This document shows, piece after piece, positions 1-64,000 of a stretch of DNA of 64,000 nucleotides. The stretch is from Christiangramia crocea (GTDB taxonomy: Bacteria; Bacteroidota; Bacteroidia; Flavobacteriales; Flavobacteriaceae). Below the pieces are notes generated by a model. It was not told the origin of the DNA and ran no database searches. It saw only the letters and a program-made list of their open reading frames with translations. The stretch's first letter is position 1, and each line of letters starts with the position of its first letter. The DNA is taken from positions 62,001 to 126,000 of the forward strand of contig NZ_JAJSON010000025.1 of the NCBI RefSeq assembly GCF_022410465.1. Reading direction: 5' to 3'. The translations under genes and the position numbers were made by a program.

Positions 1-54
1 AAAAATACAAAGTACCCTATGCTTTGCTTTTAATATATTGTTAAATAAGGCTGG

Positions 55-924
55 CTATTTGGCGATCCTCTCCAGGGAATACCTGATTAGATCGTCAACA
101 GGTTTTGAAGTATCTTCAGCAAATTCGCCGGTTAGCCTGTTGGCGAGAACTACATTCATTGAAACTGAACGATGCCCGAGTAACTTTGACAGACCATAAA
201 TACCCGATGTTTCCATTTCAAGGTTGGTAATCTCATGACCTTTATAGTTGAAAGCGCCTATCTTATCGTTCATTTCGGCGTCAGGAATTTGAGCTCTTAA
301 TACCCGGCCCTGAGGGCCGTAGAAACCAACATTGGTTCCGGTAAATCCTTTTATGGTAGAATCAGAACTAAATTTTTCTATCAGGTTCTCATCTCCTTTA
401 ACAACATAAGGCATGGCCTTAAGAGAAGACCAGCCTGTTTGTTCTACGAAAGCTTCTGCAATTTCTGTATTTAAAAAAGAATCACTTTTGTAATAGTGCA
501 TAAGTCCGTCAAATCCTATAGCCCATTCACTGGTAATAAATGAACCCACGGGGATGTTTTCTCTTATGGACCCTGTAGTTCCAATACGTATAATATCCAG
601 ACTAACGGGATTTTCCTTTATTGCTTTCCCCTTCAGGTCAATATTCGCCAGTGCGTCTAATTCGGTAAAAGCAATGTCAATATTGTCGGTTCCCATTCCT
701 GTAGACATCACGGTGATACGCTTTCCTCTAAAATAACCTGTATGCGTAAAGAATTCACGTTTATTTTTCTTAACCTCGATCTTATCAAAATGCCTGCTGA
801 TTTTCGAAACCCTACCCGGATCTCCAACCACAATTATCGTTTGGGCCAGGTCTTCAGGAAGTAGGCCCAGATGGTAGATTGAACCATCCCTGTTAAGGAC
901 AAGTTCAGATGCTTTTAAACTCAT
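55..924 (-). CDS. Nucleoside phosphorylase (uridine phosphorylase-like)
   Basis: This is a PNP/UDP-type phosphorylase that would split a nucleoside with phosphate into free base and ribose-1-phosphate in the cytoplasm (pyrimidine or purine salvage). The 289-residue protein shows the phosphate-binding GDPGR motif (residues 34-38), the RIGTTGS loop (113-119) and the ribose/base-site segment NLEMETSGIY (234-243), all in family order. Its length is slightly above the roughly 250 residues of E. coli Udp. The DUF1835 gene ends 1 nt upstream of its start, so the two are probably co-transcribed. Uridine as substrate is inferred from overall resemblance; inosine or another nucleoside cannot be excluded. 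Confidence 0.85.
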   Translation of the reverse strand: MSLKASELVLNRDGSIYHLGLLPEDLAQTIIVVGDPGRVSKISRHFDKIEVKKNKREFFTHTGYFRGKRITVMSTGMGTDNIDIAFTELDALANIDLKGKAIKENPVSLDIIRIGTTGSIRENIPVGSFITSEWAIGFDGLMHYYKSDSFLNTEIAEAFVEQTGWSSLKAMPYVVKGDENLIEKFSSDSTIKGFTGTNVGFYGPQGRVLRAQIPDAEMNDKIGAFNYKGHEITNLEMETSGIYGLSKLLGHRSVSMNVVLANRLTGEFAEDTSKPVDDLIRYSLERIAK

Positions 925-925
925 T

Positions 926-1855
926 CTATAATTTTAATAATTTGTGAGATTCAGACTCATATAGGAAATCATACATCCTGGCACCACCAAAATACTCGTC
1001 ATTTTTAAGATCCCGGTAAAAATTCTTTTCTCCGTTCAATACCTGTTTTCCCTTTTCCGATAGCAGGATACGGTCGTCTTTATTTTCATAAAAAATTGAA
1101 AGCTTCTTCAGCAACCGCTTCATTTGAGTATCACTATATCCATAATAACCCTGATATTGAAGTGCATAACCTAAAAGATGGTTCTCACTGGCTATTTCAT
1201 GATTTTCAATAAGCTTCAGAACATTTCTTTCCAGCGAATTAATTCCGGTGACGCTATTTGGAAACCTTTCAATATGAGCCCTTATGCAGCTTGACAGGTA
1301 TTCGAAATTAGTATTGGTCTTTATCTGTGGTTTTAATTTCATGGGATCACCACTGCAATACAGTTCCCATATCAACATAGCTACCTCCAGATCATCATTA
1401 TTCAACTCGATCCTGTTATCGTAATGGTTTTTAAGCTCATCAAGGCTTAGGTTTGAAAGAGGTTTGAACTCTTTCTCACCAGGCAGTTTTTTGCTACAAA
1501 CCAGTGAGATGGGGACTTCTTTTTTCTTTGCGAAAAGAAGATTAATGGCAGCAAGCATGTTGATATGACAAAAAAGATCAAATTCAAACCAGAGAATGAC
1601 TGAGTCATAGTCATCCATGGCCTTTAATCTCTTTATTTCCGAAATAAAGCGTTCTTCATAATTTTCGGAAGAAATATCATAAGCCTTTCGAAGGAATTTC
1701 TTTCTTACTTTAAAGAAATCCTGGTTGATCTCCTTCAGGGTAGGGCCTTCACATAATAGCTCACGCCAGATGATAAGCTCACCTGGCAGATTGAGTTGTT
1801 CCATTTGTTCAGCAAGGCTGTCGCCGTTAACGATATGTAAGGTTTTATTTCCCAT
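926..1855 (-). CDS. DUF1835 domain-containing protein
   Basis: This 309-residue protein is recognised by its N-terminal HIVNGDS segment and following GELIIWRELLCEGP stretch, which are characteristic of DUF1835. No catalytic function is established for the family. The C-terminal part (about residues 200-309) is helical and charged. There is no signal peptide or membrane segment, so it should be cytoplasmic. It sits between the SUI1-like factor gene (26 bp upstream) and the nucleoside phosphorylase gene (1 bp downstream) in one minus-strand run. I cannot assign a role beyond family membership. Confidence 0.7.
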   Translation of the reverse strand: MGNKTLHIVNGDSLAEQMEQLNLPGELIIWRELLCEGPTLKEINQDFFKVRKKFLRKAYDISSENYEERFISEIKRLKAMDDYDSVILWFEFDLFCHINMLAAINLLFAKKKEVPISLVCSKKLPGEKEFKPLSNLSLDELKNHYDNRIELNNDDLEVAMLIWELYCSGDPMKLKPQIKTNTNFEYLSSCIRAHIERFPNSVTGINSLERNVLKLIENHEIASENHLLGYALQYQGYYGYSDTQMKRLLKKLSIFYENKDDRILLSEKGKQVLNGEKNFYRDLKNDEYFGGARMYDFLYESESHKLLKL

Positions 1856-1881
1856 AAAAGAATAAAAAAAGCGTATTGGAA

Positions 1882-2238
1882 TTAACCTCCAACACGCTTA
1901 ACGTTATAACCCTCTTTTTCCAGTATTTGCATAATTTTATCCCGGTCATCTCCCTGTATAATGATCTCTCCTTCTTTTGTTGAGCCACCAACACCGCATT
2001 TTTTCTTCAGCATTTTGCCCAGTGCGATGAGATCTTCCTCAGGTCCCTGGAATCCTTTTATAATGGTAACGGTTTTTCCGCCGCGACCTTTATTGCTAAA
2101 ATGAGCTTCAAGTTCCTGTTCTCCGGGCGAAAGTACTTCCTGAGAATCACCTTCTGCATAATCGCTCTCATCAAAATCATCATTAGTGGAGAATACAAAT
2201 CCTCCCAGATCTTCTAATCCTAACTTTTTTTTTGCCAT
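1882..2238 (-). CDS. SUI1/eIF1-family translation factor (YciH-like)
   Basis: This is a small (118 residue) bacterial homologue of eukaryotic eIF1, expected to act at the 30S subunit on start-site fidelity. The C-terminal SUI1 domain (about residues 50-118) contains the conserved GRGGKTVTIIKGF strand, the KKKCGVGGSTKEGEI loop and a closing IIIQGDDRDKIM segment. The N-terminal 50 residues are acidic and probably disordered. Its start lies 2 nt from the stop of the upstream dioxygenase gene, implying co-transcription. Confidence 0.88.
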   Translation of the reverse strand: MAKKKLGLEDLGGFVFSTNDDFDESDYAEGDSQEVLSPGEQELEAHFSNKGRGGKTVTIIKGFQGPEEDLIALGKMLKKKCGVGGSTKEGEIIIQGDDRDKIMQILEKEGYNVKRVGG

Positions 2239-2240
2239 AA

Positions 2241-3197
2241 TTATTTTTTAGCCAGGCCTATTTCAATAAGGCGCTGATTCAAAAACTCACCGGCGGTGAT
2301 ATCCTCATACTGCTTCGGATGATCTTCATCTATACATTCCTCAAGACAATCCAGTTTCATATCACTTCTCGGATGCATGAAGAAAGGTATGGAATATCTT
2401 GGATTATCCCATTCTTCTTTAGGTGGATTAATAACCCGGTGAATTGTAGATCTTAATTTATTATTGGTGTGTCTTTCCAGCATATCCCCAACATTAATCA
2501 CAAGTTCATCTTCCTGCGGAATGGCATCTATCCATTCACCATCTTTCCTGAGTACCTGAAGCCCTCCTGTTGAAGCTCCCATAAGAAGGGTAATAAGGTT
2601 GATATCACCATGTGCTCCGGCTCTTACAGCTCCTTTTGGCTCTTCGGTGATCGGAGGATAATGGATTGGCCTAAGAATACTGTTCCCATTACTTGCCCAA
2701 TGGTCAAAGTAATGCTCTTCGAGACCTATATACAGAGCCAGTGCCCTTAGTACATAAATCCCTGTTTTCTCAAGCATTCTGTAAGCTTCCATGCCTACAT
2801 GATTGAAGTCCTTTAGTTCTTCAACCTGTACATTGGAGGGATATTCTTCTTTGAGATCGGCATCTTCAGAAGGTTCCTGCCCAAAATGCCAGAACTCTTT
2901 AAGATCTCCTTCCTTTTTACCTTTTGCATGTTCTTTACCAAAGGAGATATAACCTCTCTGGCCTGCCAGGCCTTCTATTTCATATTTCTGTTTGGTTTCC
3001 AGAGGTAGATCGAAGAAATTCTTTACCTCTTTATATAATTCTTCTACGAGCTCATCGCTCAAAAAATGATTCTTTAATGCTACAAACCCAATTTCTTCAT
3101 AAGCCTTACCAATTTTTTCCACAAATTTCTCCTTTCGCTTTGGATCATCAGAAAGGAAATCGGCCAGGTTTACGCTGGGAATATTATTCATCGCCAT
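2241..3197 (-). CDS. 2-oxoglutarate/Fe(II)-dependent dioxygenase, isopenicillin N synthase-like
   Basis: This is a cytoplasmic non-haem iron oxygenase of the DIOX_N plus 2OG-FeII_Oxy architecture. The N-terminal domain (about 5-120) is followed by the jelly roll. The iron ligands are visible as His196 and Asp198 (GAHGD) and His253 (STIHRV), and the 2-oxoglutarate-binding RxS motif is Arg267/Ser269 (PRYSIPFF). The 318-residue length is typical. Start choice is slightly ambiguous, because ATG codons occur at residues 1 and 3. It heads the minus-strand run leading to the SUI1 factor. The substrate is not predictable from sequence. Confidence 0.85.
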   Translation of the reverse strand: MAMNNIPSVNLADFLSDDPKRKEKFVEKIGKAYEEIGFVALKNHFLSDELVEELYKEVKNFFDLPLETKQKYEIEGLAGQRGYISFGKEHAKGKKEGDLKEFWHFGQEPSEDADLKEEYPSNVQVEELKDFNHVGMEAYRMLEKTGIYVLRALALYIGLEEHYFDHWASNGNSILRPIHYPPITEEPKGAVRAGAHGDINLITLLMGASTGGLQVLRKDGEWIDAIPQEDELVINVGDMLERHTNNKLRSTIHRVINPPKEEWDNPRYSIPFFMHPRSDMKLDCLEECIDEDHPKQYEDITAGEFLNQRLIEIGLAKK

Positions 3198-3295
3198 TCT
3201 TAGCAGTATTTTAAATTTATTTAGACAGACAAAGTTAAGTAAAATTAGGTGATGTGCTGCTGGTTTATATTTTTCTTAGCATATAGAAATTTGGT

Positions 3296-3303
3296 TACAT
3301 TTG
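3296..3303 (+). promoter_or_regulatory. Putative -7 box (TACATTTG) of the E1 gene
   Basis: TACATTTG matches the Bacteroidota -7 consensus TAnnTTTG exactly. No convincing -33 TTTG was found 19-21 bp upstream. The box overlaps the TTG codon at 3301, which argues that translation begins at the in-frame ATG 3322. Confidence 0.4.
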
Positions 3304-3321
3304 AGTGATAAAAACTTTTTT

Positions 3322-5328
3322 ATGCTCTTCAGGAAAACAAAATCACGTGAGCTGGATTACTCAGATTTTCAAATATCTAACAGTAAAATGCTTGAGCTTT
3401 ATAAAGCGATGCTTAAGCCCAGAATGATAGAGGAGAAGATGCTTATACTCCTAAGGCAGGGTAAGGTGTCAAAGTGGTTCAGCGGTATCGGGCAGGAAGC
3501 GATTTCTATTGGCGTGACAGAGGCTATGAAAAAAGATGAATACATTCTGCCTATGCATCGTAACCTTGGAGTTTTTACAGCTAGAAACATTCCTTTAAAC
3601 CGGCTTTTTGCCCAGTGGCAGGGAAAAGCCTCCGGGTTTACAAAAGGGCGAGACCGTAGTTTTCATTTCGGGACACAGGAATATAAGATAGTTGGCATGA
3701 TCTCTCACCTGGGACCTCAGATGGGTGTCGCAGACGGGATTGCACTTGCACATAAACTAAGAAATGAAAATCTCCTGACGGCCGTGTTTACGGGAGAAGG
3801 GGGAACCAGCGAAGGCGATTTTCATGAAGCATTGAATATAGCCTCTGTCTGGGACCTTCCGGTTTTATTTTGTATCGAAAATAACGGCTACGGACTTTCA
3901 ACACCTACGCCTGAACAATACAGATGTAATGACCTGGCTGATCGTGGAGTGGGATATGGAATAGAATCACATATAATTGACGGTAATAATATTCTTGAGG
4001 TATATTCCCGGATTTTTGAAATAGCCGAAAGTATAAGGGAGAATCCCAGACCTGTATTAGTAGAGTTTAAGACCTTTAGAATGAGAGGTCATGAAGAAGC
4101 CAGTGGGACGAAATATGTACCGCAGGAATTGATGGATGAATGGCAGAAGAAAGATCCTATAATAAATTTCCAGAACTATCTTTTTGAAAAAGGAGTTCTG
4201 GATGATGAACAACTGGACCAATTCAGGCAGGATATTACCAGTGAAATAAATGAAAATCTTGAAAAGGCTTTCAATGAGCCCATGATTCAATCAACTGAAA
4301 CTGACGAGTTAAGTAATGTATTTCAAGAGTTTAAATATCAGTCACTTGAACCTCAATTTGAAAATGAAAATATCCGTTATATTGATGCGGTTTCACAGGC
4401 ATTAAGATCATCCATGGAAAGGCATGAAAACCTTGTTTTGATGGGACAGGATATTGCCGATTACGGAGGTGTTTTCAAAATAACCGAAGGCTTTATTGAC
4501 CAATTTGGAAAAGACAGGATAAGGAATACACCTATTTGTGAGTCGGCTATTGTGGGAACGGCGATGGGACTTTCAATAAATGGGATGAAAGCAATGGTGG
4601 AGATGCAGTTCAGTGATTTTGTAAGTTCCGGCTTTAATCCTATTGTGAACTATTTAGCCAAGGTAAATTACCGTTGGGATCAGAATGCCGATGTTGTTAT
4701 TCGAATGCCCTGTGGAGGAGGCGTAGGAGCCGGGCCTTTTCATAGCCAGACCAACGAAGCCTGGTTTACAAAAGTTCCGGGATTAAAAGTGGTTTATCCG
4801 GCCTTTCCGTATGATGCCAAAGGATTGCTGAACACCGCGTTTAATGACCCTAACCCGGTATTATTCTTTGAACATAAGGCGCTTTACAGGAGTATAAGAC
4901 AGGATGTGCCAGTAGACTATTATACCTTACCATTTGGAAAAGCCTCAAGAATAAGGGAAGGTAGTGAAGTAAGTATTATAACTTATGGAGCGGGGGTACA
5001 CTGGGCAATTAATACTCTTGATGAAATGGATTATCAAAATGCAGATCTTATCGACCTTCGTAGTCTGCAACCTTTGGATACTGATTGTATATGTGAATCT
5101 GTTATAAGAACGGGAAAGGCAATTATTTTAACCGAAGATTCTTTATTTGGCAGTCTGGCTTCTGAAATTGCAGCCATAATCTCTGAAAACTGTTTTGAAA
5201 GCCTGGATGCCCCTGTAATGAGGGTGGGCAGCCTGGAGACCCCTGTTCCATTTGCTGAAAATCTCGAAAAACAGTATCTCCCGCAGGAAAGGTTCAGGAA
5301 GAAACTCCAGGATTTAATAGAATATTAA
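3322..5328 (+). CDS. Fused E1 alpha-beta of branched-chain 2-oxoacid dehydrogenase
   Basis: This is a thiamine-diphosphate-dependent decarboxylase component of the branched-chain 2-oxoacid dehydrogenase complex, with alpha and beta subunits in one chain, as is common in Bacteroidota. Numbering from TTG 3301, the alpha half (about 30-330) carries the ThDP motif, GEGGTSEGD at 165-173 and ENN at 193-195. The beta half begins near residue 355 and has the GQDIADYGGVF segment. The frame is open from TTG 3301, but ATG 3322 (residue 8) is preferred because a -7 promoter box overlaps the TTG. It is monocistronic and divergent from the dioxygenase gene. Pyruvate or acetoin E1 paralogs are less likely given the fusion. 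Confidence 0.88.
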   Translation: MLFRKTKSRELDYSDFQISNSKMLELYKAMLKPRMIEEKMLILLRQGKVSKWFSGIGQEAISIGVTEAMKKDEYILPMHRNLGVFTARNIPLNRLFAQWQGKASGFTKGRDRSFHFGTQEYKIVGMISHLGPQMGVADGIALAHKLRNENLLTAVFTGEGGTSEGDFHEALNIASVWDLPVLFCIENNGYGLSTPTPEQYRCNDLADRGVGYGIESHIIDGNNILEVYSRIFEIAESIRENPRPVLVEFKTFRMRGHEEASGTKYVPQELMDEWQKKDPIINFQNYLFEKGVLDDEQLDQFRQDITSEINENLEKAFNEPMIQSTETDELSNVFQEFKYQSLEPQFENENIRYIDAVSQALRSSMERHENLVLMGQDIADYGGVFKITEGFIDQFGKDRIRNTPICESAIVGTAMGLSINGMKAMVEMQFSDFVSSGFNPIVNYLAKVNYRWDQNADVVIRMPCGGGVGAGPFHSQTNEAWFTKVPGLKVVYPAFPYDAKGLLNTAFNDPNPVLFFEHKALYRSIRQDVPVDYYTLPFGKASRIREGSEVSIITYGAGVHWAINTLDEMDYQNADLIDLRSLQPLDTDCICESVIRTGKAIILTEDSLFGSLASEIAAIISENCFESLDAPVMRVGSLETPVPFAENLEKQYLPQERFRKKLQDLIEY

Positions 5329-5398
5329 TAAGCAGGCAATTTAAACACAATTTAATTAAGAATCCTTAACAAAGTCACTGTTAAAGTATTAATAATCT

Positions 5399-5430
5399 TT
5401 TGTGGAAGGAATGCCACTACTGTAATTTAG
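5399..5430 (+). promoter_or_regulatory. Putative promoter of the DUF1328 gene
   Basis: A TTTG (5399-5402) and TAATTTAG (5423-5430, one mismatch to TAnnTTTG) are 20 bp apart, matching the flavobacterial -33/-7 layout. Transcription would start about 5437, leaving a leader of some 20 nt before ATG 5460. Confidence 0.45.
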
Positions 5431-5459
5431 TTACAACTAATCAATTAAAACTATAAATT

Positions 5460-5621
5460 ATGGTACGCTTAATCGTTATTTTTCTGATTATTGCGATCGT
5501 CGCCGCAATCTTTGGATTCGGTGGTGTCGCTGAAGGGGCCGCAGATATTGCAAAGATTATTTTCTATATTTTCCTTGTGCTGCTGGTAATTTCACTTTTA
5601 AGCAGATTATTCAGAAGATAA
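5460..5621 (+). CDS. DUF1328 small inner-membrane protein (YtjA-like)
   Basis: This 53-residue ORF begins [20 protein letters not shown], continues with the loop [12 protein letters not shown] and a second hydrophobic helix, and ends in LSRLFRR. That two-helix pattern with the central [13 protein letters not shown] segment is the signature of DUF1328 proteins, which are small membrane proteins of unknown function. A plausible TTTG-N20-TAnnTTTG-like promoter lies just upstream. It precedes two lipoprotein genes on the same strand. Confidence 0.8.
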
Positions 5622-5702
5622 TAAATCAGGTACATATAATCCAATGTGTTCTTATGCAAAACCATAATACACATTGGATTTTTGTTTAAAATCAATTCTA
5701 CT

Positions 5703-6182
5703 ATGAAAAAGTTTTTAGTACTACTATCTGCAGTTGCCTTTATGGCATCCTGCGGACCAAGTAAAGTAGCAAAAGAAGCCCGTAAAACATTCGATGGCAA
5801 CTGGACGCTAACAAATGTAACCTATCCGAACAATCCCGGAGATTTCAATGTAACGCTCTTTAATGAAGCTTCGGCCTCATGTTTTGAGAATAGCACCTGG
5901 GATTTCGTTTCCAACAATAATCGTGGTACTTATACTGTGACAGGAGTTGGATGCGATGGGGATACCAATTATTTCATTTGGTCTATAGATGAAGAGAATA
6001 CTCCTGCCGGAGTATATGATTTTCTTTTGAAACCCACTAATGATGATTACAAATCAACTACCGGTAACCAGGGGTTCCGATTGAATCTTAAGAGTTTAAG
6101 TGATACGAATATGGTATGGGAACAAACCGTAAATCTGGATGGTTCTCCATTTACCATTAGAATGAATTTTTCAAAACTTTAA
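5703..6182 (+). CDS. Lipocalin-like lipoprotein
   Basis: The start at ATG 5703 places a clean lipoprotein signal at the N-terminus, with the lipobox FMASC and acylated Cys17. The mature part (about 140 residues) begins with FDGNWTLTNVTY and is rich in beta-strand, resembling the Bacteroidota lipocalin-like lipoproteins that open with a G-x-W motif. No enzymatic residues are seen. It lies 18 bp upstream of the OmpA-type lipoprotein gene and is probably co-transcribed with it. A ligand-binding or structural envelope role is inference. Confidence 0.65.
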   Translation: MKKFLVLLSAVAFMASCGPSKVAKEARKTFDGNWTLTNVTYPNNPGDFNVTLFNEASASCFENSTWDFVSNNNRGTYTVTGVGCDGDTNYFIWSIDEENTPAGVYDFLLKPTNDDYKSTTGNQGFRLNLKSLSDTNMVWEQTVNLDGSPFTIRMNFSKL

Positions 6183-6199
6183 TTAAAATTTGAATAGCT

Positions 6200-6904
6200 A
6201 TGAGAACAGTGATAAATAGAATGTTGGCATTACTGGTGGTTTCAACCCTGATTTTTGGTTGTGAAGCGACCAAAAATGCTAATAACAAACAAAAAGGAGC
6301 CGTGATTGGCGCTACAGGCGGAGCCGTGATTGGTGGTGTTATTGGAAATAATACTGGTGACGGAAATACCGCATTGGGAGCCATTATTGGCGGTGTGGTT
6401 GGCGGTGCCGCAGGTGCAATCATCGGAAACGAAATGGATAAGCAGGCCAAAGAGATCGAAGAAGAGATCCCCGGTGCCGAAGTGGAACGTGTAGGAGAAG
6501 GTATTAATGTTACTTTTGATGAATCAAGCGGTGTTTATTTCGCTACAGATAAGTATAATATCAATTCGAAATCTGAAGAAACCCTGAACAAACTTGCAGG
6601 AATCTTTAAGGAGTATCCGCAAACAAATATCCTTGTTGAGGGACATACCGATAATACCGGAAGCGACAGCTATAACCTTACTCTTTCTAAGAACAGAGCT
6701 CAGGCCGTTACTGGTTATCTGGTAGAATCTGGTATTGACCGTGGTCGTTTCACTACTAAATGGTATGGTGAAAGTCAGCCTAAATATGACAACAGTACGG
6801 CTGAAGGCCGTGCCCAGAACCGTAGGGTAGAGCTTGCTATTGTTGCAAATGAAGAAATGAAGGAAGAGGCCAAAAAGAAGGCTGAACAGCAAAATGAGAA
6901 TTAA
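6200..6904 (+). CDS. OmpA-family lipoprotein with glycine-zipper domain
   Basis: This 234-residue envelope protein has a lipobox (LIFGC, Cys21), then a glycine-zipper segment (about 33-92, repeated GAVIGG/GAIIGG), then an OmpA-like peptidoglycan-binding domain (about 105-220). The OmpA domain shows VEGHTDNTG, SKNRAQAV and AQNRRVEL. It would anchor the outer membrane to peptidoglycan. The C-terminal tail is charged. It overlaps no neighbour and is followed by a strong terminator at 6925. Confidence 0.88.
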   Translation: MRTVINRMLALLVVSTLIFGCEATKNANNKQKGAVIGATGGAVIGGVIGNNTGDGNTALGAIIGGVVGGAAGAIIGNEMDKQAKEIEEEIPGAEVERVGEGINVTFDESSGVYFATDKYNINSKSEETLNKLAGIFKEYPQTNILVEGHTDNTGSDSYNLTLSKNRAQAVTGYLVESGIDRGRFTTKWYGESQPKYDNSTAEGRAQNRRVELAIVANEEMKEEAKKKAEQQNEN

Positions 6905-6924
6905 TAAAAAAATTTAATTCAGAG

Positions 6925-6955
6925 AAAAATCCCGGATTACTTCCGGGATTTTTTA
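6925..6955 (+). terminator. Intrinsic terminator after the OmpA-type lipoprotein
   Basis: A 12-bp stem (6925-6936 with 6942-6953) containing TCCCGGA/TCCGGGA and a 5-nt loop is followed by a T-run. It separates the lipoprotein operon from the polyketide operon. Confidence 0.8.
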
Positions 6956-6978
6956 TTCTTTATATTTAAATTAAAACA

Positions 6979-8106
6979 GTGAAAAACACTCACGTCATAA
7001 TTATTGGAGGAGGACTGGCAGGACTCACTGCCGCGATTCATTTGTCACATAAGAATATTGAAGTGATCCTGATAGAGAAGGAAGGATATCCACATCATAA
7101 AGTTTGTGGTGAATATTTATCAAAAGAGGTGATCCCTTATCTGAATATGCTTGGGCTTGACCTGAATGCTCTTAACCCGGCTGAAATTAACCGACTGGAA
7201 TATTCTTCCCCGGCAGGAAGAACAACCCACTGCGATCTTGAATTGGGAGGCCTGGGTATTAGTCGGTACGCTCTGGATAATTACTTTTTTCGTCAAAGCA
7301 TTTCCCCACGATCTAAAATAATCCATGATCTTGTTACTGAAATAAGATTTGAAAATAACGAATTTCTTGTGAAGCTATCAGGGGGAAAAGAATTGAGATC
7401 TGATTTTGTTTTGGGAGCCTACGGAAAAAGATCAAATCTGGATAAAAAACTAAACAGGAAGTTTTTTGACCGGCTATCTGGCTGGCTGGCGGTTAAGGCC
7501 CATTATAAAAAAGACAGTTTCCCTGAAGACCTTGTATCCCTGCATAATTTCAATGGAGGTTATTGCGGACTTTCAAAAACCGAAAACGGGAGTGTAAATG
7601 CATGTTATCTGGCTACTTATAAAAGTTTCAAGCCGTACAGGAACACAGAAGAATATAAGGAGCAGGTGTTGATGAAGAACCCGTTATTACGCGACTTTTT
7701 TTTAAATTCTGAAATTTTGTTTGAAAAGGAGCTTAGTATTGCACAGGTTTCCTTTGATAAAAAGGATCTTTTAGAAGACCATATATTAATGCTTGGGGAT
7801 GCTGCCGGATTGATACATCCTTTATGTGGTAACGGGATGGCAATGGCCATTCATAGTGCCAAACTGGCTTCTGAAAATATCATTCAGTTCTATGAAAACA
7901 GGAATTTAAGCCGGTATAATGTGGAAACGAATTATCAGAATAACTGGAATCGTGAGTTTAAATCGAGGATAAAGGCCGGTAGACTTTTGCAAAAGATCCT
8001 TTTGAATAAACCCCTTTCTGAAATCACTCAGGGAATTGTAATGAATTTTCCGGCGGTTATGCCACATATCATAAGGAAAACCCATGGAAAGCCTATCTAT
8101 GTTTAA
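6979..8106 (+). CDS. FAD-dependent oxidoreductase (geranylgeranyl reductase/monooxygenase-like) of the type III PKS operon
   Basis: This 375-residue flavoprotein has the Rossmann FAD motif GGGLAG (10-15), the KVCGEYLS segment (41-48) typical of the FixC/geranylgeranyl-reductase branch, and the second FAD motif GDAAGLIHPLCGNG (273-286). The start is GTG 6979. It opens an eight-gene operon and overlaps the methyltransferase gene. In actinobacterial type III PKS clusters a flavin monooxygenase hydroxylates alkylresorcinols to quinols or quinones, and an analogous tailoring role here is inference. A reductase acting on polyene or isoprenoid double bonds is the main alternative. Confidence 0.8.
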   Translation: MKNTHVIIIGGGLAGLTAAIHLSHKNIEVILIEKEGYPHHKVCGEYLSKEVIPYLNMLGLDLNALNPAEINRLEYSSPAGRTTHCDLELGGLGISRYALDNYFFRQSISPRSKIIHDLVTEIRFENNEFLVKLSGGKELRSDFVLGAYGKRSNLDKKLNRKFFDRLSGWLAVKAHYKKDSFPEDLVSLHNFNGGYCGLSKTENGSVNACYLATYKSFKPYRNTEEYKEQVLMKNPLLRDFFLNSEILFEKELSIAQVSFDKKDLLEDHILMLGDAAGLIHPLCGNGMAMAIHSAKLASENIIQFYENRNLSRYNVETNYQNNWNREFKSRIKAGRLLQKILLNKPLSEITQGIVMNFPAVMPHIIRKTHGKPIYV

Positions 8107-8812
8107 GCTAAATACGTCCACCAGAACGGCAGAACGCGAGATCATGGACGATTTTGAACTTAGCGGATCTCAACTTAGGAAAACTCTTAAAGATCTGGAG
8201 AATATCAATTTTCTGTTGGGTGGGAACGCGATCACCAGGGATGGAATAAAAACTTTGCTGGAAGGTTTCTCAAAAAACAAGATTATCAGGATAGCTGATA
8301 TTGGATGCGGGAATGGAGCCATGATACGCAGCATTGCCGCCTGGGGAAAGAAGAGGGGGTACTATTTTCAATTTACCGGGATAGATGCAAATCTGCATGC
8401 AATACAGATCGCAGAAGAACTTTCCCTGGAATATCCGGAAACAGATTTTCTGAATCTTAATATCTTCAGTAATGAATTCCGGGAAATGAAATTCGATATC
8501 ATTTTATGTACCTTAACCCTTCATCATTTCAGGAATGAACAGATCATTGATTTGGTTAAGCAGTTAAATATTCAGGCCGGGATAGGAGTGGTTATAAATG
8601 ATCTTCACCGGAGTAAAATGGCTTATTTCTTATTTCAGGCATTCTGTTGGTTTTTTGTAAATAATGAGATCGCCAGGAAGGATGGGCTGGTATCTATCCT
8701 AAGAGGTTTTAAAAAGGAAGATATTGAGGAATTTTCCAGTCATATTCCAGCTGCTGAACATCATATACAATGGAAGTGGGCATTTAGATATCAATGGATC
8801 CTCAGTAAATAA
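8084..8812 (+). CDS. Class I SAM methyltransferase of the type III PKS operon
   Basis: This 242-residue methyltransferase has SAM motif I IADIGCGNGA (70-79), an acidic GIDAN loop after strand 2, and a motif-IV-like IILCTLTLHHF. Start ATG 8084 overlaps the flavoprotein gene by 23 nt; ATG 8099 (residue 6) is an alternative giving an 8-nt overlap. Position between flavoprotein and PKS suggests O- or C-methylation of the polyketide head group, as in the SrsABC-type clusters of Streptomyces, but substrate is inferred only from context. Confidence 0.82.
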   Translation: MESLSMFKLNTSTRTAEREIMDDFELSGSQLRKTLKDLENINFLLGGNAITRDGIKTLLEGFSKNKIIRIADIGCGNGAMIRSIAAWGKKRGYYFQFTGIDANLHAIQIAEELSLEYPETDFLNLNIFSNEFREMKFDIILCTLTLHHFRNEQIIDLVKQLNIQAGIGVVINDLHRSKMAYFLFQAFCWFFVNNEIARKDGLVSILRGFKKEDIEEFSSHIPAAEHHIQWKWAFRYQWILSK

Positions 8813-8826
8813 CTATACTAACTTTT

Positions 8827-9879
8827 ATGGGCGTAAAAATTGCAAGGGTAGAAAATGAATTGCCGGAATATTCCCGGAATACTGCAGATATCCTTCCTCT
8901 GGTTGATAACTGGCTTGGAGGGCAGGAAGAAAGATTCAGAAGAAAGGTATTGAAGATCTTTGAAGGAGCCGGAGTAGATAAGCGCTATTCGATCATGTCA
9001 CCTGAAGATGTATTCACGGCCACCTCATTTGAAGAGAAAAATAATATTTACGTAAGGGAAGTAAAGAAACTCGGAAAAAATGTCCTGACAAAGGCCCTGG
9101 GAAATTCGGGATGGTCAGCCGGATCGCTGGATTTTATCATTACGGTTAGTTGTACCGGGATTATGATACCTTCACTGGATGCCTATCTTATCAATGAACT
9201 TGGACTTAAACGGGATATCACGAGGCTTCCGGTAACCGAAATGGGATGTGCCGCCGGGATTTCAGGGATGATTTATGCTTATAATTTTCTAAAGGCCAAC
9301 CCGGGAAAAAGGGCGGCTGTGGTTGCTGTGGAAAGCCCTACCGCAACTTTCCAGCTTGAAGATTTCAGTATGGCAAATATGGTTAGCGCAGCGATCTTTG
9401 GTGATGGTGCCGCCTGCGTTCTGCTATCTTCAGAAGAAAATATTACAGGTCCCAGAATCCTGGGAGAGGAGATGTATCATTTTTACAATTCAACCCATTT
9501 GATGGGATTTGATCTTACGAATAATGGTCTTCAAATGATCCTGGACCCGGCCGTCCCGGAGACTATTTCAGAGCATTTCCCCGAGATCATTCATCCGTTC
9601 CTGGAAAAATACGGGACTTCAATCGAAAAGGTGGATCATTTAGTATTTCATCCGGGAGGACGTAAAATTGTTCAGACGGTTTCTGATCTTTTTGGTAACT
9701 TAGGAAAGAATATAGACGATACCCGGGAAGTTTTGCGCTTATACGGTAATATGAGCAGTGCAACGGTACTTTATGTTCTTGAGCGTTTTCTCAATAAAGA
9801 TATCCCTCAGGGAGATCAGGGGATCATGCTTAGTTTCGGACCCGGATTTTCGGCACAAAGAATTTTATTAGAATGGTAG
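8827..9879 (+). CDS. Type III polyketide synthase (chalcone synthase-like)
   Basis: This 350-residue thiolase-fold enzyme has the complete type III PKS triad: Cys141 in EMGCAAG, His275 in VFHPGGRKI and Asn308 in LYGNMSSA. The GFGPG-like loop appears as SFGPGFSA near the C-terminus (336-343). It would condense an acyl starter with malonyl units and cyclise the product to a resorcinol, pyrone or phloroglucinol. The gene overlaps the following SDR by 7 nt and sits among dedicated fatty-acid synthesis genes, so an acyl-ACP starter made by the operon is likely (inference). KASIII/FabH is excluded by the GNMSSA and HPGG context. Confidence 0.92.
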   Translation: MGVKIARVENELPEYSRNTADILPLVDNWLGGQEERFRRKVLKIFEGAGVDKRYSIMSPEDVFTATSFEEKNNIYVREVKKLGKNVLTKALGNSGWSAGSLDFIITVSCTGIMIPSLDAYLINELGLKRDITRLPVTEMGCAAGISGMIYAYNFLKANPGKRAAVVAVESPTATFQLEDFSMANMVSAAIFGDGAACVLLSSEENITGPRILGEEMYHFYNSTHLMGFDLTNNGLQMILDPAVPETISEHFPEIIHPFLEKYGTSIEKVDHLVFHPGGRKIVQTVSDLFGNLGKNIDDTREVLRLYGNMSSATVLYVLERFLNKDIPQGDQGIMLSFGPGFSAQRILLEW

Positions 9880-10667
9880 CAGAGTTCAAAGATCAGGATT
9901 ACTGGGCGCTTATCCTTGGAGGTAGTAGCGGCCTGGGTTATGCCAGCGCAAAGAAACTGGCAAAACATGGCATGAATATTATAATTGTTCATCGGGACAG
10001 GCGTTCCGAAATACCAGATATTGAGGATGCCTTTGATGAAATAAGAGCATCGGGAGTGAAGTTTGAAAGTTTCAATGCCGATGCTGTAAAAAAGGAAAGC
10101 AGGGAAGAGCTCATTGAAAAGATCAAAGATGTCCTTGGTGAAAAAGGAAAAATCAGGACCCTCCTGCATAGTATAGCCAAAGGAAACCTTAAGCCAATGA
10201 TCGGGGACGACCAGATCCTTGAAAATATAGATCTACAAATTACTATTGATGCCATGGCCCTGAGTTTATACGACTGGACGCAGGCAGTTTTCAGGAACAA
10301 GCTTTTTACTAAAGACGCCAGGATTATTTCATTTACTAGTGATGGAAATAAAAAAGCCTGGAAGAATTACGCAGCCGTTTCTGCTGCCAAGGTAACCCTG
10401 GAAGCTTTAACCCGAAGTATGGCTCTGGAGTTTGCCAGGCATGGAATAAGGGCCAATTGCATCCAGGCCGGGATTACGGTAACCCGATCTTTCCAGATGA
10501 TTCCTGGAAATGAGACCTTACGTGTACATGCCTTAAAACATAATCCATTTAGAAGGCTCACCGTCCCGGATGATGTCGCCAATGTCGTATATCTTTTAAG
10601 CAAGGACGAAGCGAGTTGGATCACGGGTACGATCATTCCGGTTAATGGAGGTGAACACCTTATGTAA
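9873..10667 (+). CDS. SDR enoyl-ACP reductase-like (FabL/FabI type)
   Basis: This 264-residue SDR has the nucleotide-binding motif GGSSGLG (16-22) and a catalytic pair Tyr166-x6-Lys173 (NYAAVSAAK). The YX6K spacing is that of enoyl-ACP reductases FabI/FabL rather than the YX3K of ketoreductases. The surrounding KNYAAVSAAKVTLEALTR and C-terminal GTIIPVNGG resemble Bacillus FabL. It would reduce a trans-2-enoyl-ACP in the operon's own chain-building module. It overlaps both neighbours (7 nt and 1 nt). A ketoreductase activity cannot be ruled out, and no separate KR is encoded in the operon. Confidence 0.78.
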   Translation: MVAEFKDQDYWALILGGSSGLGYASAKKLAKHGMNIIIVHRDRRSEIPDIEDAFDEIRASGVKFESFNADAVKKESREELIEKIKDVLGEKGKIRTLLHSIAKGNLKPMIGDDQILENIDLQITIDAMALSLYDWTQAVFRNKLFTKDARIISFTSDGNKKAWKNYAAVSAAKVTLEALTRSMALEFARHGIRANCIQAGITVTRSFQMIPGNETLRVHALKHNPFRRLTVPDDVANVVYLLSKDEASWITGTIIPVNGGEHLM

Positions 10668-11119
10668 TGCTGAAACCGGTGGATCAAAAATCTATTATCT
10701 CTCAATTACCCTATTCACAGCCTTTTTTATTTGTAGATGAAATTCTTGAAATAGATGAGAATTCAGTCACAGGTGAATATACTTTTTCTGCCGGGCAGGA
10801 ATTTTATAAAGGCCATTTTAAGGATAGTCCAATAACCCCGGGCGTAATTTTAACCGAATGTATGGCGCAGATAGGTGTTGTATGTCTTGGGATATTTCTT
10901 CTCAAGAAAAGTGATAGTGATTCTGAAAACCCAAAGATAGCCCTGTCATCATCAGAAGTAGAGTATTTCAAACCTGTGTACCCGGGTGAAACCGTAAAGG
11001 TGATTTCAGAAAAAATATACTTTAGATTCAATAAACTTAAATGCAAAGTGGAGATGTTCAGCAGCAAGGGAGAACTGATCTGTAAAGGTACTATTGCAGG
11101 AATGATGCTAACTAAATAG
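10667..11119 (+). CDS. FabZ-like 3-hydroxyacyl-ACP dehydratase
   Basis: This 150-residue hot-dog-fold protein carries the FabZ catalytic signature FYKGHFKDSPITPGVILTE, with His50 and Glu64 (TECMAQ) in the expected places. It would dehydrate 3-hydroxyacyl-ACP. Start and preceding stop overlap as TAATG, indicating translational coupling with the FabL-like gene. A housekeeping FabZ is expected elsewhere in the genome, so this copy is likely pathway-specific. Confidence 0.87.
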   Translation: MLKPVDQKSIISQLPYSQPFLFVDEILEIDENSVTGEYTFSAGQEFYKGHFKDSPITPGVILTECMAQIGVVCLGIFLLKKSDSDSENPKIALSSSEVEYFKPVYPGETVKVISEKIYFRFNKLKCKVEMFSSKGELICKGTIAGMMLTK

Positions 11120-11123
11120 AAAT

Positions 11124-12398
11124 ATGAGTAGTAGGGTTGTGATTACAGGAATGGGAGTTGCCGCGCCAAACGCAGTGGGTTTGCTGAATTTTGAACAAGC
11201 CCTGAGAAATGGCGAAAGTGGTATCCGGTTTTTTCCTGAACTTAAACAACTCAATTTTACCTGCCAGATAGGAGGGAAGCCCCAAATCCCTGAAGACCTT
11301 CTAAAAAAATATTTTACTCCACTGCAGCTAAAAGGACTCAATAGCAGCGGAATTATATATGGAGTTATCTCAGGTACCGATGCCTGGCAAGATGCCGGGC
11401 TTGAAATTGATGAAAATGCTCCTGCAGATTGGGATTCTGGGATCATCTTTGGTACGGGAATCCTGGGAACGGATAAATTCCGCGAGGCTATTCAGCTTAT
11501 AGATCAGGGAAAAACCCGCAGGTTGGGAAGTACAAGTGTGATACAGACCATGGCCAGTGGAATAAGCGCTTATCTGGGTGGAATCCTCGGCTGCGGAAAT
11601 CAGGTGACCACCAATTCGTCAGCCTGCACCACAGGAACTGAGGCTTTACTAATGGGATTTGAAAGAATAAGGTCCGGCCAGGCAGAACGAATGCTCGTTG
11701 GCAGTTGTGGTGATCATGGACCCTATGTCTGGGGTGGTTTTGATGCGATGAGAATACTTCCCGGTAAATATAATGAGAAGCCAGAAGAAGCTTCAAGACC
11801 GTTGAGTGCCTCAGCCACAGGTTTTGTTCCGGGCAGTGGTGCAGGGGCTCTGCTATTGGAAGATCTTGACTCAGCTGTTGGAAGGGGAGCGAAGATCTAT
11901 GCCGAAGTGCTGGGTGGTGAAATAAATAGCGGAGGCCAGAGGGGAGATGGAAGCATGACTGCTGCCAGTAATGAAGCCGTAGAAAGATGCATCACGCGGG
12001 CTTTGAAAAACTCCGGAATTTCTGCGGGAGAGATTGATGTTATAAATGGACATTTAACCGCCACAAACAGGGATTCTACAGAAATATTGAACTGGACCAG
12101 GGCTCTCGGAAGACGGGGGAATGAATTTCCTTTTATAAATTCCCTTAAAGGAATGACAGGGCACTGCCTTAGTGCTTCAGGCTCTATTGAATGTGTAGCC
12201 TCAGTTCTTCAGATGGAAAAGGGCTTTCTGTTTCCCAATATCAATTGTGAAGAGGTTCATCCTGAAATACAGGAGCTTATTAGCGAAGATAGAATTCCCA
12301 AGAAAAAGATCGATACGGAGATAAATATACTGGCAAAGGCAAGTTTTGGTTTTGGTGATGTAAATGCTGTTGCTATTTTTAAAAAATATACCCCTTAA
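11124..12398 (+). CDS. FabF-like beta-ketoacyl-ACP synthase
   Basis: This 424-residue elongating ketosynthase has nucleophile Cys168 (NSSACTTGTEAL), His310 (INGHLTAT), Lys342 (NSLKGMTGH) and His347. All catalytic residues are kept, but the usual HGTxT box reads HLTAT and the final box reads GHCLSASG, so the protein is divergent from housekeeping FabF. It would extend the acyl chain on the operon's ACP. It starts 4 nt after the FabZ-like gene. A chain-length-factor role is unlikely because the active-site Cys is present. Confidence 0.87.
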   Translation: MSSRVVITGMGVAAPNAVGLLNFEQALRNGESGIRFFPELKQLNFTCQIGGKPQIPEDLLKKYFTPLQLKGLNSSGIIYGVISGTDAWQDAGLEIDENAPADWDSGIIFGTGILGTDKFREAIQLIDQGKTRRLGSTSVIQTMASGISAYLGGILGCGNQVTTNSSACTTGTEALLMGFERIRSGQAERMLVGSCGDHGPYVWGGFDAMRILPGKYNEKPEEASRPLSASATGFVPGSGAGALLLEDLDSAVGRGAKIYAEVLGGEINSGGQRGDGSMTAASNEAVERCITRALKNSGISAGEIDVINGHLTATNRDSTEILNWTRALGRRGNEFPFINSLKGMTGHCLSASGSIECVASVLQMEKGFLFPNINCEEVHPEIQELISEDRIPKKKIDTEINILAKASFGFGDVNAVAIFKKYTP

Positions 12399-12407
12399 AT
12401 ATTCACT

Positions 12408-12662
12408 ATGAGCGAAAAAGATATCATAGACAGATTGAAGAAAATCGTAGAACCTTATGTTCAACGGATGGAAGGCCTTAAAAACTTTCAGGAGGAAACC
12501 GATTTTCTGAAGGATCTACAGATCAATTCGGCCAACCTTGTTGATGTTGTGCTGGATGTTGAAGATGAATTCGATATTGAGATAGATAACGATTCCATGG
12601 AAGGAATGCTCACTGTAGGAGATGCAAAGTCTATCATTCAGAGAAAAATATCAGGAAGATGA
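12408..12662 (+). CDS. Acyl carrier protein of the PKS operon
   Basis: This 84-residue acidic four-helix protein ends helix I/loop with FLKDLQINSANLVDVVLDVE, followed by EDEFDIEID. Ser41 is in the position of the phosphopantetheinylated serine, though the usual DSL/DSV is NSA here. It would carry the growing acyl chain between the ketosynthase, dehydratase and reductase and possibly hand it to the type III PKS. Its stop overlaps the PPTase start (ATGA), so carrier and modifying enzyme are translationally coupled. Confidence 0.88.
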   Translation: MSEKDIIDRLKKIVEPYVQRMEGLKNFQEETDFLKDLQINSANLVDVVLDVEDEFDIEIDNDSMEGMLTVGDAKSIIQRKISGR

Positions 12663-13219
12663 TTGGAAATGATATCATAGACCTGAAAGTTTCCCTGCCA
12701 GAAAGGAAATCTGAAAATTCCCGGTTTATGGATAAGGTTTTCAGTAAAAAGGAGAGAAGTTTCATTGAAAATTCTGAAGACGGGGAAATGATTCTATGGC
12801 TTATGTGGTCTATGAAAGAAGCGGCCTATAAGGCCCATCAAAGAAATTTCGGGTTATCAAGAGCTTTGAATCCTTTGTCTTTCAGCTGTGCATTAAACCT
12901 ATCAGAAAGGTCAGCCACGGTTCTTTGCGACAGGCATATTTATTCCATCGTATCGGAAGTTAAGTCACAATACATTCATAGTTATACCTGCAGGGAAGCG
13001 GTTTTTCAGAAGGTATTCGTTAAACCAGGTATGAACAAAGAGCATTTATTAGAAGAGATAGGAGCAGTGGTTAATCTGCATGGAACAGCCCTTCATATTG
13101 AAAAAGATAGCGAGGGAATCCCTTCTTTAAGCTTTCATAATTCAACTAAAAAATTGCCATTTTCCTTGAGTCATCACGGTAATTTTACAGCTTTGGCTAT
13201 TCCGTTAATTAACTGCTAA
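12659..13219 (+). CDS. 4'-phosphopantetheinyl transferase
   Basis: This 186-residue transferase has the two Mg/CoA-binding signatures of the AcpS/Sfp superfamily: MIGNDIIDL (Asp5) at the N-terminus and WSMKEAAYK (50-58, with the W-x2-KEA-x3-K pattern). It would transfer phosphopantetheine from CoA to the adjacent ACP. The length lies between AcpS (about 125) and Sfp (about 225). The 4-nt overlap with the ACP gene supports a dedicated pair. It is the last gene of the operon. Confidence 0.87.
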   Translation: MIGNDIIDLKVSLPERKSENSRFMDKVFSKKERSFIENSEDGEMILWLMWSMKEAAYKAHQRNFGLSRALNPLSFSCALNLSERSATVLCDRHIYSIVSEVKSQYIHSYTCREAVFQKVFVKPGMNKEHLLEEIGAVVNLHGTALHIEKDSEGIPSLSFHNSTKKLPFSLSHHGNFTALAIPLINC

Positions 13220-13227
13220 AAGCAGTT
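13211..13227 (+). terminator. Weak hairpin at the end of the PKS operon
   Basis: AACTGC (13211-13216) pairs with GCAGTT (13222-13227) around a 5-nt loop. Only six base pairs and a short A/T tail are present, so terminator function is uncertain. Confidence 0.3.
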
Positions 13228-13244
13228 AAACATTTAAAAACTGG

Positions 13245-13276
13245 TTTGACCTCTCCACCCTTGTTTTGTATCTTCA
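13245..13276 (+). promoter_or_regulatory. Putative promoter of the MBL-fold gene
   Basis: TTTG (13245-13248) and TATCTTCA (13269-13276) are separated by 20 bp, fitting the flavobacterial -33/-7 arrangement (the last two bases of the -7 box deviate). It suggests that the downstream gene is transcribed independently of the PKS operon, with ATG 13302 as start. Confidence 0.45.
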
Positions 13277-13301
13277 AAGTACATTTAAAAATCAATTATA
13301 T

Positions 13302-14018
13302 ATGAAGACAGTAGATAAAATGGAGGTGCTTCACAGCCAGTCGGCTGAGTTTATTGAGAAAGGTGAAACCGGGAAATTCCTGAAACTTATCCCGGATACT
13401 TTTATCATTAAAGGCGAGAAGGAAAATGGCGTTTTTAACCAGGGTTATGCGATCAGGCATCTTAACCGAAGGGATATGATCCTGATAGATGTAGTTGAAA
13501 AATCTTCAAAAAATGCAGTTAAAAAACTATTGGAGGAAGGCTACATAATAAAAGGTATCTTAATTACCTGTGATGCCATTCTAAAATCGGCTTATGCAGA
13601 TCTTAAAACAATCTCTGAAGATGCCGGTGGTGCACCAATCTATGCCCACCCGCGAAATAATTTTAAAGATGATTTTAAGACAAAAGATATAACCGGAAAG
13701 GATAAGGTACTGGATAGCTTTGATATTAACATCTTTGATCTTCCCGGAAATGAAGGCGCTTCGGTAGTTATATACTCTGATCTTAACGATGGAATGCTAT
13801 TTCCCGGTGAAGATGCTGTTGGCTCCGACTATGATTCAGAATTAAACACATTTATACGGCCTGAAAAAAAGAATGAAAATAATGATTACGGACTGGCGGA
13901 AAGCTGGGCGGCCTTTGATACCCCATTTACCTATCTTTTTCCAAGAAAAGGTAAACCCGGATTCAATCTTGAGGAAGGGCAACAAATAGATATAATAAAT
14001 AAACTGGGTAGAAGCTAA
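13302..14018 (+). CDS. Degenerate metallo-beta-lactamase-fold protein (probable pseudoenzyme)
   Basis: The 238-residue protein (ATG 13302; an upstream in-frame TTG overlaps the promoter) follows the MBL-fold layout: QGYAIRH and MILIDVVEKS strands, GILIT, then PIYAHPRN, LPGNEGASVVIYS and GMLFPGEDAVGS. Every metal-ligand position is altered: the HxHxDH region reads TCDAILKSAYADL (89-101), the PGH motif is PGN (148-150) and the GD motif is GE (169-170). It is therefore probably a non-hydrolytic relative with a binding or regulatory role. Assignment rests on pattern recognition; no membrane segment or signal peptide is seen. Confidence 0.55.
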   Translation: MKTVDKMEVLHSQSAEFIEKGETGKFLKLIPDTFIIKGEKENGVFNQGYAIRHLNRRDMILIDVVEKSSKNAVKKLLEEGYIIKGILITCDAILKSAYADLKTISEDAGGAPIYAHPRNNFKDDFKTKDITGKDKVLDSFDINIFDLPGNEGASVVIYSDLNDGMLFPGEDAVGSDYDSELNTFIRPEKKNENNDYGLAESWAAFDTPFTYLFPRKGKPGFNLEEGQQIDIINKLGRS

Positions 14019-14130
14019 TCCGGTTAAAGTATGAAATTTCCGAAAGGGTTGTTTCGAAAGATATAAAGCTGGCCATGATTGCCTTGAATTCAGCAAATCC
14101 GCCAGCTTTATAACTTTTAAACGCCCTTTT

Positions 14131-14703
14131 TTATTTTTTAGAATTCACATTTTCTTTTTCCTGCTGCTCCCGTTTTTCGGCTTCTTCGGCATCCTCATCA
14201 GAGACCAGCGGATGATCCTTAACATTCAGGCCAACTATCAGGATAACATTTGCAACGGTTCCATAAAGCATCATTACCACTGCTATAAAACCACCCCCAA
14301 GCAGGGAAGCCATTCCCAGACTCACGTAGTAAATAGTCTGGTACCATGCCTGGCCCACTTCCTGGGATTCGCTAATAGGGAGATTGAGCATAAGAAAAGT
14401 GATCACAGCTATAACAATCAGGATAGTATCAGATTTGGCGATCATAAGAACATCCCGGTAATGGCGGTCTGTAAGCTTTGATTCTGAAGAGCGGCTTAAT
14501 CCTAATAAAGTAAGCATAAGGGCAAGAATGGTTGTGGACCCTAAAATAACGGTGTTACACAACATATTGATACCAGACATAGAATTCTTAAGAAGTTCCA
14601 GAGCCTTATAACCAGAAACCTGTCCCAGGATAAATGTTCCTGTCGCCATGACTACAGTGGAAACAACTCCGCCTACAATCGCCCTTTTAACTATCGCATT
14701 CAT
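14131..14703 (-). CDS. Conserved four-helix membrane protein of unknown function
   Basis: This 190-residue protein has four hydrophobic segments: about 8-28, 45-68, 92-110 and 125-158 (the last long and glycine-rich). It ends with a highly charged tail containing EDAEEAEKREQQEKENV. The topology is that of a small inner-membrane protein with a cytoplasmic or periplasmic acidic tail. I do not recognise the family. It stands alone, convergent with the MBL-fold gene and divergent from the aconitase gene. Confidence 0.55.
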   Translation of the reverse strand: MNAIVKRAIVGGVVSTVVMATGTFILGQVSGYKALELLKNSMSGINMLCNTVILGSTTILALMLTLLGLSRSSESKLTDRHYRDVLMIAKSDTILIVIAVITFLMLNLPISESQEVGQAWYQTIYYVSLGMASLLGGGFIAVVMMLYGTVANVILIVGLNVKDHPLVSDEDAEEAEKREQQEKENVNSKK

Positions 14704-14858
14704 TTTCTATAGTTGTTTGATCAGAATATAAGAATTTGAAAATTAATCTTTTTATTGTTTTTCTCTGCCTGAATTTTCTGAATTGAAGGCTAAGTTTCTG
14801 TTAAAGAGCCGTGGATTTTGTGAGAAAGATGGTAATTTAAAGTTTAAAATTTCCAACT

Positions 14859-16847
14859 ATGTCTAAATTTAATGTCACGCAAAAGCTTATTAAAGAACAC
14901 CTTCTCAAAGGTGAAATGGAACCTGGAAAAGAAATTGGTATCAAGATAGACCAGGCCTTACTGCAGGATGCTACAGGAACTTTAGTACAACTTGAACTGG
15001 AAGCAATGGGATTGAAAAAGGCCCAGACCGAAGTGGCAGTTCAGTATGTAGACCATAACCTTTTACAAACCGACTTTAAGAATGCCGATGACCATTTATT
15101 CCTGCATTCGGCTGCAGAACGTTTTGGATTATGGTATAGCCGCCCCGGGAATGGTGTAAGTCATCCCGTTCATATGCAGCGTTTTGGAAAACCCGGAAAG
15201 ACCATGGTAGGTTCTGACAGCCATACACCGGCTGCAGGATCTTTGGGAATGCTGGCTATAGGCACCGGAGGCCTGGATGTGGCCTCTGCCATTGCGGGAC
15301 AGCCCTATTTTGTGAAAATGCCGAAAGTGATGGGAGTGAAGCTCACCGGTAAACTTCCGGACTGGGTTAGTGCGAAAGATGTGATCCTGGAAATGCTAAG
15401 AAGATACGATGTTAAGGGCGGAGTAGGGAAGGTAATAGAATATTATGGTGACGGCCTTAAACAGCTTAGTGCCATGGACCGTCATGTCATCGCTAACATG
15501 GGGGCGGAACTTGGAGCTACTACCACGGTATTTCCGAGTGATGAAGAAACAAAGAGATTCCTGAAATCCCAGCAACGTGAAGATGACTGGGTAGAACTAA
15601 AAGCTGATGAAGGCTGCGAATATGATTTTAATGATGAAATAATCCTTGATGAACTTGTTCCTTTGATAGCCCTGCCTACCAGTCCCGGAAATGTGGTCCC
15701 TGTAAGGGAGGTGGAAGGCAAGGAAATAAGTCAGGTGGTGATTGGTTCTTCAGCGAACCCCGGCTTAAGGGACTTCTGGATAGCAGGTGCAATAGTGGAA
15801 GGGAAATCGGTAAATAACGATGTGTCTTTTGATATTAATCCCACTTCCAGGCAAATGATCCAGAACATGATAGAAAACAGGGCATTTGCAAACCTTATCA
15901 AAGCTGGCGCCAGGTTTCACCAGTCGGGTTGCATGGGATGTATTGGAATGGGACAGGCTCCTGCTTCAGGAACCATCAGTTTAAGGACTATGCCGCGAAA
16001 TTTCCCGGACAGATCAGGAACCAAAGATGATCAGGTGTATTTATGTAGTCCGGAAACGGCTGCGGCTTCTGCGCTTACCGGAAAGATCACCGATCCGCGT
16101 GATCTGGAGAAATTATATGATATGAAATACCCTCAGTTCAAACATCCCGAAATTGAGATCATCAATACCGAGATGCTGGTGGCTCCGCCAGAAGACGGAA
16201 CCAAGATAGAATTGAAGAAAGGGCCTAATATCAAATCCCTGCCTTATATAGAACCAATGCAGGAGAAATATTCGGTTCCCGTACTGCTGAAAATGGGTGA
16301 TAATATCTCAACAGATGAAATCCTGAAGGCAGGCGCCGAAGTTCTACCGTTTAGAAGTAACCTGCCTGAAATAAGCAAATTCTCCTATACGGTAATTGAT
16401 GAAAGCTTTTATGACAGGGCCATGCAGGCAAAGACAGAACACGGAGGACATATAGTAGTGGCTAAAGATAATTATGCCCAGGGATCCAGTAGGGAACATG
16501 CCGCTATTGCACCTAAATACCTGGGACAGGTGGCCGTAATTGCGAATTCGTATGCAAGGATCGCATGGCAAAACCTGGTAAATTTCGGGATTCTTCCACT
16601 TGAGTTTATAGATATTGAAGACTACGATAAAATAGAGCAGGGAGACCTCGTATATTTCCGAAACTTACGGGAAGATGTCAGGAATCGGAACAATATAAGT
16701 GTGATTATCAGAAAAGAGAGCGGTGAGAAGACCCAGATAGAGACCAAACATAGCATGAGTGACCGCCAGATTGATGTCCTGCTTAAAGGAGGTATAATAA
16801 ATGAATTCAAGGAAAGACTTGAAGAAGAAGACCTTAAAGCCAAATAA
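14859..16847 (+). CDS. Aconitate hydratase, compact (Aquifex) type
   Basis: This 662-residue aconitase-superfamily enzyme would interconvert citrate and isocitrate. The N-terminal Fe-S domains carry GSDSHTPAAGSLG (118-130) and SGCMGCIGMG, with cluster ligands Cys358 and Cys361. The C-terminal swivel domain has NYAQGSSREHAA. The third expected cluster ligand, Cys in GSCTN of canonical aconitases, is replaced: the segment reads GSSANPG (296-302). The protein is about 90-230 residues shorter than AcnA/AcnB types. It is flanked by a strong terminator. A related hydro-lyase substrate (homoaconitate, isopropylmalate) is possible, but TCA-cycle aconitase is most likely. Confidence 0.82.
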   Translation: MSKFNVTQKLIKEHLLKGEMEPGKEIGIKIDQALLQDATGTLVQLELEAMGLKKAQTEVAVQYVDHNLLQTDFKNADDHLFLHSAAERFGLWYSRPGNGVSHPVHMQRFGKPGKTMVGSDSHTPAAGSLGMLAIGTGGLDVASAIAGQPYFVKMPKVMGVKLTGKLPDWVSAKDVILEMLRRYDVKGGVGKVIEYYGDGLKQLSAMDRHVIANMGAELGATTTVFPSDEETKRFLKSQQREDDWVELKADEGCEYDFNDEIILDELVPLIALPTSPGNVVPVREVEGKEISQVVIGSSANPGLRDFWIAGAIVEGKSVNNDVSFDINPTSRQMIQNMIENRAFANLIKAGARFHQSGCMGCIGMGQAPASGTISLRTMPRNFPDRSGTKDDQVYLCSPETAAASALTGKITDPRDLEKLYDMKYPQFKHPEIEIINTEMLVAPPEDGTKIELKKGPNIKSLPYIEPMQEKYSVPVLLKMGDNISTDEILKAGAEVLPFRSNLPEISKFSYTVIDESFYDRAMQAKTEHGGHIVVAKDNYAQGSSREHAAIAPKYLGQVAVIANSYARIAWQNLVNFGILPLEFIDIEDYDKIEQGDLVYFRNLREDVRNRNNISVIIRKESGEKTQIETKHSMSDRQIDVLLKGGIINEFKERLEEEDLKAK

Positions 16848-16862
16848 AACATGAGATTAGAA

Positions 16863-16902
16863 AAAAAGAAACCCTTTCAAATACTGAAAGGGTTTCTTTT
16901 TA
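16863..16902. terminator. Bidirectional terminator between aconitase and HPF genes
   Basis: A long perfect stem (AAGAAACCCTTTCA with its complement, about 16866-16879 and 16885-16898) with a 5-nt loop is flanked by A-rich and T-rich runs. It can therefore end transcripts from either side. Confidence 0.85.
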
Positions 16903-16922
16903 TCGCTACTAAGGGCAAAATA

Positions 16923-17222
16923 TTAGTGCGTGCTCATTTTAGCCTTACGTTTGCTGCATTGCCTTTCCAGGTCTCGTACTGTTTCGGCAATTGAAGCCTC
17001 AAAAGAGTTCTCATTAGACTGGGCAAAAATCTCCGGTCCGGGAGCGCTTAATCTGATTTCTGTAATATATCCATTTGGTTTCTGGTTTTCATCCCTTTTG
17101 AAATAGACATTTGCCCTTACGATCCAATCATATTTATTCTCTATTTTATTGAGTTTTTTTTGTGTAAAAGATTCAAGATTTGAGTTTTTATCGATATTGA
17201 CAAATTCAAAAATAGCTTCCAT
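16923..17222 (-). CDS. hpf: Ribosome hibernation promoting factor (short HPF/YfiA)
   Basis: This 99-residue protein matches the short HPF/RaiA family. It has an N-terminal beta strand, KLNKIENKYDWI, VYFKRDENQKPNGYITEIRL, then ASIAETVRDLERQCSKRKAK. The basic C-terminal helix and beta-alpha-beta-beta-beta-alpha pattern fit 30S decoding-site binding in stationary phase. It lacks the dimerisation domain of long HPF. It is monocistronic and convergent with the aconitase gene. Confidence 0.85.
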   Translation of the reverse strand: MEAIFEFVNIDKNSNLESFTQKKLNKIENKYDWIVRANVYFKRDENQKPNGYITEIRLSAPGPEIFAQSNENSFEASIAETVRDLERQCSKRKAKMSTH

Positions 17223-17413
17223 ATGTTTTGGTTTAATATTTCTTTAAAGAAACCCAATTCCAAAGGGCTTACCAAGCATATTAGGCTAGATTTGGCAAAG
17301 ATTTAGCAGTCTCTTTAGAATTGATCAAAAGAACCTTAAAATGTCCTTAATCTCACGGCAAATACTGTGAAAAACTCGATAACCTATATATTAAGCCGTA
17401 CTTTTAAATTGTT

Positions 17414-17890
17414 ATGGAATTAAAGGATTTACAGAGGAAAATGATGAGGAGGGCTATTCAACTAGCCCGGGAAGGAAGGGATATGGATAATGGAGGTCCT
17501 TTTGGAGCCGTTATTACTAAAGGCGATGAAATTGTAGCCGAATCCCGAAACGAGGTGTTGTGTAAGGGAGACTGTACAGAACATGCCGAAATGAGAGCCA
17601 TACAACGTGCCTGTAGCAAACTGAAAACAAACAACCTGAAAGGTTGTGTATTATATACTAGTTGCGAACCCTGTTTGATGTGCCTTGGAGCGGCATACTG
17701 GGCCGACTTTGATTATATCTATTACGGAGCATCAGCTTATGACGCCAGGGCATTTGGTTTCAACTACAGCAATTTGTATCATAACTCAGATTCTGATAAA
17801 AGACATGAAGAATTCAAGATGATACAGATTTGCAGGGAAGAGGCTATAGCGGTTTGGGAAATGGCTGAAAAAGAAGAACTGCACGTTTAA
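17414..17890 (+). CDS. Nucleoside/guanine deaminase (GuaD-like)
   Basis: This 158-residue member of the zinc cytidine deaminase superfamily has HAEMRAI (His57 ligand, Glu59 proton shuttle) and SCEPCLMC (Cys87, Cys90 ligands). The flanking GGPFGAVI, YTSCEPC and CLGAAYWA closely resemble Bacillus GuaD, which converts guanine to xanthine. tRNA adenosine deaminase is less likely because of the GGPFGAV and YWA motifs. It is monocistronic, with a terminator directly downstream. Confidence 0.82.
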   Translation: MELKDLQRKMMRRAIQLAREGRDMDNGGPFGAVITKGDEIVAESRNEVLCKGDCTEHAEMRAIQRACSKLKTNNLKGCVLYTSCEPCLMCLGAAYWADFDYIYYGASAYDARAFGFNYSNLYHNSDSDKRHEEFKMIQICREEAIAVWEMAEKEELHV

Positions 17891-17908
17891 AATTTAAAAA
17901 ATATTGAG

Positions 17909-17944
17909 AAAAGTCCGGGGCGTATAATTGTTCCCGGACTTTTT
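17909..17944 (+). terminator. Intrinsic terminator after the deaminase gene
   Basis: AAAAGTCCGGG (17909-17919) pairs with CCCGGACTTTT (17933-17943) around a 13-nt loop and is followed by T residues. Confidence 0.8.
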
Positions 17945-18044
17945 AATTAAATATTCCAGAGAGGAGCCCGGGATAAAAAAATTTATTTAATAATACATAA
18001 TTTAAATATCGTAAATTAATACTTGTTTAATTTAAATTTTAGTT

Positions 18045-18569
18045 ATGTGGTCTATAGCAGTTAACAGGATTAAGGCTGTTTCCATCCTAATATTTTCAAC
18101 GGCAATTATAATGGCTTTTACAGCTTGCGGAGGAGCAGGATTATCCGGACCGGTACAAAACTATGAGCAGCTTCAGGATGTGGTATCTTCCCAGGATTTT
18201 CAAATAGAAAACGACTGGGCAAATCCTTTAGGCGGGGGAAATATAAACCTTATTGGAAATCCTAATTTAATCAGGTTTAGCGGCGATAGTGTGGAAGTAT
18301 TCCTTCCTTATTTTGGTGTGCGCTATACCGGTGGAGGATACGGGAGAAACGGAGGTATCAAATATGAAGGCCTGGCTGAAAACCTTAGTATAACCGAAAA
18401 TCCCGAAAAAAAGAATATAGCCTTGGATTTTGAAGGCGACCAGGAAGGGGAGAACCTTGAATTCCATATCAAATTATTTGCAAACGGGAGCACGTTCACT
18501 TCGGTTAATACATCCCAGAGGTCTACGATCTCATATCAGGGAAATTTAAAGAGGCCTGAAGAAGAATAG
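18045..18569 (+). CDS. DUF4251 lipoprotein
   Basis: This 174-residue protein has a lipoprotein signal with lipobox AFTAC (Cys28) and a DUF4251 domain. Recognisable elements are SQDFQIENDWANP, VEVFLPYFGVRY, the glycine-rich YTGGGYGRNGG and the terminal TISYQGNLKRP. The family is Bacteroidota-specific and of unknown function, probably folding as a beta-rich envelope protein. It is monocistronic. Confidence 0.78.
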   Translation: MWSIAVNRIKAVSILIFSTAIIMAFTACGGAGLSGPVQNYEQLQDVVSSQDFQIENDWANPLGGGNINLIGNPNLIRFSGDSVEVFLPYFGVRYTGGGYGRNGGIKYEGLAENLSITENPEKKNIALDFEGDQEGENLEFHIKLFANGSTFTSVNTSQRSTISYQGNLKRPEEE

Positions 18570-18578
18570 AGATTCATT

Positions 18579-18692
18579 TTAATTTTCACCGTTTTCCATA
18601 TTTTCAATAAACTTCAGCGCTTCAGGCAGGCTTGAAAAATGATAGATCCTGGAAGGCTTATAAAAAAAGCTTTTTAGTCTGATTATATATTA
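18579..18692 (-). pseudogene. 3' remnant of a paralog of the adjacent STAS-like gene
   Basis: Read on the minus strand this stretch encodes YIIRLKSFFYKPSRIYHF and then SSLPEALKFIENMENGEN before a TAA at 18579-18581. It closely parallels the C-terminus of the neighbouring intact protein (FFPYQIHHFYNLEMALEFVDE). An in-frame stop lies immediately upstream and no start codon is available. It is best read as the 3' end of a tandem duplicate that has otherwise been lost. Confidence 0.5.
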
Positions 18693-18726
18693 TGATGAAG
18701 GAAAATAACGAAATTCTAACATTGGT

Positions 18727-19167
18727 TTAACCAATCTGAAATGATGTATTATCATATTCATCCACAAACTCCAGAGCCATTTCAAGATTATAAAAATGAT
18801 GGATCTGATAAGGGAAGAACATTCTCTCAAAAATAAGATTTGTGAAGCCTGACTTTCCGTAGGTTACGATAGAGTAAGTCTTTAAATGCTTCTGATAGGT
18901 ATTGAATTTTGTCCAGTCCTGGGGGCGAACGGAGTAATCATTTATCCGGTTGGAGATATAATGTACACTTGAGCAGGAGCCATAGTAATTCAATGCCAGA
19001 TCAATGATGTTCTTTCCTTTAGGCCAGTCATAGGTGATTCCTTCATTAACTTCTGCAACTATAACACCTTCCAGGAAGAAAAAATTACCGTAGCCTAATT
19101 TATGAACCTCTTTGATCTGCTTACGGCTTACAATATCCACAACAGACTTTTTTATATTGCCCCTCAT
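18727..19167 (-). CDS. Hypothetical SpoIIAA/STAS-like protein
   Basis: This 146-residue cytoplasmic protein has alternating strand and helix consistent with the STAS/SpoIIAA-like proteins common in flavobacteria: NFFFLEGVIVAEVNEGI, YSIVTYGKSGF, and a C-terminal HHFYNLEMALEFVDEY helix. No catalytic motif is visible. A truncated paralog lies directly downstream at 18579. The assignment to the STAS fold is tentative. Confidence 0.45.
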   Translation of the reverse strand: MRGNIKKSVVDIVSRKQIKEVHKLGYGNFFFLEGVIVAEVNEGITYDWPKGKNIIDLALNYYGSCSSVHYISNRINDYSVRPQDWTKFNTYQKHLKTYSIVTYGKSGFTNLIFERMFFPYQIHHFYNLEMALEFVDEYDNTSFQIG

Positions 19168-19502
<335 letters not shown>

Positions 19503-20651
19503 TCAAAAACTCCAGCGCAGTCTTACAAAGAGAATATTTCCTAAAGTCTGATAATCTTCAAATTCAAAGAATGATTGCCCTGTAAAATTAAGATCCCAGT
19601 TCGTGGCGACTGAATAATCCAGGCTTGGGATAATAATTACTGAATGCCTGGTTGGTGAGTAAATGCTGCTAAATGCCCATCTGAAAATTGGCGTGAATTC
19701 ATTAGCCAGTTGCAGAAAACCTGAATATTTAAACGGCATTAGATTTTTCGTGCTTAAATTAGTGTATAACAAATTTTCTACGTTGCCAGACGAACTTTCG
19801 GCACTACTGTTATACAGTACCGAACCGTATATGTACAATCCTTCTTTAAAACCATAATCGACAGATACCGAGCTGCTCAACATATTTTCTGAGTCTATAT
19901 AAGTCTCATAAGGAACAAAATATGAGATCTCTCCTTTAAAACCGGCTTCTTTTAAGTTTCCGGCCCAACCTGCTCCAATAACCCAGTCATTCTTGTAAAC
20001 GCCCGTGATCAGCTGTATATCATAAGAAGCCTTATTAAACTTATACATTGCCGCTATTATTTTATCATCGGAACTTTTCCCTTTTTTAGCTGCAACTTCA
20101 ATCTTGCTAAAGTCTCCTGTATAATATTGAACTCTTATGGCATCACTGCCAGGCCGTTCCTCATAATCAAAATCTATAAAATTATAGGTATTAAAGATAT
20201 CATTGGGATTCCAGATCAGGTTCATTCCCCAGTTAACACGCTGTCTACCTATGGTAATATCCCAGTCCCCTTTGGTGTAATTAATTAAAGCCCTGTCTAT
20301 GGTAGAATTAAAAAGAAGGTCTCTGTTGTCAATTATATTCCAGGAAAGATCTGCAATGCCATTGTCCTGCGAAATGTATCCGGAAAAACCGGGTATATTT
20401 TGAATATTGTCACCGTAAAAGACTCTGTTCCTGACTTCTAACCTTGCTGTGAGTATATTTGAAGGGATATATTTGAAATTCAATCTATTGTGTAAAAGCG
20501 TTGTCCACTGCAACTGTTCCAGCCTGTCCACAAAACTAAATTCATTTAGATTCTTAATATAACCGGTGAGAAATAGCTTTTCCTCCTTTTCCTGGGCATA
20601 TATTGTAGTTAAGGTGAATAATAACAGATATGCTAGTAATAACCTTTTCAT
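19503..20651 (-). CDS. Outer-membrane beta-barrel protein (DUF1302-like) of the Lol-like operon
   Basis: This 382-residue protein has a Sec signal peptide (cleavage after IYAQ, about 20), alternating amphipathic strands throughout and a C-terminal VRLRWSF ending in Phe, as outer-membrane barrels do. The segment TIGRQRVNWGMNLIWNPND recalls DUF1302 barrels that partner lipid-export systems. It is the last gene of an operon and starts 5 nt after the LolD-like ATPase gene. It is inferred to be the outer-membrane terminus or acceptor of the system. A general porin is the alternative. Confidence 0.65.
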   Translation of the reverse strand: MKRLLLAYLLLFTLTTIYAQEKEEKLFLTGYIKNLNEFSFVDRLEQLQWTTLLHNRLNFKYIPSNILTARLEVRNRVFYGDNIQNIPGFSGYISQDNGIADLSWNIIDNRDLLFNSTIDRALINYTKGDWDITIGRQRVNWGMNLIWNPNDIFNTYNFIDFDYEERPGSDAIRVQYYTGDFSKIEVAAKKGKSSDDKIIAAMYKFNKASYDIQLITGVYKNDWVIGAGWAGNLKEAGFKGEISYFVPYETYIDSENMLSSSVSVDYGFKEGLYIYGSVLYNSSAESSSGNVENLLYTNLSTKNLMPFKYSGFLQLANEFTPIFRWAFSSIYSPTRHSVIIIPSLDYSVATNWDLNFTGQSFFEFEDYQTLGNILFVRLRWSF

Positions 20652-20656
20652 GACGA

Positions 20657-21355
20657 TCAGGTGGGCGTTTGTTGTACATCTGAATCTACCTTACCATCAA
20701 CCAGTGTTATTACACGTCTCGCCTTTTTTATCACTCTCTGGTCATGAGTGGAAAACAAAAAAGTAATATTCTCTTCTTTGTTCAGTTTGGCCATAATGTC
20801 CAGCAAATTAGCAGCTGATTTTGAGTCTAAATTCGCCGTAGGTTCATCTGCCAGTATAATTTTTGGTTTTGAGGCCAATGCCCTGGCAACCGCCACACGT
20901 TGTTGCTGTCCGCCGGAAAGTTCGCCTGGCTTACTATCTATCTTATCTTCAAGATCTACTTCTTCCAGTAAGTTTAATACCCTTTTTTCGCGCTCCTTTT
21001 TGGGCATATGCTGCAATTGCAATACAAAACCCACATTTTCTTTTGCAGTAAGCACCGGGATCAGATTAAAGGCCTGGAATACAAAACCAATATTGTGCAG
21101 TCTGAAGTCTATTAATTTGTTTTCTGAAAGCTCGGTTAATTCAACATCGTCTATGATTACACTTCCTTTCGTGGGTTCATCCAGGCCACCCATCATATTA
21201 AGTAATGTAGATTTACCTGATCCTGAAGGGCCAACCAGGGCGACAAACTCCCCCTCCTCTATATGTACGTGTACATCCTGAACCGCGTAAACCGGTACTT
21301 TCTCCGGGTTGTATGTTTTAGTCACATTATGCGCGTCTATAATTGTCTTTGCCAT
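20657..21355 (-). CDS. LolD-like ABC transporter ATP-binding protein
   Basis: This roughly 232-residue ATPase has Walker A GPSGSGKST, signature LSGGQQQRVAVARAL, Walker B IILADEPTANLD and the switch His in STHDQ. The sequence family is that of LolD/MacB/FtsE (mechanotransmission) ATPases. ATG 21355 is preferred over the GTG at 21358. It would power the two FtsX-type permeases encoded immediately upstream (gap of a few nt). Confidence 0.88.
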   Translation of the reverse strand: MAKTIIDAHNVTKTYNPEKVPVYAVQDVHVHIEEGEFVALVGPSGSGKSTLLNMMGGLDEPTKGSVIIDDVELTELSENKLIDFRLHNIGFVFQAFNLIPVLTAKENVGFVLQLQHMPKKEREKRVLNLLEEVDLEDKIDSKPGELSGGQQQRVAVARALASKPKIILADEPTANLDSKSAANLLDIMAKLNKEENITFLFSTHDQRVIKKARRVITLVDGKVDSDVQQTPT

Positions 21356-21359
21356 CACT

Positions 21360-22577
21360 TTAAATTTTACGTATTGCTTCAGAAGGATTTAATTGCAGGG
21401 CTTTATAGGCAGGATAAATTGCCGATAATATGGCCGTGATAAGGCACATGGTCACGATGATCATATATTTTTCCTGGTCTAAGGCCGGATAGATCATTGA
21501 ACTGAAACCATAAGATGCCAGGCCTTCAGAAAACATAGACATATCTATTCCAGTTCTTCCTAATATGATCACTGTTAACCAGCCCATGAGCAGACCAATT
21601 GGACAACCCATCAGTGTTAAATAAATGGTTTCCAGCATGATCATGAAAAATATCTTCCGCTTGTTTAAGCCAATTGCCATCAACATTCCTAATTCTCTAA
21701 TCCGCTCTAAAACAGACATTAACATCGTGTTTACTATACCAAAGGTTAAAGCCAGTAAAATGAGCCCGCTAATGATATAGGTATACAGGTTGAAGGATTC
21801 TATAATAAGGTCCAGTTCAGGAGCAAGCTGCCTCCAGTCTTCAACCTTCGCATTAGGAACAAGCGTTTTGCTATAATTTGTAATGCTGTCCAGTTGTTCT
21901 TCATCCTTTATCAAAATGGCTATTTCATTGGTTTCGGAAAGTTTTAAATCCAGTAACTGCCGTAAATGTTCCTTTTTCACATACACATTCACTTCATCTA
22001 AAGAAATGTTCTTGGATCTGTAGATCCCTCCAACCCTGAAAGCTGCTGAAACGATTTCAGAGTTCACATCGGTAAAGGTTAACACCACTTTGCTTTTAAG
22101 TTTCAGCTTATGTTTTTCAGCCAGTTTCTGGCCAATAAGGATCTCATTGTTCTTACCAGATCCAAAATATAAGCCTTCAATAAGGTTCTGGTCTAATCCT
22201 ATCTGGTTAGTTTCTGAAACCGGATTGATCCCGTAAATGGTCACACCACTGGCAGTAGTAGTAGATGTAATCATCCCGGTTGCAATAACCCGGGAACTTA
22301 CTGATACAATTCGGTTATCAGACTCTAATTGTTCCAGGATCGAATCAGATTTCGGTATCGTGAATTTAGGATCATTTTCCTGCTTAAAGTCCGGATTGTG
22401 TATTTGAATATGGGATAATTGCCTATAAACAGATTCGTTTATATTGTTCTTATACATGCCCCAGGAAAAAGACAGAATAAATATTCCTGCCCATATTCCA
22501 ATAATGATTGAGCTTACCACCACTAAGCTTCTGGAGGTATTCCTCCATATATTCCGCCAGGCAATCTGAAACAACAT
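21360..22577 (-). CDS. FtsX-type ABC permease (LolC/E-like) 1
   Basis: This 405-residue permease has a transmembrane helix near the N-terminus (about 17-38), a large periplasmic MacB-like domain (about 40-265), and three C-terminal helices (about 265-290, 315-345 and 370-395). The MLMSVLERIRELGMLMAIG coupling segment is typical of FtsX. With its sister permease and the LolD-like ATPase it forms a LolCDE/MacB-type complex. It starts 2 nt after the upstream permease gene. Confidence 0.85.
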   Translation of the reverse strand: MLFQIAWRNIWRNTSRSLVVVSSIIIGIWAGIFILSFSWGMYKNNINESVYRQLSHIQIHNPDFKQENDPKFTIPKSDSILEQLESDNRIVSVSSRVIATGMITSTTTASGVTIYGINPVSETNQIGLDQNLIEGLYFGSGKNNEILIGQKLAEKHKLKLKSKVVLTFTDVNSEIVSAAFRVGGIYRSKNISLDEVNVYVKKEHLRQLLDLKLSETNEIAILIKDEEQLDSITNYSKTLVPNAKVEDWRQLAPELDLIIESFNLYTYIISGLILLALTFGIVNTMLMSVLERIRELGMLMAIGLNKRKIFFMIMLETIYLTLMGCPIGLLMGWLTVIILGRTGIDMSMFSEGLASYGFSSMIYPALDQEKYMIIVTMCLITAILSAIYPAYKALQLNPSEAIRKI

Positions 22578-22579
22578 GA

Positions 22580-23800
22580 CTAACTATTTATGGCTTCAAC
22601 AGGTTTTAATCTCATCACTTTATAGCCCGGATAAAAAGCCAACAGGATAGATAAGACCAAAACAATTAAAGTCTGAACAATAAAAATCTTCTCCTCACTG
22701 GAAAAGTATAGAATGGATTCAATGCCATAATCCTCATATACCTGCTCTATTTCACCGGTTAAACGAATTGGATATATGGTGAACCATTTCACGACCAGAA
22801 TTCCTCCAATAATGCCGGCAAAGCATCCGATCAAAGAGATCATTACAGATTCCAGTAAAAGGATTATGGCCAGTAAATGCTTTTTCATTCCAATGGCAAT
22901 AAGGATTCCCAGTTCGTGTTTTCTTTCAAAAAGCATCATTAGCAAGGTTCCAAATAACCCGAAGGAGATAATAATATACAGGACAGCGATAATGATAAAA
23001 TGTCCTGTTTTATCGGCTTCTATAAACTGGTCAAGTTCAGACAGCATTTCTTTCCAGGTCATTACCTCATATTTCTCCGGATCTATTGTTTCCTGTATAG
23101 ATCTTTTCATGCCTTGCAGATCTGTTGTTTTATTAGGCATGATAGACACCGATGATAAGCGATCTTCTGCCCCATACATATATTGTGCCTGCCTGATTGG
23201 AATATACACCACGCTGTTATTAAGATCTATAGCTCCTAATTTCACCAGGCCTTTCACCCTGTACTTCGCTGCGGCACTGCTTGCATGATAACCCTGGCCC
23301 AAAAGCACCAGGGTATCGTTTACTCCTAATTTGAGCTTAGAGGCCAAACCTTCCCCCAAAACAACCGCATTTTCATTAGAGTCTTCTATGAATTCGCCCT
23401 CACTGATCTTTTCGTGAAGATTATTAACCGCTTTTTCTTTGTCCGGGTCTATTCCTAAAACAAGAACGCCCATTGTCTTATCTGTATAAGATGCCAGGGC
23501 AAAACTTTGTAAACGGGGGATAATATTTTCCACATTCGGGTTTTTAAGTAACTCCTTATACAAATTTTCATCCTCCTCAAATGTGTTATCAATAGATTGC
23601 TCATCCCAATAGCCTGTCTGTTGGATCTGCAGGTAACCGGTTGAATAACTCACCACATTATGGATCATATTATCATAAACACCATCGGTTAAGGACTTAA
23701 AAGTAATGGCTAGCAACACCGCGAAAAATACAGAGGTCGCGGTGATGATCGTTCTGCGTTTATTACGCCAGATATTTAACCAGGCTAGTTTTAATAACAT
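22580..23800 (-). CDS. FtsX-type ABC permease (LolC/E-like) 2
   Basis: This 406-residue permease has the same one-plus-three helix topology as its neighbour: helix about 17-35, periplasmic domain to about 265, then three helices. The coupling motif is MLFERKHELGILIAIGMKK. ATG 23800 gives a TGATG overlap with the LolA-like gene stop, and GTG 23803 is an alternative. Two non-identical permeases imply a heterodimeric complex like LolC/LolE rather than a MacB homodimer. Confidence 0.85.
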   Translation of the reverse strand: MLLKLAWLNIWRNKRRTIITATSVFFAVLLAITFKSLTDGVYDNMIHNVVSYSTGYLQIQQTGYWDEQSIDNTFEEDENLYKELLKNPNVENIIPRLQSFALASYTDKTMGVLVLGIDPDKEKAVNNLHEKISEGEFIEDSNENAVVLGEGLASKLKLGVNDTLVLLGQGYHASSAAAKYRVKGLVKLGAIDLNNSVVYIPIRQAQYMYGAEDRLSSVSIMPNKTTDLQGMKRSIQETIDPEKYEVMTWKEMLSELDQFIEADKTGHFIIIAVLYIIISFGLFGTLLMMLFERKHELGILIAIGMKKHLLAIILLLESVMISLIGCFAGIIGGILVVKWFTIYPIRLTGEIEQVYEDYGIESILYFSSEEKIFIVQTLIVLVLSILLAFYPGYKVMRLKPVEAINS

Positions 23801-24570
23801 CACTTTAATTGTTTCATATTTCTTGTGGTGAAGAAATCATCTTTAATAGGCTCATCAAAAACAATATCATTGTAAATGATCACTGTACTGTTTCCTTCCT
23901 TATCAACCGGGAACATTTCTATTTTTGAAGTTATTTTTCTTCCTCCCATTTCTTTGATGTCACTGGACTTCATGATATTTACCAGTTCCCCGTCCTCATC
24001 GTAGAATTCAGCTTTTAACTGTAAAAAATCAACCGTATCTATCCAGACAATTACTTTTTCCCATACAATGGCTGCTGAAGGTTTAGGGATCATTTGAATT
24101 TTATAGCATTCTTTACCTGAAATAGTTTCTTTTCCCAGCAGGGTATGATCATAATCTGATACCGAAGATGCTTCCCTTACCAGATCATCATTAGTAAAGT
24201 CGGTTCCCATCCAGCTTTGAGACATCATGGATGGCGGCAATTTGATATTGCGCTCTATAGACGGGATCCAGTTCCAGACTTCTTTAATTCGCTTCAAAAA
24301 AACGGTTCCTTTTTCTTTCGCGGGACTTGTAACTAAAATCATGGAGTATTCATCTCCCTTGCTCCAGGCTTTCATGTGCATTTCCCGGCTCCAGGTTGGT
24401 CTTATGATCTTAATGGTGATATCTGCCTGTGAGGTTTTACCACGCATATTCTCATCTGCCTTCTTGACAATGTCTTTTGCAGATAGCTCTTGTTGACCGG
24501 ATACGGTCATGAATGGCACTATGAAAACCATAATGCCCGGGATCAATTTTAGGAATAGTGAGGTTTTCAT
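23800..24570 (-). CDS. LolA-like outer-membrane lipoprotein-sorting protein
   Basis: This 256-residue periplasmic protein has a signal peptide (cleavage about residue 25, VSGQQ) and matches the 'outer membrane lipoprotein-sorting protein' family. It shows ADITIKIIRPTWSREMHMKAWSKG split over the first strands, VWNWIPSIERNIKLPPSMM (19 residues) and the SWMGTDFTNDDLVREAS region. Such half-barrels carry acylated cargo in a hydrophobic groove. It is the first gene of the operon with two FtsX permeases, a LolD-like ATPase and an OM barrel. A decayed copy of its 5' end lies at 25938-26170. Confidence 0.8.
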   Translation of the reverse strand: MKTSLFLKLIPGIMVFIVPFMTVSGQQELSAKDIVKKADENMRGKTSQADITIKIIRPTWSREMHMKAWSKGDEYSMILVTSPAKEKGTVFLKRIKEVWNWIPSIERNIKLPPSMMSQSWMGTDFTNDDLVREASSVSDYDHTLLGKETISGKECYKIQMIPKPSAAIVWEKVIVWIDTVDFLQLKAEFYDEDGELVNIMKSSDIKEMGGRKITSKIEMFPVDKEGNSTVIIYNDIVFDEPIKDDFFTTRNMKQLK

Positions 24571-24662
24571 ATAGTCAAAGTTAACTTACCTTATTCTTAA
24601 AAAGAATGATGATTGTCATCCAAAAATGACTGTAGTTATTTGATAATCAATATAATTCATTT

Positions 24663-25862
24663 TCATTTATTTTTTCTGGCAGTCTTCATTTGTTCGAACA
24701 ATTCCTTAAACAAACCGCGAGCGATCAATAATTTCATTATTTCATTGGTTCCGGCATAAATTCTGGCAACTCTATTATCTGCATACATGCGTGCAATTGG
24801 ATAATCCCACATATAGCCATATCCTCCAAATAACTGCAGGCATTCATCAACTACTTTATTGTGCATTTCTGTTGCTGAATATTTCGCCATGGAAGCACTT
24901 TCAGCAGTTAGTTCATGTTTTGATAATAATAAGGTACAGCGATCTAAAAAAGCCTGGTGAACCTGTAATTGTGTAGCGCATTCGGCAAGTTTAAATTGTG
25001 TGTTCTGGAATGCAGCAACGGGTTGCTTAAAAGCGGTTCTTGTAGATGTGTATTCAATTGTATTTCCTATAGCTCCCTCTGCACCGCCAATAGCATTTAG
25101 CGCAACTATTAAACGTTCTCTGGCCAGTTCGGTTATCATAATTTTAAAACCTGACCCTTCTTCTCCTAATAAATTCTCTTTGGGGACCTTAACATTATCG
25201 AAAAATAATTCACAGGTATCCTGGGCTTTCATCCCTATTTTTTTGAGAGGTTTTCCCTTTTTAAAACCTTCGGAATCACTTTCTATAATTAATAATGAAA
25301 GGCCTTCCTTCTTTGTTCCTTTCCCGGTTTTGACTGCTACTAAAGACATATCGCACATACATCCATTTGTGATGAAGGTTTTCTGTCCATTTACCAGATA
25401 ATGATCTCCCTGGTCTACCGCGGTTGTTGTGATCGCCTGAAGATCACTACCACAGTTAGGCTCAGTCATACCAAGGGAAGTGATCATCTTTCCAGTAGCC
25501 ATGGCAGGTAGATACTTTTGCTTTTGAGCATCAGTACCATATTTCAAAATATATGGAGCAACAACATCTGAATGTAGTGAAAAACCTGGCCCGGTAACTC
25601 CCTTTTTAGCCAGCTCTTCAATGAATAAAGCGCTAAAGCTGAAATCAAAACCACTGCCACCATAGGCCTCTGGCATATCAATACATAATAAACCCAATTC
25701 TCCGGCACGTTCCCAGATCTCCCTGCTCACTATTCCATTCTTTTCCCATTCTTCCATTTGATCCAGCATTTCATTGTTTATGAAGTCCTGGATCATCTTT
25801 TGCATCATTTTATGTTCTTCTGATGAGTATATTTCACGTTCTATTAATACATTTTGTAACAT
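24663..25862 (-). CDS. Acyl-CoA dehydrogenase (long-chain/isovaleryl type)
   Basis: This 399-residue FAD enzyme has the signatures SLGMTEPNCGSD (129-140) and ECLQLFGGYGYM. The MCAD-type catalytic Glu position is Ala here (IYAGTNEIM), while Glu249 in ELARERL occupies the alternative base position used by long-chain and isovaleryl-CoA dehydrogenases. It would therefore act on long-chain or branched acyl-CoA in the cytoplasm. It lies 92 bp upstream of the Lol-like operon on the same strand, sandwiched between the LolA-like gene and a decayed copy of that gene's start. Confidence 0.88.
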   Translation of the reverse strand: MLQNVLIEREIYSSEEHKMMQKMIQDFINNEMLDQMEEWEKNGIVSREIWERAGELGLLCIDMPEAYGGSGFDFSFSALFIEELAKKGVTGPGFSLHSDVVAPYILKYGTDAQKQKYLPAMATGKMITSLGMTEPNCGSDLQAITTTAVDQGDHYLVNGQKTFITNGCMCDMSLVAVKTGKGTKKEGLSLLIIESDSEGFKKGKPLKKIGMKAQDTCELFFDNVKVPKENLLGEEGSGFKIMITELARERLIVALNAIGGAEGAIGNTIEYTSTRTAFKQPVAAFQNTQFKLAECATQLQVHQAFLDRCTLLLSKHELTAESASMAKYSATEMHNKVVDECLQLFGGYGYMWDYPIARMYADNRVARIYAGTNEIMKLLIARGLFKELFEQMKTARKNK

Positions 25863-25937
25863 ACGGCCTGAACATTTGAATTATTAAATTTTTTAAAAAC
25901 CTACTGGATTACTAAAGGTAACTATAAATAGGATGGA

Positions 25938-26170
25938 TTCATATGCATTTCCCGGCTCCAGATTGGTCTTATGATCTTGATGCATCTACCTGTGAGGTTT
26001 TACCACGCACATCCTCTTCTGCCTTCTTTACAATATCTTTTGCAGAGAGCTCTAGTTGCCCAGACACGGTCATGATTGGCATTATGAAAATCATAATGTT
26101 CAAAGTCAATTTCAGGAATAGTCAGGTTTTAATAAGTTCAAACTTAACTTACCTTATTATTAAAAGAAAT
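25938..26170 (-). pseudogene. Truncated duplicate of the LolA-like gene 5' end
   Basis: This stretch is clearly homologous to 24371-24602, covering the signal-peptide region and upstream DNA of the LolA-like gene. Shared blocks include TGCATTTCCCGGCTCCAG, CTGTGAGGTTTTACCACGCA and CTTAACTTACCTTATT-like DNA. The start codon is destroyed (CAT becomes AAT at 26131-26133, i.e. ATG to ATT). A 4-bp deletion after GATCTT, next to the CTGTGAGG block, shifts the frame, and the homology ends after about 60 codons. It is a non-functional remnant. Confidence 0.8.
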
Positions 26171-26390
26171 GGCCTATATTTTGGAAATTAAGGCGATAAC
26201 AGGTTGGATGCTATTACTCAACTACGATCCTTATTAGCTACCCTCCTATTTTTTGAATACAATCATTGAAGATAATTTGAGAAGAAAAAAATCAAAGAAG
26301 TTTCGTGTTGATGTGATGGTAAAAGCTTTTGCCAAACCATAACATAAGAAGGGAGAATATACTTTGAATAATAGAACTGAGGGGAAAGTG
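26171..26390. other. Intergenic stretch without recognisable gene
   Basis: About 220 bp between the LolA-like remnant and the cupin gene. No ORF with coding character, hairpin or repeat was recognised. Confidence 0.35.
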
Positions 26391-27143
26391 CTAGTTGGTT
26401 TTCATTCTCAGCATTTGTTCATTCGCCTTTTTAAAAATTTCACGTATTACTTCACCGTTAGAAGGTTCTTCATCGAGAGTCTCCGGATCCCACTGACTGC
26501 GTTCGGTAGCAAAGAAATCGCCACCATATATGTGCAGGCCGCCCGTAAATCTTGGGAGCGGATTTGTAACGGAATGAATGGCATTTTTATCCAGGGCTGC
26601 AACATCCCCGGCAAATAAACATCGTACATCATTCGCTTCTAATCTATCACTGGTCCTTTTCCAAAGAATATTATCTTCCCGTCCGGTATAGAGACCAATA
26701 TTTGCCCACATAAGATGATTGTGCGGCATAAGGTTCATTTGAGGGGTCCATGTTGCTGCGAATATGGTTAGTTCTTTTGAGCGAAGAAAAACCTTTAAAC
26801 CGGCCTCGGTAGGATCGCCAATTGCCTTTAACATGGCTGTGGGATCAGATACCCCTTTAGCTAACACCTCTTTAACAGCTTCCTGAGGATTTGATTCTTT
26901 GTTAGCTGCAATACAATCTTCAATAAATTTCTGCATTTCAATCATGTCTTTTTCCTGCACAGGAATAATACGCTCCCCATGATCTAAAGCGTCGATTGAA
27001 ATCTCTGTCATTCCGGCTGTCACAAAAGAAGGAAGTGCAGCAAAACTAAATCCTAATCCTAATGTTTTAACCACTCCCCTTCTTGATATCCCTTGCTTAT
27101 TAATTTTTGAGGTATCCATAACAACTTCATTATAGTTAAACAT
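26391..27143 (-). CDS. Tat-exported cupin (double-stranded beta-helix metal enzyme, cysteine dioxygenase-like)
   Basis: The N-terminus has a twin-arginine signal (ISRRGVVKTLGLGFSFAALP, residues 19-38), so the protein is probably exported folded. The remainder shows a cupin: PQMNLMPHNHLMWANIGLYT, with two His, and later KNAIHSVTNPLPRFTGGLHI, resembling COG5553-type predicted metal-dependent enzymes. Tat export is consistent with cofactor loading in the cytoplasm. The start at ATG 27143 or 27119 is uncertain. It is 12 nt downstream of the MarR gene and thus probably under its control. Substrate unknown. Confidence 0.65.
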   Translation of the reverse strand: MFNYNEVVMDTSKINKQGISRRGVVKTLGLGFSFAALPSFVTAGMTEISIDALDHGERIIPVQEKDMIEMQKFIEDCIAANKESNPQEAVKEVLAKGVSDPTAMLKAIGDPTEAGLKVFLRSKELTIFAATWTPQMNLMPHNHLMWANIGLYTGREDNILWKRTSDRLEANDVRCLFAGDVAALDKNAIHSVTNPLPRFTGGLHIYGGDFFATERSQWDPETLDEEPSNGEVIREIFKKANEQMLRMKTN

Positions 27144-27155
27144 AGTTCTGTTTTA

Positions 27156-27647
27156 TCAACTTATGGTTTTTTGGTATTCGTTGTAAAATCGCTCATTTAA
27201 TGGAATGTATTTTAATGAAGATTCGATTTCATCTAAATACCTTATAATAGAAAGATCTTCATTTAGCATTTTATAAATAGCATTCTCGCAACTCTCCCAT
27301 ATTTGTTCTAACTCCGGTAGCTTATCATAGGTTTTCCGGGTTAATTTTATGTTTTGTTTTCTTTTATCAACCGAATCTATTTCAGACTTTATGTAACCTT
27401 TAGCCTTCATCTTTTTAAGTACCGCTACCATTGATGGATGAGAATAGCCTAGCTGCTCTGCAATCTCAACCATTGTAAGGCTTTCATTTTCCCTCAATAA
27501 TTTAAATACCAAATGCCAGCTTGGTTCTACATCTATATTAATTTGCTTAAAGAATTTTCTCGTGTCATGCGTCATTTTATCACTTATACGTTTTAACCTA
27601 TTATCCAGGGCTCTGTAACCAAGTTCTTTAATAAAGTCTTTTTCCAT
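27156..27647 (-). CDS. MarR-family transcriptional regulator
   Basis: This 163-residue winged-helix protein has the MarR recognition region: ESLTMVEIAEQLGYSHPSMV as helix-turn-helix and GYIKSEIDSVDKRKQNIKLT as the wing with the conserved DxR. It would dimerise and bind a palindromic operator, and such an operator (perfect 18-bp arms) lies 28 bp upstream of its start, over the promoter. It is co-transcribed with the Tat-exported cupin gene. The ligand is unknown. Confidence 0.87.
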   Translation of the reverse strand: MEKDFIKELGYRALDNRLKRISDKMTHDTRKFFKQINIDVEPSWHLVFKLLRENESLTMVEIAEQLGYSHPSMVAVLKKMKAKGYIKSEIDSVDKRKQNIKLTRKTYDKLPELEQIWESCENAIYKMLNEDLSIIRYLDEIESSLKYIPLNERFYNEYQKTIS

Positions 27648-27664
27648 TTTTAAACTATATTATA

Positions 27665-27672
27665 CAAATTTA
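27665..27672 (-). promoter_or_regulatory. Putative -7 box of the marR-cupin operon
   Basis: On the minus strand this reads TAAATTTG, an exact TAnnTTTG. The expected -33 position (27693-27696, TATG) falls at the centre of the adjacent palindrome, so operator binding would block the promoter. Confidence 0.5.
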
Positions 27673-27674
27673 AT

Positions 27675-27712
27675 AAAATAATTAGTTAACTACATAGTTA
27701 ACTAATTATTTT
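27675..27712. promoter_or_regulatory. Perfect inverted repeat, candidate MarR operator
   Basis: The arms AAAATAATTAGTTAACTA (27675-27692) and its exact reverse complement (27695-27712) are separated by 2 bp. Each arm contains a nested GTTAAC palindrome. It lies immediately upstream of the marR -7 box, in the typical position for autorepression. As RNA it could also form an AT-rich hairpin downstream of the LLM oxidoreductase gene. Confidence 0.65.
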
Positions 27713-27805
27713 TACTTATAAATATTTTCTTGAATTGAAACACTATTCTTCTGCCTCACAGCTATTGAGCAAATGCTGTAATTTCCATAGTTCTTCAAAT
27801 AAATA

Positions 27806-28810
27806 CTAATCTAATTCCCTCATGATTTCCCCAAATAATTCATAAGATCTTATCCTGTCCTTGATATCATAGATATTGGTAACAGCAATAAGTTCATCAG
27901 CCTTAGTTTGCTCTAAAAACTCTTTTACCTGAGCTTTCACTTTGGCCTTACTACCTATAAAAGAGAACTTTAGCATTTGGTGAATTTGAGGATGTCTCAT
28001 AATATCCATCAACTCATTGGTCATGGCCGTTGGCGGTTGCACATAATCACGTTTGCCTGTGAAGATCCCAAGGATCATTTTGATCAGGGAGGTTGATAAT
28101 CGTTCGGCTTCTTCATCGGTATCGGCAATAATTATATTCACCCCGGCCATTACATAGGGTTTCTTTAGATGTGCAGAAGGTTGAAACTCTTCACGGTATA
28201 TTTCCAGGGCTTCCCATAAATGAGTTGTCGCGAAGTGGCTTGCAAATGCATAAGGCAATCCTTTTTTAGCGGCCAAATGCGCACTATCTGTACTGGAGCC
28301 TAAAATATAAATGGGGACCTTAACACCTTCTGCTACGGTGGCACGTACTTTAGAACCTGCGTTCTCTGTAGAAAAGTATTTCTCTAACTTTTCCAGTTCA
28401 GCGGGAAAAGAATGTGCGGCTTGCATAAAATCAGAACGTATAGCCTGTGCCGTTTCTCTGTCGGTTCCTGGAGCCCTACCCAGGCCCAGATCTATACGGT
28501 CTGGGTATATGGATGCCAAAGTACCAAACTGTTCGGCAATAATTAATGGCGAGTGATTTGGAAGCATAATACCTCCGGAACCTACGCGAATGGTGTTTGT
28601 GCCTTCGGCTACGTAGCCAATTAATATCGAGGTGGCGCTGCTCCCAATATTTGGTGCATTATGATGTTCTGCCAGCCAATAGCGTGTATAACCATAGGCT
28701 TCGGCATGTTGAGCCAGGTCAAGGACATTATTATAAGTTTGATTTAGAGAATGACCTTCAGAAACTAAAGCAAGGTCTAATATGGAATAAGTTGTATGTT
28801 GATTCTTCAT
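27806..28810 (-). CDS. LLM-class flavin-dependent oxidoreductase (luciferase-like)
   Basis: This 334-residue TIM-barrel flavoprotein of the bacterial luciferase superfamily shows [16 protein letters not shown] (39-54), [14 protein letters not shown] and [13 protein letters not shown], the last being typical of the single-chain luciferase-like alkanal monooxygenase subgroup. It would use reduced FMN in the cytoplasm on an unknown substrate. It precedes the marR-cupin operon on the same strand, but the palindromic operator and promoter between them suggest separate transcription. Confidence 0.85.
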
Positions 28811-28970
28811 AAATTTAGTAGAAAAGTTTGGATTTAAATCGAATAGAACTAGTAAGATTATAGACCCTATTCATCTAATTTTTTAAAGATAATATTTAAA
28901 ATTAGCGGAGGCCAATATCCAAAAGCATTATAAGTAAAAGCCGATTTTCACACTTTCAGGAAAACAGCTC

Positions 28971-29459
28971 CTATTTTAGAATGGAAGCATGATATTTTCT
29001 TAATTTTTCGAGTTTCGGCTTGATATATACCTGGCAAAAAGGCCTTTCAGGATCGGTTTTATAATAATCCCTGATTTCTTTTCGTGAGGCTTTGAATTTC
29101 CCAAAATCATAAGCTTTAGTGATGATCTTTTCCGTGAAATTATTTTGTAATTCATTCAGAATAAAATTCACTTTCAGGCGCTGTATATTCTCAAAAACAT
29201 AGACCGCAGAAAGGTATTTTGAGCGCATACAATGATTGGAAGTACTTTGATGCGTTTGCAGATGCAGCTCTATAAGTTTTTCCAGACTAATGATCTCAGG
29301 ATCATAATATACCAGCACTCCTTCATAAAAAATTTCCTTCTCCTGAGCAGTGGAAATATAACCCTGATTCACCTCTCCTACTCCTTTTACAGCCTGAAAA
29401 ACAGCCTCGGTACACCAGTGGCATCCACCTCCAAAACCTATTTTCAGTAATTCTTTCAA
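28971..29459 (-). CDS. msrA: Peptide-methionine (S)-S-oxide reductase (MsrA)
   Basis: MsrA repairs methionine-S-sulfoxide. The 162-residue protein has the family motif GFGGGCHWCTEAVF, with catalytic Cys13 (GCFWxxE appears as GCHWCTE), and HQSTSNHCMRSKYLSAVYV further on. The start is TTG 29459, since no ATG or GTG exists upstream in the open frame. No signal peptide is seen, so it is cytoplasmic. It is divergent from the SRAP gene across 103 bp. No MsrB partner is adjacent. Confidence 0.85.
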   Translation of the reverse strand: MKELLKIGFGGGCHWCTEAVFQAVKGVGEVNQGYISTAQEKEIFYEGVLVYYDPEIISLEKLIELHLQTHQSTSNHCMRSKYLSAVYVFENIQRLKVNFILNELQNNFTEKIITKAYDFGKFKASRKEIRDYYKTDPERPFCQVYIKPKLEKLRKYHASILK

Positions 29460-29562
29460 TGTCTTCTTATTACGGTATCCTTTTACTAAAATAACAAAGC
29501 AATGCCTATTCCTGCTTAGATATTACTATAGAATTGATTAATTTTAAACAAAGCCATTCCCA

Positions 29563-30180
29563 ATGTGTTATCGAACAAAATTGAATTCTAAACTTTCCTC
29601 CCTGGAACAATCCCTCGATGCCCGCTTTATAGAGCCAGAAAAATACAAACCTCAGGATGAGATCAATGCTTTTACTTTTTCTGAGACTCCGGTGATCATA
29701 GATGAAAACCCGGGAGAGATAGATATGTTCCACTGGGGCCTTATTCCTTTCTGGGCCAAGGATGATAAGATCAAAAAAATGACCCTGAATTCCAAGATAG
29801 AAACGGCCAGTGAAAAACCGGCTTTCCGGAATTCAGTAAATAATCGTTGCCTGGTGATCGCAGATGGATATTATGAATGGCAATGGCTGGACCCGAAAGG
29901 AAAGGAAAAGCAAAAATTCCTGATTCAACCGGTAGATCAGGAAATATTCTCCTTTGCCGGGATCTATTCATCGTGGAAAAATCCGCAGACCAATGAACTT
30001 GTGAACTCCTACTCTATTCTCACCACCGAAGCCAATGAACTAATGAGTGAGATCCATAACAACAAAAAACGCATGCCTGTTGTGCTCAAAAAACAGGATA
30101 CTGCTGCCTGGCTTGCCGGAGAAGATCTGGAAAAGTTTGCTTTCCCTTATGAGGTTGAATTAAAGGCTAAACCGGTATAA
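29563..30180 (+). CDS. SOS response-associated peptidase (SRAP/YedK-HMCES family)
   Basis: SRAP proteins crosslink abasic sites in single-stranded DNA through Cys2, which becomes N-terminal after Met removal. Here the protein begins MCYRTKL. The family motifs WGLIPFWA, NSKIETASEKPAFRNS, DGYYEWQW and IHNNKKRMPVVL (catalytic His) are all present in order across 205 residues. It is monocistronic and convergent with the SDR operon. Confidence 0.9.
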   Translation: MCYRTKLNSKLSSLEQSLDARFIEPEKYKPQDEINAFTFSETPVIIDENPGEIDMFHWGLIPFWAKDDKIKKMTLNSKIETASEKPAFRNSVNNRCLVIADGYYEWQWLDPKGKEKQKFLIQPVDQEIFSFAGIYSSWKNPQTNELVNSYSILTTEANELMSEIHNNKKRMPVVLKKQDTAAWLAGEDLEKFAFPYEVELKAKPV

Positions 30181-30215
30181 TAGAGATCCTGAAACGCGTT
30201 AAGGATGACAGGGTT

Positions 30216-30977
30216 TTACCTAATATGACTCCCCGCATTAACATCGATCGTAGCACCGGTGGCGTGGTCCATGAGTCCGCTGCACATAAGTCCGATCAAT
30301 GGTGCAAGATCCTTGGGCCTTGTGAGTTCGTTTAAAGCGATTTCCTTTAAAACCCTTTCCTCTCCATACTGATCTATAAACTGTTCAGCCATCGCAGTAC
30401 GAGTAAAACCAGGAGAAACTACAAACGATTTTATATTATCCTTTCCAAACGATCTCGCAACCGATCTCGCCAAAGATGTTAGACCGCCCTTGGAAGCAGC
30501 ATAAGCCAGGTATTCTTCGGTCTCACCGCGAAAAACAGCACGGCTGCCAATGTAAATAAAGCGACCCCCGTCATTTTCCTTAAAATGATCTATTCCCAGT
30601 TTGGTTAAGAGTCCAACCGAGTTCAGGTTGATATCAATGGTTTTTCTCCAGGTCTTCAGCCATTCTTCGGTAGAAAGTGACGTAGAATGTTTCAGAAAAA
30701 CTCCGGCATTCAGAATAATTGCGTCTATTTTTCCAAATTCTGCCGTGACTTCTTCAAAAAGTCTGAAGACATCACTTTCCTTTTCAAGATCGGCCTGAAA
30801 AATTCTGGAACCGGTATCGTATTTTTCCGCAAGTTCCTGCGCAGTAGATCTATGGCTATTATAGTGGATAGCCAGGGTAGCACCCATTTCCATTACAAAA
30901 TCGGCTATCCCCATCCCTATTCCTTTTGAAGCTCCAGTGAGCAGGATATTTTTTCCTTTGAGGTCAAGTTTTATCAT
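30216..30977 (-). CDS. SDR-family oxidoreductase (classical)
   Basis: This 253-residue short-chain dehydrogenase has TGASKGIG (14-21), NAG (90-92), catalytic Ser145 and Tyr159-x3-Lys163 (YAASK), so it should be an active NAD(P)H-dependent reductase or dehydrogenase. It is third in an operon cupin-SDR-SDR, and its start overlaps the upstream SDR stop as TAATG. The substrate is unknown. Confidence 0.85.
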   Translation of the reverse strand: MIKLDLKGKNILLTGASKGIGMGIADFVMEMGATLAIHYNSHRSTAQELAEKYDTGSRIFQADLEKESDVFRLFEEVTAEFGKIDAIILNAGVFLKHSTSLSTEEWLKTWRKTIDINLNSVGLLTKLGIDHFKENDGGRFIYIGSRAVFRGETEEYLAYAASKGGLTSLARSVARSFGKDNIKSFVVSPGFTRTAMAEQFIDQYGEERVLKEIALNELTRPKDLAPLIGLMCSGLMDHATGATIDVNAGSHIR

Positions 30978-31741
30978 TATAAAATATTTTTAATCCATCC
31001 GCCGTCAACAGCAAGTGATACTCCCGTTATATAACTGGCTCTTTCACTGGCAAGAAAAGTTACCGCAGCAGCAAATTCCCCGGGTTCACCAAATCGACGC
31101 AAAGGAATATCCTTTTTCTCATTTTCCATATCAGGATTTTTATCTATCAGGTTTTTAAGGCGCTGCGTGTTGGTATAACCGGGCATCACATTATTTACAG
31201 TTATATTATATTCACCCACTTCGGCTGCAAGCGTTTTGATCAATCCGGCTACGGAAGCCCTGACTGAGTTCGATAAAATAAGGTTTTCTACAGGCTGTTT
31301 AACCGCCTGGGAAGTTATACTGATGATGCGCCCCCAGTTTTGTTCTTTCATTCCGGGAATAAAACTTCTAATGATAGAGACCGCGCTACCTAACAGCAAT
31401 TGATATGCTTTATCCCAGTCTTCCTGCTCAAAATCTTCAAATTTACCTGAAGGCGGTCCGCCGGTATTGGTGACAAGTATATCAATATGACCGAATTTGG
31501 TCAATACTTCAGCTACAATTCGCTTTCTATCCTCCGCATTTGCAAGGTCACCGGCAACTGCCATTACTTCTGTATTACTGGCTGAAGCGATTTCATCTTT
31601 GGTTTTTTCAAGTGTTTCTTTATCCCGACCATTGATGATCACTTTTGCGCCTTCAAGAGCCAGTTCCATAGCCACACTTTTCCCCAGCCCCTGGCTGGAT
31701 GCTCCAACAAAGGCTGTTTTATTCTTTAATCCAAAATCCAT
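30977..31741 (-). CDS. SDR-family protein with altered active site
   Basis: This 254-residue SDR keeps the cofactor motif GASSQGLG (13-20), NTGG (92-95) and the C-terminal SLAVDGG. In place of YxxxK it has SNSVR (Ser157 to Arg161, NLILSNSVRAS). This substitution recurs in a known SDR subgroup annotated as 3-oxoacyl-ACP reductase-like, so it need not mean loss of function, but catalysis by the classical mechanism is doubtful. It may form a pair with the adjacent classical SDR. It lies 6 nt downstream of the cupin gene. Confidence 0.8.
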   Translation of the reverse strand: MDFGLKNKTAFVGASSQGLGKSVAMELALEGAKVIINGRDKETLEKTKDEIASASNTEVMAVAGDLANAEDRKRIVAEVLTKFGHIDILVTNTGGPPSGKFEDFEQEDWDKAYQLLLGSAVSIIRSFIPGMKEQNWGRIISITSQAVKQPVENLILSNSVRASVAGLIKTLAAEVGEYNITVNNVMPGYTNTQRLKNLIDKNPDMENEKKDIPLRRFGEPGEFAAAVTFLASERASYITGVSLAVDGGWIKNIL

Positions 31742-31747
31742 AAAAAT

Positions 31748-32113
31748 CTATGAGTTGTTTCTTAGGTAATTATCAGTTCCGTCAAGCCAGTCCTCGCGAA
31801 TGGGAGCCCAGGTATCAATTTCTTCAACGTCTCCAATCATAAGCGCTTCATGAGGAAGATCTGCAGGGATTACAATAACATCCCCGGCATGAAGGTCTAC
31901 TGTTTCCTCTTTATTTTCACCAAACCAGAAGCGGATTGTTCCGGATAGAACATTGGTCACCTGCTCATTGATGTGGCTGTGTTGCGGCACTAAAAATCCA
32001 TCTTTAAATTTCATTTTTGCCACCATCACTTTTTCGCCGTAGACCAGCTGGCGTTCCATTTTATCGGTAACCTTTTCTACGGGAATGGTATCCCAGTTCA
32101 GTTTCTTGATCAT
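31748..32113 (-). CDS. Single-domain cupin protein
   Basis: This roughly 121-residue cupin (ATG 32113 preferred over an in-frame TTG at 32119) has motif 1 VPQHSHINEQVTNVLSGTIRF, given here without its last residue as VPQHSHINEQVTNVLSGTIR. Motif 2 is GDVIVIPADLPHEA. The metal ligands would be His, His, Glu and His. It heads the operon with two SDRs. It may be an isomerase, a dioxygenase or a sensor of the pathway; the sequence does not decide. Confidence 0.75.
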   Translation of the reverse strand: MIKKLNWDTIPVEKVTDKMERQLVYGEKVMVAKMKFKDGFLVPQHSHINEQVTNVLSGTIRFWFGENKEETVDLHAGDVIVIPADLPHEALMIGDVEEIDTWAPIREDWLDGTDNYLRNNS

Positions 32114-32344
32114 TTTCAATTTTATTTAAAACTGAAAAAAGATAAGGATAATTCCTTAAACCAAATCTAACTGAAATTGGGCCTGCTCCTATTATAATGG
32201 AAATAAACAAGTTACCGGTTAAAAAGTTTATCCCATATAAGCTTACGGCTAAGGATTTCGTCCAGTTATGCTTCTAAAATCCTTAATGATAAAATGTTTA
32301 AGTTTATGATCAGATCAAATTCTAAAATTTAAAGTTTAAATCTT

Positions 32345-32746
32345 ATGCCCTATAAGACGAACTGGGAACCTCATGGTATTATTTGGAAATTCTATGGATA
32401 TGTCACAGCAGAAGAAATCGAGGAAGCCAATAATGAATTTTATACAGATGAGCGAAGTGATGATTCCAGGTACCAAATTATAGATGCACTGGAAGTTACG
32501 AATGTAGAATGGAATGATGTAGATATAAAAGAAATTGCAGCCCAGGATAAGGGAGCGTCTTTTCTTCTGCATAAGCTTAAGGTAGCTTATATTTCTAAGG
32601 ATGAAAAGGTTACTGCTGTTCTGGAAAAATATATAGACATATCAAAAATTCTGAATTCGACCTGGAAATTCAAAGGTTTTAATGATCTTAATTCCGCAAA
32701 ACGATGGGTAAAGGATTTTAAGAATCCGGACAAGAAAGGAATCTAA
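32345..32746 (+). CDS. Hypothetical STAS/SpoIIAA-like protein
   Basis: This 133-residue soluble protein begins MPYKTNWEPHGIIWKFYGYV and ends with a NSAKRWVKDF helix. The strand-helix alternation resembles the SpoIIAA-like (STAS) family. No signal peptide, membrane segment or catalytic motif is seen. It stands alone between a divergent cupin-SDR operon and the convergent GH3 gene. Confidence 0.5.
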   Translation: MPYKTNWEPHGIIWKFYGYVTAEEIEEANNEFYTDERSDDSRYQIIDALEVTNVEWNDVDIKEIAAQDKGASFLLHKLKVAYISKDEKVTAVLEKYIDISKILNSTWKFKGFNDLNSAKRWVKDFKNPDKKGI

Positions 32747-32753
32747 CCGAAAA

Positions 32754-32797
32754 ACTGCTTACCACCTTCGTTAGTCAGAATGTAATAAGCAGCTTTT
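32754..32797. terminator. Possible weak terminator between convergent genes
   Basis: CTGCTTA (32755-32761) pairs with TAAGCAG (32786-32792) across a 24-nt loop and is followed by CTTTT. The loop is long, so support is weak. Confidence 0.3.
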
Positions 32798-32814
32798 AGA
32801 TTGAATTCTTTTAT

Positions 32815-35133
32815 TTATTTCCCTGAAAATTCCTCCAATTTAGCCTGGAGATTCATAGAGTCACTGGTTTTACTTATTGTCTTTCCTTCTAAAGACACTT
32901 CAGCCTTTAATTCCGGATCCTCAGCATTTCTTGCCACGATAATTTCATAAGCACCTCCGTCAAGTTTCCAGGAGTTTGTTTCAGAATCATAATAACCAAG
33001 ATCATCTACATTTATTTGCAGACTGATACTCTCGCTTTCATCAGGTTGAAGCAATTTAGTTTTATAAAAAGCTTTGAGCTCTTTTTCCGGTTTTTCAACT
33101 TCTCCATCAGGGCTGTGAACGAAAATTTCTACTACCTCCCTACCGGATTTATCCCCGATGTTTTTCACCTCAAAATCTAAATTTATCTGATCTGTATCCC
33201 TACTTACTTCAAGATTATCATATCCAAACTCAGTATATGAAAGACCAAATCCAAAGGGATAGGAAGTTTCTACCTTAAAGGTGTCGAAATAACGATAACC
33301 TATAAAAATTCCTTCTTCATATTTCTCCTCTGCTGGGATTCCCATTAAAATATTTGCTGGTTTCTGATCAGGATCCAGAGCTGTACCGGGAAAATTCTTT
33401 GTAGAAGACACGTCGCTGAGTTTATTAGGAAATGTTACAGCAAGTTTTCCGGAAGGGTTTACGGTTCCGTTCAATATTTCGGCTACCGCATTACCAGCCT
33501 CCTGCCCCGGTTGCCATGCAAGCAATATAGCATCCGGATATTGTTTCCAGCTTTGAGTTTCTATAACTCCACCAATATTAAGTATTACAACTAACTTCTT
33601 GTTTTCAGCATGAAATGCCTCACTAAGATCTTTTATAAGATTCAGTTCATGTTCACTGAGTTCAAAATCATTTTCGATCTTTCTATCCTGAAATTCTCCC
33701 GACGTTCTACCAAGTGTATAAACTGCAACTTCATTGTTCTTAGCGAAATCTTTTAATTCTGCTTTCGTCCAGTCTTTCTCAGGCACAACCACATCCGGCA
33801 AAAAGAACACTTGTTTAGGAGGTACCTTTGCTCTCTCTTTCTTTACATAAGAATCATAAGTACTTACAAGTTTCTCATCCAGGTTAAAGCCTGCTTTTTG
33901 AAGTCCGTCCTTAATAGAAACCATATATGCTTTATTAACATCTCCACTTCCGGTTCCTCCTGAAATTGTTTCCACCGAGGATACTCCAAATAAAGCAACA
34001 GAAGCATTGCTCTTAATAGGAAGTGCGTTATCATTCTTTAAAAGAACCATTCCCTGACTGGCTGCATCTCTTGCAATCTCTTTATTTAATTCAAGGTCTG
34101 GTTTATTGGAAGGCTCGTATCCCTTAAATGAAGGAGTTAAATAATATTTTTTAAGAATGTTTCTTACATTTCTATCGATAACCGACTCCTGTAAATCACC
34201 ATTTTCAACAGCAGCTAATATGGTCTCTGCCTGAACCCCTGTGCCCGGCATCATAAGATCATTACCGGCTTCAACCTGAGCTACAGGATCTTTACCTGCA
34301 AACCAGTCGGTCATTACAAAGCCATCATAACCCCAGTCATTTCTTAAGATATCGGTTAAAAGCTCTCTGTTTTCTGAAGCATATGTGCCATTTATCCTGT
34401 TATAAGACGACATCACCGCCCAGGGATGACTTTCCTTAATGGCTATTTTAAAACCTTTCAGATAGATCTCTCTTAAGGCTCGTTCACTCACTATTGTATT
34501 CAGTTCGGTTCTGTTGGTTTCTGAATTATTAGCAACAAAGTGCTTGATTGTAGCCCCAATTCCTTCACTCTGAACTCCTTTTACAAATCCTGCGGTGATC
34601 TTTCCTGCCAATACGGGATCTTCAGAATAGTACTCAAAATTACGACCCCCAAGCGGATTCCTCTGGATATTAAGTGCAGGCGCCAGAAGGAAATCTACGC
34701 CATACTCCTTCCCTTCTCTACCAAATGCAGCTCCAACTCTCTTCACAAGATCAACATCCCAGGAAGAGGCGAGGCTCGTTGCTGTAGGGAACGCCGTGGC
34801 ATAAAATGTTTCTGCCGGTGCCTCGTCTCTTGTGGGACTTATTCTAATTCCTGCTGGGCCGTCTGCAAAAACAACAGCAGGAAATCCAAATTTTTCATTC
34901 GTATAACTGGTTCCTGCGGCACCAGGAACTTTATCTTTTGTTGTGCCTACTGCAACACTTGGAGTTTCTGCTCCTGAAGGGACACCGGGTAAATCCATAC
35001 CGGTTCCAATTAGCAGGTATACTTTTTCCTCGAGGGATAGATTTGTAATAATACTATCAAGTTTCTGATCTGATATCTGGGCATTTAATTGCGTAAAACA
35101 GATGACAGAAAATAATAAGATTAGTTTTTTCAT
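32815..35133 (-). CDS. Beta-glucosidase, glycoside hydrolase family 3
   Basis: This 772-residue secreted enzyme has a Sec signal peptide (cut after LNAQ, about 19), the GH3 N-terminal barrel with ADGPAGIR, APALNIQRNPLGGRNFEYYS, KHFVANNSE and nucleophile Asp276 in FVMTDWFA. A GH3 C-terminal domain and a fibronectin-III-like domain (about 650-740) follow. It would act in the periplasm on beta-linked gluco-oligosaccharides. A Crp-type regulator gene lies 76 bp upstream on the same strand. No SusC/D genes are nearby. Confidence 0.9.
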   Translation of the reverse strand: MKKLILLFSVICFTQLNAQISDQKLDSIITNLSLEEKVYLLIGTGMDLPGVPSGAETPSVAVGTTKDKVPGAAGTSYTNEKFGFPAVVFADGPAGIRISPTRDEAPAETFYATAFPTATSLASSWDVDLVKRVGAAFGREGKEYGVDFLLAPALNIQRNPLGGRNFEYYSEDPVLAGKITAGFVKGVQSEGIGATIKHFVANNSETNRTELNTIVSERALREIYLKGFKIAIKESHPWAVMSSYNRINGTYASENRELLTDILRNDWGYDGFVMTDWFAGKDPVAQVEAGNDLMMPGTGVQAETILAAVENGDLQESVIDRNVRNILKKYYLTPSFKGYEPSNKPDLELNKEIARDAASQGMVLLKNDNALPIKSNASVALFGVSSVETISGGTGSGDVNKAYMVSIKDGLQKAGFNLDEKLVSTYDSYVKKERAKVPPKQVFFLPDVVVPEKDWTKAELKDFAKNNEVAVYTLGRTSGEFQDRKIENDFELSEHELNLIKDLSEAFHAENKKLVVILNIGGVIETQSWKQYPDAILLAWQPGQEAGNAVAEILNGTVNPSGKLAVTFPNKLSDVSSTKNFPGTALDPDQKPANILMGIPAEEKYEEGIFIGYRYFDTFKVETSYPFGFGLSYTEFGYDNLEVSRDTDQINLDFEVKNIGDKSGREVVEIFVHSPDGEVEKPEKELKAFYKTKLLQPDESESISLQINVDDLGYYDSETNSWKLDGGAYEIIVARNAEDPELKAEVSLEGKTISKTSDSMNLQAKLEEFSGK

Positions 35134-35209
35134 TATTAGTTTCTTTTGGTTTTACCCAAAATTCTCCATTTTTTCAACCATTCCATTTGACATTTGTCAA
35201 AAAAAGCAT

Positions 35210-35785
35210 TTAAATTTTTGATCTTATTCTACTGAGAGTCTCCTGGGTTATCCCCAAAAATGAAGCAATATACTGTAGCGGCGCTTTGTGAATGATCTCG
35301 GGTTGTTGTTCCATTAAACTTACATAACGCTCTTTTGCTGACTCAAACTGAATAGATTCCATACGTTTTTGGGACAGAATCAGGGAATAGGAAAAGGCCT
35401 TTATCATCAAATTTGCGACCTCCAGATTCGTCTTTATCAGAACCTCCTGTTTTTCCTTTGACAAAAGAATAACCTCGCTATCTTCAAGAGCTTCAATAAT
35501 CAGTTTACTTGGGGTTTCTTCAAAATAACTGCGAACGGAAAATAAAAACTGCTTATCACCCGCAAACCATTCTGTGATATCACGCTTATCCTTATAATAA
35601 AATATGCGCATAAGCCCTTTATCCACATAATAAATATGTTTGCAAACTTCTCCATGTTCCAGGAGCAATTCACCTTTAGAAATAGTACGGGTGGAAATAC
35701 AATTTAAAAGCAGTTCCCTGGTTTGAGGACTCAGCGGACTTAATCCACTTAAGGTATCAAGATACTCTCTAACAATTGGCTTCAT
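35210..35785 (-). CDS. Crp/Fnr-family transcriptional regulator
   Basis: This 191-residue protein has an N-terminal cyclic-nucleotide-binding-type beta-roll (about 25-120, with SKGELLLEHGEVCKHIYYVD) and a short C-terminal helix-turn-helix (PLQYIASFLGITQETLSRIR). The family is common in Bacteroidota and usually lacks the cAMP-contact residues, so the effector is unknown. It may regulate the downstream GH3 gene, but this is only positional inference. Confidence 0.82.
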   Translation of the reverse strand: MKPIVREYLDTLSGLSPLSPQTRELLLNCISTRTISKGELLLEHGEVCKHIYYVDKGLMRIFYYKDKRDITEWFAGDKQFLFSVRSYFEETPSKLIIEALEDSEVILLSKEKQEVLIKTNLEVANLMIKAFSYSLILSQKRMESIQFESAKERYVSLMEQQPEIIHKAPLQYIASFLGITQETLSRIRSKI

Positions 35786-35823
35786 AATTCACCCAATGTA
35801 TTTAATTTTTCATGAACTTTTAA

Positions 35824-36054
35824 CAAGTAGGTACACTTAAATGCAGGGGCGAATTCCAGATAGATAATACCGAATGGAATTACAATGCCGATGTGGTATA
35901 TGTAGACGGATCTGTACATCCGCTACTGTAGGTCATTGCGGTATCTGAATATGAGTTCAAGTCTTAGGTGACCCTGAACAAGAAGTATCCAAGCTATTGT
36001 AAATAGGGAATTTCTGAAACCTATCACCATAATATACTGAAGGAAGAATAGAAC
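35824..36054 (+). pseudogene. Possible decayed ORF
   Basis: The plus-strand frame from 35824 reads coding-like peptide: VGTLKCRGEFQIDNTEWNYN, then ADVVYVDGSVHPLL, a stop (35929-35931), VIAVSEYEFKS, a stop, VTLNKKYPSYCK, a stop, and GISETYHHNILKEE. The composition looks like degraded coding DNA with three in-frame stops, but I cannot name the ancestor. The rest of the 322-bp gap between the Crp-type gene and the M20 gene holds nothing recognisable. Confidence 0.3.
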
Positions 36055-36107
36055 TGCCGAAGGGAATTAAATTGTTTGTAAATTTCGCTTATTAATAAAC
36101 CATCTCC

Positions 36108-37256
36108 ATGCTCGAAAAAATCATAGAATTTAGAAAGCAATTGCATAAGTATCCTGAATTATCGGGTAATGAAGCCAATACGGCGAAGTTGATAAAGGAA
36201 TTCGCCCAAGCTAATAACAATACAGAGATCATTACTGATCTTGGAGGTCATGGGCTGGCAGTTGTATATGAATTTCCGGAGGATAGACCCTCGGTGATGA
36301 TTCGATGCGAACTTGACGCGCTTCCAATTGAAGAGGTAAATGACTTCTCCCACAGATCAACTTCAAAGGGTATTTCCCATAAATGCGGGCATGATGGTCA
36401 TATGGCAATCGTTGCGGGATTACTACTTAGAATTAAGGATGGATTTTTTAAAAGAGGAAAAATCATTCTATTGTTCCAGCCAGCCGAAGAAACTGGTGAA
36501 GGCGCCTTTAAAATCCTCAATGATCCCAAATTCGAAAAATTAAATCCCGATTATGTTTTTGCATTGCATAATATACCCGGATTTCCCGTCAATTCGATAA
36601 TAAGTGTCCAAAACAGCTTCTCCTCTACTGTACAGAGTCTGGCCATATATCTCACTGGGAAACACTCTCACGCTTCCGAACCAGAGAACGGCATCAATCC
36701 TGCGGTTTCTATTGCAGAGATTGTAAAGCGATTCAATGACCTTAATCAACCTGATATCAATAAACCTTCGTTCACCCTATTAACCCCTGTATATATAAAT
36801 CTTGGTTCTAAGGATTATGGAATTTCAGCCGGGAAAGGCGAAATACATTTCACCATTAGGACCTCTACAGATGAAGTGATGGATAGTTTAAAAGAAAAGC
36901 TTATTGAAATGGCCGGGGAAATAGTTGAAAAGCATGGACTACAATTAAATATTGACTGGTGTGATTATTTCCCTGCCTCAAGAAATGACGAAGAATGTAA
37001 TAATTTAATATTGAGAGCTTCAAAGGAGCATAATTATGAGCTTATTCAACAGCAACATCCTTTTAGATTTGGTGAGGATTTTGGATGGTTTTCAAAAAGA
37101 ACAAAAGCCGCGATGTTCGGCCTTGGAGCCGGCACGAATTCACCTTCACTGCATCATTCCGATTATGATTTTCCGGATGAAATTATCGAAACCGGGATCA
37201 ACATGTTCTCCAGCATCATAGAGATGATCCTTAATAAAGAAGAAATAATCCGTTAG
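36108..37256 (+). CDS. M20-family amidohydrolase (N-acyl-amino-acid hydrolase-like)
   Basis: This 382-residue dizinc hydrolase of the M20D type (hippurate/IAA-amino-acid hydrolase) has RRQLHKYPELSG-like start RKQLHKYPELSG, KCGHDGHMA, QPAEETGEGA and FALHN. A dimerisation domain (about 180-290) includes TGKHSHASEPENGINP. It would release an amino acid from an N-acyl conjugate in the cytoplasm. No signal peptide. It is monocistronic and convergent with the S41 peptidase gene. Confidence 0.87.
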   Translation: MLEKIIEFRKQLHKYPELSGNEANTAKLIKEFAQANNNTEIITDLGGHGLAVVYEFPEDRPSVMIRCELDALPIEEVNDFSHRSTSKGISHKCGHDGHMAIVAGLLLRIKDGFFKRGKIILLFQPAEETGEGAFKILNDPKFEKLNPDYVFALHNIPGFPVNSIISVQNSFSSTVQSLAIYLTGKHSHASEPENGINPAVSIAEIVKRFNDLNQPDINKPSFTLLTPVYINLGSKDYGISAGKGEIHFTIRTSTDEVMDSLKEKLIEMAGEIVEKHGLQLNIDWCDYFPASRNDEECNNLILRASKEHNYELIQQQHPFRFGEDFGWFSKRTKAAMFGLGAGTNSPSLHHSDYDFPDEIIETGINMFSSIIEMILNKEEIIR

Positions 37257-37300
37257 GGGTTAAATTGAGCTCAGGTTAAAAAGATAAAATGATATTAAGC

Positions 37301-38953
37301 CTAGTTTTCAGTTTTTATATTCTTCAGCATATTTTTTGCATGATCCCCGGTATTTCCTTCAGGGTCCAATTGAACAGCTTTCTTATAAAACTCCACGGCT
37401 TTTTCTTTATTTCCCGCTTTTAGATAGGCCTCTGCCAGACTATTCCAGGCATTGGCTGATTCGGGAAATAGTTCCGTATTCATTTGGAAGACAAAGATGG
37501 CTTCCTCTACTCTTTCACTCGCCAGTAACCGGTAGGCGGTATTATTGAACTGTTCTTCAAACTTAAAGAAAGCGTAATTCGGATCATTTACCATTCTTGC
37601 GGCCTCTGTCATCACTTTTTCAATCTTTCCTTCAAAAAAGAGCACAGTAAGATATCCCATAGGGTCACGTACGAAAGTAGTATCTGAAAAATTCAGGGCA
37701 GTTTCCAATACGGGATCTCTGTTGGTACTGTAATCTCCAAAACTCATTTCCACCGGAATATGTGGTTCCAGCCATTTATCATTCTCCCATTGTGGTTTAT
37801 CCTGCCACCAAGCGAATGAAAGGTAAACAGGAATACCCGAGTTTGGCAGATCCAGCCTTTTGGTATCTCCATAGAAATTAATATTCTCGGCCGTTGGCTC
37901 CCCTATAAAGATAGCATTGGTGTAATTATCAAGTTCGTTTACCAGGTTCTGGCAGGCAGAAAAAGTTCGTCTTCCCAGGATCACAAAAAAATGTCCGGGC
38001 CGGTTGATCTTATCGCTTTTTATGATTCCGGTTACGATAGGTTTGTTCTTATAATTATTACCACCTCCATTTAATCTCACATCAAGGACCAACTTCTCTA
38101 CCTCATTTTCTTCGATAAAATTGAATACTCTATCGTAGAATTCCGGGATAGATTCAGAAGGATCGTCCTGTATCTGACTGTGTCTTATATATACAGTTTT
38201 CTGTTCTGGCAGATATTCGTAATAGTAGATCTTATCCTCCAGATGTTTCAGAAATAATGGATTCTCCCCTTTTTCCCTCGTATTAAGCCAGTTTTCGCTC
38301 TCTGCACTAAAACCATAACGTCGTTCTATCTTTTCACCTTTGGGAAGGGACGAGATCTTTTGTTTAAACTGCTTTCCGTCCTTTTCAAAAGTAAAACTAA
38401 CCGTAGATGAAAAGTCAGCCATAACACCCTGGGCATGCAGAATTTCAGGTACCGTTATGAAATTGAGACCGTAGGCTTTAAAGTATTGTTCGTTTTCAGC
38501 CGGAACTACGGGATATATGGCTATGAGTACTTTATCGATAGGCATCCCTTCCACTGCTGTGAGTCTGGCACCAAGTATATTTTCGTATTCGTTACTGACT
38601 TCCCGTACAAATACCCCATCGCTAAACTGATAAAAATTTACCGGCAAACGATGAAACCCGGCTAAATCACCCCGCCATCCCAATTCGGTATGACCATATC
38701 CAAAAGAAGCAACAAGCCTGGCTAAGCCAGTGATTATCTCATGTTCCTGCATTTCAGGGATCTTACTATATAGTTGATCAACTTTAGTGTCAAATTCTTC
38801 TATAGTGGTTTTCTTAAAAAGAAATGAATAATCCCTGTGAACATTTTCCTGAAGGAATTTAAGGTCTTCTCTCCACTCCTCTGCCGTAGCCAACTCCTGA
38901 GAGCGAACCGGAAGGAAAAAAAACAAAATAAGGATTAATAATATATTTTTCAT
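37301..38953 (-). CDS. S41-family peptidase with C-terminal TPR repeats
   Basis: This 550-residue exported protein has a signal peptide (cut near VRSQ, 18), an S41 core with KLVLDVRLNGGGN (287-299) and nucleophile Ser332 (GRRTFSACQN). At the C-terminus are one to two TPR repeats (about 470-545, ANAWNSLAEAYLKAGNKEKA). There is no obvious PDZ domain. It resembles the periplasmic tricorn-like S41 proteins of Bacteroidota. The substrate is unknown. Confidence 0.82.
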   Translation of the reverse strand: MKNILLILILFFFLPVRSQELATAEEWREDLKFLQENVHRDYSFLFKKTTIEEFDTKVDQLYSKIPEMQEHEIITGLARLVASFGYGHTELGWRGDLAGFHRLPVNFYQFSDGVFVREVSNEYENILGARLTAVEGMPIDKVLIAIYPVVPAENEQYFKAYGLNFITVPEILHAQGVMADFSSTVSFTFEKDGKQFKQKISSLPKGEKIERRYGFSAESENWLNTREKGENPLFLKHLEDKIYYYEYLPEQKTVYIRHSQIQDDPSESIPEFYDRVFNFIEENEVEKLVLDVRLNGGGNNYKNKPIVTGIIKSDKINRPGHFFVILGRRTFSACQNLVNELDNYTNAIFIGEPTAENINFYGDTKRLDLPNSGIPVYLSFAWWQDKPQWENDKWLEPHIPVEMSFGDYSTNRDPVLETALNFSDTTFVRDPMGYLTVLFFEGKIEKVMTEAARMVNDPNYAFFKFEEQFNNTAYRLLASERVEEAIFVFQMNTELFPESANAWNSLAEAYLKAGNKEKAVEFYKKAVQLDPEGNTGDHAKNMLKNIKTEN

Positions 38954-39182
38954 AAGGAATGATTTTTAACAGTGCATCTTTAAACTTCAGTGTAATTTAT
39001 AGAATTATTTTAAGGAAATATCTCCTTTTCAGCCATTTGATAGAACGGCCCCATTGTTAAATAATTTTTGGTAAAAACCATCTTAAATTCACCAGTTTCA
39101 AAATTTGAACTTTATAAATAATTTATCAGAATAAAGCATTAAATTTAAGTCACTTACACTTCAATTTTAAAGTCAAACTTTT

Positions 39183-41483
39183 ATGAAAACATTCAAATTA
39201 CCACTTTTCATCTTTGCCCTTCTTTTAAGCCTGTGCGGGATAACAGCCCAGGAAATAGAGGGTAACTGGAAAGGAAATCTTTCCGTTCAGGGAAATGAGA
39301 TCCCTGTTGTCTTCGATATTACCAAAGAAGATCAGTCTTATAAAGCGACTATGGATAGCCCGGCCCAAAATGCTTTCGGGCTGGAGCTGGACGATGTAAA
39401 GCTCTTAAAAGATTCTTTAAGCCTTACTCTTAATGCCTATGGAATTAGCTATAAAGGCAAGGTTGAGGGAGAAAGCATAATTGGAACTTTTTCCCAGGGT
39501 GGCCAAAATTTTGACCTCACCCTTAATAAATCTGAGAAAACCCTTCCTGGTGACCCTTCCCTGCCCTCTTCCAAAGAAGAGCTTGCAAAACTTGCTCAAT
39601 TTGACAAAGGGAATTATAAATATGATGTTGAGGACTATTTTGCCAGGCCTAAGGCCAGAACATTCAGGTTTTCACCAAACGGGAAATTTCTTTCCTATCG
39701 TGAAAAAGATGAAAACAATAAGAATCACATCTATGTAAAGAATCTTGAGACCGGGGAAATCAATAGAGCGATAGAGGAAAAAGAAGAATTGATCCGCGGA
39801 TATGCCTGGGCAAATAATGAAAGGCTGTTATATGTAATGGATAAGGGAGGAAATGAAAATTACCATCTTTTTGCAGCAGATATTGACGGTTCCGAAACCA
39901 GGGAATTAACCCCATATGACGAAGTTCGGGTTGAACTTCTTAATGAACTAAAGGAAGATAAAGATCATGTGATCATATCTATGAATAAGAATAATCCTCA
40001 GATCTTTGAGCCCTATAAGATAAATATAAAGACCGGGGAGTTAGAGCAGTTATACACCAATGATAATCCTCAGAATCCCATTGTAGGTTATATGTTCGAT
40101 AAGGATGGAGAGCTTCGTGGTTTCGGCAGATTGCACGACGGGGTTAAAATAAGCATGTATTATAAAAAAGATGGAGAGTTTAAGGAGATTCAGGAGTTTG
40201 CCTGGAACGACACTTTCAATCCTCAGTTAAATTATTCTAACACCAATCCGCATGAAGCTTATCTCATTTCAAACCTGGATTCAGATAAAACCGAAATATA
40301 TCGTTATGACCTGAAAGAAGGAAAAATCCTTGAGAAAATGTTCTCAAATAAGGAGTACGATATTTCCAGTATCTCTTTATCACGAAATCGCGATTATGAA
40401 CTTGATTATTATTCTTATGAAGGCGAAAAACAGAGAATAGTTCCCGTGAGTGATTATTATAAGAAGCTTCACGAAAAGATCACCACCAAGTTCCCTGAGA
40501 TGAATTACTCTATCGCTGATCATACCGATGATGAAAGCAAATATCTCATCTTTTTACAAAGTGATAAATTATATGGAGAATACTGGTCTTATGATGCAAA
40601 AACAGAAGAATTTGAGCTTCTTTATAACCTGATGCCGCAGCTTGACCCAAATGATATGGCTGAAATGAGACCCATTACCTTTAAAAGCAGGGACGGGCTA
40701 ACCATTCATGGTTATATCACCCTGCCTAAAGAAGCCATACAGGGCAAAAAGGTTCCTGTTATAGTAAACCCTCATGGAGGTCCGCAGGGAGTTCGTGATT
40801 CCTGGGGATTCAATCCGGAAGCCCAGCTTTTTGCCAGTCGTGGCTATGCCACCCTCCAGGTGAATTTTAGGATTTCAGGTGGATATGGCAAAGAATTTTT
40901 AAAATCAGGCTTTAAACAGGTTGGTCGCAAAACCATGGATGATGTGGAAGACGGACTTCAATATGTAATTGACCAGGGTTGGGTGGATGGCAAGAAAGCT
41001 GCTATCTACGGTGGAAGCCATGGTGGGTATGCCGTACTTCGCGGTTTGACCAAGACCCCCGATCTTTATGCTTGCGGTGTGGATTATGTGGGAGTGTCTA
41101 ATATCTTCACTTTTATGGAAACCATTCCGGCATACTGGAAACCCTATGAAGGTATTCTCAAAGAAGTATGGTATGATCCCGATGTTCCTGAGGAAAATGC
41201 AATCATGAAAGAAGTTTCTCCTGTATTCAATATCGAAAAGATCGAGAAACCATTAATGGTAGTCCAGGGTGCAAACGATCCGAGAGTGAATATTAATGAA
41301 TCTGACCAGATCGTTGCCGCGCTTCGTGAAAAAGGAATAGATGTTCCTTATATGGTCAAGTATGATGAAGGCCATGGTTTTGCCAAGGAAGAAAACAGTC
41401 TGGAACTTTATGAAACCATGATGGGATTCTTTGCCAAGCATTTAAAGGACAATAAGCTTACACAGGAGGAATTTAAAGATTGA
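39183..41483 (+). CDS. S9-family prolyl oligopeptidase-type peptidase
   Basis: This 766-residue exported serine peptidase has a signal peptide (cut near ITAQ, 23), an extra beta-rich N-terminal domain (about 25-115, starting IEGNWKGNLSVQGNEIP), a beta-propeller (about 150-500) and an alpha/beta-hydrolase domain. Ser612 (GGSHGGY), Asp699 (GANDPR) and His731 (EGHGF) form the triad. It would cleave short peptides in the periplasm. The extra N-terminal domain is unusual for POP but recurs in Bacteroidota hydrolases. A terminator follows. Confidence 0.88.
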   Translation: MKTFKLPLFIFALLLSLCGITAQEIEGNWKGNLSVQGNEIPVVFDITKEDQSYKATMDSPAQNAFGLELDDVKLLKDSLSLTLNAYGISYKGKVEGESIIGTFSQGGQNFDLTLNKSEKTLPGDPSLPSSKEELAKLAQFDKGNYKYDVEDYFARPKARTFRFSPNGKFLSYREKDENNKNHIYVKNLETGEINRAIEEKEELIRGYAWANNERLLYVMDKGGNENYHLFAADIDGSETRELTPYDEVRVELLNELKEDKDHVIISMNKNNPQIFEPYKINIKTGELEQLYTNDNPQNPIVGYMFDKDGELRGFGRLHDGVKISMYYKKDGEFKEIQEFAWNDTFNPQLNYSNTNPHEAYLISNLDSDKTEIYRYDLKEGKILEKMFSNKEYDISSISLSRNRDYELDYYSYEGEKQRIVPVSDYYKKLHEKITTKFPEMNYSIADHTDDESKYLIFLQSDKLYGEYWSYDAKTEEFELLYNLMPQLDPNDMAEMRPITFKSRDGLTIHGYITLPKEAIQGKKVPVIVNPHGGPQGVRDSWGFNPEAQLFASRGYATLQVNFRISGGYGKEFLKSGFKQVGRKTMDDVEDGLQYVIDQGWVDGKKAAIYGGSHGGYAVLRGLTKTPDLYACGVDYVGVSNIFTFMETIPAYWKPYEGILKEVWYDPDVPEENAIMKEVSPVFNIEKIEKPLMVVQGANDPRVNINESDQIVAALREKGIDVPYMVKYDEGHGFAKEENSLELYETMMGFFAKHLKDNKLTQEEFKD

Positions 41484-41509
41484 TGATGCATTCATAGATC
41501 CATAACAAT

Positions 41510-41534
41510 AAAGCCCTCTTTATGAGGGCTTTTC
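41510..41534. terminator. Terminator after the S9 peptidase gene
   Basis: AAAGCCCTC (41510-41518) pairs with GAGGGCTTT (41524-41532) with a 5-nt loop and trailing T residues. It also serves the convergent methyltransferase gene. Confidence 0.75.
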
Positions 41535-41562
41535 TACTATAAACAAGAACTGTTTAAAAAGA

Positions 41563-42348
41563 TCATTTTTTGATCGCCAGAATGGATATACTTTTAATCT
41601 CAAAATCTCTGGTAGCGCCCTGTGCACTTTTGGAAATGAACTCATAAGGGTTCTCCTTTACCTTTTGTATTTCCATTCCTGAATTTTCTATCAGTTCTTT
41701 ATACTCATCCACCTGCATGGCGCCACCAATACAGGCAGCCCATAGAGTTGCATTACAGCTGATATTATCTGGTAAATTAACGCCGGAAACAATATCGGCA
41801 ATGGCCAGCCTGCCCCCTTTCTTTAAGATTCTGGAAGCTTCTGCAAACACCTGTTCCTTTTGACTGGAAAGGTTAATTACGCCATTACTGATAACAGCAT
41901 CAGCAGAGTTGGAATCAACGGGGAGTTCCTCTATATAAGCCTTTCTGAATTCAATCTGACTATAGCCGGATTTATCCCTAAGCCTTTCCGATTTCTGAAG
42001 TTGCTCCTCGGTCATGTCTATTCCAATCACATGGCCGGTATTTCCTACCTTCTGGGCAGCATAGAATACATCCATTCCCGAACCGCTGCCAAGATCCACG
42101 ACAGTTTCACCATTTTTAAGGCCGGGTAGATCAAAATAATATCCCACGCCCGCAAAGGAATCAATCGCCTGTGATGGAATATTATTAAGAATTGTTGGAG
42201 GGTATCCCAGTCTTTCGGCCAGGTTTCTTCCCATTTCAAAGTGATATTTAACTTCAGGATTCAATGCAACCTTCCTGTACATATCCTTTACCTTCATTTC
42301 CAGCTCCTGCCCGTCTACTGTCTTTTGAATTTTAATAGTTTTTCCCAT
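41563..42348 (-). CDS. ArsM-like SAM-dependent methyltransferase
   Basis: This 261-residue methyltransferase has motif I VVDLGSGSGMD, DMTEEQL after strand 2 and the segment NATLWAACIGGAMQVDEY. That segment parallels the second substrate-binding Cys region of arsenite methyltransferase (CIGGA). The third ArsM cysteine near the C-terminus is not evident and no other arsenic gene is nearby, so arsenic as substrate is uncertain. It is cytoplasmic and 80 bp downstream of the EF-G paralog on the same strand. Confidence 0.72.
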   Translation of the reverse strand: MGKTIKIQKTVDGQELEMKVKDMYRKVALNPEVKYHFEMGRNLAERLGYPPTILNNIPSQAIDSFAGVGYYFDLPGLKNGETVVDLGSGSGMDVFYAAQKVGNTGHVIGIDMTEEQLQKSERLRDKSGYSQIEFRKAYIEELPVDSNSADAVISNGVINLSSQKEQVFAEASRILKKGGRLAIADIVSGVNLPDNISCNATLWAACIGGAMQVDEYKELIENSGMEIQKVKENPYEFISKSAQGATRDFEIKSISILAIKK

Positions 42349-42428
42349 GATATTGCAATTATATTCTCATCTCCAATTCTTTAATAAGAAGGAAAGTCCC
42401 GAAAGCAATATCTGGGGTGCAGAATAAT

Positions 42429-44531
42429 CTAATGATTAACTAGTTCCTTTTGAACATTATTAGGGACCGGCTGATAGGAAGAAAAGACCGATTTAAATGT
42501 GGCTCTTCCCTGTGTTAAGGACCTAAGGTCTGTTGAATAACCGTAAAGTTCTGCTTCCGGAGCGATACATTTCAGGATCTGGTAGTTATCATTGCTGTCT
42601 ATACCCTGGATTATTGATCTTCTCGATTGCAGATCGGTCATCACATTTCCAACCATTTCTTCGGGCACTTTCACCGTAAGCTCCATGGTAGGTTCCAGTA
42701 GTTTGGGATTGGCATTTAAAAAGGCTTCCTTAAATGCGTGAGCTCCGGCGATCTTGAAGGAAATATCATTAGAGTCTACTGAATGCATCTTACCATCATA
42801 CACCATCACCCTAACATCCCTTATATACGAGCCGGTAAGTGGTCCTTCTTCCATTACTTCCAGGATACCTTTCATCACGGATGGTAAATAGCGCTGATCT
42901 ATAGCACCTCCCACAATACAATTATAGAATACCAGTTTTCCTCCCCACGGAAGGTCTACCTCTTCCTTTCCCCGGATGTTGAAACCTTGAGGTTCATCTA
43001 TTCCTTCAAACCATGGTTCAATCTTCATATGTACCTGGGCGAACTGCCCTGCTCCACCCGACTGTTTTTTATGCCTGTAATTTGCGTTTGAGGAGCGCTG
43101 AATGGTTTCTCTGAAAGCTATCTTAGGCTTGTCAAAACTAACCTCGATTCCATGGATATTATTCAGGGTCCATTCCACGATAGCCATATGTAATTCACCC
43201 TGGCAGGAAACGATAAGCTGTTTTCCTTCCTTGGAATAGGAAACCACTACGGTTGGGTCCTGGCTATGGATCTTTTTCAAAGCCTCACTTAGCTTCTCTT
43301 CATCCTTGTTATTTACAGCAGAAATGGCTTTACGGTATCTGGGTTGAGGATACTGTATAGGTTTTATGGTCATTTCATGTCCAGGTTCTGCCAGGGTATC
43401 GTTAGTCTCAGTGAATTTTAATTTTAAAGTCGCTCCAATATCTCCAACTGTTAGTTTATTAACCGGTTTCCGGTCTTTCCCATCCATGATAAAAAGCTGG
43501 TTGAAGGTTTCAGTCTCCCCGTTTCTTGAATTCACAAGCTTATCGTTTACCTTAAGCTCTCCGCTTTTTACCTTGAAGAAGGTGACCTGGCCAAGATTTG
43601 GCTGATGCACGGTCTTAAAGATAAACAGAACGGTTGGCTTATTTTTTTCAGGAATAATATCTTTGCCATCGGTACTTTGCTCCGGCTCAAGGTCGGCCGC
43701 CGCTGGAGCTACATTGTCAATGAATCCCATCAACCTGCCACTTCCCATATCATTTAGTGCAGACATGCAAAACACCGGAAATAACTCATGGTTCAGCATC
43801 CCTGCTTTGATCCCCTTTCTCATTTCATCTTCATTAAGGCTACCTTTTTCAAAGAATAACTCCATAAGTTTCTCATCATTCTCTGCTGCTTTTTCCACCA
43901 GTTCATTGTGCAAATAGTTGGCAGTATCCTTTTGGTCTTCCGGGATCTCAAGCTTTTCAGGCTTTCCGCCCTCGGGTAGGAATTTGTACATCTTCATTTT
44001 AAGGACATCCACGATGCACTGGGAGCCGTCTACGATTAAAGGGTATTGAATCTTCACTGCATTATTTCCTACCAGGTTCGTAATACTCTTAAAACTTTCT
44101 TCAAATTTGGCACTGGGATGATCTATCTGATTGATCACAAATAAGGTGGGTTTGCGGTACCTGTCTATATAGTTCCAGATTATTTCGGTACCAACTTCAA
44201 CGCCGTGCTGGCCATTAAGTACAGTAACTATACTATCGGCCACTCTTATAGATGAAATGATCTCCCCAATAAAGTCGTCCAGACCGGGAGTATCTATAAT
44301 ATTAATCTTGTAATTTCTCCATTCGGTATGAAGTGGTGTTGCAAACACTGAATTTCCTTTTTCCTGCTCCACCTCATGATAATCTGATACTGTATTTCTG
44401 GATTCAATGCTGCCCCGCCTGTTAATAAGTCCTGCTTCATATAACATAGTTTCAGCCAGGGTAGTCTTTCCGCTATTATGAGCTCCCACGAAGACTACAT
44501 TTTTGATGTGTTTATCATCATAAATTTTCAT
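42429..44531 (-). CDS. Elongation factor G paralog (EF-G2-like) lacking the catalytic histidine
   Basis: This 700-residue protein is collinear with EF-G: G domain with P-loop GAHNSGKTT (16-24), DTPG (80-83) and NQID (134-137), then domains II to V. Two features deviate: the His after DTPG that activates GTP hydrolysis in EF-G/EF-Tu is Leu (DTPGLDDF), and the NKxD base-recognition motif is NQID. A normal EF-G must be encoded elsewhere. An EF-G2 of Bacteroides has been described that supports translation without GTP hydrolysis, and equivalence is inference. Confidence 0.85.
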   Translation of the reverse strand: MKIYDDKHIKNVVFVGAHNSGKTTLAETMLYEAGLINRRGSIESRNTVSDYHEVEQEKGNSVFATPLHTEWRNYKINIIDTPGLDDFIGEIISSIRVADSIVTVLNGQHGVEVGTEIIWNYIDRYRKPTLFVINQIDHPSAKFEESFKSITNLVGNNAVKIQYPLIVDGSQCIVDVLKMKMYKFLPEGGKPEKLEIPEDQKDTANYLHNELVEKAAENDEKLMELFFEKGSLNEDEMRKGIKAGMLNHELFPVFCMSALNDMGSGRLMGFIDNVAPAAADLEPEQSTDGKDIIPEKNKPTVLFIFKTVHQPNLGQVTFFKVKSGELKVNDKLVNSRNGETETFNQLFIMDGKDRKPVNKLTVGDIGATLKLKFTETNDTLAEPGHEMTIKPIQYPQPRYRKAISAVNNKDEEKLSEALKKIHSQDPTVVVSYSKEGKQLIVSCQGELHMAIVEWTLNNIHGIEVSFDKPKIAFRETIQRSSNANYRHKKQSGGAGQFAQVHMKIEPWFEGIDEPQGFNIRGKEEVDLPWGGKLVFYNCIVGGAIDQRYLPSVMKGILEVMEEGPLTGSYIRDVRVMVYDGKMHSVDSNDISFKIAGAHAFKEAFLNANPKLLEPTMELTVKVPEEMVGNVMTDLQSRRSIIQGIDSNDNYQILKCIAPEAELYGYSTDLRSLTQGRATFKSVFSSYQPVPNNVQKELVNH

Positions 44532-44776
44532 TGCTTAAGAGTTTTGAAGATGAGTAAATAGGTAGATTTTGCAATTCCCCGAAGAGCGAAGTATATGATC
44601 TGGGATATTCCATAAGCACAGAATTTGCACTATTAAAGATAAGGAATACTTTAAAATTTCCTGTCAAAAAAGTTAAATACCTTAAAGTTGAAAAACCAGG
44701 TATTTATTTTTCATCAGGTATGGAATCGGTTCCAGGCAATTTTCAACAAGTCCTGATATCCTTTAATCCCAAAAAA

Positions 44777-45832
44777 TTATTTGTTATTGTCAAATCCCTG
44801 TTTACTTAGCAAAATTCCCAAAGGCCGAAGTTCATTAATATGAAGAAGAACCACCGTTAGAATTCCCATAATTGGAATAGCCAGGATCATTCCTAATATT
44901 CCCCAAACCATATTACCCAGAATTACAACAAGAATCACAAAGAATGGATGTACATCAACCCTATCCCCTACTACATAAGGCTGAAGAACATAACTCTCCA
45001 CGAACTGGGTTATTGTAAATGTAAGTGCTATGCCTATTAATACTGTAATATCCCCTGAAGAAAGAAAACCAAAAGCCACAGCCATGGTAAATCCAATAAC
45101 ATTTCCAACGTATGGGATCAGGGTTAATAAAGCGGCGATAACACTAACAAGAATAAAATTATTTACCCCTGATATCCCCAAACCAACCGAATATAATACG
45201 GCCAATAATGCCATAAGCATAAGTTTTCCAATAAGGTACTGAGGAGCGACTTTTGCCGATTTACTGATTATCGTTTCAACCGTATTCTTTTTTTTATCAG
45301 GCATTATCCTTAATAGAAAATTTCTAAAAATATGTCGGTAATTGAGCAGGAAGAAAACATAAACAAATGTGAGCAGATAGTTGGCAATGAAACTGGAAAG
45401 CTTACTTATAAAGGTGGTTACCCTTTCACTAATTCTGGCATCTTTTATAGAAGAATTATTTTGTGCTTCTTTAATATCCTTGGATTCCAGAGGCGTATGC
45501 TCCAGGGCAAAGGTTTTGAGTTGCTCTATTTTAGGCTTCATTGTTTCCTGGATCTTTGGCCAGTCTTCAGTAAAACTTCTAATCTGAAAAGAAATAAGTG
45601 TCATAAAACCTATGGATATCACAAATAGCAAAAGACTATTTAATAAAGCTGCTAAGGGTCGTTTCATAAAGTTTTCCAGTCTCTTGGATAAAGGAAGGAC
45701 TACCAGACTTAAAATAACAGCAGTTATTAAAGGAGCAAAAAAACCTTTAGCTTTAGAAAGCCCCAGGAATAAAAAGTATACTGAAAGAATAATGGCCGTT
45801 ATGGAAAAGAGTAATTTTCTATTACTAATCAT
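44777..45832 (-). CDS. AI-2E-family transporter (PerM/YdiK-like permease)
   Basis: This 351-residue membrane protein has eight predicted hydrophobic helices: two close to the N-terminus (about 8-50), one near 60-85, and a cluster from about 155 to the C-terminus. The family signature occurs in PYVVGDRVDVHPFFVILVVI and GILGMILAIPIMGI. Members transport various small molecules or sodium, and the AI-2 function applies to few of them. It is monocistronic. Confidence 0.83.
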   Translation of the reverse strand: MISNRKLLFSITAIILSVYFLFLGLSKAKGFFAPLITAVILSLVVLPLSKRLENFMKRPLAALLNSLLLFVISIGFMTLISFQIRSFTEDWPKIQETMKPKIEQLKTFALEHTPLESKDIKEAQNNSSIKDARISERVTTFISKLSSFIANYLLTFVYVFFLLNYRHIFRNFLLRIMPDKKKNTVETIISKSAKVAPQYLIGKLMLMALLAVLYSVGLGISGVNNFILVSVIAALLTLIPYVGNVIGFTMAVAFGFLSSGDITVLIGIALTFTITQFVESYVLQPYVVGDRVDVHPFFVILVVILGNMVWGILGMILAIPIMGILTVVLLHINELRPLGILLSKQGFDNNK

Positions 45833-45955
45833 TTGGTTGGTTATAGGTTGATTTTATCTAATATCGGAAATGTTTTAGCGCTTCTATATTAAAGAAATCA
45901 AAAAGGATGACTAATTTTTACAGATAATCGTAATTTCGGAACAAAATGATATTAC

Positions 45956-46873
45956 ATGGCAGCAGGCGGCTCCAATATAGCTATTTATGGCGCGATAGGC
46001 GCCAATTTCTTAATTGCGATTAGTAAATTTGTCGCTTCATTCTTTACAGGCAGTTCGGCAATGCTTGCCGAAGGGATACATTCCCTGGTAGATACAGGCA
46101 ATGGCCTACTATTACTGTTAGGTATAAAAAGATCCAAACAAAAGCCTGATAAACTTCATCCGTTCGGTTATGGGAAGGAAGTTTATTTCTGGAGCTTTGT
46201 GGTAAGTATCCTGATATTTGCACTTGGAGGTGGGTTCGCAATCTATGAAGGAGTACACGCCATACAAGATCCTCATGTGATTGAAGACCCTACCTGGAAT
46301 TACGCGGTCCTTGGCGCTGCAATCATATTTGAAGGAATAGCCCTTTACCTTGCTTTAAAGACTTTTAATAAAGCCAGGTCTCATAAATCAAAGAACATTA
46401 TAAAGAATATAATAAGTAGCAAGGATGCGGCGACCTTTGCAGTTATCATTGAAGATACCGCTGCCGTAACAGGCCTTGTAGTTGCCTTGCTCGGGGTTTT
46501 TCTCTCCCAGCAACTCAACAATCCTTACCTGGACGGTGCAGCCTCAATAGTGATAGGGGCAATCTTACTTGCTGTAGCCACGTTTCTGGCACGAGAAAGC
46601 AAGGGACTTCTGCTGGGTGAAAGTGCACATCCGGAAGTGGTTGATGAAGTGGAAAGGATCATTAATTCCAATGAATACGTAAAAGATTCTGGCCTACCTC
46701 AGACCATGCATTTTGGGCCGGATAAGATTCTTCTTATAGTTGAAGTTGATCTCATTGAAGATCTCGAGTTTTTGGAAGCTGAAAAGATTGTTGATGATCT
46801 TAGAAACGAGATCATGGAGAAGAGGCCCAATATTAAGGAGGTTTATATACAAACCACTAATAAACTGAGATAA
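45956..46873 (+). CDS. Cation diffusion facilitator family transporter
   Basis: This 305-residue inner-membrane antiporter has six helices. TM2 carries AEGIHSLVDTGN (HxxxD metal site) and TM5 carries VIIEDTAAVTG in place of HxxxD. A cytoplasmic C-terminal domain (about 210-305) follows. It resembles the FieF/SLC30A9-like branch and would export Zn, Fe or Mn; the E/D pair in TM5 makes the metal hard to predict. It is monocistronic, divergent from the AI-2E gene. Confidence 0.85.
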   Translation: MAAGGSNIAIYGAIGANFLIAISKFVASFFTGSSAMLAEGIHSLVDTGNGLLLLLGIKRSKQKPDKLHPFGYGKEVYFWSFVVSILIFALGGGFAIYEGVHAIQDPHVIEDPTWNYAVLGAAIIFEGIALYLALKTFNKARSHKSKNIIKNIISSKDAATFAVIIEDTAAVTGLVVALLGVFLSQQLNNPYLDGAASIVIGAILLAVATFLARESKGLLLGESAHPEVVDEVERIINSNEYVKDSGLPQTMHFGPDKILLIVEVDLIEDLEFLEAEKIVDDLRNEIMEKRPNIKEVYIQTTNKLR

Positions 46874-46876
46874 ATG

Positions 46877-47122
46877 TCTGGCGTTTTCGGGTATCCTGCT
46901 CTTTTCTGAAAATTCCGTTTTCATTGAAGGCCTCTACCTGGTAATAGAATTTCCGCCCCCTTAAGACCCATTATTTCAAATTCATACTTTCCGTATATCG
47001 TTAAAGGATTAGTTTGGTCTGGATCTATCCGCCAGTGAAGTATCGAGGCCTGCGAATTGCTTTAAATCGTGAGTTTTCTTCAATCTATAATGGTTAGCCC
47101 TTATTGTAATTTCAGAAAGTTG
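46877..47122 (-). pseudogene. Frameshifted 3' remnant, probably of a glycoside hydrolase
   Basis: Minus-strand translation gives three coding-like segments in shifted frames: SEITIRANHYRLKKTHDLKQ, then SILHWRIDPDQTNPLTIYGK followed by YEFEIMGLKG, then KFYYQVEAFNENGI. The last shift lies in a homopolymer of C residues (about 46955-46959). The final motif resembles the C-terminal domain of secreted Bacteroidota GH43-type enzymes. No start codon or intact frame remains. The rest of the gap to 47211 holds no recognisable gene. Confidence 0.5.
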
Positions 47123-47211
47123 TTAGGAACTTGCCAGCTCCTTATTTCCTACTATGGTAAACCTCTATCCTACGAGATGCAAAAAACTTTTGTTCAACTA
47201 AAATTTAAGGT

Positions 47212-47736
47212 ATGAGTTTATCTAGAATTACTAAAACTATTCTTCTGATTTTTATTGTAAGCATGATGGGCTGTTCTACAGATACAGATATTCCGTCAGA
47301 ACAAATTGAGGAGTTCAATGCTTCTGTAAAATCTAAAGTCAAATTTAATTTCACAACCTCCCTGAAGGGAGGAAACGAAGTTCCTGCAAATGATAGTAAA
47401 GCTGCAGGAGAGGCTATCATAAAGATAAGCAAGGATGAAACCTATCTGGAATACAAACTGATCGTAGCCAATATCGATGATGTAAGAATGGCGCATTTCC
47501 ATATGGCCCCTGCGGGAACCAATGGTGGAATAGTGACCTGGTTATTCGGTCTTGCAGACCCGCCGATAGATGTTAACGGTATTCTTGCTGAGGGTGTTAT
47601 TACTGAAGATGATTTAACAGGTGCCCTTGAAGGTGCCAGCTTTAAAGATTTACTGGATGCAATAAGGGCAGGCAATATTTACGTAAATGTACATACGATA
47701 GATTTCCCTGGCGGGGAAATAAGAGGACAGTTGTAA
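47212..47736 (+). CDS. CHRD-domain lipoprotein
   Basis: This 174-residue protein has a lipobox (SMMGC, Cys21) and a CHRD domain (about 45-174): TTSLKGGNEVPAN, LEYKLIVANIDDV, AHFHMAPAGTNGGIVTWL and the terminal IYVNVHTIDFPGGEIRGQL. CHRD domains occur in surface proteins with an immunoglobulin-like fold. The cellular role is unknown. It is monocistronic and ends before a bidirectional terminator shared with the csp cluster. Confidence 0.85.
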   Translation: MSLSRITKTILLIFIVSMMGCSTDTDIPSEQIEEFNASVKSKVKFNFTTSLKGGNEVPANDSKAAGEAIIKISKDETYLEYKLIVANIDDVRMAHFHMAPAGTNGGIVTWLFGLADPPIDVNGILAEGVITEDDLTGALEGASFKDLLDAIRAGNIYVNVHTIDFPGGEIRGQL

Positions 47737-47786
47737 AAGTTAATACTACTGGAATTACTTTCGAATTCTTGAAAATTATAGATAAA

Positions 47787-47812
47787 AAAAGCCATCCGCA
47801 GGATGGCTTTTA
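47787..47812. terminator. Bidirectional terminator between CHRD and csp genes
   Basis: AAAAGCCATCC (47787-47797) pairs with GGATGGCTTTT (47801-47811) with a 3-nt loop. A-rich and T-rich flanks allow use in both directions. Confidence 0.85.
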
Positions 47813-47833
47813 CTTTAAAAAGATGCGAACTAA

Positions 47834-48028
47834 TTAGTCAATTAGCTCAACGTTTATAGCGTTTAATCCTTTTTTTCCTTGTTCTGTTTCAAATTGAACC
47901 TTATCGTTTTCACGAATATCATCTATTAGTCCACTAGAGTGTACAAAGATGTCTTCACTTGAATCATCAGAATTAATAAATCCAAAACCTTTGGAATTAT
48001 TGAAAAACTTTACTTTACCTTCTTGCAT
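47834..48028 (-). CDS. Cold-shock protein, copy 1 of a tandem triplet
   Basis: This 64-residue CspA-like OB-fold RNA chaperone has RNP1 KGFGFI and RNP2 DIFVHSS. It is the most divergent of the three copies (INSDDSS, DIRENDK, TEQGKKGLNAINVELID). Its position is exactly 295 bp from copy 2, and its upstream leader carries the same type of short hairpin as the other copies. It is expected to melt RNA structure in the cold or during growth transitions. Confidence 0.92.
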   Translation of the reverse strand: MQEGKVKFFNNSKGFGFINSDDSSEDIFVHSSGLIDDIRENDKVQFETEQGKKGLNAINVELID

Positions 48029-48058
48029 TATACTGCATATTATTAATTACTAAATATT

Positions 48059-48084
48059 GCCGTTTTTTTTAGAGATCGTACGAC
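48059..48084 (-). promoter_or_regulatory. 5'-leader hairpin of csp copy 1
   Basis: On the minus strand GTCGT (48084-48080) pairs with ACGGC (48063-48059) around a 16-nt loop, 30 nt before the start codon. The pairing is retained in all three csp leaders. Confidence 0.5.
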
Positions 48085-48128
48085 ATCCAATCTGAACTAA
48101 CAAATACTTTAAGAAAAAGCCTTAAATA

Positions 48129-48323
48129 TTAGTCAATTACTTCAACGTTCACGGCGTTAAGGCCTTTTTTGCCCTGTTCTACCTCGAACTGAACTCTGTC
48201 GTCTTCACGAATTTCGTCAATTAGACCACTAGAGTGTACGAAGATGTCTTCGTTTGAATCGTCAGCTTTAATAAACCCAAATCCTTTGGTATTATTAAAA
48301 AACTTTACTTTACCTTCTTGCAT
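48129..48323 (-). CDS. Cold-shock protein, copy 2 of a tandem triplet
   Basis: This 64-residue CspA-like protein is identical to copy 3 except Thr12 in place of Ser. RNP1 KGFGFI and RNP2 DIFVHSS are intact. It starts 295 bp from both neighbours and has its own leader hairpin, suggesting individual post-transcriptional control rather than a single polycistron. Confidence 0.93.
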   Translation of the reverse strand: MQEGKVKFFNNTKGFGFIKADDSNEDIFVHSSGLIDEIREDDRVQFEVEQGKKGLNAVNVEVID

Positions 48324-48348
48324 TGTACTACTTATTAATTGTTATAAA

Positions 48349-48376
48349 AGCCGTTTTATTTAAAGATCATACGGCT
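48349..48376 (-). promoter_or_regulatory. 5'-leader hairpin of csp copy 2
   Basis: On the minus strand AGCCGT (48376-48371) pairs with ACGGCT (48354-48349) around a 16-nt loop, 25 nt before the start codon. The downstream leader TTATAACAATTAATAAGTAG is shared with copy 3. Confidence 0.55.
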
Positions 48377-48423
48377 AAAGATCTGTATTATTTTCACTTC
48401 CTGAACCTCAGGCGGGAAAATAA

Positions 48424-48618
48424 TTAGTCAATCACTTCAACGTTTACGGCGTTAAGGCCTTTTTTGCCTTGTTCTACTTCAAACTGAACTCTGTCGTCTT
48501 CACGAATTTCGTCAATTAGACCACTTGAGTGTACGAAGATGTCTTCGTTTGAATCATCAGCTTTAATAAATCCAAATCCTTTGGAATTATTGAAAAACTT
48601 TACTTTACCTTCTTGCAT
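48424..48618 (-). CDS. Cold-shock protein, copy 3 of a tandem triplet
   Basis: This 64-residue CspA-like protein has intact RNP1 and RNP2 motifs. It is the copy nearest the desaturase gene, whose stop lies 69 bp upstream on the same strand, so read-through from the desaturase is possible. It is almost identical to copy 2 in both protein and proximal leader, indicating recent duplication or gene conversion. Confidence 0.93.
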   Translation of the reverse strand: MQEGKVKFFNNSKGFGFIKADDSNEDIFVHSSGLIDEIREDDRVQFEVEQGKKGLNAVNVEVID

Positions 48619-48645
48619 TGTACTACTTATTAATTGTTATAAATT

Positions 48646-48672
48646 ACCATGTACTTTTATAGATTGTATGGC
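48646..48672 (-). promoter_or_regulatory. 5'-leader hairpin of csp copy 3
   Basis: On the minus strand GCCAT (48672-48668) pairs with ATGGT (48650-48646) around a 17-nt loop, 27 nt before the start codon. Relative to copy 2, one G-C pair has become A-T (compensatory change) and one G-C has become G-T. Confidence 0.55.
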
Positions 48673-48687
48673 TTCCAATCTTTTCGA

Positions 48688-49722
48688 TTATCCTGCTCTA
48701 AGATTATCAATCTTTCCTAACTGGCGAAGCATTTTAAAATGTTCTCCAACTGCCGAGACAAAATTATGTTTGTTATGATAAGGTAAACCGTATTCTTTTG
48801 CGGTTTCCGCTACTATATGTGATATCTTTCTATAATGAACATGGCAGATATTTGGCAATAAATGATGTTCTATCTGGTAATTCAACCCACCAATGAACCA
48901 GGAAAACAACCTGCTTTTTGGTGAAAAATTGCTGGTGGTTAACAACTGATGACTGGCCCAATCCCCTTCTACAATACCTTCTTCGTTTGGTAAAGGATAC
49001 TCCGTAGTAGGCACTATATGTGCTAGCTGAAAAACCGTAGTTATCATAAGTCCTGTCACAAAGTGCATGCTTATAAAAGCAAGTACAATTATCCACCAGG
49101 CAACCGGTGCCATAATTATTGGCAACACGAGAACAAAACCAAATGAAATCACTTTCCAGGCTATAACTTTGGTAAGTTCTTTATTAAAGGTCTTACCTCC
49201 CTTAAAGAATCCCATTTTCTTAAATTTCACCATCCTTACAAAATCCTTGACGGTGACCCAAGATACTGTTGAAAGACCATAAAATAACCAGGAATATAAA
49301 TGTTGGAACTTATGAATACCATACCATTTTGTATGTGGCGTAAACCTTAAAAAAAATGGTGGATTAATATCATCATCGGCTTCTTCAACATTCGTAAAGG
49401 TATGATGCAACACATTATGCTGGATCTTCCAGATACTCGCATTAGCCCCTATTAAGTTCAGGGTGTATCCAAGATATTTGTTTACCTTCTGATTTCTGGA
49501 GTATGAATTATGGATGGCATCATGCATAATCCCCATTCCTATTCCTGCCATTCCAAAACCACTGATTATGTACAAAGTAAATATAAGCCAGATGCTGGAA
49601 ACTAAACCAGTGTTGACAATTACTAACGGCATAATGAATACCAGTAACATTATAACCGTTTTCACGATCATACTGCCATTGGCATGCTTACTAATATTAT
49701 TAGTTTTAAAATAGGAGTTCAC
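48688..49722 (-). CDS. Membrane fatty-acid desaturase (acyl-CoA/acyl-lipid type)
   Basis: This integral-membrane diiron desaturase has the three histidine boxes MHDAIHNSYS, IQHNVLHHTF and YQIEHHLLPNICH and about four hydrophobic helices. It would introduce double bonds into membrane acyl chains, which raises fluidity in the cold. The only conventional start is GTG 49722, but the frame stays open and coding-like (FAQKRASEFSRTLRSR) back to 49803 without any ATG, GTG or TTG, so the true N-terminus is uncertain. It is next to the csp triplet. Confidence 0.88.
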   Translation of the reverse strand: MNSYFKTNNISKHANGSMIVKTVIMLLVFIMPLVIVNTGLVSSIWLIFTLYIISGFGMAGIGMGIMHDAIHNSYSRNQKVNKYLGYTLNLIGANASIWKIQHNVLHHTFTNVEEADDDINPPFFLRFTPHTKWYGIHKFQHLYSWLFYGLSTVSWVTVKDFVRMVKFKKMGFFKGGKTFNKELTKVIAWKVISFGFVLVLPIIMAPVAWWIIVLAFISMHFVTGLMITTVFQLAHIVPTTEYPLPNEEGIVEGDWASHQLLTTSNFSPKSRLFSWFIGGLNYQIEHHLLPNICHVHYRKISHIVAETAKEYGLPYHNKHNFVSAVGEHFKMLRQLGKIDNLRAG

Positions 49723-49983
49723 CCGGCTTCTTAAAGTCCTGGAGAATTCGGAGGCCCGTTTTTGGGCAAATTTTGGATTATTGATACTGGTACTATTTAT
49801 TATTTATTGTCTAAATACTGAAGTGAACAAAACTTGGAATATCCTAAACGGATCTACTAAAGTGAAGAAAACTAAATTATTTTAACATTGCAAATGTACA
49901 CTTTAATTATACAATGAACATCACAATAACATTTTAATTTTCAATTATTTACAAATCAGTAAGATTTTCGAAGCTTTATAAGG

Positions 49984-50499
49984 CTAATCTTCGGTCTTAT
50001 CCTCAGGCTTAACTTCAGGCTTTGGAGTAGCCTTATAGTTTTCAATTTTCTTTACTCTTACGGCATTCATTCCTTTCATTCCACGTTCTAGTTCAAAACT
50101 CACCTTATCGTTTTCCATGATCTCATCAATGAGTCCGCTTACATGAACAAAATATTTTTCTCCTGTTTGTTTGCCTATAATAAATCCGAAACCTTTAGAG
50201 TGATCAAAAAATGAAACTTTCCCTTCTGTATCTGTAATTATTTCTTCCTCTTCCCTATCTTCTTTCTTAGGGACAGCAATTTCGATGTCTTCAGCTTCAA
50301 CTTCTACTTTCTGGGAAGGGTCTGGTGGAGTATCTGTTAGATTTCCTTCGGAATCAACATAGGCGATCATATCTTCAAAAGAACCACCTTTATTGGAATT
50401 CTCTTTGCGTTCAAGTCTTTTTTGCTCTTTCTCCTTACGCTTTTTAAGCTTCTTTTTTTCTTTTTCTCTTTTGTTTTGGGTTTGTCCGGATCTTGCCAT
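49984..50499 (-). CDS. Cold-shock-domain protein with basic N-terminal extension
   Basis: This 171-residue protein has a strongly basic, lysine-rich N-terminus (about 8-34, many KEKKK/KKRKEK repeats, predicted helix), an acidic middle and a cold-shock domain (about 92-155) with KGFGFI and KYFVHVSG. A charged tail PKPEVKPEDKTED ends it. The basic arm probably adds non-specific RNA or ribosome binding. It is the fourth CSD gene within 2.7 kb and is transcribed separately from the csp triplet. Confidence 0.87.
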   Translation of the reverse strand: MARSGQTQNKREKEKKKLKKRKEKEQKRLERKENSNKGGSFEDMIAYVDSEGNLTDTPPDPSQKVEVEAEDIEIAVPKKEDREEEEIITDTEGKVSFFDHSKGFGFIIGKQTGEKYFVHVSGLIDEIMENDKVSFELERGMKGMNAVRVKKIENYKATPKPEVKPEDKTED

Positions 50500-50700
50500 T
50501 CACTAAATTTTAATTAATACTCGTTTCCATTTTAATGCTTTGAACCACTAAACGAATACCAGAAAATTTAATGTGTAAGATTATCTTTTGAAGGTTTTAT
50601 TCAGAGAGAGCAATGGCTTTGTATAAGCCTGCACCAAAATTTTGACAAAGATAAGCATAGGAATTCGATAATAAAAACTTAAATCGCAGACTTGATGATT

Positions 50701-51567
50701 TTATTCCTTCTCATGAATGTATTTAAAAACTGAAGTGAAATCAAGATCTGCCATATTCTTATGTTTTGCCAGAGCATAAACCTCTTTGGCTGCATTAGTT
50801 AATGGGCTTGGCTGGTCTAATTCATAAGCAGTTTCCGTAAAAAGATGAAGATCTTTCTGAAGATGCTTCAGCGGAAAATTTGGTTCATAATCGTTATTCT
50901 CTATTCTGGATCTGAACAAATCAAGTATAGGTGCTGTGACAGGAGTCTTTAATAGGATGTCCATCCCCGTCTTTTTATCTATGCCCATTGCCATTCCCAG
51001 GCTAAGGCTTTCAGAGAATGCCAGAATACTTTGTCCTAAAAGTTGATTGATCATTATTTTCATCGCAGAACCTTTTCCAGCTGCTCCAATATGTATCGCA
51101 TCTTTTCCCATGCTTTGGAATAAGGATTTTGATTCCTCAAAATCAGATTGATTCCCTCCTACCAGAAATAACAACTGGCCATCTTCAGCCGGTTTTTTGG
51201 AGCCTGAAACAGGAGCATCTATAAAACGAATCCCTCTGTCTCTGGCAATTCCCGCCATCCTTTCGCTAAAAGAAGGGTTAACCGTACTTGAATCAATCCA
51301 CAAAGTATCTTTTTGCATTGAGTTTAAGAAACCATTATCACCTGTGGCAAGTTTTTCCACCACTTTCGGGTTTTCAAGCATGGTGAAAAGTATGTCAACA
51401 TCTCTTCCCGCCTCTAAAGGTGAATTTGCCCATTTCGCTCCATTAACGAGCAATGTCTCTGCCTTTTCTTTTGTACGGTTATAAACTTTAAGATAATGAT
51501 TTTCCTTTAAAAGATTAGCGGCCATACGACTACCCATAATGCCTAAACCAATAAAACCAATTCTCAT
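50701..51567 (-). CDS. NAD(P)-dependent 3-hydroxyisobutyrate dehydrogenase-family oxidoreductase
   Basis: This roughly 288-residue beta-hydroxyacid dehydrogenase has the start MRIGFIGLGIMGSRMA (Rossmann GLGIMG), substrate motif DAPVSGSKKPAEDGQL and the catalytic Lys region GKGSAMKIMINQLL. ATG 51567 places the Rossmann strand at the N-terminus, and an upstream TTG (51588) is less likely. The substrate could be 3-hydroxyisobutyrate, a succinic-semialdehyde-type reduction, or another hydroxyacid. It is divergent from the MDR reductase gene. Confidence 0.85.
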   Translation of the reverse strand: MRIGFIGLGIMGSRMAANLLKENHYLKVYNRTKEKAETLLVNGAKWANSPLEAGRDVDILFTMLENPKVVEKLATGDNGFLNSMQKDTLWIDSSTVNPSFSERMAGIARDRGIRFIDAPVSGSKKPAEDGQLLFLVGGNQSDFEESKSLFQSMGKDAIHIGAAGKGSAMKIMINQLLGQSILAFSESLSLGMAMGIDKKTGMDILLKTPVTAPILDLFRSRIENNDYEPNFPLKHLQKDLHLFTETAYELDQPSPLTNAAKEVYALAKHKNMADLDFTSVFKYIHEKE

Positions 51568-51696
51568 AAGTACAGATTTTAATATCAAATTTAAGCACTG
51601 GCACTAAAGCCTCCAATGACCTTTGGATTTTAGCAAAAATTTATGATCGGTTTCCATATAAACTGGAATATGACCACTAATTTGAAAGAAAAAATC

Positions 51697-52704
51697 ATGA
51701 AAGCAGTAGGATTCACTCAGTCTCTTCCAATAGAAGATCAAAATAGCCTTTTCGATTTTGAAACCGAAAAGCCAATTATGAAAGATAGAGATATTCTGGT
51801 GAGAATTAAGGCTATCTCGGTAAACCCTGTAGATTATAAAGTAAGACAGTCTGCTGCTAAGGATGCAGAACTTGAAGAGCCAAAGATCATTGGCTGGGAC
51901 GCCTCAGGTATTGTGGAAGAAGTAGGGCCAAAAACAAGCCTTTTTAAAAAGGGAGACGAAGTCTATTACTCAGGAGATATTGGCAGGCCGGGATGTTATG
52001 CAGAGTTCCAGGCGGTGGATGAAAGAATTGTGGGACTTAAACCTAAAACTCTGAACTGGGATGAAGCAGCTGCGCTCCCTTTAACCACACTTACCGCATG
52101 GGAATCGATTTTCGATAGATTACGGATCAGGGAAAATGACGGGGAGAATAAGAATATTTTGATTATTGGTGGCGCTGGAGGAGTAGGTTCAATATCCATA
52201 CAGTTATTAAAGAGCATGACAAAACTGAAGGTCATTGCCACGGCTTCCAGAGAAGTAACCAGAAACTGGTGTGAAAAAATGGGAGCCGACGATATAGTTA
52301 ATCATGATGATCTCCTGGATAATATGGGGAATTATAAAAGTGTAGATTATATCCTGAATTATGCTGATACTTCCGGTACCTGGAAGCAAATGGCTGAACT
52401 GATCGCTCCGCAGGGAGGCATCTGTTGCGTTGTGAATACCACCGAAGATGTAGATCTTAATTTGCTAAAGAAAAAGAGTGTTAGTTTTCACTGGGAACTT
52501 ATGTTTACAAGAAGTATGTACCAAACCCGGGATATGATTGCACAGCATGAGATCCTGAACAGGGTAAAAAAAATGGTGGAAGAAAACAGTATAAAATCAA
52601 CAATCAATAGAAAGTTTGAAGGCCTGAGTGCCGATACTTTGAAGAAGGTTCACAGATTGCAGGAGTCGGGAAAATCGGTTGGGAAGAATGTGATCCTGTT
52701 TTGA
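51697..52704 (+). CDS. MDR-superfamily zinc-independent NADPH oxidoreductase (quinone reductase-like)
   Basis: From ATG 51697 the 335-residue protein begins MKAVGFTQSLPIEDQNSLFD. It shows the MDR catalytic domain (VRIKAISVNPVDYKVR, PKIIGWDASGIVEEVG) and the Rossmann motif GGAGGVGS. Zinc ligands are absent. It resembles the 'zinc-type alcohol dehydrogenase-like' NADPH:quinone reductase group. In-frame starts at 51643 and 51673 are possible. It may reduce enals or quinones. It is monocistronic. Confidence 0.82.
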   Translation: MKAVGFTQSLPIEDQNSLFDFETEKPIMKDRDILVRIKAISVNPVDYKVRQSAAKDAELEEPKIIGWDASGIVEEVGPKTSLFKKGDEVYYSGDIGRPGCYAEFQAVDERIVGLKPKTLNWDEAAALPLTTLTAWESIFDRLRIRENDGENKNILIIGGAGGVGSISIQLLKSMTKLKVIATASREVTRNWCEKMGADDIVNHDDLLDNMGNYKSVDYILNYADTSGTWKQMAELIAPQGGICCVVNTTEDVDLNLLKKKSVSFHWELMFTRSMYQTRDMIAQHEILNRVKKMVEENSIKSTINRKFEGLSADTLKKVHRLQESGKSVGKNVILF

Positions 52705-52739
52705 GAAAACAGAGAATTTCAAAACTGAATTTTTAGAAG

Positions 52740-53720
52740 TTAATCCCTGATATCCATAATCCGCCTCAGTCGGTCTATATGTTCATCTACTTCTTGAATC
52801 TTATCTGAATAGGAACGTGCAATTTGTTCTGAGCCTTTTTCCCTGAAGCTTTCGGCCATATTAAGCATTAACACCTTTTTTTCTTCTAAAGTTCTTAAAC
52901 ACACCCAAAGGGTTTCTTCCAGATTCTCATTTTGGGCAAGCAGAAGTGACTCCTCAGAAAAGGAATGCCCCACATGGCATCTGTATCTGGATATTCCGGT
53001 ATCTTTTATCTTCCAGAGAGGCCCGCCACAACTGGCACAGCTTAATGCTACCTGTTCACCAAGGAAGTCTTCGGTCTTTACCTGACTTCTTATTTTCGTG
53101 GAAATAGCTGCTTCTCTCTTGAGTGCATAGGGTATTTCCACTTCCTCAGGAAGAGGTTTCTCAATTATCTCCTTTATCAGGTCTCCAATATCCTCTAACT
53201 CCGCGGTGTAATCTATCTCCACGAATTTTTGTGCCGTCATTGGCATTCCGGAGAATTCTGCAGTTTTCGGATTCTGGATTAAACTTTCCCCACCACAGCG
53301 TTTAATGGCTTCCAGTCCCACGGTACCGTCGTTAAGCCGGCCCGATAACAGAATGCCCACGCAGCGATTTCCATAGGCCACTGCAGCCGATCTAAAAAGT
53401 ACATCAATAGACGGGCGGAAAAGATTTTCTCTTGGACCATTTGTGTTGGAGAGCTTTCCATCTAACACCACCATATGCTGGTTAGGAACACCAACATAAA
53501 TTTTTCCCGGGTGTATTTCGATATTCTCTTTACATTCCAGGACTTCCATTTCCACTTTTTTATTAAGGTAGGAACTAAAACTGGAGATCATATCAAAAGA
53601 CGAATGCACCACAACCATAAAAGCTGCAGGAGTTTTATGGGAAAGGTTCTCCAAAACCTTTTCTACTGCCATTCTCCCTCCGGCCGATGCTCCTATTAAG
53701 AACAATCTAAAGTCTTCCAT
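52740..53720 (-). CDS. Stand-alone CheB-type methylesterase with C-terminal zinc-binding-like region
   Basis: This 326-residue protein lacks the receiver domain of chemotaxis CheB but has the methylesterase triad: Ser12 (IGASAGG), His39 (VVVHSS) and Asp131 (LSGRLNDGT). After the catalytic domain (1-190) is a segment with Cys228, Cys231, Cys248 and His252 (SCASCGG, RYRCHVGH), likely a zinc site, and then a helical tail. No MCP, CheR or flagellar gene is nearby. It probably acts in a hybrid kinase or stress-signalling pathway, known for CheB/CheR-like proteins of non-motile bacteria (inference). Confidence 0.82.
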   Translation of the reverse strand: MEDFRLFLIGASAGGRMAVEKVLENLSHKTPAAFMVVVHSSFDMISSFSSYLNKKVEMEVLECKENIEIHPGKIYVGVPNQHMVVLDGKLSNTNGPRENLFRPSIDVLFRSAAVAYGNRCVGILLSGRLNDGTVGLEAIKRCGGESLIQNPKTAEFSGMPMTAQKFVEIDYTAELEDIGDLIKEIIEKPLPEEVEIPYALKREAAISTKIRSQVKTEDFLGEQVALSCASCGGPLWKIKDTGISRYRCHVGHSFSEESLLLAQNENLEETLWVCLRTLEEKKVLMLNMAESFREKGSEQIARSYSDKIQEVDEHIDRLRRIMDIRD

Positions 53721-53888
53721 AAGTGAATTTTTAAATTATGTCACTGAGAGTAATCATTCTACTTTTACCGTAAGCCAGTATTCCATATCTTTATTTTTTC
53801 ATAGTCGGTTAATTAATTTCCCCTTTAAATTTAAGGAATAAGTGACTGGGCTATGCTTCTGAAAGGTTAAAACTATATTATAATTGAA

Positions 53889-53925
53889 TAAAAAAGCCGG
53901 GGATTTAAGTCCCCAGCCTTTAATT
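53889..53925 (-). terminator. Terminator downstream of the dodecin gene
   Basis: AAGCCGGGGA (53894-53903) pairs with TCCCCAGCCTT (53910-53920), allowing one wobble, with a short loop. On the minus strand it ends in a run of T residues. Confidence 0.75.
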
Positions 53926-53946
53926 CTTGATTTTCTTTAATCAGGT

Positions 53947-54150
53947 CTAACTGCCAACCTCAAAGGATATCTTGGCGTTCACCCCGTAAGATACTATTTC
54001 ATTATTTTCTACTTTTCCGTTCATTTCATGAATATAAATCGATTTTATATTCTTCACCGATTTGCCTGCTTCTTTAACTGCATTTCTGGCGGCATCCTCA
54101 AAACTTTTATTTGAAGTGGCCAGTACTTCTATTATTTTAATAACTCCCAT
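53947..54150 (-). CDS. Dodecin family flavin-binding protein
   Basis: This 67-residue protein has the dodecin pattern: a first strand VIKIIEVLATS, helix FEDAARNAVKEAGKSVKN, then IKSIYIHEMNGKVENNEIVSYG with the terminal strand NAKISFEVG. Dodecins form hollow dodecamers that store flavin. It sits in a stress-related neighbourhood with a universal stress protein. It has its own terminator. Confidence 0.88.
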   Translation of the reverse strand: MGVIKIIEVLATSNKSFEDAARNAVKEAGKSVKNIKSIYIHEMNGKVENNEIVSYGVNAKISFEVGS

Positions 54151-54283
54151 AATAATTTAATTTTTTTAGTGGTTGAACAATTTTGGTTAATGAATTTACA
54201 GAAGAATCAACTGGCACTCAAATGATTAACATAAGATTATAAGAATGGTCAGGCCTAAGTTAGAACTAAGGAAGGCGCACTTC

Positions 54284-54745
54284 TTATTTTTCTTTTACAG
54301 GAATCATATACACCGGGATATCAGTTTTTTCAAGAACCCGGCTTGCAGTGGTTCCCATAAGCACTTTTTCAAGTACAGAATGGCTGTGAGTTCCCATTAC
54401 AATAAGATCGGCACCCCACTCTTTTGCGTAGTCCAGGATAGCCGAAGAAGTTGGTCCTTCAGCCATATGAGTACTCACCGATGGATCATCCAAATGCCTG
54501 GCTGCAGTTTCTATGAAATCCTTTGCCACTTCCCTTAGTTCAGATATGACATTAAGGTCCACCTGCATCTCATTATAGCCTTCATATCCCATAAAAGTTG
54601 GATAATTAACTCCATAATAGCTTACATCGGCAAGAACATGAATAAGACAAACCTTGGCTTCCAGTTTTTTGGCAAGTTCATAACCTTTACGTGCAACTTT
54701 CTCAGAGTTCGGATTATAATCCATCCCTATAAGAACCTTTTTCAT
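54284..54745 (-). CDS. Universal stress protein (single UspA domain)
   Basis: This 153-residue Usp begins KKVLIGMDYNPNSEKVARKG and ends with the ATP-binding signature MGTHSHSVLEKVLMGTTASR (G-x2-G-x9-G-S/T pattern, with one G as H in the first pair), then DIPVYMIPV. It is a cytoplasmic ATP-binding stress protein. It lies between dodecin and a periplasmic cupin gene, each with its own promoter space. Confidence 0.87.
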   Translation of the reverse strand: MKKVLIGMDYNPNSEKVARKGYELAKKLEAKVCLIHVLADVSYYGVNYPTFMGYEGYNEMQVDLNVISELREVAKDFIETAARHLDDPSVSTHMAEGPTSSAILDYAKEWGADLIVMGTHSHSVLEKVLMGTTASRVLEKTDIPVYMIPVKEK

Positions 54746-54854
54746 AATTTATAAATTACTGATTAGTTACTCTAAGTTAGAGAAAAATGCAGCTATAGCC
54801 TATAAAGAATATATAAAAGGCTCTTATATTTTTCAGGTATTTCTTAAAAAGCAA

Positions 54855-55331
54855 TTAATTTCCATTTCCTGCGAATGCGTCAACCGGCTTTTCAAATGCA
54901 ATGAAAAGCACGCAAGGCCCCTTATCCTTACATTTCGCTGTATGGGGTTTTTTTGCTGGTCCGTAGCCATAGGAGCCTACCTTCAAAGTTTGGGTACCTT
55001 CCCCTTCATAAGTGACTTCCAACTCCCCTGAAATAAGCACCATGCGTTCTGCCGAATTATGCCAGTGTAAAGGAATATTAGAATTCGCGGGAACCCTGAA
55101 TAGAATATCGGAATTCTGCTTTTCCGGATCTCCATGTAAAATGGCAATATTACAACCGTCAGGCATGAACTCTGGACAGCCACCCCACTGTAGATCTGTG
55201 GCTTTATGATCTGTTACAACAGATTTCTCCACCTGCTTGCCATCCTGAGCATATGAGAATGATGAAGCAAAAGTAAATAGTAAAATAAAAATAGAAGCCG
55301 GTAAAATTCGAATGATTTTAATTCTTTTCAT
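54855..55331 (-). CDS. Exported cupin-domain protein
   Basis: This 158-residue protein has a Sec signal peptide (cut near SYAQ, 29) and a cupin core: PLHWHNSAERMVLISGELEV and later GYGPAKKPHTAKC. It resembles ChrR-like or DUF4437-type cupins. Potential metal ligands are the two His of HWHN, the Glu of SAER and the His of KPHTA. Periplasmic function unknown. Confidence 0.75.
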   Translation of the reverse strand: MKRIKIIRILPASIFILLFTFASSFSYAQDGKQVEKSVVTDHKATDLQWGGCPEFMPDGCNIAILHGDPEKQNSDILFRVPANSNIPLHWHNSAERMVLISGELEVTYEGEGTQTLKVGSYGYGPAKKPHTAKCKDKGPCVLFIAFEKPVDAFAGNGN

Positions 55332-55589
55332 ATTTATTGGATTTTCACTGGTTTGTAATTCTTATCTAATAACATCAAATGGCCTCATCATGTGAAGATT
55401 TTGAGAGATAAAAATGAAGCGAAAAATTAGGTTATATATAATTCATAGAAAATAAGGGGAAACCTGTAAAACCTTTAAAGAGGAAATTTGTAAAAACATG
55501 ATGATAATCATGTTATTTTCTGATATACAGTTATTTATTAAGGTGATTTTGAATTATATTTATAGTAGTAACCTATAAATTTCCGCCAT

Positions 55590-56072
55590 ATGAAAACTAC
55601 AAGAGAATCCGCAAGGGAAGCCAGTCATAAAGATTTAGTAGGTCTGCTCACTAACCTGCTGCAAAAAAATTATGATGCTGAAAAGGGCTATAGAAAAGCC
55701 ATAGAGCACACAAAGAATCCCGAATTAAAGTCTTTTTTAAAGAACCAGGCCACTCAGAGAAATCATTTTGCAACCGAACTGGATAAGCGAATACACATGC
55801 TTAATGAACATCCAAAAGCGAAGGCCATTGGAAGTACTCTGGGTAATATACACCGGGTCTGGATGGATTTCAAAAGCTCATGGAGTAAAAAGAGTGATGA
55901 AGTCATACTGGAAGAATGTCTCCGTGGAGAAAAGGCCAGCCTTAAGGAGTATGAAGAAAGAATAAATAAAAACAAAATCTTACTCACTCCCGACATAAAA
56001 GCCATGCTGGAAAATCATAGGGATAAAGTTAGAGAAACGGTATCAGAAATAAAAAAACTGGAAGACCTGTAA
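55590..56072 (+). CDS. PA2169-family four-helix-bundle protein (DUF2383)
   Basis: This 160-residue, highly charged helical protein has the DUF2383 features: LLTNLLQKNYDAEKGYRKAI, FLKNQATQRNHFATELD, a GST(L)GNIHRVWMD linker and ECLRGEKASLKEYEE. The ferritin-like fold has no complete diiron set that I can identify. Such genes respond to stress in many bacteria, and this one lies in a stress cluster with Usp and dodecin genes. A terminator follows at 56086. Confidence 0.8.
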   Translation: MKTTRESAREASHKDLVGLLTNLLQKNYDAEKGYRKAIEHTKNPELKSFLKNQATQRNHFATELDKRIHMLNEHPKAKAIGSTLGNIHRVWMDFKSSWSKKSDEVILEECLRGEKASLKEYEERINKNKILLTPDIKAMLENHRDKVRETVSEIKKLEDL

Positions 56073-56085
56073 AGCTAATAATTAA

Positions 56086-56117
56086 ATTTGCCGGTATTAT
56101 ACCGGCATTTATTTTCC
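56086..56117. terminator. Terminator after the DUF2383 gene
   Basis: TGCCGGTA (56089-56096) pairs with TACCGGCA (56100-56107) with a 3-nt loop and is followed by TTTATTTT. It is shared with the convergent exported-protein gene. Confidence 0.75.
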
Positions 56118-56131
56118 TGGCATTAACACTT

Positions 56132-56758
56132 TTAATTCTTGACAACAATAAGTTGTGCTTTCGCACCTGTTAGAAGGTTCCACTCTTTTACTGCCAGCTG
56201 CTCCCCTTTTTCACTTAAGACCCTTAGTTCGGCTGTATTGGGACCTGAAGTTCCCTGGTTGAGGGCGACAAATTCTATGCTGTTAAAACCATCCTGAAGC
56301 GTCACCAGCACAGGTTGAAAACCTGCATGAAGGCTTATACTCCTGGCTACCAGTTCTCCATTCACAAAGATCTGGACCTTATCACCATCTACGTATTCAT
56401 GATCACGACAATATACCTCTACAAACTTCCCTTTGGTCACCACGTTTCCAAGGCTCTGATCGAACTTATATTCTTCTTTGATCTCCCTGTCTTTTTTCCA
56501 TTTTTCTTTGATGACATCTCCGGCAGTTAGTAAATTATTAGGGTTCTCCCTAAGATCTATAGGCTTCGGTTTGTCTTTTAGAAATCTGCTTTCGGTCTCC
56601 GTCTCTTCTTTTTTAAGAATCGGAAATCCTGTGGTTTCGGACTCCTCTGCTTTGATAATGGGCCCCGTATTAGTAGTACGTGGAATTTCTACCTGGGCAT
56701 AGGCAGCCAGGTTAAAGCAGAAAAAACAAAACAGGAGTATTCGTTTATGTATTATCAT
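56132..56758 (-). CDS. Exported protein of unknown function
   Basis: With ATG 56758 the 208-residue protein has a clean signal peptide (MIIHKRILLFCFFCFNLAAY, cut after AYAQ). The middle contains repeated EE-E-T charged segments. The C-terminal 110 residues form a beta-rich domain (VEVYCRDHEYVDGDKVQIFV, NGELVARSISLHAGFQPVLV) that resembles a small carbohydrate-binding or Ig-like module. I do not recognise the family. It is monocistronic. Confidence 0.55.
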   Translation of the reverse strand: MIIHKRILLFCFFCFNLAAYAQVEIPRTTNTGPIIKAEESETTGFPILKKEETETESRFLKDKPKPIDLRENPNNLLTAGDVIKEKWKKDREIKEEYKFDQSLGNVVTKGKFVEVYCRDHEYVDGDKVQIFVNGELVARSISLHAGFQPVLVTLQDGFNSIEFVALNQGTSGPNTAELRVLSEKGEQLAVKEWNLLTGAKAQLIVVKN

Positions 56759-56984
56759 ATCTTTTTGGATCGTCCACCCATAATATATCAAAAATACCGC
56801 CAAAAATTTAATACGACAAAATCAATGATGAAATGCGGTATTGCCCATTTTCCTTACCTAAAGAACCAGAGATTAACAGGAACCCAGATATATTTACAAA
56901 AGGAATAGTAAAAAAAACACCCGTAATGGTAATTTCAAATTTCAAGAGCATCATATAATAGCCTCAGAGGTCTCCATTGAAATT

Positions 56985-57020
56985 AATTAAAAACCCGGAT
57001 ATTATAATTTCCGGGTTTAC
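56985..57020 (-). terminator. Terminator downstream of the exported DinB gene
   Basis: AAACCCGGA (56991-56999) pairs with TCCGGGTTT (57010-57018). On the minus strand the stem is followed by T residues. Confidence 0.7.
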
Positions 57021-57042
57021 TTTTAATTCAATGTGTTTTTTA

Positions 57043-57678
57043 TTAATCCGGGAAGCCAGGACTACTTTTAACTTCTTCTATTTGCTGAGTATGGCGGGCA
57101 GTATGACCTGCCATAAAAAGCACAGTTTGGTAAGCGTCTATTTTCCCGAATGGAAATTCGTTGATATAATTCCGCATATCTACTTCGGTATCCTTAAGGA
57201 AATCTACGATATCTTCTCTCTGGTCATTAAATGCCTCAAGAGCTTCCTCAGAAGTAGCATATTTCGCTGATGGCTCAAATTGTGACTGAGTCTTAACCTT
57301 CTGGCTCCGATCTGTGATAAATCCTAATATTTGCTCATCGGTCATTTTTACTTCAGCCTTAAGCTCGGGAGTTGGATCCTCGGCGAATTTTGCCTCTAAC
57401 ATAGATCTCAAACCACCCTCAACAATAATTATATGTTCTACTATTTCGGCAACAGACCAGCCTTCGGCATCAGGTTTAAATTGCATTTGAGCATCGCTAA
57501 GGCCTTCGACACTTTCTTCCAGACCTTCTCTAGTTTCTTCAAGATATTTAAAGATATCATCCTTATTCAGGGGTTCTTCAACCTTTTCAGTGCCATTGGA
57601 ATTTACCTGAACAGTCTTGTTCTCAGAGTAAAAAGAACCCAGGAAAACAAGGCACACAACAGAAATTAAAATTTTCAT
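57043..57678 (-). CDS. Exported DinB-family protein
   Basis: From ATG 57678 (an in-frame TTG two codons upstream is less likely) the protein has a signal peptide (MKILISVVCLVFLGSFYS) and a DinB four-helix domain. The metal-binding His residues are visible in WSVAEIVEHI and GHTARHTQQI (HxxxH). DinB proteins often act as thiol-dependent transferases. A secreted DinB is typical of Bacteroidota. It has its own terminator downstream. Confidence 0.82.
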   Translation of the reverse strand: MKILISVVCLVFLGSFYSENKTVQVNSNGTEKVEEPLNKDDIFKYLEETREGLEESVEGLSDAQMQFKPDAEGWSVAEIVEHIIIVEGGLRSMLEAKFAEDPTPELKAEVKMTDEQILGFITDRSQKVKTQSQFEPSAKYATSEEALEAFNDQREDIVDFLKDTEVDMRNYINEFPFGKIDAYQTVLFMAGHTARHTQQIEEVKSSPGFPD

Positions 57679-57746
57679 AATCAAGTTATTAAGTTAATTC
57701 ATAATAATTTAATGAAAGGATCGAAGTGTCAGGTTGATCCCTTCAG

Positions 57747-58157
57747 TTAGCCTTCTTTTTTGAGAAGGTCTCCCATATATAATATATTCCACCGGTGACC
57801 ATCAGGATCTGTAAAACCGGCGCCAAATAAATCTCCATGATCCCGGGGTTTACTATACACATGGCCTCCTGCAGGCTCCACTTTATCAATAAACGAACGT
57901 ACCGCTTCTTTACTTTCCATATCAAATGAGAGAAGGGTCTCCACTCCTTTTGATGTATCAGCCACACTGGTTCCCGTGTACTGCTCAAAGGTCTCTTCAG
58001 GGAAGAGCATCACCACAAAGTCCTGGTCTCCGAATAATAAACCAATTACATCATTTCGGTCTTCGTGTATAGGATTATATCTAAAACCCACATCTCTATA
58101 AAATTTCTTTGATTTTTGAATATTCTTTACCGGGAGGTTTATCCAAAGTTGATTCAT
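57747..58157 (-). CDS. VOC-family (glyoxalase/bleomycin resistance-like) protein
   Basis: This 136-residue protein has two beta-alpha-beta-beta-beta modules: LWINLPVKNIQKSKKFYRDV with VGFRYNPI, and GHVYSKPRDHGDLFGAGFTD with PDGHRWNILYM. It lacks the typical first metal His, so it may not be a metalloenzyme. It overlaps the NTF2-like gene by 4 nt (ATGA) in a three-gene operon. Confidence 0.8.
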   Translation of the reverse strand: MNQLWINLPVKNIQKSKKFYRDVGFRYNPIHEDRNDVIGLLFGDQDFVVMLFPEETFEQYTGTSVADTSKGVETLLSFDMESKEAVRSFIDKVEPAGGHVYSKPRDHGDLFGAGFTDPDGHRWNILYMGDLLKKEG

Positions 58158-58522
58158 TTCTGTTTTTTTATTTGGGATATATAGGTTCTTAATTCTTTAA
58201 ACTTAGTGGTATCAGAATCCTTAAAGACATAGATGTCACAAAAGGCATATTCCTTAATTTTTCCTGGTTCTATTTTAATTTCCACAATGCCTTCAACCAC
58301 CGTTTTATCTTTTCCAGATATAAAATCTACGACTGTGATTTGCATAGGGCCGCCAAGTTTCATCCTGCCAAGTGCATTTTCAAAGGCATGGCGCCCTGAT
58401 ATGGTCTTCTCTCCCACAATCTTCCATTGAATATCATCAGTGACATTGTCTGCTATGAATTTTGTATCACATTTGGCAAAAGCCTCATTTATTTTCTTTA
58501 CGAACTCCTTCCTGCTCCCCAT
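58154..58522 (-). CDS. NTF2/SnoaL-like protein
   Basis: This 122-residue cone-shaped fold protein shows FVKKINEAFAKCDTKFIADN, VTDDIQWKIVGEKTISGRHA and a strand-rich C-terminal half. No catalytic pair is certain. It is the middle gene of an operon VOC-NTF2-VOC and probably acts with them on an unknown small molecule. Confidence 0.78.
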   Translation of the reverse strand: MGSRKEFVKKINEAFAKCDTKFIADNVTDDIQWKIVGEKTISGRHAFENALGRMKLGGPMQITVVDFISGKDKTVVEGIVEIKIEPGKIKEYAFCDIYVFKDSDTTKFKELRTYISQIKKQK

Positions 58523-58528
58523 ATCTGA

Positions 58529-58906
58529 TTATTTTTCTTCTATTATTGAAAGTATATTTCCCGCCGGGTCTTTAAACCAGGCTATTGATGGTCCTTTCTC
58601 ACTGGTATGAATACCTTTTGAATCTGTTTTTACGGTACCATCATAATGTTCAAATTTCAAACCTTTTCCGGCAAGTTGCTCCACCTGCTCTTCCAGATCC
58701 TTAACCTTAAAATTCAGTATGGTATATGACGCCGGCTTATGATCTGGTTTTGGATAGATCAAAACAGGGCCGCTAACCAGATCTAATTCCAGAAGCCCCA
58801 TTTTATTTTCTTTGATTTTCAGGCCAAGAACCTGGCCATAGAATCTCTTTGCTTCCTTCAGATTATCAGTTGAAAATGTTGTAAAGGCTTCACAATAGGT
58901 CAGCAT
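58529..58906 (-). CDS. VOC-family protein
   Basis: This 125-residue VOC protein begins with AFTTFSTDNLKEAKRFYGQV and contains IAWFKDPAGNILSIIEE, the usual C-terminal glyoxalase module. It is first in the VOC-NTF2-VOC operon (6 nt before the next gene). Antibiotic-binding or lyase roles cannot be told apart from sequence. Confidence 0.8.
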   Translation of the reverse strand: MLTYCEAFTTFSTDNLKEAKRFYGQVLGLKIKENKMGLLELDLVSGPVLIYPKPDHKPASYTILNFKVKDLEEQVEQLAGKGLKFEHYDGTVKTDSKGIHTSEKGPSIAWFKDPAGNILSIIEEK

Positions 58907-59062
58907 TATTCTGATATTTAGGTTATTGACTTATAAATTTACATTTTTATTTTGGATTAATTTTGTTTTAACCATCATGAAAGAACTCCAGGTTTTCATC
59001 TGTACATTAGTTATGTAACACCTCACTTTTGGGCTATTTATCAATTTCTCTAGGGAAAAGCT

Positions 59063-59070
59063 TAAATTTG
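59063..59070 (+). promoter_or_regulatory. Putative -7 box (TAAATTTG) of upp
   Basis: This is an exact TAnnTTTG match 26 bp before the upp start codon. No good -33 box at the normal distance was found. Confidence 0.4.
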
Positions 59071-59096
59071 AGTGATCATCAATAATTCAATTAAAA

Positions 59097-59756
59097 ATGC
59101 AGGTTCAGGAACTACTTAAAACAAATTCGGTTGCGAATAAGTTCGTTTCCCAGTTAAGAGATGTAAATGTTCAGGGAGACAAAATGCGGTTTCGAAGAAA
59201 TATAGAACGTCTTGGGGAGATCCTGGCCTATGAGCTTAGCAAGGAACTGGATTATCATAAAAAGGAGATCACCACCCCCTTAGGAAAGTCCACACTTTCC
59301 ATTCCTGAAGATGAGCTTGTAATCTGTTCCATTTTGCGGGCTGGACTACCATTGCACCAGGGATTACTAAATTATTTTGATGATGCTGAAAATTCTTTTA
59401 TTTCAGCATACCGCCATCATCCCGCTAATGATGAAAAATTTGAGATCCTGGTTGAATATCTGGCCTCTCCTTCCCTTGAAGGAAAGACTCTGATACTTGC
59501 CGATCCAATGCTGGCCACTGGACGGTCGTTTTCAAATGTTCTGGAAGCCCTGGAACCCATGGGAACTCCAGCTAAGATACACCTGGTTTCTGTGATAGGC
59601 TCTGATGAAGGCATAGATTACCTGAAATCTGTATTTCCCGAAAATTCAAAGCTCTGGATAGCGACCATAGATCATGAGCTTGATAAGAACGGTTATATAG
59701 TTCCTGGCCTGGGAGATGCCGGGGATCTCTGTTTTGGAAATAAACTTCAGCATTAG
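59097..59756 (+). CDS. upp: Uracil phosphoribosyltransferase
   Basis: UPRT converts uracil and PRPP to UMP in pyrimidine salvage. The 219-residue protein has the PRPP-binding loop LADPMLATGRS (134-144) and the C-terminal uracil-binding GYIVPGLGDAGD (200-211). ICSILRAGLPL (76-86) is a further family segment. It is monocistronic and its stop is 1 nt from the end of the convergent tamL gene. It could act with the nucleoside phosphorylase at the start of the window. Confidence 0.92.
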   Translation: MQVQELLKTNSVANKFVSQLRDVNVQGDKMRFRRNIERLGEILAYELSKELDYHKKEITTPLGKSTLSIPEDELVICSILRAGLPLHQGLLNYFDDAENSFISAYRHHPANDEKFEILVEYLASPSLEGKTLILADPMLATGRSFSNVLEALEPMGTPAKIHLVSVIGSDEGIDYLKSVFPENSKLWIATIDHELDKNGYIVPGLGDAGDLCFGNKLQH

Positions 59757-59757
59757 A

Positions 59758-62046
59758 TTAGAAAGGATAACCTATCGCAAAATTGAATACCGGATTGGTA
59801 ATATCAAAATCCCATCTTTGCCCTGCAGGAAGAGAAGGGTCATGAAGCGGTGCCGCCAGGTCAAAACGGATCACAAAATTCTGAATATCAATTCTTAAGC
59901 CTACTCCAGTACCTATTCCCAGTTCATTAATAAAATTACCACTGAACTTTCCAACATTCTGGGGTTCACCGGGAGTCTGCAGATCGGGATTGACCTTGCT
60001 AGTCCATACATTTCCTGCATCAACAAAAAAAGCTCCATTCAAATAGGTTATTATGGGGAATCTATATTCTGCATTGGCTTCAAGCCTTATATTTCCATAC
60101 TGGTCACGATAGCCCACATCCCCATCTCCTTCAGGTGTATAATCTCCGGGGCCTAAAGATCTTGTCCTGAAAGCCCTTACACTATATGGCCCTCCCGAAA
60201 AATACTGCTTACTGAAAGGCATTACATCAGAATTTCCAAAAGGAATTCCATAACCCGCGAATAATCGGGTGGCAATTACCTGCGAATTGCCAAGCCGAAA
60301 ATGATATCTGAAATCTGCATCCAGTTTAGTGTATTGTGCATATTCCAGCCCAAGGATCTCCTTTTTGCCACTATCACCTTGCTTTGCTACCAGGCCTAAG
60401 GCATTACCGGCAATATCCAGATTAGTATTCAGGTAAAAAACATGTTGCTTATTCAGATCTACCAGGCCGTTGTAAATAAATGAATAAGTAAGTCCGCCTA
60501 TAAATTCCTGATCGAAACTGCTTTGCAAAAAAGGGTTATCCCTTAAAACTTCTCTAAATTCTTCTGTAGTGTTACCAAGTTTAACATAATTCAGGTTAAT
60601 AGGATTCAGTTCATGGGAAACATAGCGGTTAGCATTCCAGTAATAGCCAAACTTTACTGAGAGCGAGGTTAAACTGAATAGCTGACTTCTTTTCAAATAA
60701 TCTCCACCCAGGCTGATTTTTGTTTTTGGAATTGAATATTTGAAAAAATTCTCATCTATCTCAATGGGAAATATCATTCTTGGAATAATAAGGTCGTTAG
60801 TGAGCCCTAACTGTATGCTGTTCCTTCCTGCTTCTCCTGCTGATCCAGCCTGGAATTCATATCCCAGGTTACCCGAAATATGCAGACTTTCTCCTCCCTT
60901 AAAAAGGTTTCGGTTTGAAAAGGTAAGTCCTAAATGAGGGCCGGCGAAGTTATTGGATTTAGTGACTGCCTGTAACTCTGCTCTTATAGCGCGCTTTTTT
61001 AAAGGTGATAAATAGATATTAGCTTCAAGCAAACCCAGGCTGTCTGTGGCCAGGGTATCTATCTCCTGATATTGTATATTCACAAATTTATAAGCCCCGA
61101 TGGACCCCAGTCTCCTGCTTGTATTCCTGGACTTTTCAGGATCATAATAATCTCCGGTCTGTATCAGTATATAGGGATCCAGGTGTTTGGGCTTGAAAAT
61201 AAGTTCCTCCTGGAAGTAGTTCTTGTCTTCATAGCGTTTATAATTCTTTGTAATTGAATCTTCATCCACATTATAATTTGCATATACATTGACATTCGAG
61301 ATCTGGTAAGGGATCACCGATTTTGGAGGCACATCCTTTTTTAACCTGAGATAAAGGTCAAATCTTTTATTATCATACTGGTTGGTATCTGCCTCGAAGA
61401 TCAAAAAGCCTGGATTAAAATTATAATAACCGTCTTTTTTTAGATGGAGATCTATCCTTTCCCTTTCTGCCTTTAGTTCTGGCAAATCGAAACGCATTCC
61501 CTGTTCCAGAATTGTTTTATCAAAATTCTCCTGAATATTCCTGTAAACTATCAGGGAATCTGAATCCAACTGATAGGTTTGCATGGTATAGGGTTCTGGC
61601 ACCTCAAGATCATAGTATATACTAGCTGTTTTAGAAGCTGTATCTTTTTCGATGCCCGAACTTACCCGGCTGTAGAAGAATCCGCGATTTTCCAGTCTGT
61701 TTAGAAGAAGGTCTTCAGTATTATTAATATTAACGTCAGAAAGATAAACCGGTTCCTCCCCGAGCTTTTTATTAAGAAATTTATTTATAAATCCCGGCTT
61801 CTCTTTTTGAGCTTTATAATGAAAATATAAACCCGGCCTCATTCCCAGGATTTTGTTATTCGGTTCCGGTCTAAGGACACTTTCGAGTTCAGTCTTCAAC
61901 TCAGGTTTATTCCTGATAGTGGTATCTGATTCTATTTTGATACTTCCCCCGGTATACAGGAACTCATCCTCCGGAATGAACTTCTTCACACTACATGCCT
62001 GGATAAGTACTACAAAGACTACTATGATCGCCGGATTAATTCTCAT
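59758..62046 (-). CDS. tamL: TamL, BamA/TamA-family outer-membrane lipoprotein
   Basis: This 762-residue protein has a lipoprotein signal (lipobox LIQAC, Cys18), POTRA-like domains (about 90-390) and a C-terminal 16-strand Omp85 barrel (about 400-762). The barrel shows FSGGPYSVRAFRTRSLGPGD, the substrate-loop-type motif of the superfamily. In Bacteroidota the TamA homologue is a lipoprotein and works with TamB in outer-membrane biogenesis. It overlaps the tamB stop by 11 nt, indicating coupling. BamA is less likely because of the lipobox and the tamB neighbour. Confidence 0.88.
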   Translation of the reverse strand: MRINPAIIVVFVVLIQACSVKKFIPEDEFLYTGGSIKIESDTTIRNKPELKTELESVLRPEPNNKILGMRPGLYFHYKAQKEKPGFINKFLNKKLGEEPVYLSDVNINNTEDLLLNRLENRGFFYSRVSSGIEKDTASKTASIYYDLEVPEPYTMQTYQLDSDSLIVYRNIQENFDKTILEQGMRFDLPELKAERERIDLHLKKDGYYNFNPGFLIFEADTNQYDNKRFDLYLRLKKDVPPKSVIPYQISNVNVYANYNVDEDSITKNYKRYEDKNYFQEELIFKPKHLDPYILIQTGDYYDPEKSRNTSRRLGSIGAYKFVNIQYQEIDTLATDSLGLLEANIYLSPLKKRAIRAELQAVTKSNNFAGPHLGLTFSNRNLFKGGESLHISGNLGYEFQAGSAGEAGRNSIQLGLTNDLIIPRMIFPIEIDENFFKYSIPKTKISLGGDYLKRSQLFSLTSLSVKFGYYWNANRYVSHELNPINLNYVKLGNTTEEFREVLRDNPFLQSSFDQEFIGGLTYSFIYNGLVDLNKQHVFYLNTNLDIAGNALGLVAKQGDSGKKEILGLEYAQYTKLDADFRYHFRLGNSQVIATRLFAGYGIPFGNSDVMPFSKQYFSGGPYSVRAFRTRSLGPGDYTPEGDGDVGYRDQYGNIRLEANAEYRFPIITYLNGAFFVDAGNVWTSKVNPDLQTPGEPQNVGKFSGNFINELGIGTGVGLRIDIQNFVIRFDLAAPLHDPSLPAGQRWDFDITNPVFNFAIGYPF

Positions 62047-64000
62047 CTGTACCTTCTTCTTTGTTTTCAGCTTTAATTTCTTCCTCTTTTTTGACTTTTT
62101 CCATCACCGCCCTTTCGAACATATTTTTGAATTTGTTGAATTCTTTGGTGAATATCAGTGCTATCCCACTCACAATTAGCTGACCGTCTATTACATTTTC
62201 ATACTGACTTCTGCTAAAGCCTTTAATACGCCACACGCCCTCTTCGTCAAGAAGATAGGATATGCTAACATTACCAATCACAGGACTTGTTTCCTGCCCA
62301 GGCTGATTTCCCCCCTGAATATCCAGTTCGCTACCTACTTCCACAATAAGCCGGTCTTCCAGAAATGCCTTCTGAGCACTGATATCAAGCTGGGTTCTGT
62401 CCTGCGGACTTTCTCCCTGATAATCTGTAAAGCTATCCACCTGAAAGTTCAGTTGAAGTCCGCTTTCCCCCAGTATCCTGCTGGAAAGCATATTCAGCTG
62501 GTCAGATAACGCATCATTCAGATTATCCCTGGCAACGGCTAAAGTACCACCGCTGCTTCCGTCACTCCCTGAACCAGGAAAGAATCTATTGAGCACCAGA
62601 AGCGAAAAGACCTGTTTGTTGAGTTCCTGTTCCTGATTATTTAACTGTTGTACTACTCCATAAACCTGACCGCCTATAGCTCCCTGCTCTTCTTCAGGCA
62701 TATCCAGGCTAAAGGTGATCTCAGGCTCCATTAGCTCTCCATCTATATTCAGATATACATAAAATGGCAATTCCTGCCGGTAACGCTGGGTTGTTGAGGG
62801 ATCTGTTGCCGATAGCCGCGAAGCCATCAAAGAGGAAGCTGATGTCTCCACACTATAAACAGCTCTCACATCGAGTTGTGCCTCAAAAGGATCTCCGGCC
62901 CAGGAAACCCTGCTGCCATCAGCTATATCGAATCTTCTTTTCACTAGGTTATACAGACTCATTTCGTAATAACCATCATTGATCTCATAAATTCCTGTCA
63001 AAGCAAGCCTTCCATTTGGATACATATTAAAAATAAGGTCTCCCTCTCCCTGAACCTGGAATTTATCCCCGGTTTCCTGATTGATAATCATATTGAAAGT
63101 CGCTCCTTCGTCAATATTTATCCTGGAATAAATGTCATAACCCGAGACCACATACGACTCTTCCTCGGTTTGGGTGAGTATATCATCAGGATCCTCTTTA
63201 TTTACAAAGATTACGATACCATCCCGTTCTTTCATTTGTAATTCAGTTTCCGGCACTACATAGGTGAAATTAGTGCTTTCCTTCACATCTAGATCCATGT
63301 TTATCACGGGTAAATTCAGGTCTCCGGTGACCTGGGCATCCACATCTACCACGGCATCTCCATAGAAAAGGTCATTATCCTCTTCGGTTGAATTAAGTAA
63401 GCGGAAGTCCTGAGCCTGGAGGTCAAGATCAAAACCAGGGTTTAAAAAATTCTCAGTGATAATTTTACCATTCATAACAAACGAATTCTGGTTGTTGTCA
63501 TTGATATTAAAATCATCAAAATAGACAGCCTGGTTATCCAGTCTTAGTTCTTCATCTGGCAAAATAAAAGGAGCATTCAGGAAAGCAACATTAAAGCCTG
63601 CATTATTGAATTTGAGGCTACCTTCATATTGTGGTTCGGCAAAAGTGCCATTGAGTGTGAAATTACCGGAAAAACTTCCGCTTCCATTCTTTATTTCTCC
63701 GAGAGAAAAACCTTCCAGAGCGGTCATTCTCACCTCGTTCAGGTCCAGGTTCATGTCAATCCTTGCCGAAGTTTCATCGGCTACATAAGAACCTGTAAGA
63801 TCAAGATCTATCTCTCCTCCTTTTAAGGCCATTTCAAAATCATAATTGCTGAAACCTGTGGAATTCCCCTTCAGGCTTAGGGTATTCAGATCTACATCCA
63901 TCACTCCAAACTGATTGATCTGCATATCGGCCAGTATGCCAGTCTTTCCGAATGGCTCTTCATAAATGAAGCTACCATTAAGCTGCCCTTTGGCAAGCTG
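62036..64000 (-). CDS. tamB: TamB/DUF490 translocation and assembly module protein (partial, 5' end outside the window)
   Basis: The frame is open to the right edge of the window, so this is the C-terminal part (at least 654 residues) of a long TamB-type protein. Repeated beta-strand segments build the AsmA/TamB hydrophobic groove. The C-terminal DUF490 region includes LQLNFQVDSFTDYQGESPQD and NVSISYLLDEEGVWRIKGFS. TamB is anchored in the inner membrane and bridges to TamL. It is followed within 11 nt of overlap by tamL. Confidence 0.88.
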   Translation of the reverse strand, partial: QLAKGQLNGSFIYEEPFGKTGILADMQINQFGVMDVDLNTLSLKGNSTGFSNYDFEMALKGGEIDLDLTGSYVADETSARIDMNLDLNEVRMTALEGFSLGEIKNGSGSFSGNFTLNGTFAEPQYEGSLKFNNAGFNVAFLNAPFILPDEELRLDNQAVYFDDFNINDNNQNSFVMNGKIITENFLNPGFDLDLQAQDFRLLNSTEEDNDLFYGDAVVDVDAQVTGDLNLPVINMDLDVKESTNFTYVVPETELQMKERDGIVIFVNKEDPDDILTQTEEESYVVSGYDIYSRINIDEGATFNMIINQETGDKFQVQGEGDLIFNMYPNGRLALTGIYEINDGYYEMSLYNLVKRRFDIADGSRVSWAGDPFEAQLDVRAVYSVETSASSLMASRLSATDPSTTQRYRQELPFYVYLNIDGELMEPEITFSLDMPEEEQGAIGGQVYGVVQQLNNQEQELNKQVFSLLVLNRFFPGSGSDGSSGGTLAVARDNLNDALSDQLNMLSSRILGESGLQLNFQVDSFTDYQGESPQDRTQLDISAQKAFLEDRLIVEVGSELDIQGGNQPGQETSPVIGNVSISYLLDEEGVWRIKGFSRSQYENVIDGQLIVSGIALIFTKEFNKFKNMFERAVMEKVKKEEEIKAENKEEGTDEN

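Follow-up and report, generated by a model that had tools for sequence, protein, structure and literature searches.

Clusters built around a type III polyketide synthase (PKS) rank fourth in frequency among biosynthetic cluster classes, at 10.74%, according to the accessible part of a published survey that covered Flavobacteriaceae and their relatives in 2,680 genomes (PMC10734526). Our literature search, which covered little of the subscription literature, found no product for flavobacterial type III PKS clusters or for a Bacteroidota operon of the kind analyzed here, in agreement with the initial annotation of this DNA. In the Ars system of Azotobacter vinelandii, a fatty-acid synthase (ArsA) and the type III PKSs ArsB and ArsC yield alkylresorcinols and alkylpyrones, and the accessible literature describes dedicated chain enzymes clustered with the PKS, as in the present operon, where dedicated ketosynthase (KS), dehydratase (DH) and acyl carrier protein (ACP) genes accompany the PKS gene. 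The same partial sources report acyl transfer from ACP to PKS for Ars, whereas for the present operon this transfer is a prediction; the Ars synthase is a type I multidomain enzyme as described there, whereas the operon encodes discrete type II proteins without a ketoreductase (KR) or acyltransferase (AT) and, unlike Ars, adds a phosphopantetheinyl transferase (PPTase), a flavoprotein (FLV) and a methyltransferase (MT).

Other described systems share features with the locus. Methyltransferase, oxidoreductase and type III PKS genes occur together, as here, in the hierridin-like HidABC operon and in planctomycete operons, and HidC has been proposed to start from acyl-ACP; the portions of these reports available to us make no mention of a dedicated DH, KS, ACP or PPTase, and the likeness noted here is one of gene content. 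A related operon in 'S. ferox', which probably belongs to another phylum, is described in part of its source as also having a gene for a lipid/isoprenoid-binding protein. In actinobacteria, SrsABC and PkqABC (PkQ) operons comprise PKS, methyltransferase and oxidoreductase genes leading to alkyl benzoquinones, and the present operon likewise unites a PKS, a methyltransferase and an FAD oxidoreductase, which the initial annotation took to be the same trio, the match noted here again being one of gene content; unlike the present operon, the three-gene systems have no chain module in the available descriptions. Finally, the accessible account of the cylindrocyclophane cluster (CylB, an ACP; CylD/CylH, type I PKSs; CylI, a type III PKS) has an ACP-bound chain passing to a type III PKS.

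Results

An open reading frame check of the window (the whole 64,000-nucleotide stretch of Christiangramia crocea DNA analyzed) reproduced the coordinates exactly and placed all eight genes of the locus on the plus strand between positions 6979 and 13219 (Table 1), with spacings between successive genes of -23, +14, -7, -1, +4, +9 and -4 bases. The eight-gene operon of the initial annotation was confirmed. A promoter scan gave no excess of sites (17, compared with 14.3 in shuffled sequence). MT scored 126.4 bits against NCBIfam PRK06202 (NF004851), below the cut-off of 243, and the operon ACP had no Pfam match at 1e-3 and matched NCBIfam ACP models below their cut-offs.

Table 1. Features of the type III PKS operon and its upstream border (positions in the window).
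Feature	Position	Strand	Assignment
Terminator-like hairpin	6924..6954	+	Between OmpA-family gene and operon
FLV	6979..8106	+	FAD-dependent oxidoreductase, geranylgeranyl-reductase/QhpG/aromatic-monooxygenase superfamily; assigned to head tailoring
MT	8084..8812	+	Class I SAM methyltransferase, PRK06202-like; assigned to head tailoring
PKS	8827..9879	+	Type III polyketide synthase; Chal_sti_synt N and C; Cys141-His275-Asn308
SDR	9873..10667	+	FabL-like, enoyl-reductase-type short-chain dehydrogenase; Tyr166-x6-Lys173
DH	10667..11119	+	FabZ-like dehydratase
KS	11124..12398	+	FabF/FabB-like condensing ketosynthase
ACP	12408..12662	+	Dedicated acyl carrier protein; Ser in INSANLVD
PPT	12659..13219	+	4'-phosphopantetheinyl transferase, ACPS superfamily

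Catalytic residues were kept in at least 95% of alignment rows for PKS (the Cys-His-Asn triad, 66 rows), KS (Cys/His/His, 64 rows), DH (His/Glu, 61 rows) and ACP (the serine of Table 1, 58 rows). The PKS combines the chalcone-synthase fold with the triad of the type III superfamily, and its closest solved enzyme by both sequence and fold (the latter among the best 50 of 1000 chains) was PKS11 of Mycobacterium tuberculosis. CylI was second by fold within the same best 50 of 1000 chains. The cylindrocyclophane pathway differs in its type I PKS elongation, halogenation and dimerization, and we know of no FLV/MT pair in that cluster matching that of the operon. Tyr-x6-Lys is the catalytic pair of FabL-type enoyl reductases, and both residues were invariant in 54 SDR sequences; the top PDB match of SDR was the B. 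subtilis-type FabL 3oic, and its NCBIfam score was below the cut-off. The fold of FLV resembled PltA (among the best 50 of 1000 PDB chains). WxWxIP is a motif of flavin-dependent halogenases; W-x-W was absent from the FLV sequence by eye, and a DNA pattern for WxWxIP, which can probe a protein motif only weakly, matched four times in the window (2.1 expected) and not at all in FLV.

The eight frames include no ketoreductase of the Tyr-x3-Lys type, no malonyl transferase and no FabH, and the chain module must therefore depend on enzymes from outside the operon; further ACP, ketosynthase, FabZ-domain and PPTase genes are present elsewhere in the genome. Of 65 related loci, 10 had a cassette without SDR, and a PPTase was detected beside the cassette in 26 and undetected in 39. 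The operon is therefore not a self-contained fatty-acid synthase, and the initial description of a PKS with "its own fatty-acid synthase" is not supported in that wording.

Among 249 genomes taken as Flavobacteriaceae (family inferred), a close type III PKS (59-82% identity) was present in 85, about one third; one further genome whose PKS had 33% identity (G072) belongs to another clade and was excluded from this set, which we term Form 1. PKS and KS occurred together in 84 genomes, PKS alone in one, KS alone in none and neither in 164 (Fisher p about 1e-66, kinship ignored). The genes present lay on a single strand in identical order in all 65 related loci, and the possibility that the order was confined to one genome, which the initial annotation had raised, was not borne out. 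All six of FLV, MT, PKS, DH, KS and ACP were found in 62 of these loci and the full eight-gene set in 19; median gaps between neighbors ranged from -4 to +3.5 bases, rising to 66 where SDR was missing. The conserved order, tight spacing and PKS-KS co-occurrence reject a chance or single-genome cluster. An MMPL transporter gene was observed near 6/65 and 2/20 Form 1 loci and near none of 51 loci of the second form described below.

In three genomes the PKS/MT/FLV block was unlinked from the DH/KS/ACP block, and both blocks were retained. Together with the 84/85 co-occurrence, this supports the idea in the initial annotation that the chain-building genes serve the type III PKS and that the PKS is joined to a dedicated acyl-ACP-building module. 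The one PKS genome of the 85 in whose assembly KS was not found (G138) carried a DH frame of 77 residues whose stop lay 119 bases from the contig end, and may represent either a true loss of the chain module or an assembly break. At another locus (L073) DH was absent between SDR and KS. Both cases count against the preferred reading.

Other Bacteroidota carried loci, first described in this analysis, with the order UbiA - type III PKS - MT - FLV (Form 2). A UbiA prenyltransferase was present in 44 of 51 Form 2 loci, compared with 0/65 and 0/20 Form 1 loci. FLV and MT are homologous between the forms (median identities 41.4% and 30.9%), whereas the type III PKS is a different one (27.6%) and a prenyltransferase replaces the chain module, as if the lipid tail came from two sources, acyl in Form 1 and prenyl in Form 2. 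The residue three before the PKS catalytic His, which we do not equate with ArsB position 281, was Leu in 23 and Met in 2 of 25 Form 1 sequences, compared with Trp in 21, Phe in 4 and Tyr in 2 of 27 Form 2 sequences. YceI genes near 23/65 and 4/20 Form 1 loci and 5/51 Form 2 loci (one query; shared synteny) are at most suggestive of a link; no YceI gene lay beside the operon in the source genome, a further point against the preferred reading. In another Bacteroidota type III PKS clade, an ICMT-type methyltransferase adjoined the PKS in the one member examined.

Discussion

The reading that we favor, with a probability of roughly 55%, is that an acyl-ACP supplies the type III PKS and that ring oxidation and methylation then give a methylated phenolic or quinone envelope lipid. 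The chain module would consist of DH, KS and ACP, plus PPTase and SDR where present, and the head module of PKS, MT and FLV. The PPTase would arm the dedicated ACP, on which KS and DH, with the FabL-like SDR and with a malonyl transferase, ketoreductase and (or) enoyl reductase borrowed from housekeeping metabolism, would extend a chain of special length or saturation. Cys141 of the PKS would accept this chain from the ACP, a transfer that we infer solely from co-occurrence, and the PKS would extend it with malonyl-CoA and cyclize it, with an alkylresorcinol or a resorcylic acid as the likeliest outcome; FLV would oxidize the ring, MT would methylate it, and the lipid would be placed in the envelope. 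A resorcinol rather than a pyrone, the ring oxidation, the order of steps and the membrane location are likewise predictions.

With the same two modules, the PKS product could possibly, though doubtfully, be a long-chain alpha-pyrone, with MT and FLV methylating and oxidizing the pyrone or its chain and no quinone being formed. PKS11, the closest solved enzyme noted above, is titled a maker of methyl-branched alkylpyrones, and in the available part of the Ars literature small active-site changes between ArsC and ArsB (marker ArsB Trp281/ArsC Gly284) switch between resorcinol and pyrone. It is unlikely that FLV is instead a tail-saturating reductase, geranylgeranyl-reductase or MenJ-like, which together with SDR would reduce an unsaturated product of the chain module. 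In both forms, however, the best NCBIfam match of FLV (below cut-off for the FLV of the operon) was the geranylgeranyl reductase superfamily, whose members act on tails and not rings, which counts against the preferred reading; the H-x-V-C-G-E-Y motif of FLV, invariant in 46 sequences, resembles the KxCG motif typical of these reductases, and in Form 2 FLV is paired with a protein of the UbiA family, for which chlorophyll synthase was the top NCBIfam hit, far below cut-off.

There is rather little likelihood that the PKS uses acyl-CoA from elsewhere and that the chain module, merely co-inherited, makes a separate lipid. According to the accessible part of the planctomycete work, four of six type III PKSs were active alone in a foreign host and two gave no product. 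Type III PKSs can thus do without a chain module, which also weighs against the preferred reading, and G138 may have dropped that module while keeping its PKS; the retention of both modules where they are unlinked and the absence of KS without PKS from all 249 genomes nevertheless argue against such a supply. Most improbable is that the operon provides the resorcinol half of flexirubin pigments. A flexirubin-type cluster lies about 51 kb upstream in the same genome; its FlxA and FlxB exceed the cut-off, but DarB gave no hit there at 1e-100. Across the sample, PKS tends to occur together with FlxA (both present in 33 genomes; odds ratio 3.9, p 2e-5, kinship ignored). FlxA is nevertheless absent from 52 of the 85 PKS genomes, and PKS was present in 8/14 FlxA-positive, DarB-negative genomes compared with 25/42 FlxA- and DarB-positive genomes (p = 1.0). 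DarB above cut-off was absent from 60 of the 85 (PKS-DarB odds ratio 3.6); DarB was counted in 42 genomes, two of 44 having been dropped because they fell below the cut-off. By its co-occurrence with FlxA and DarB, flexirubin supply is unlikely as a general role.

Returning to the acyl-ACP-fed lipid, we suggest very tentatively that Bacteroidota make, in addition to menaquinone, a family of lipid quinones with a polyketide head. FLV and MT would be its fixed ring-tailoring pair and the tail would vary, with an ACP-built acyl chain fed to one type III PKS in Form 1 and a prenyl chain added by UbiA to the ring of another PKS in Form 2; both products would serve as redox or antioxidant lipids. 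The operon is a known type of system in a new arrangement, and the contrast with Form 2 is new in this analysis. Natural splits between the modules and the prenyl/acyl alternative offer direct tests of starter supply to type III PKSs. In about one third of the sampled genomes, this gene set probably assembles a fatty chain on a dedicated carrier protein and converts the chain to a methylated lipid that resembles a phenol or quinone. Flavobacteriaceae rely on menaquinone; if the favored reading is true, about one third of the family would make an undescribed lipid, perhaps a second quinone, whose chain comes from a dedicated assembly module.

Operon organization and distribution

Eight plus-strand open reading frames, spaced from -23 to +14 bases apart, make up the operon. 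All eight families named in the initial annotation were matched: an FAD oxidoreductase (FLV), a class I methyltransferase (MT), a type III PKS, a FabL-like short-chain dehydrogenase (SDR), a FabZ-like dehydratase (DH), a FabF/FabB-like ketosynthase (KS), an ACP and a PPTase. The NCBIfam matches shown for these proteins each fell under the curated cut-off, and the eight are therefore divergent members of their families.

Coordinates of the operon and of other features noted
Feature	Position	Strand	Remark
Fused alpha/beta 2-oxoacid dehydrogenase E1 gene	window 3301-5328		
Terminator-like hairpin	window 6924-6954		separates the operon from the OmpA-family gene upstream of it
FLV, MT, type III PKS, SDR, DH, KS, ACP, PPTase	window 6979-13219	+	family matches
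238-aa protein	window 13302-14018		no Pfam or NCBIfam match
~143-aa protein (example)	L139:13457-13885		just 3' of a related cassette
Interrupted PKS match	G150:C1:841123-842162		two adjoining stretches
Flexirubin-type cluster (L241)	G000:C17:2200-18150		source genome, outside the window, ~51 kb upstream of the operon

Among 249 Flavobacteriaceae genomes, the PKS was matched at 1e-20 in 86, of which 85 stood at 59-82% identity and one (G072) at 33%. The KS was found at 1e-100 in 84 of the 249, every one of which also carried the PKS; the lone exception among the 85 was G138, in which the DH is truncated to 77 residues, its stop codon falling 119 bases short of the contig end, and lies ~9 kb from the SDR, the intervening sequence containing a 618-aa frame (L237, G138:C62). 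In a phylum-wide sample of 395 genomes, 174 had a PKS match at 1e-20, 33 at 66-100% identity and the others among the matches listed at 27-36%, in other clades. One genome (G150) showed PKS matches in two adjoining stretches, as if the frame were interrupted.

Conservation of gene content and order

We fetched 80 regions, 65 with a PKS close to that of the window (Form 1; 62 from the 85 genomes of the family sample and three from other families) and 15 with PKSs of other clades. By tblastn, FLV, MT and PKS were present at all 65 Form 1 loci, KS and ACP at 63, DH at 62, SDR at 56 (55 in the cassette, that of L102 being a 25% match on the opposite strand) and PPTase, for which one divergent query was used, at 26. 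The gene order first noted in the window was kept beyond the source genome, in that the genes present shared strand and order at 65/65 loci. The full set of eight occurred at 19, and the six genes FLV, MT, PKS, DH, KS and ACP were found together at 62. The steady parts of the cassette are FLV-MT-PKS and DH-KS-ACP.

The genomic setting varied, some cassettes lying 3' of fabH-accB-accC genes and some amid unrelated neighbours. The fused E1 gene lay within 10 kb of the cassette at 44/65 loci, which might reflect primer supply or mere synteny. A ~143-aa protein family, whose tested member had no Pfam match, occurred just 3' of the cassette at 17/65 loci, most of them without a detected PPTase. The 238-aa protein beside the operon recurred among the 80 regions only at L121, L125 and L137. 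At 9 of the 15 loci of other Bacteroidota PKS clades (L107-L111, L113-L115, L118) a small neighbour gene family was shared, one tested member of which was an ICMT-family methyltransferase.

The link drawn in the initial annotation between the chain module (DH-KS-ACP) and the PKS was supported by their co-occurrence and by genomes that keep both unlinked. FLV-MT-PKS-SDR and DH-KS-ACP lie 356 kb apart in G190 and on different contigs in G144, and in Flavobacterium fluvii FLV-MT-PKS is separate from DH-KS-ACP-PPTase. Retention of the two modules even where they are unlinked argues most strongly for their serving a single product.

A second form of the cassette

GTDB genomes were scanned with the FLV family, and the best 80 of 577 candidates were taken as named loci; because the first query row was an FLV like that of Form 2 (other Bacteroidota loci with a different type III PKS, MT, FLV and usually UbiA), the set leans to Form 2, and it shares at least one locus (L176) with the 65 Form 1 loci. 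Within these best 80, 20 had a Form 1 PKS, 51 a Form 2 PKS and nine no PKS in view. UbiA was present at 44/51 Form 2 loci versus 0/20 Form 1 loci, and at none of the 65 fetched Form 1 loci, whereas a KS of >50% identity was present at 19/20 Form 1 loci versus 0/51 Form 2 loci, two of the latter having a 32% KS within 10 kb. When 15 Form 2 genomes were searched for KS at 1e-40, 14 had none above 37% identity, Spirosoma terrae being the remaining one.

Median identities (25 and 27 loci) within Form 1, within Form 2 and between forms were 49.5, 47.7 and 41.4 for FLV, 43.2, 44.2 and 30.9 for MT, and 70.5, 44.9 and 27.6 for PKS. In a 50-row PKS tree, which had long stems and drew a program warning, Form 1 made one clade (100/99) and Form 2 another (95/86). 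Therefore, the tailoring pair is common to both forms, while the PKS and apparently the source of the tail differ. Spirosoma terrae (L161, L245) carries the putative acyl (Form 1) and prenyl (Form 2) versions in one genome. One Form 2 locus of the best 80 (L219) lies in a Planctomycetota MAG and could be contamination.

Completeness as a synthase

The description of the operon as having its own fatty-acid synthase proved too strong: no ketoreductase, malonyl transferase or FabH was found among its ORFs, and the SDR and PPTase are not detected in every cassette. The SDR carries Tyr166-x6-Lys173, invariant in 54 sequences, rather than Tyr-x3-Lys; Tyr-x6-Lys is the enoyl-reductase pattern. Elsewhere in the source genome there are an ACP adjoining a ketosynthase (contig C6), a second PPTase (C7) and a 468-residue frame with a FabA/FabZ domain (C10), which from its length we take to be an LpxC-FabZ fusion; the operon's set is therefore an extra one. 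In the flexirubin-type cluster of this genome, FlxA and FlxB scored above NCBIfam cut-offs; DarB gave no match in the genome at 1e-100, and a DarB above cut-off was absent from 14 of 56 FlxA genomes.

Relation to known systems

Published examples of ACP-to-PKS transfer are ArsB/ArsC, germicidin synthase and SCO7671 (PMC6274091). PKSs from Planctomycetota operons of this type reportedly produced pentadecyl- and heptadecylresorcinols when expressed heterologously; 4/6 enzymes tested yielded products, and the two lacking the operon yielded none (PMC10896814). Actinobacterial PkQ operons are described as yielding alkyl benzoquinones, reported electron carriers (PMC9927152, PMC5916927), and HidABC as yielding hierridins, with a prenyltransferase added in one cyanobacterial cluster (PMC8086630). 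Flavobacterial surveys count T3PKS clusters in passages that name no product (PMC10734526, PMC7440613, PMC9860996, PMC7477175, PMC6139392); among them, an Aquimarina T3PKS family is described as unlike any known cluster (PMC9860996), and an Aequorivita gene as sharing 69% identity with a type III PKS from Zobellia (PMC6139392).

The mechanism proposed for this two-module lipid-polyketide operon is likely, an estimate that the single exception among the 85 genomes (G138) does not alter; the operon itself is real and widespread.
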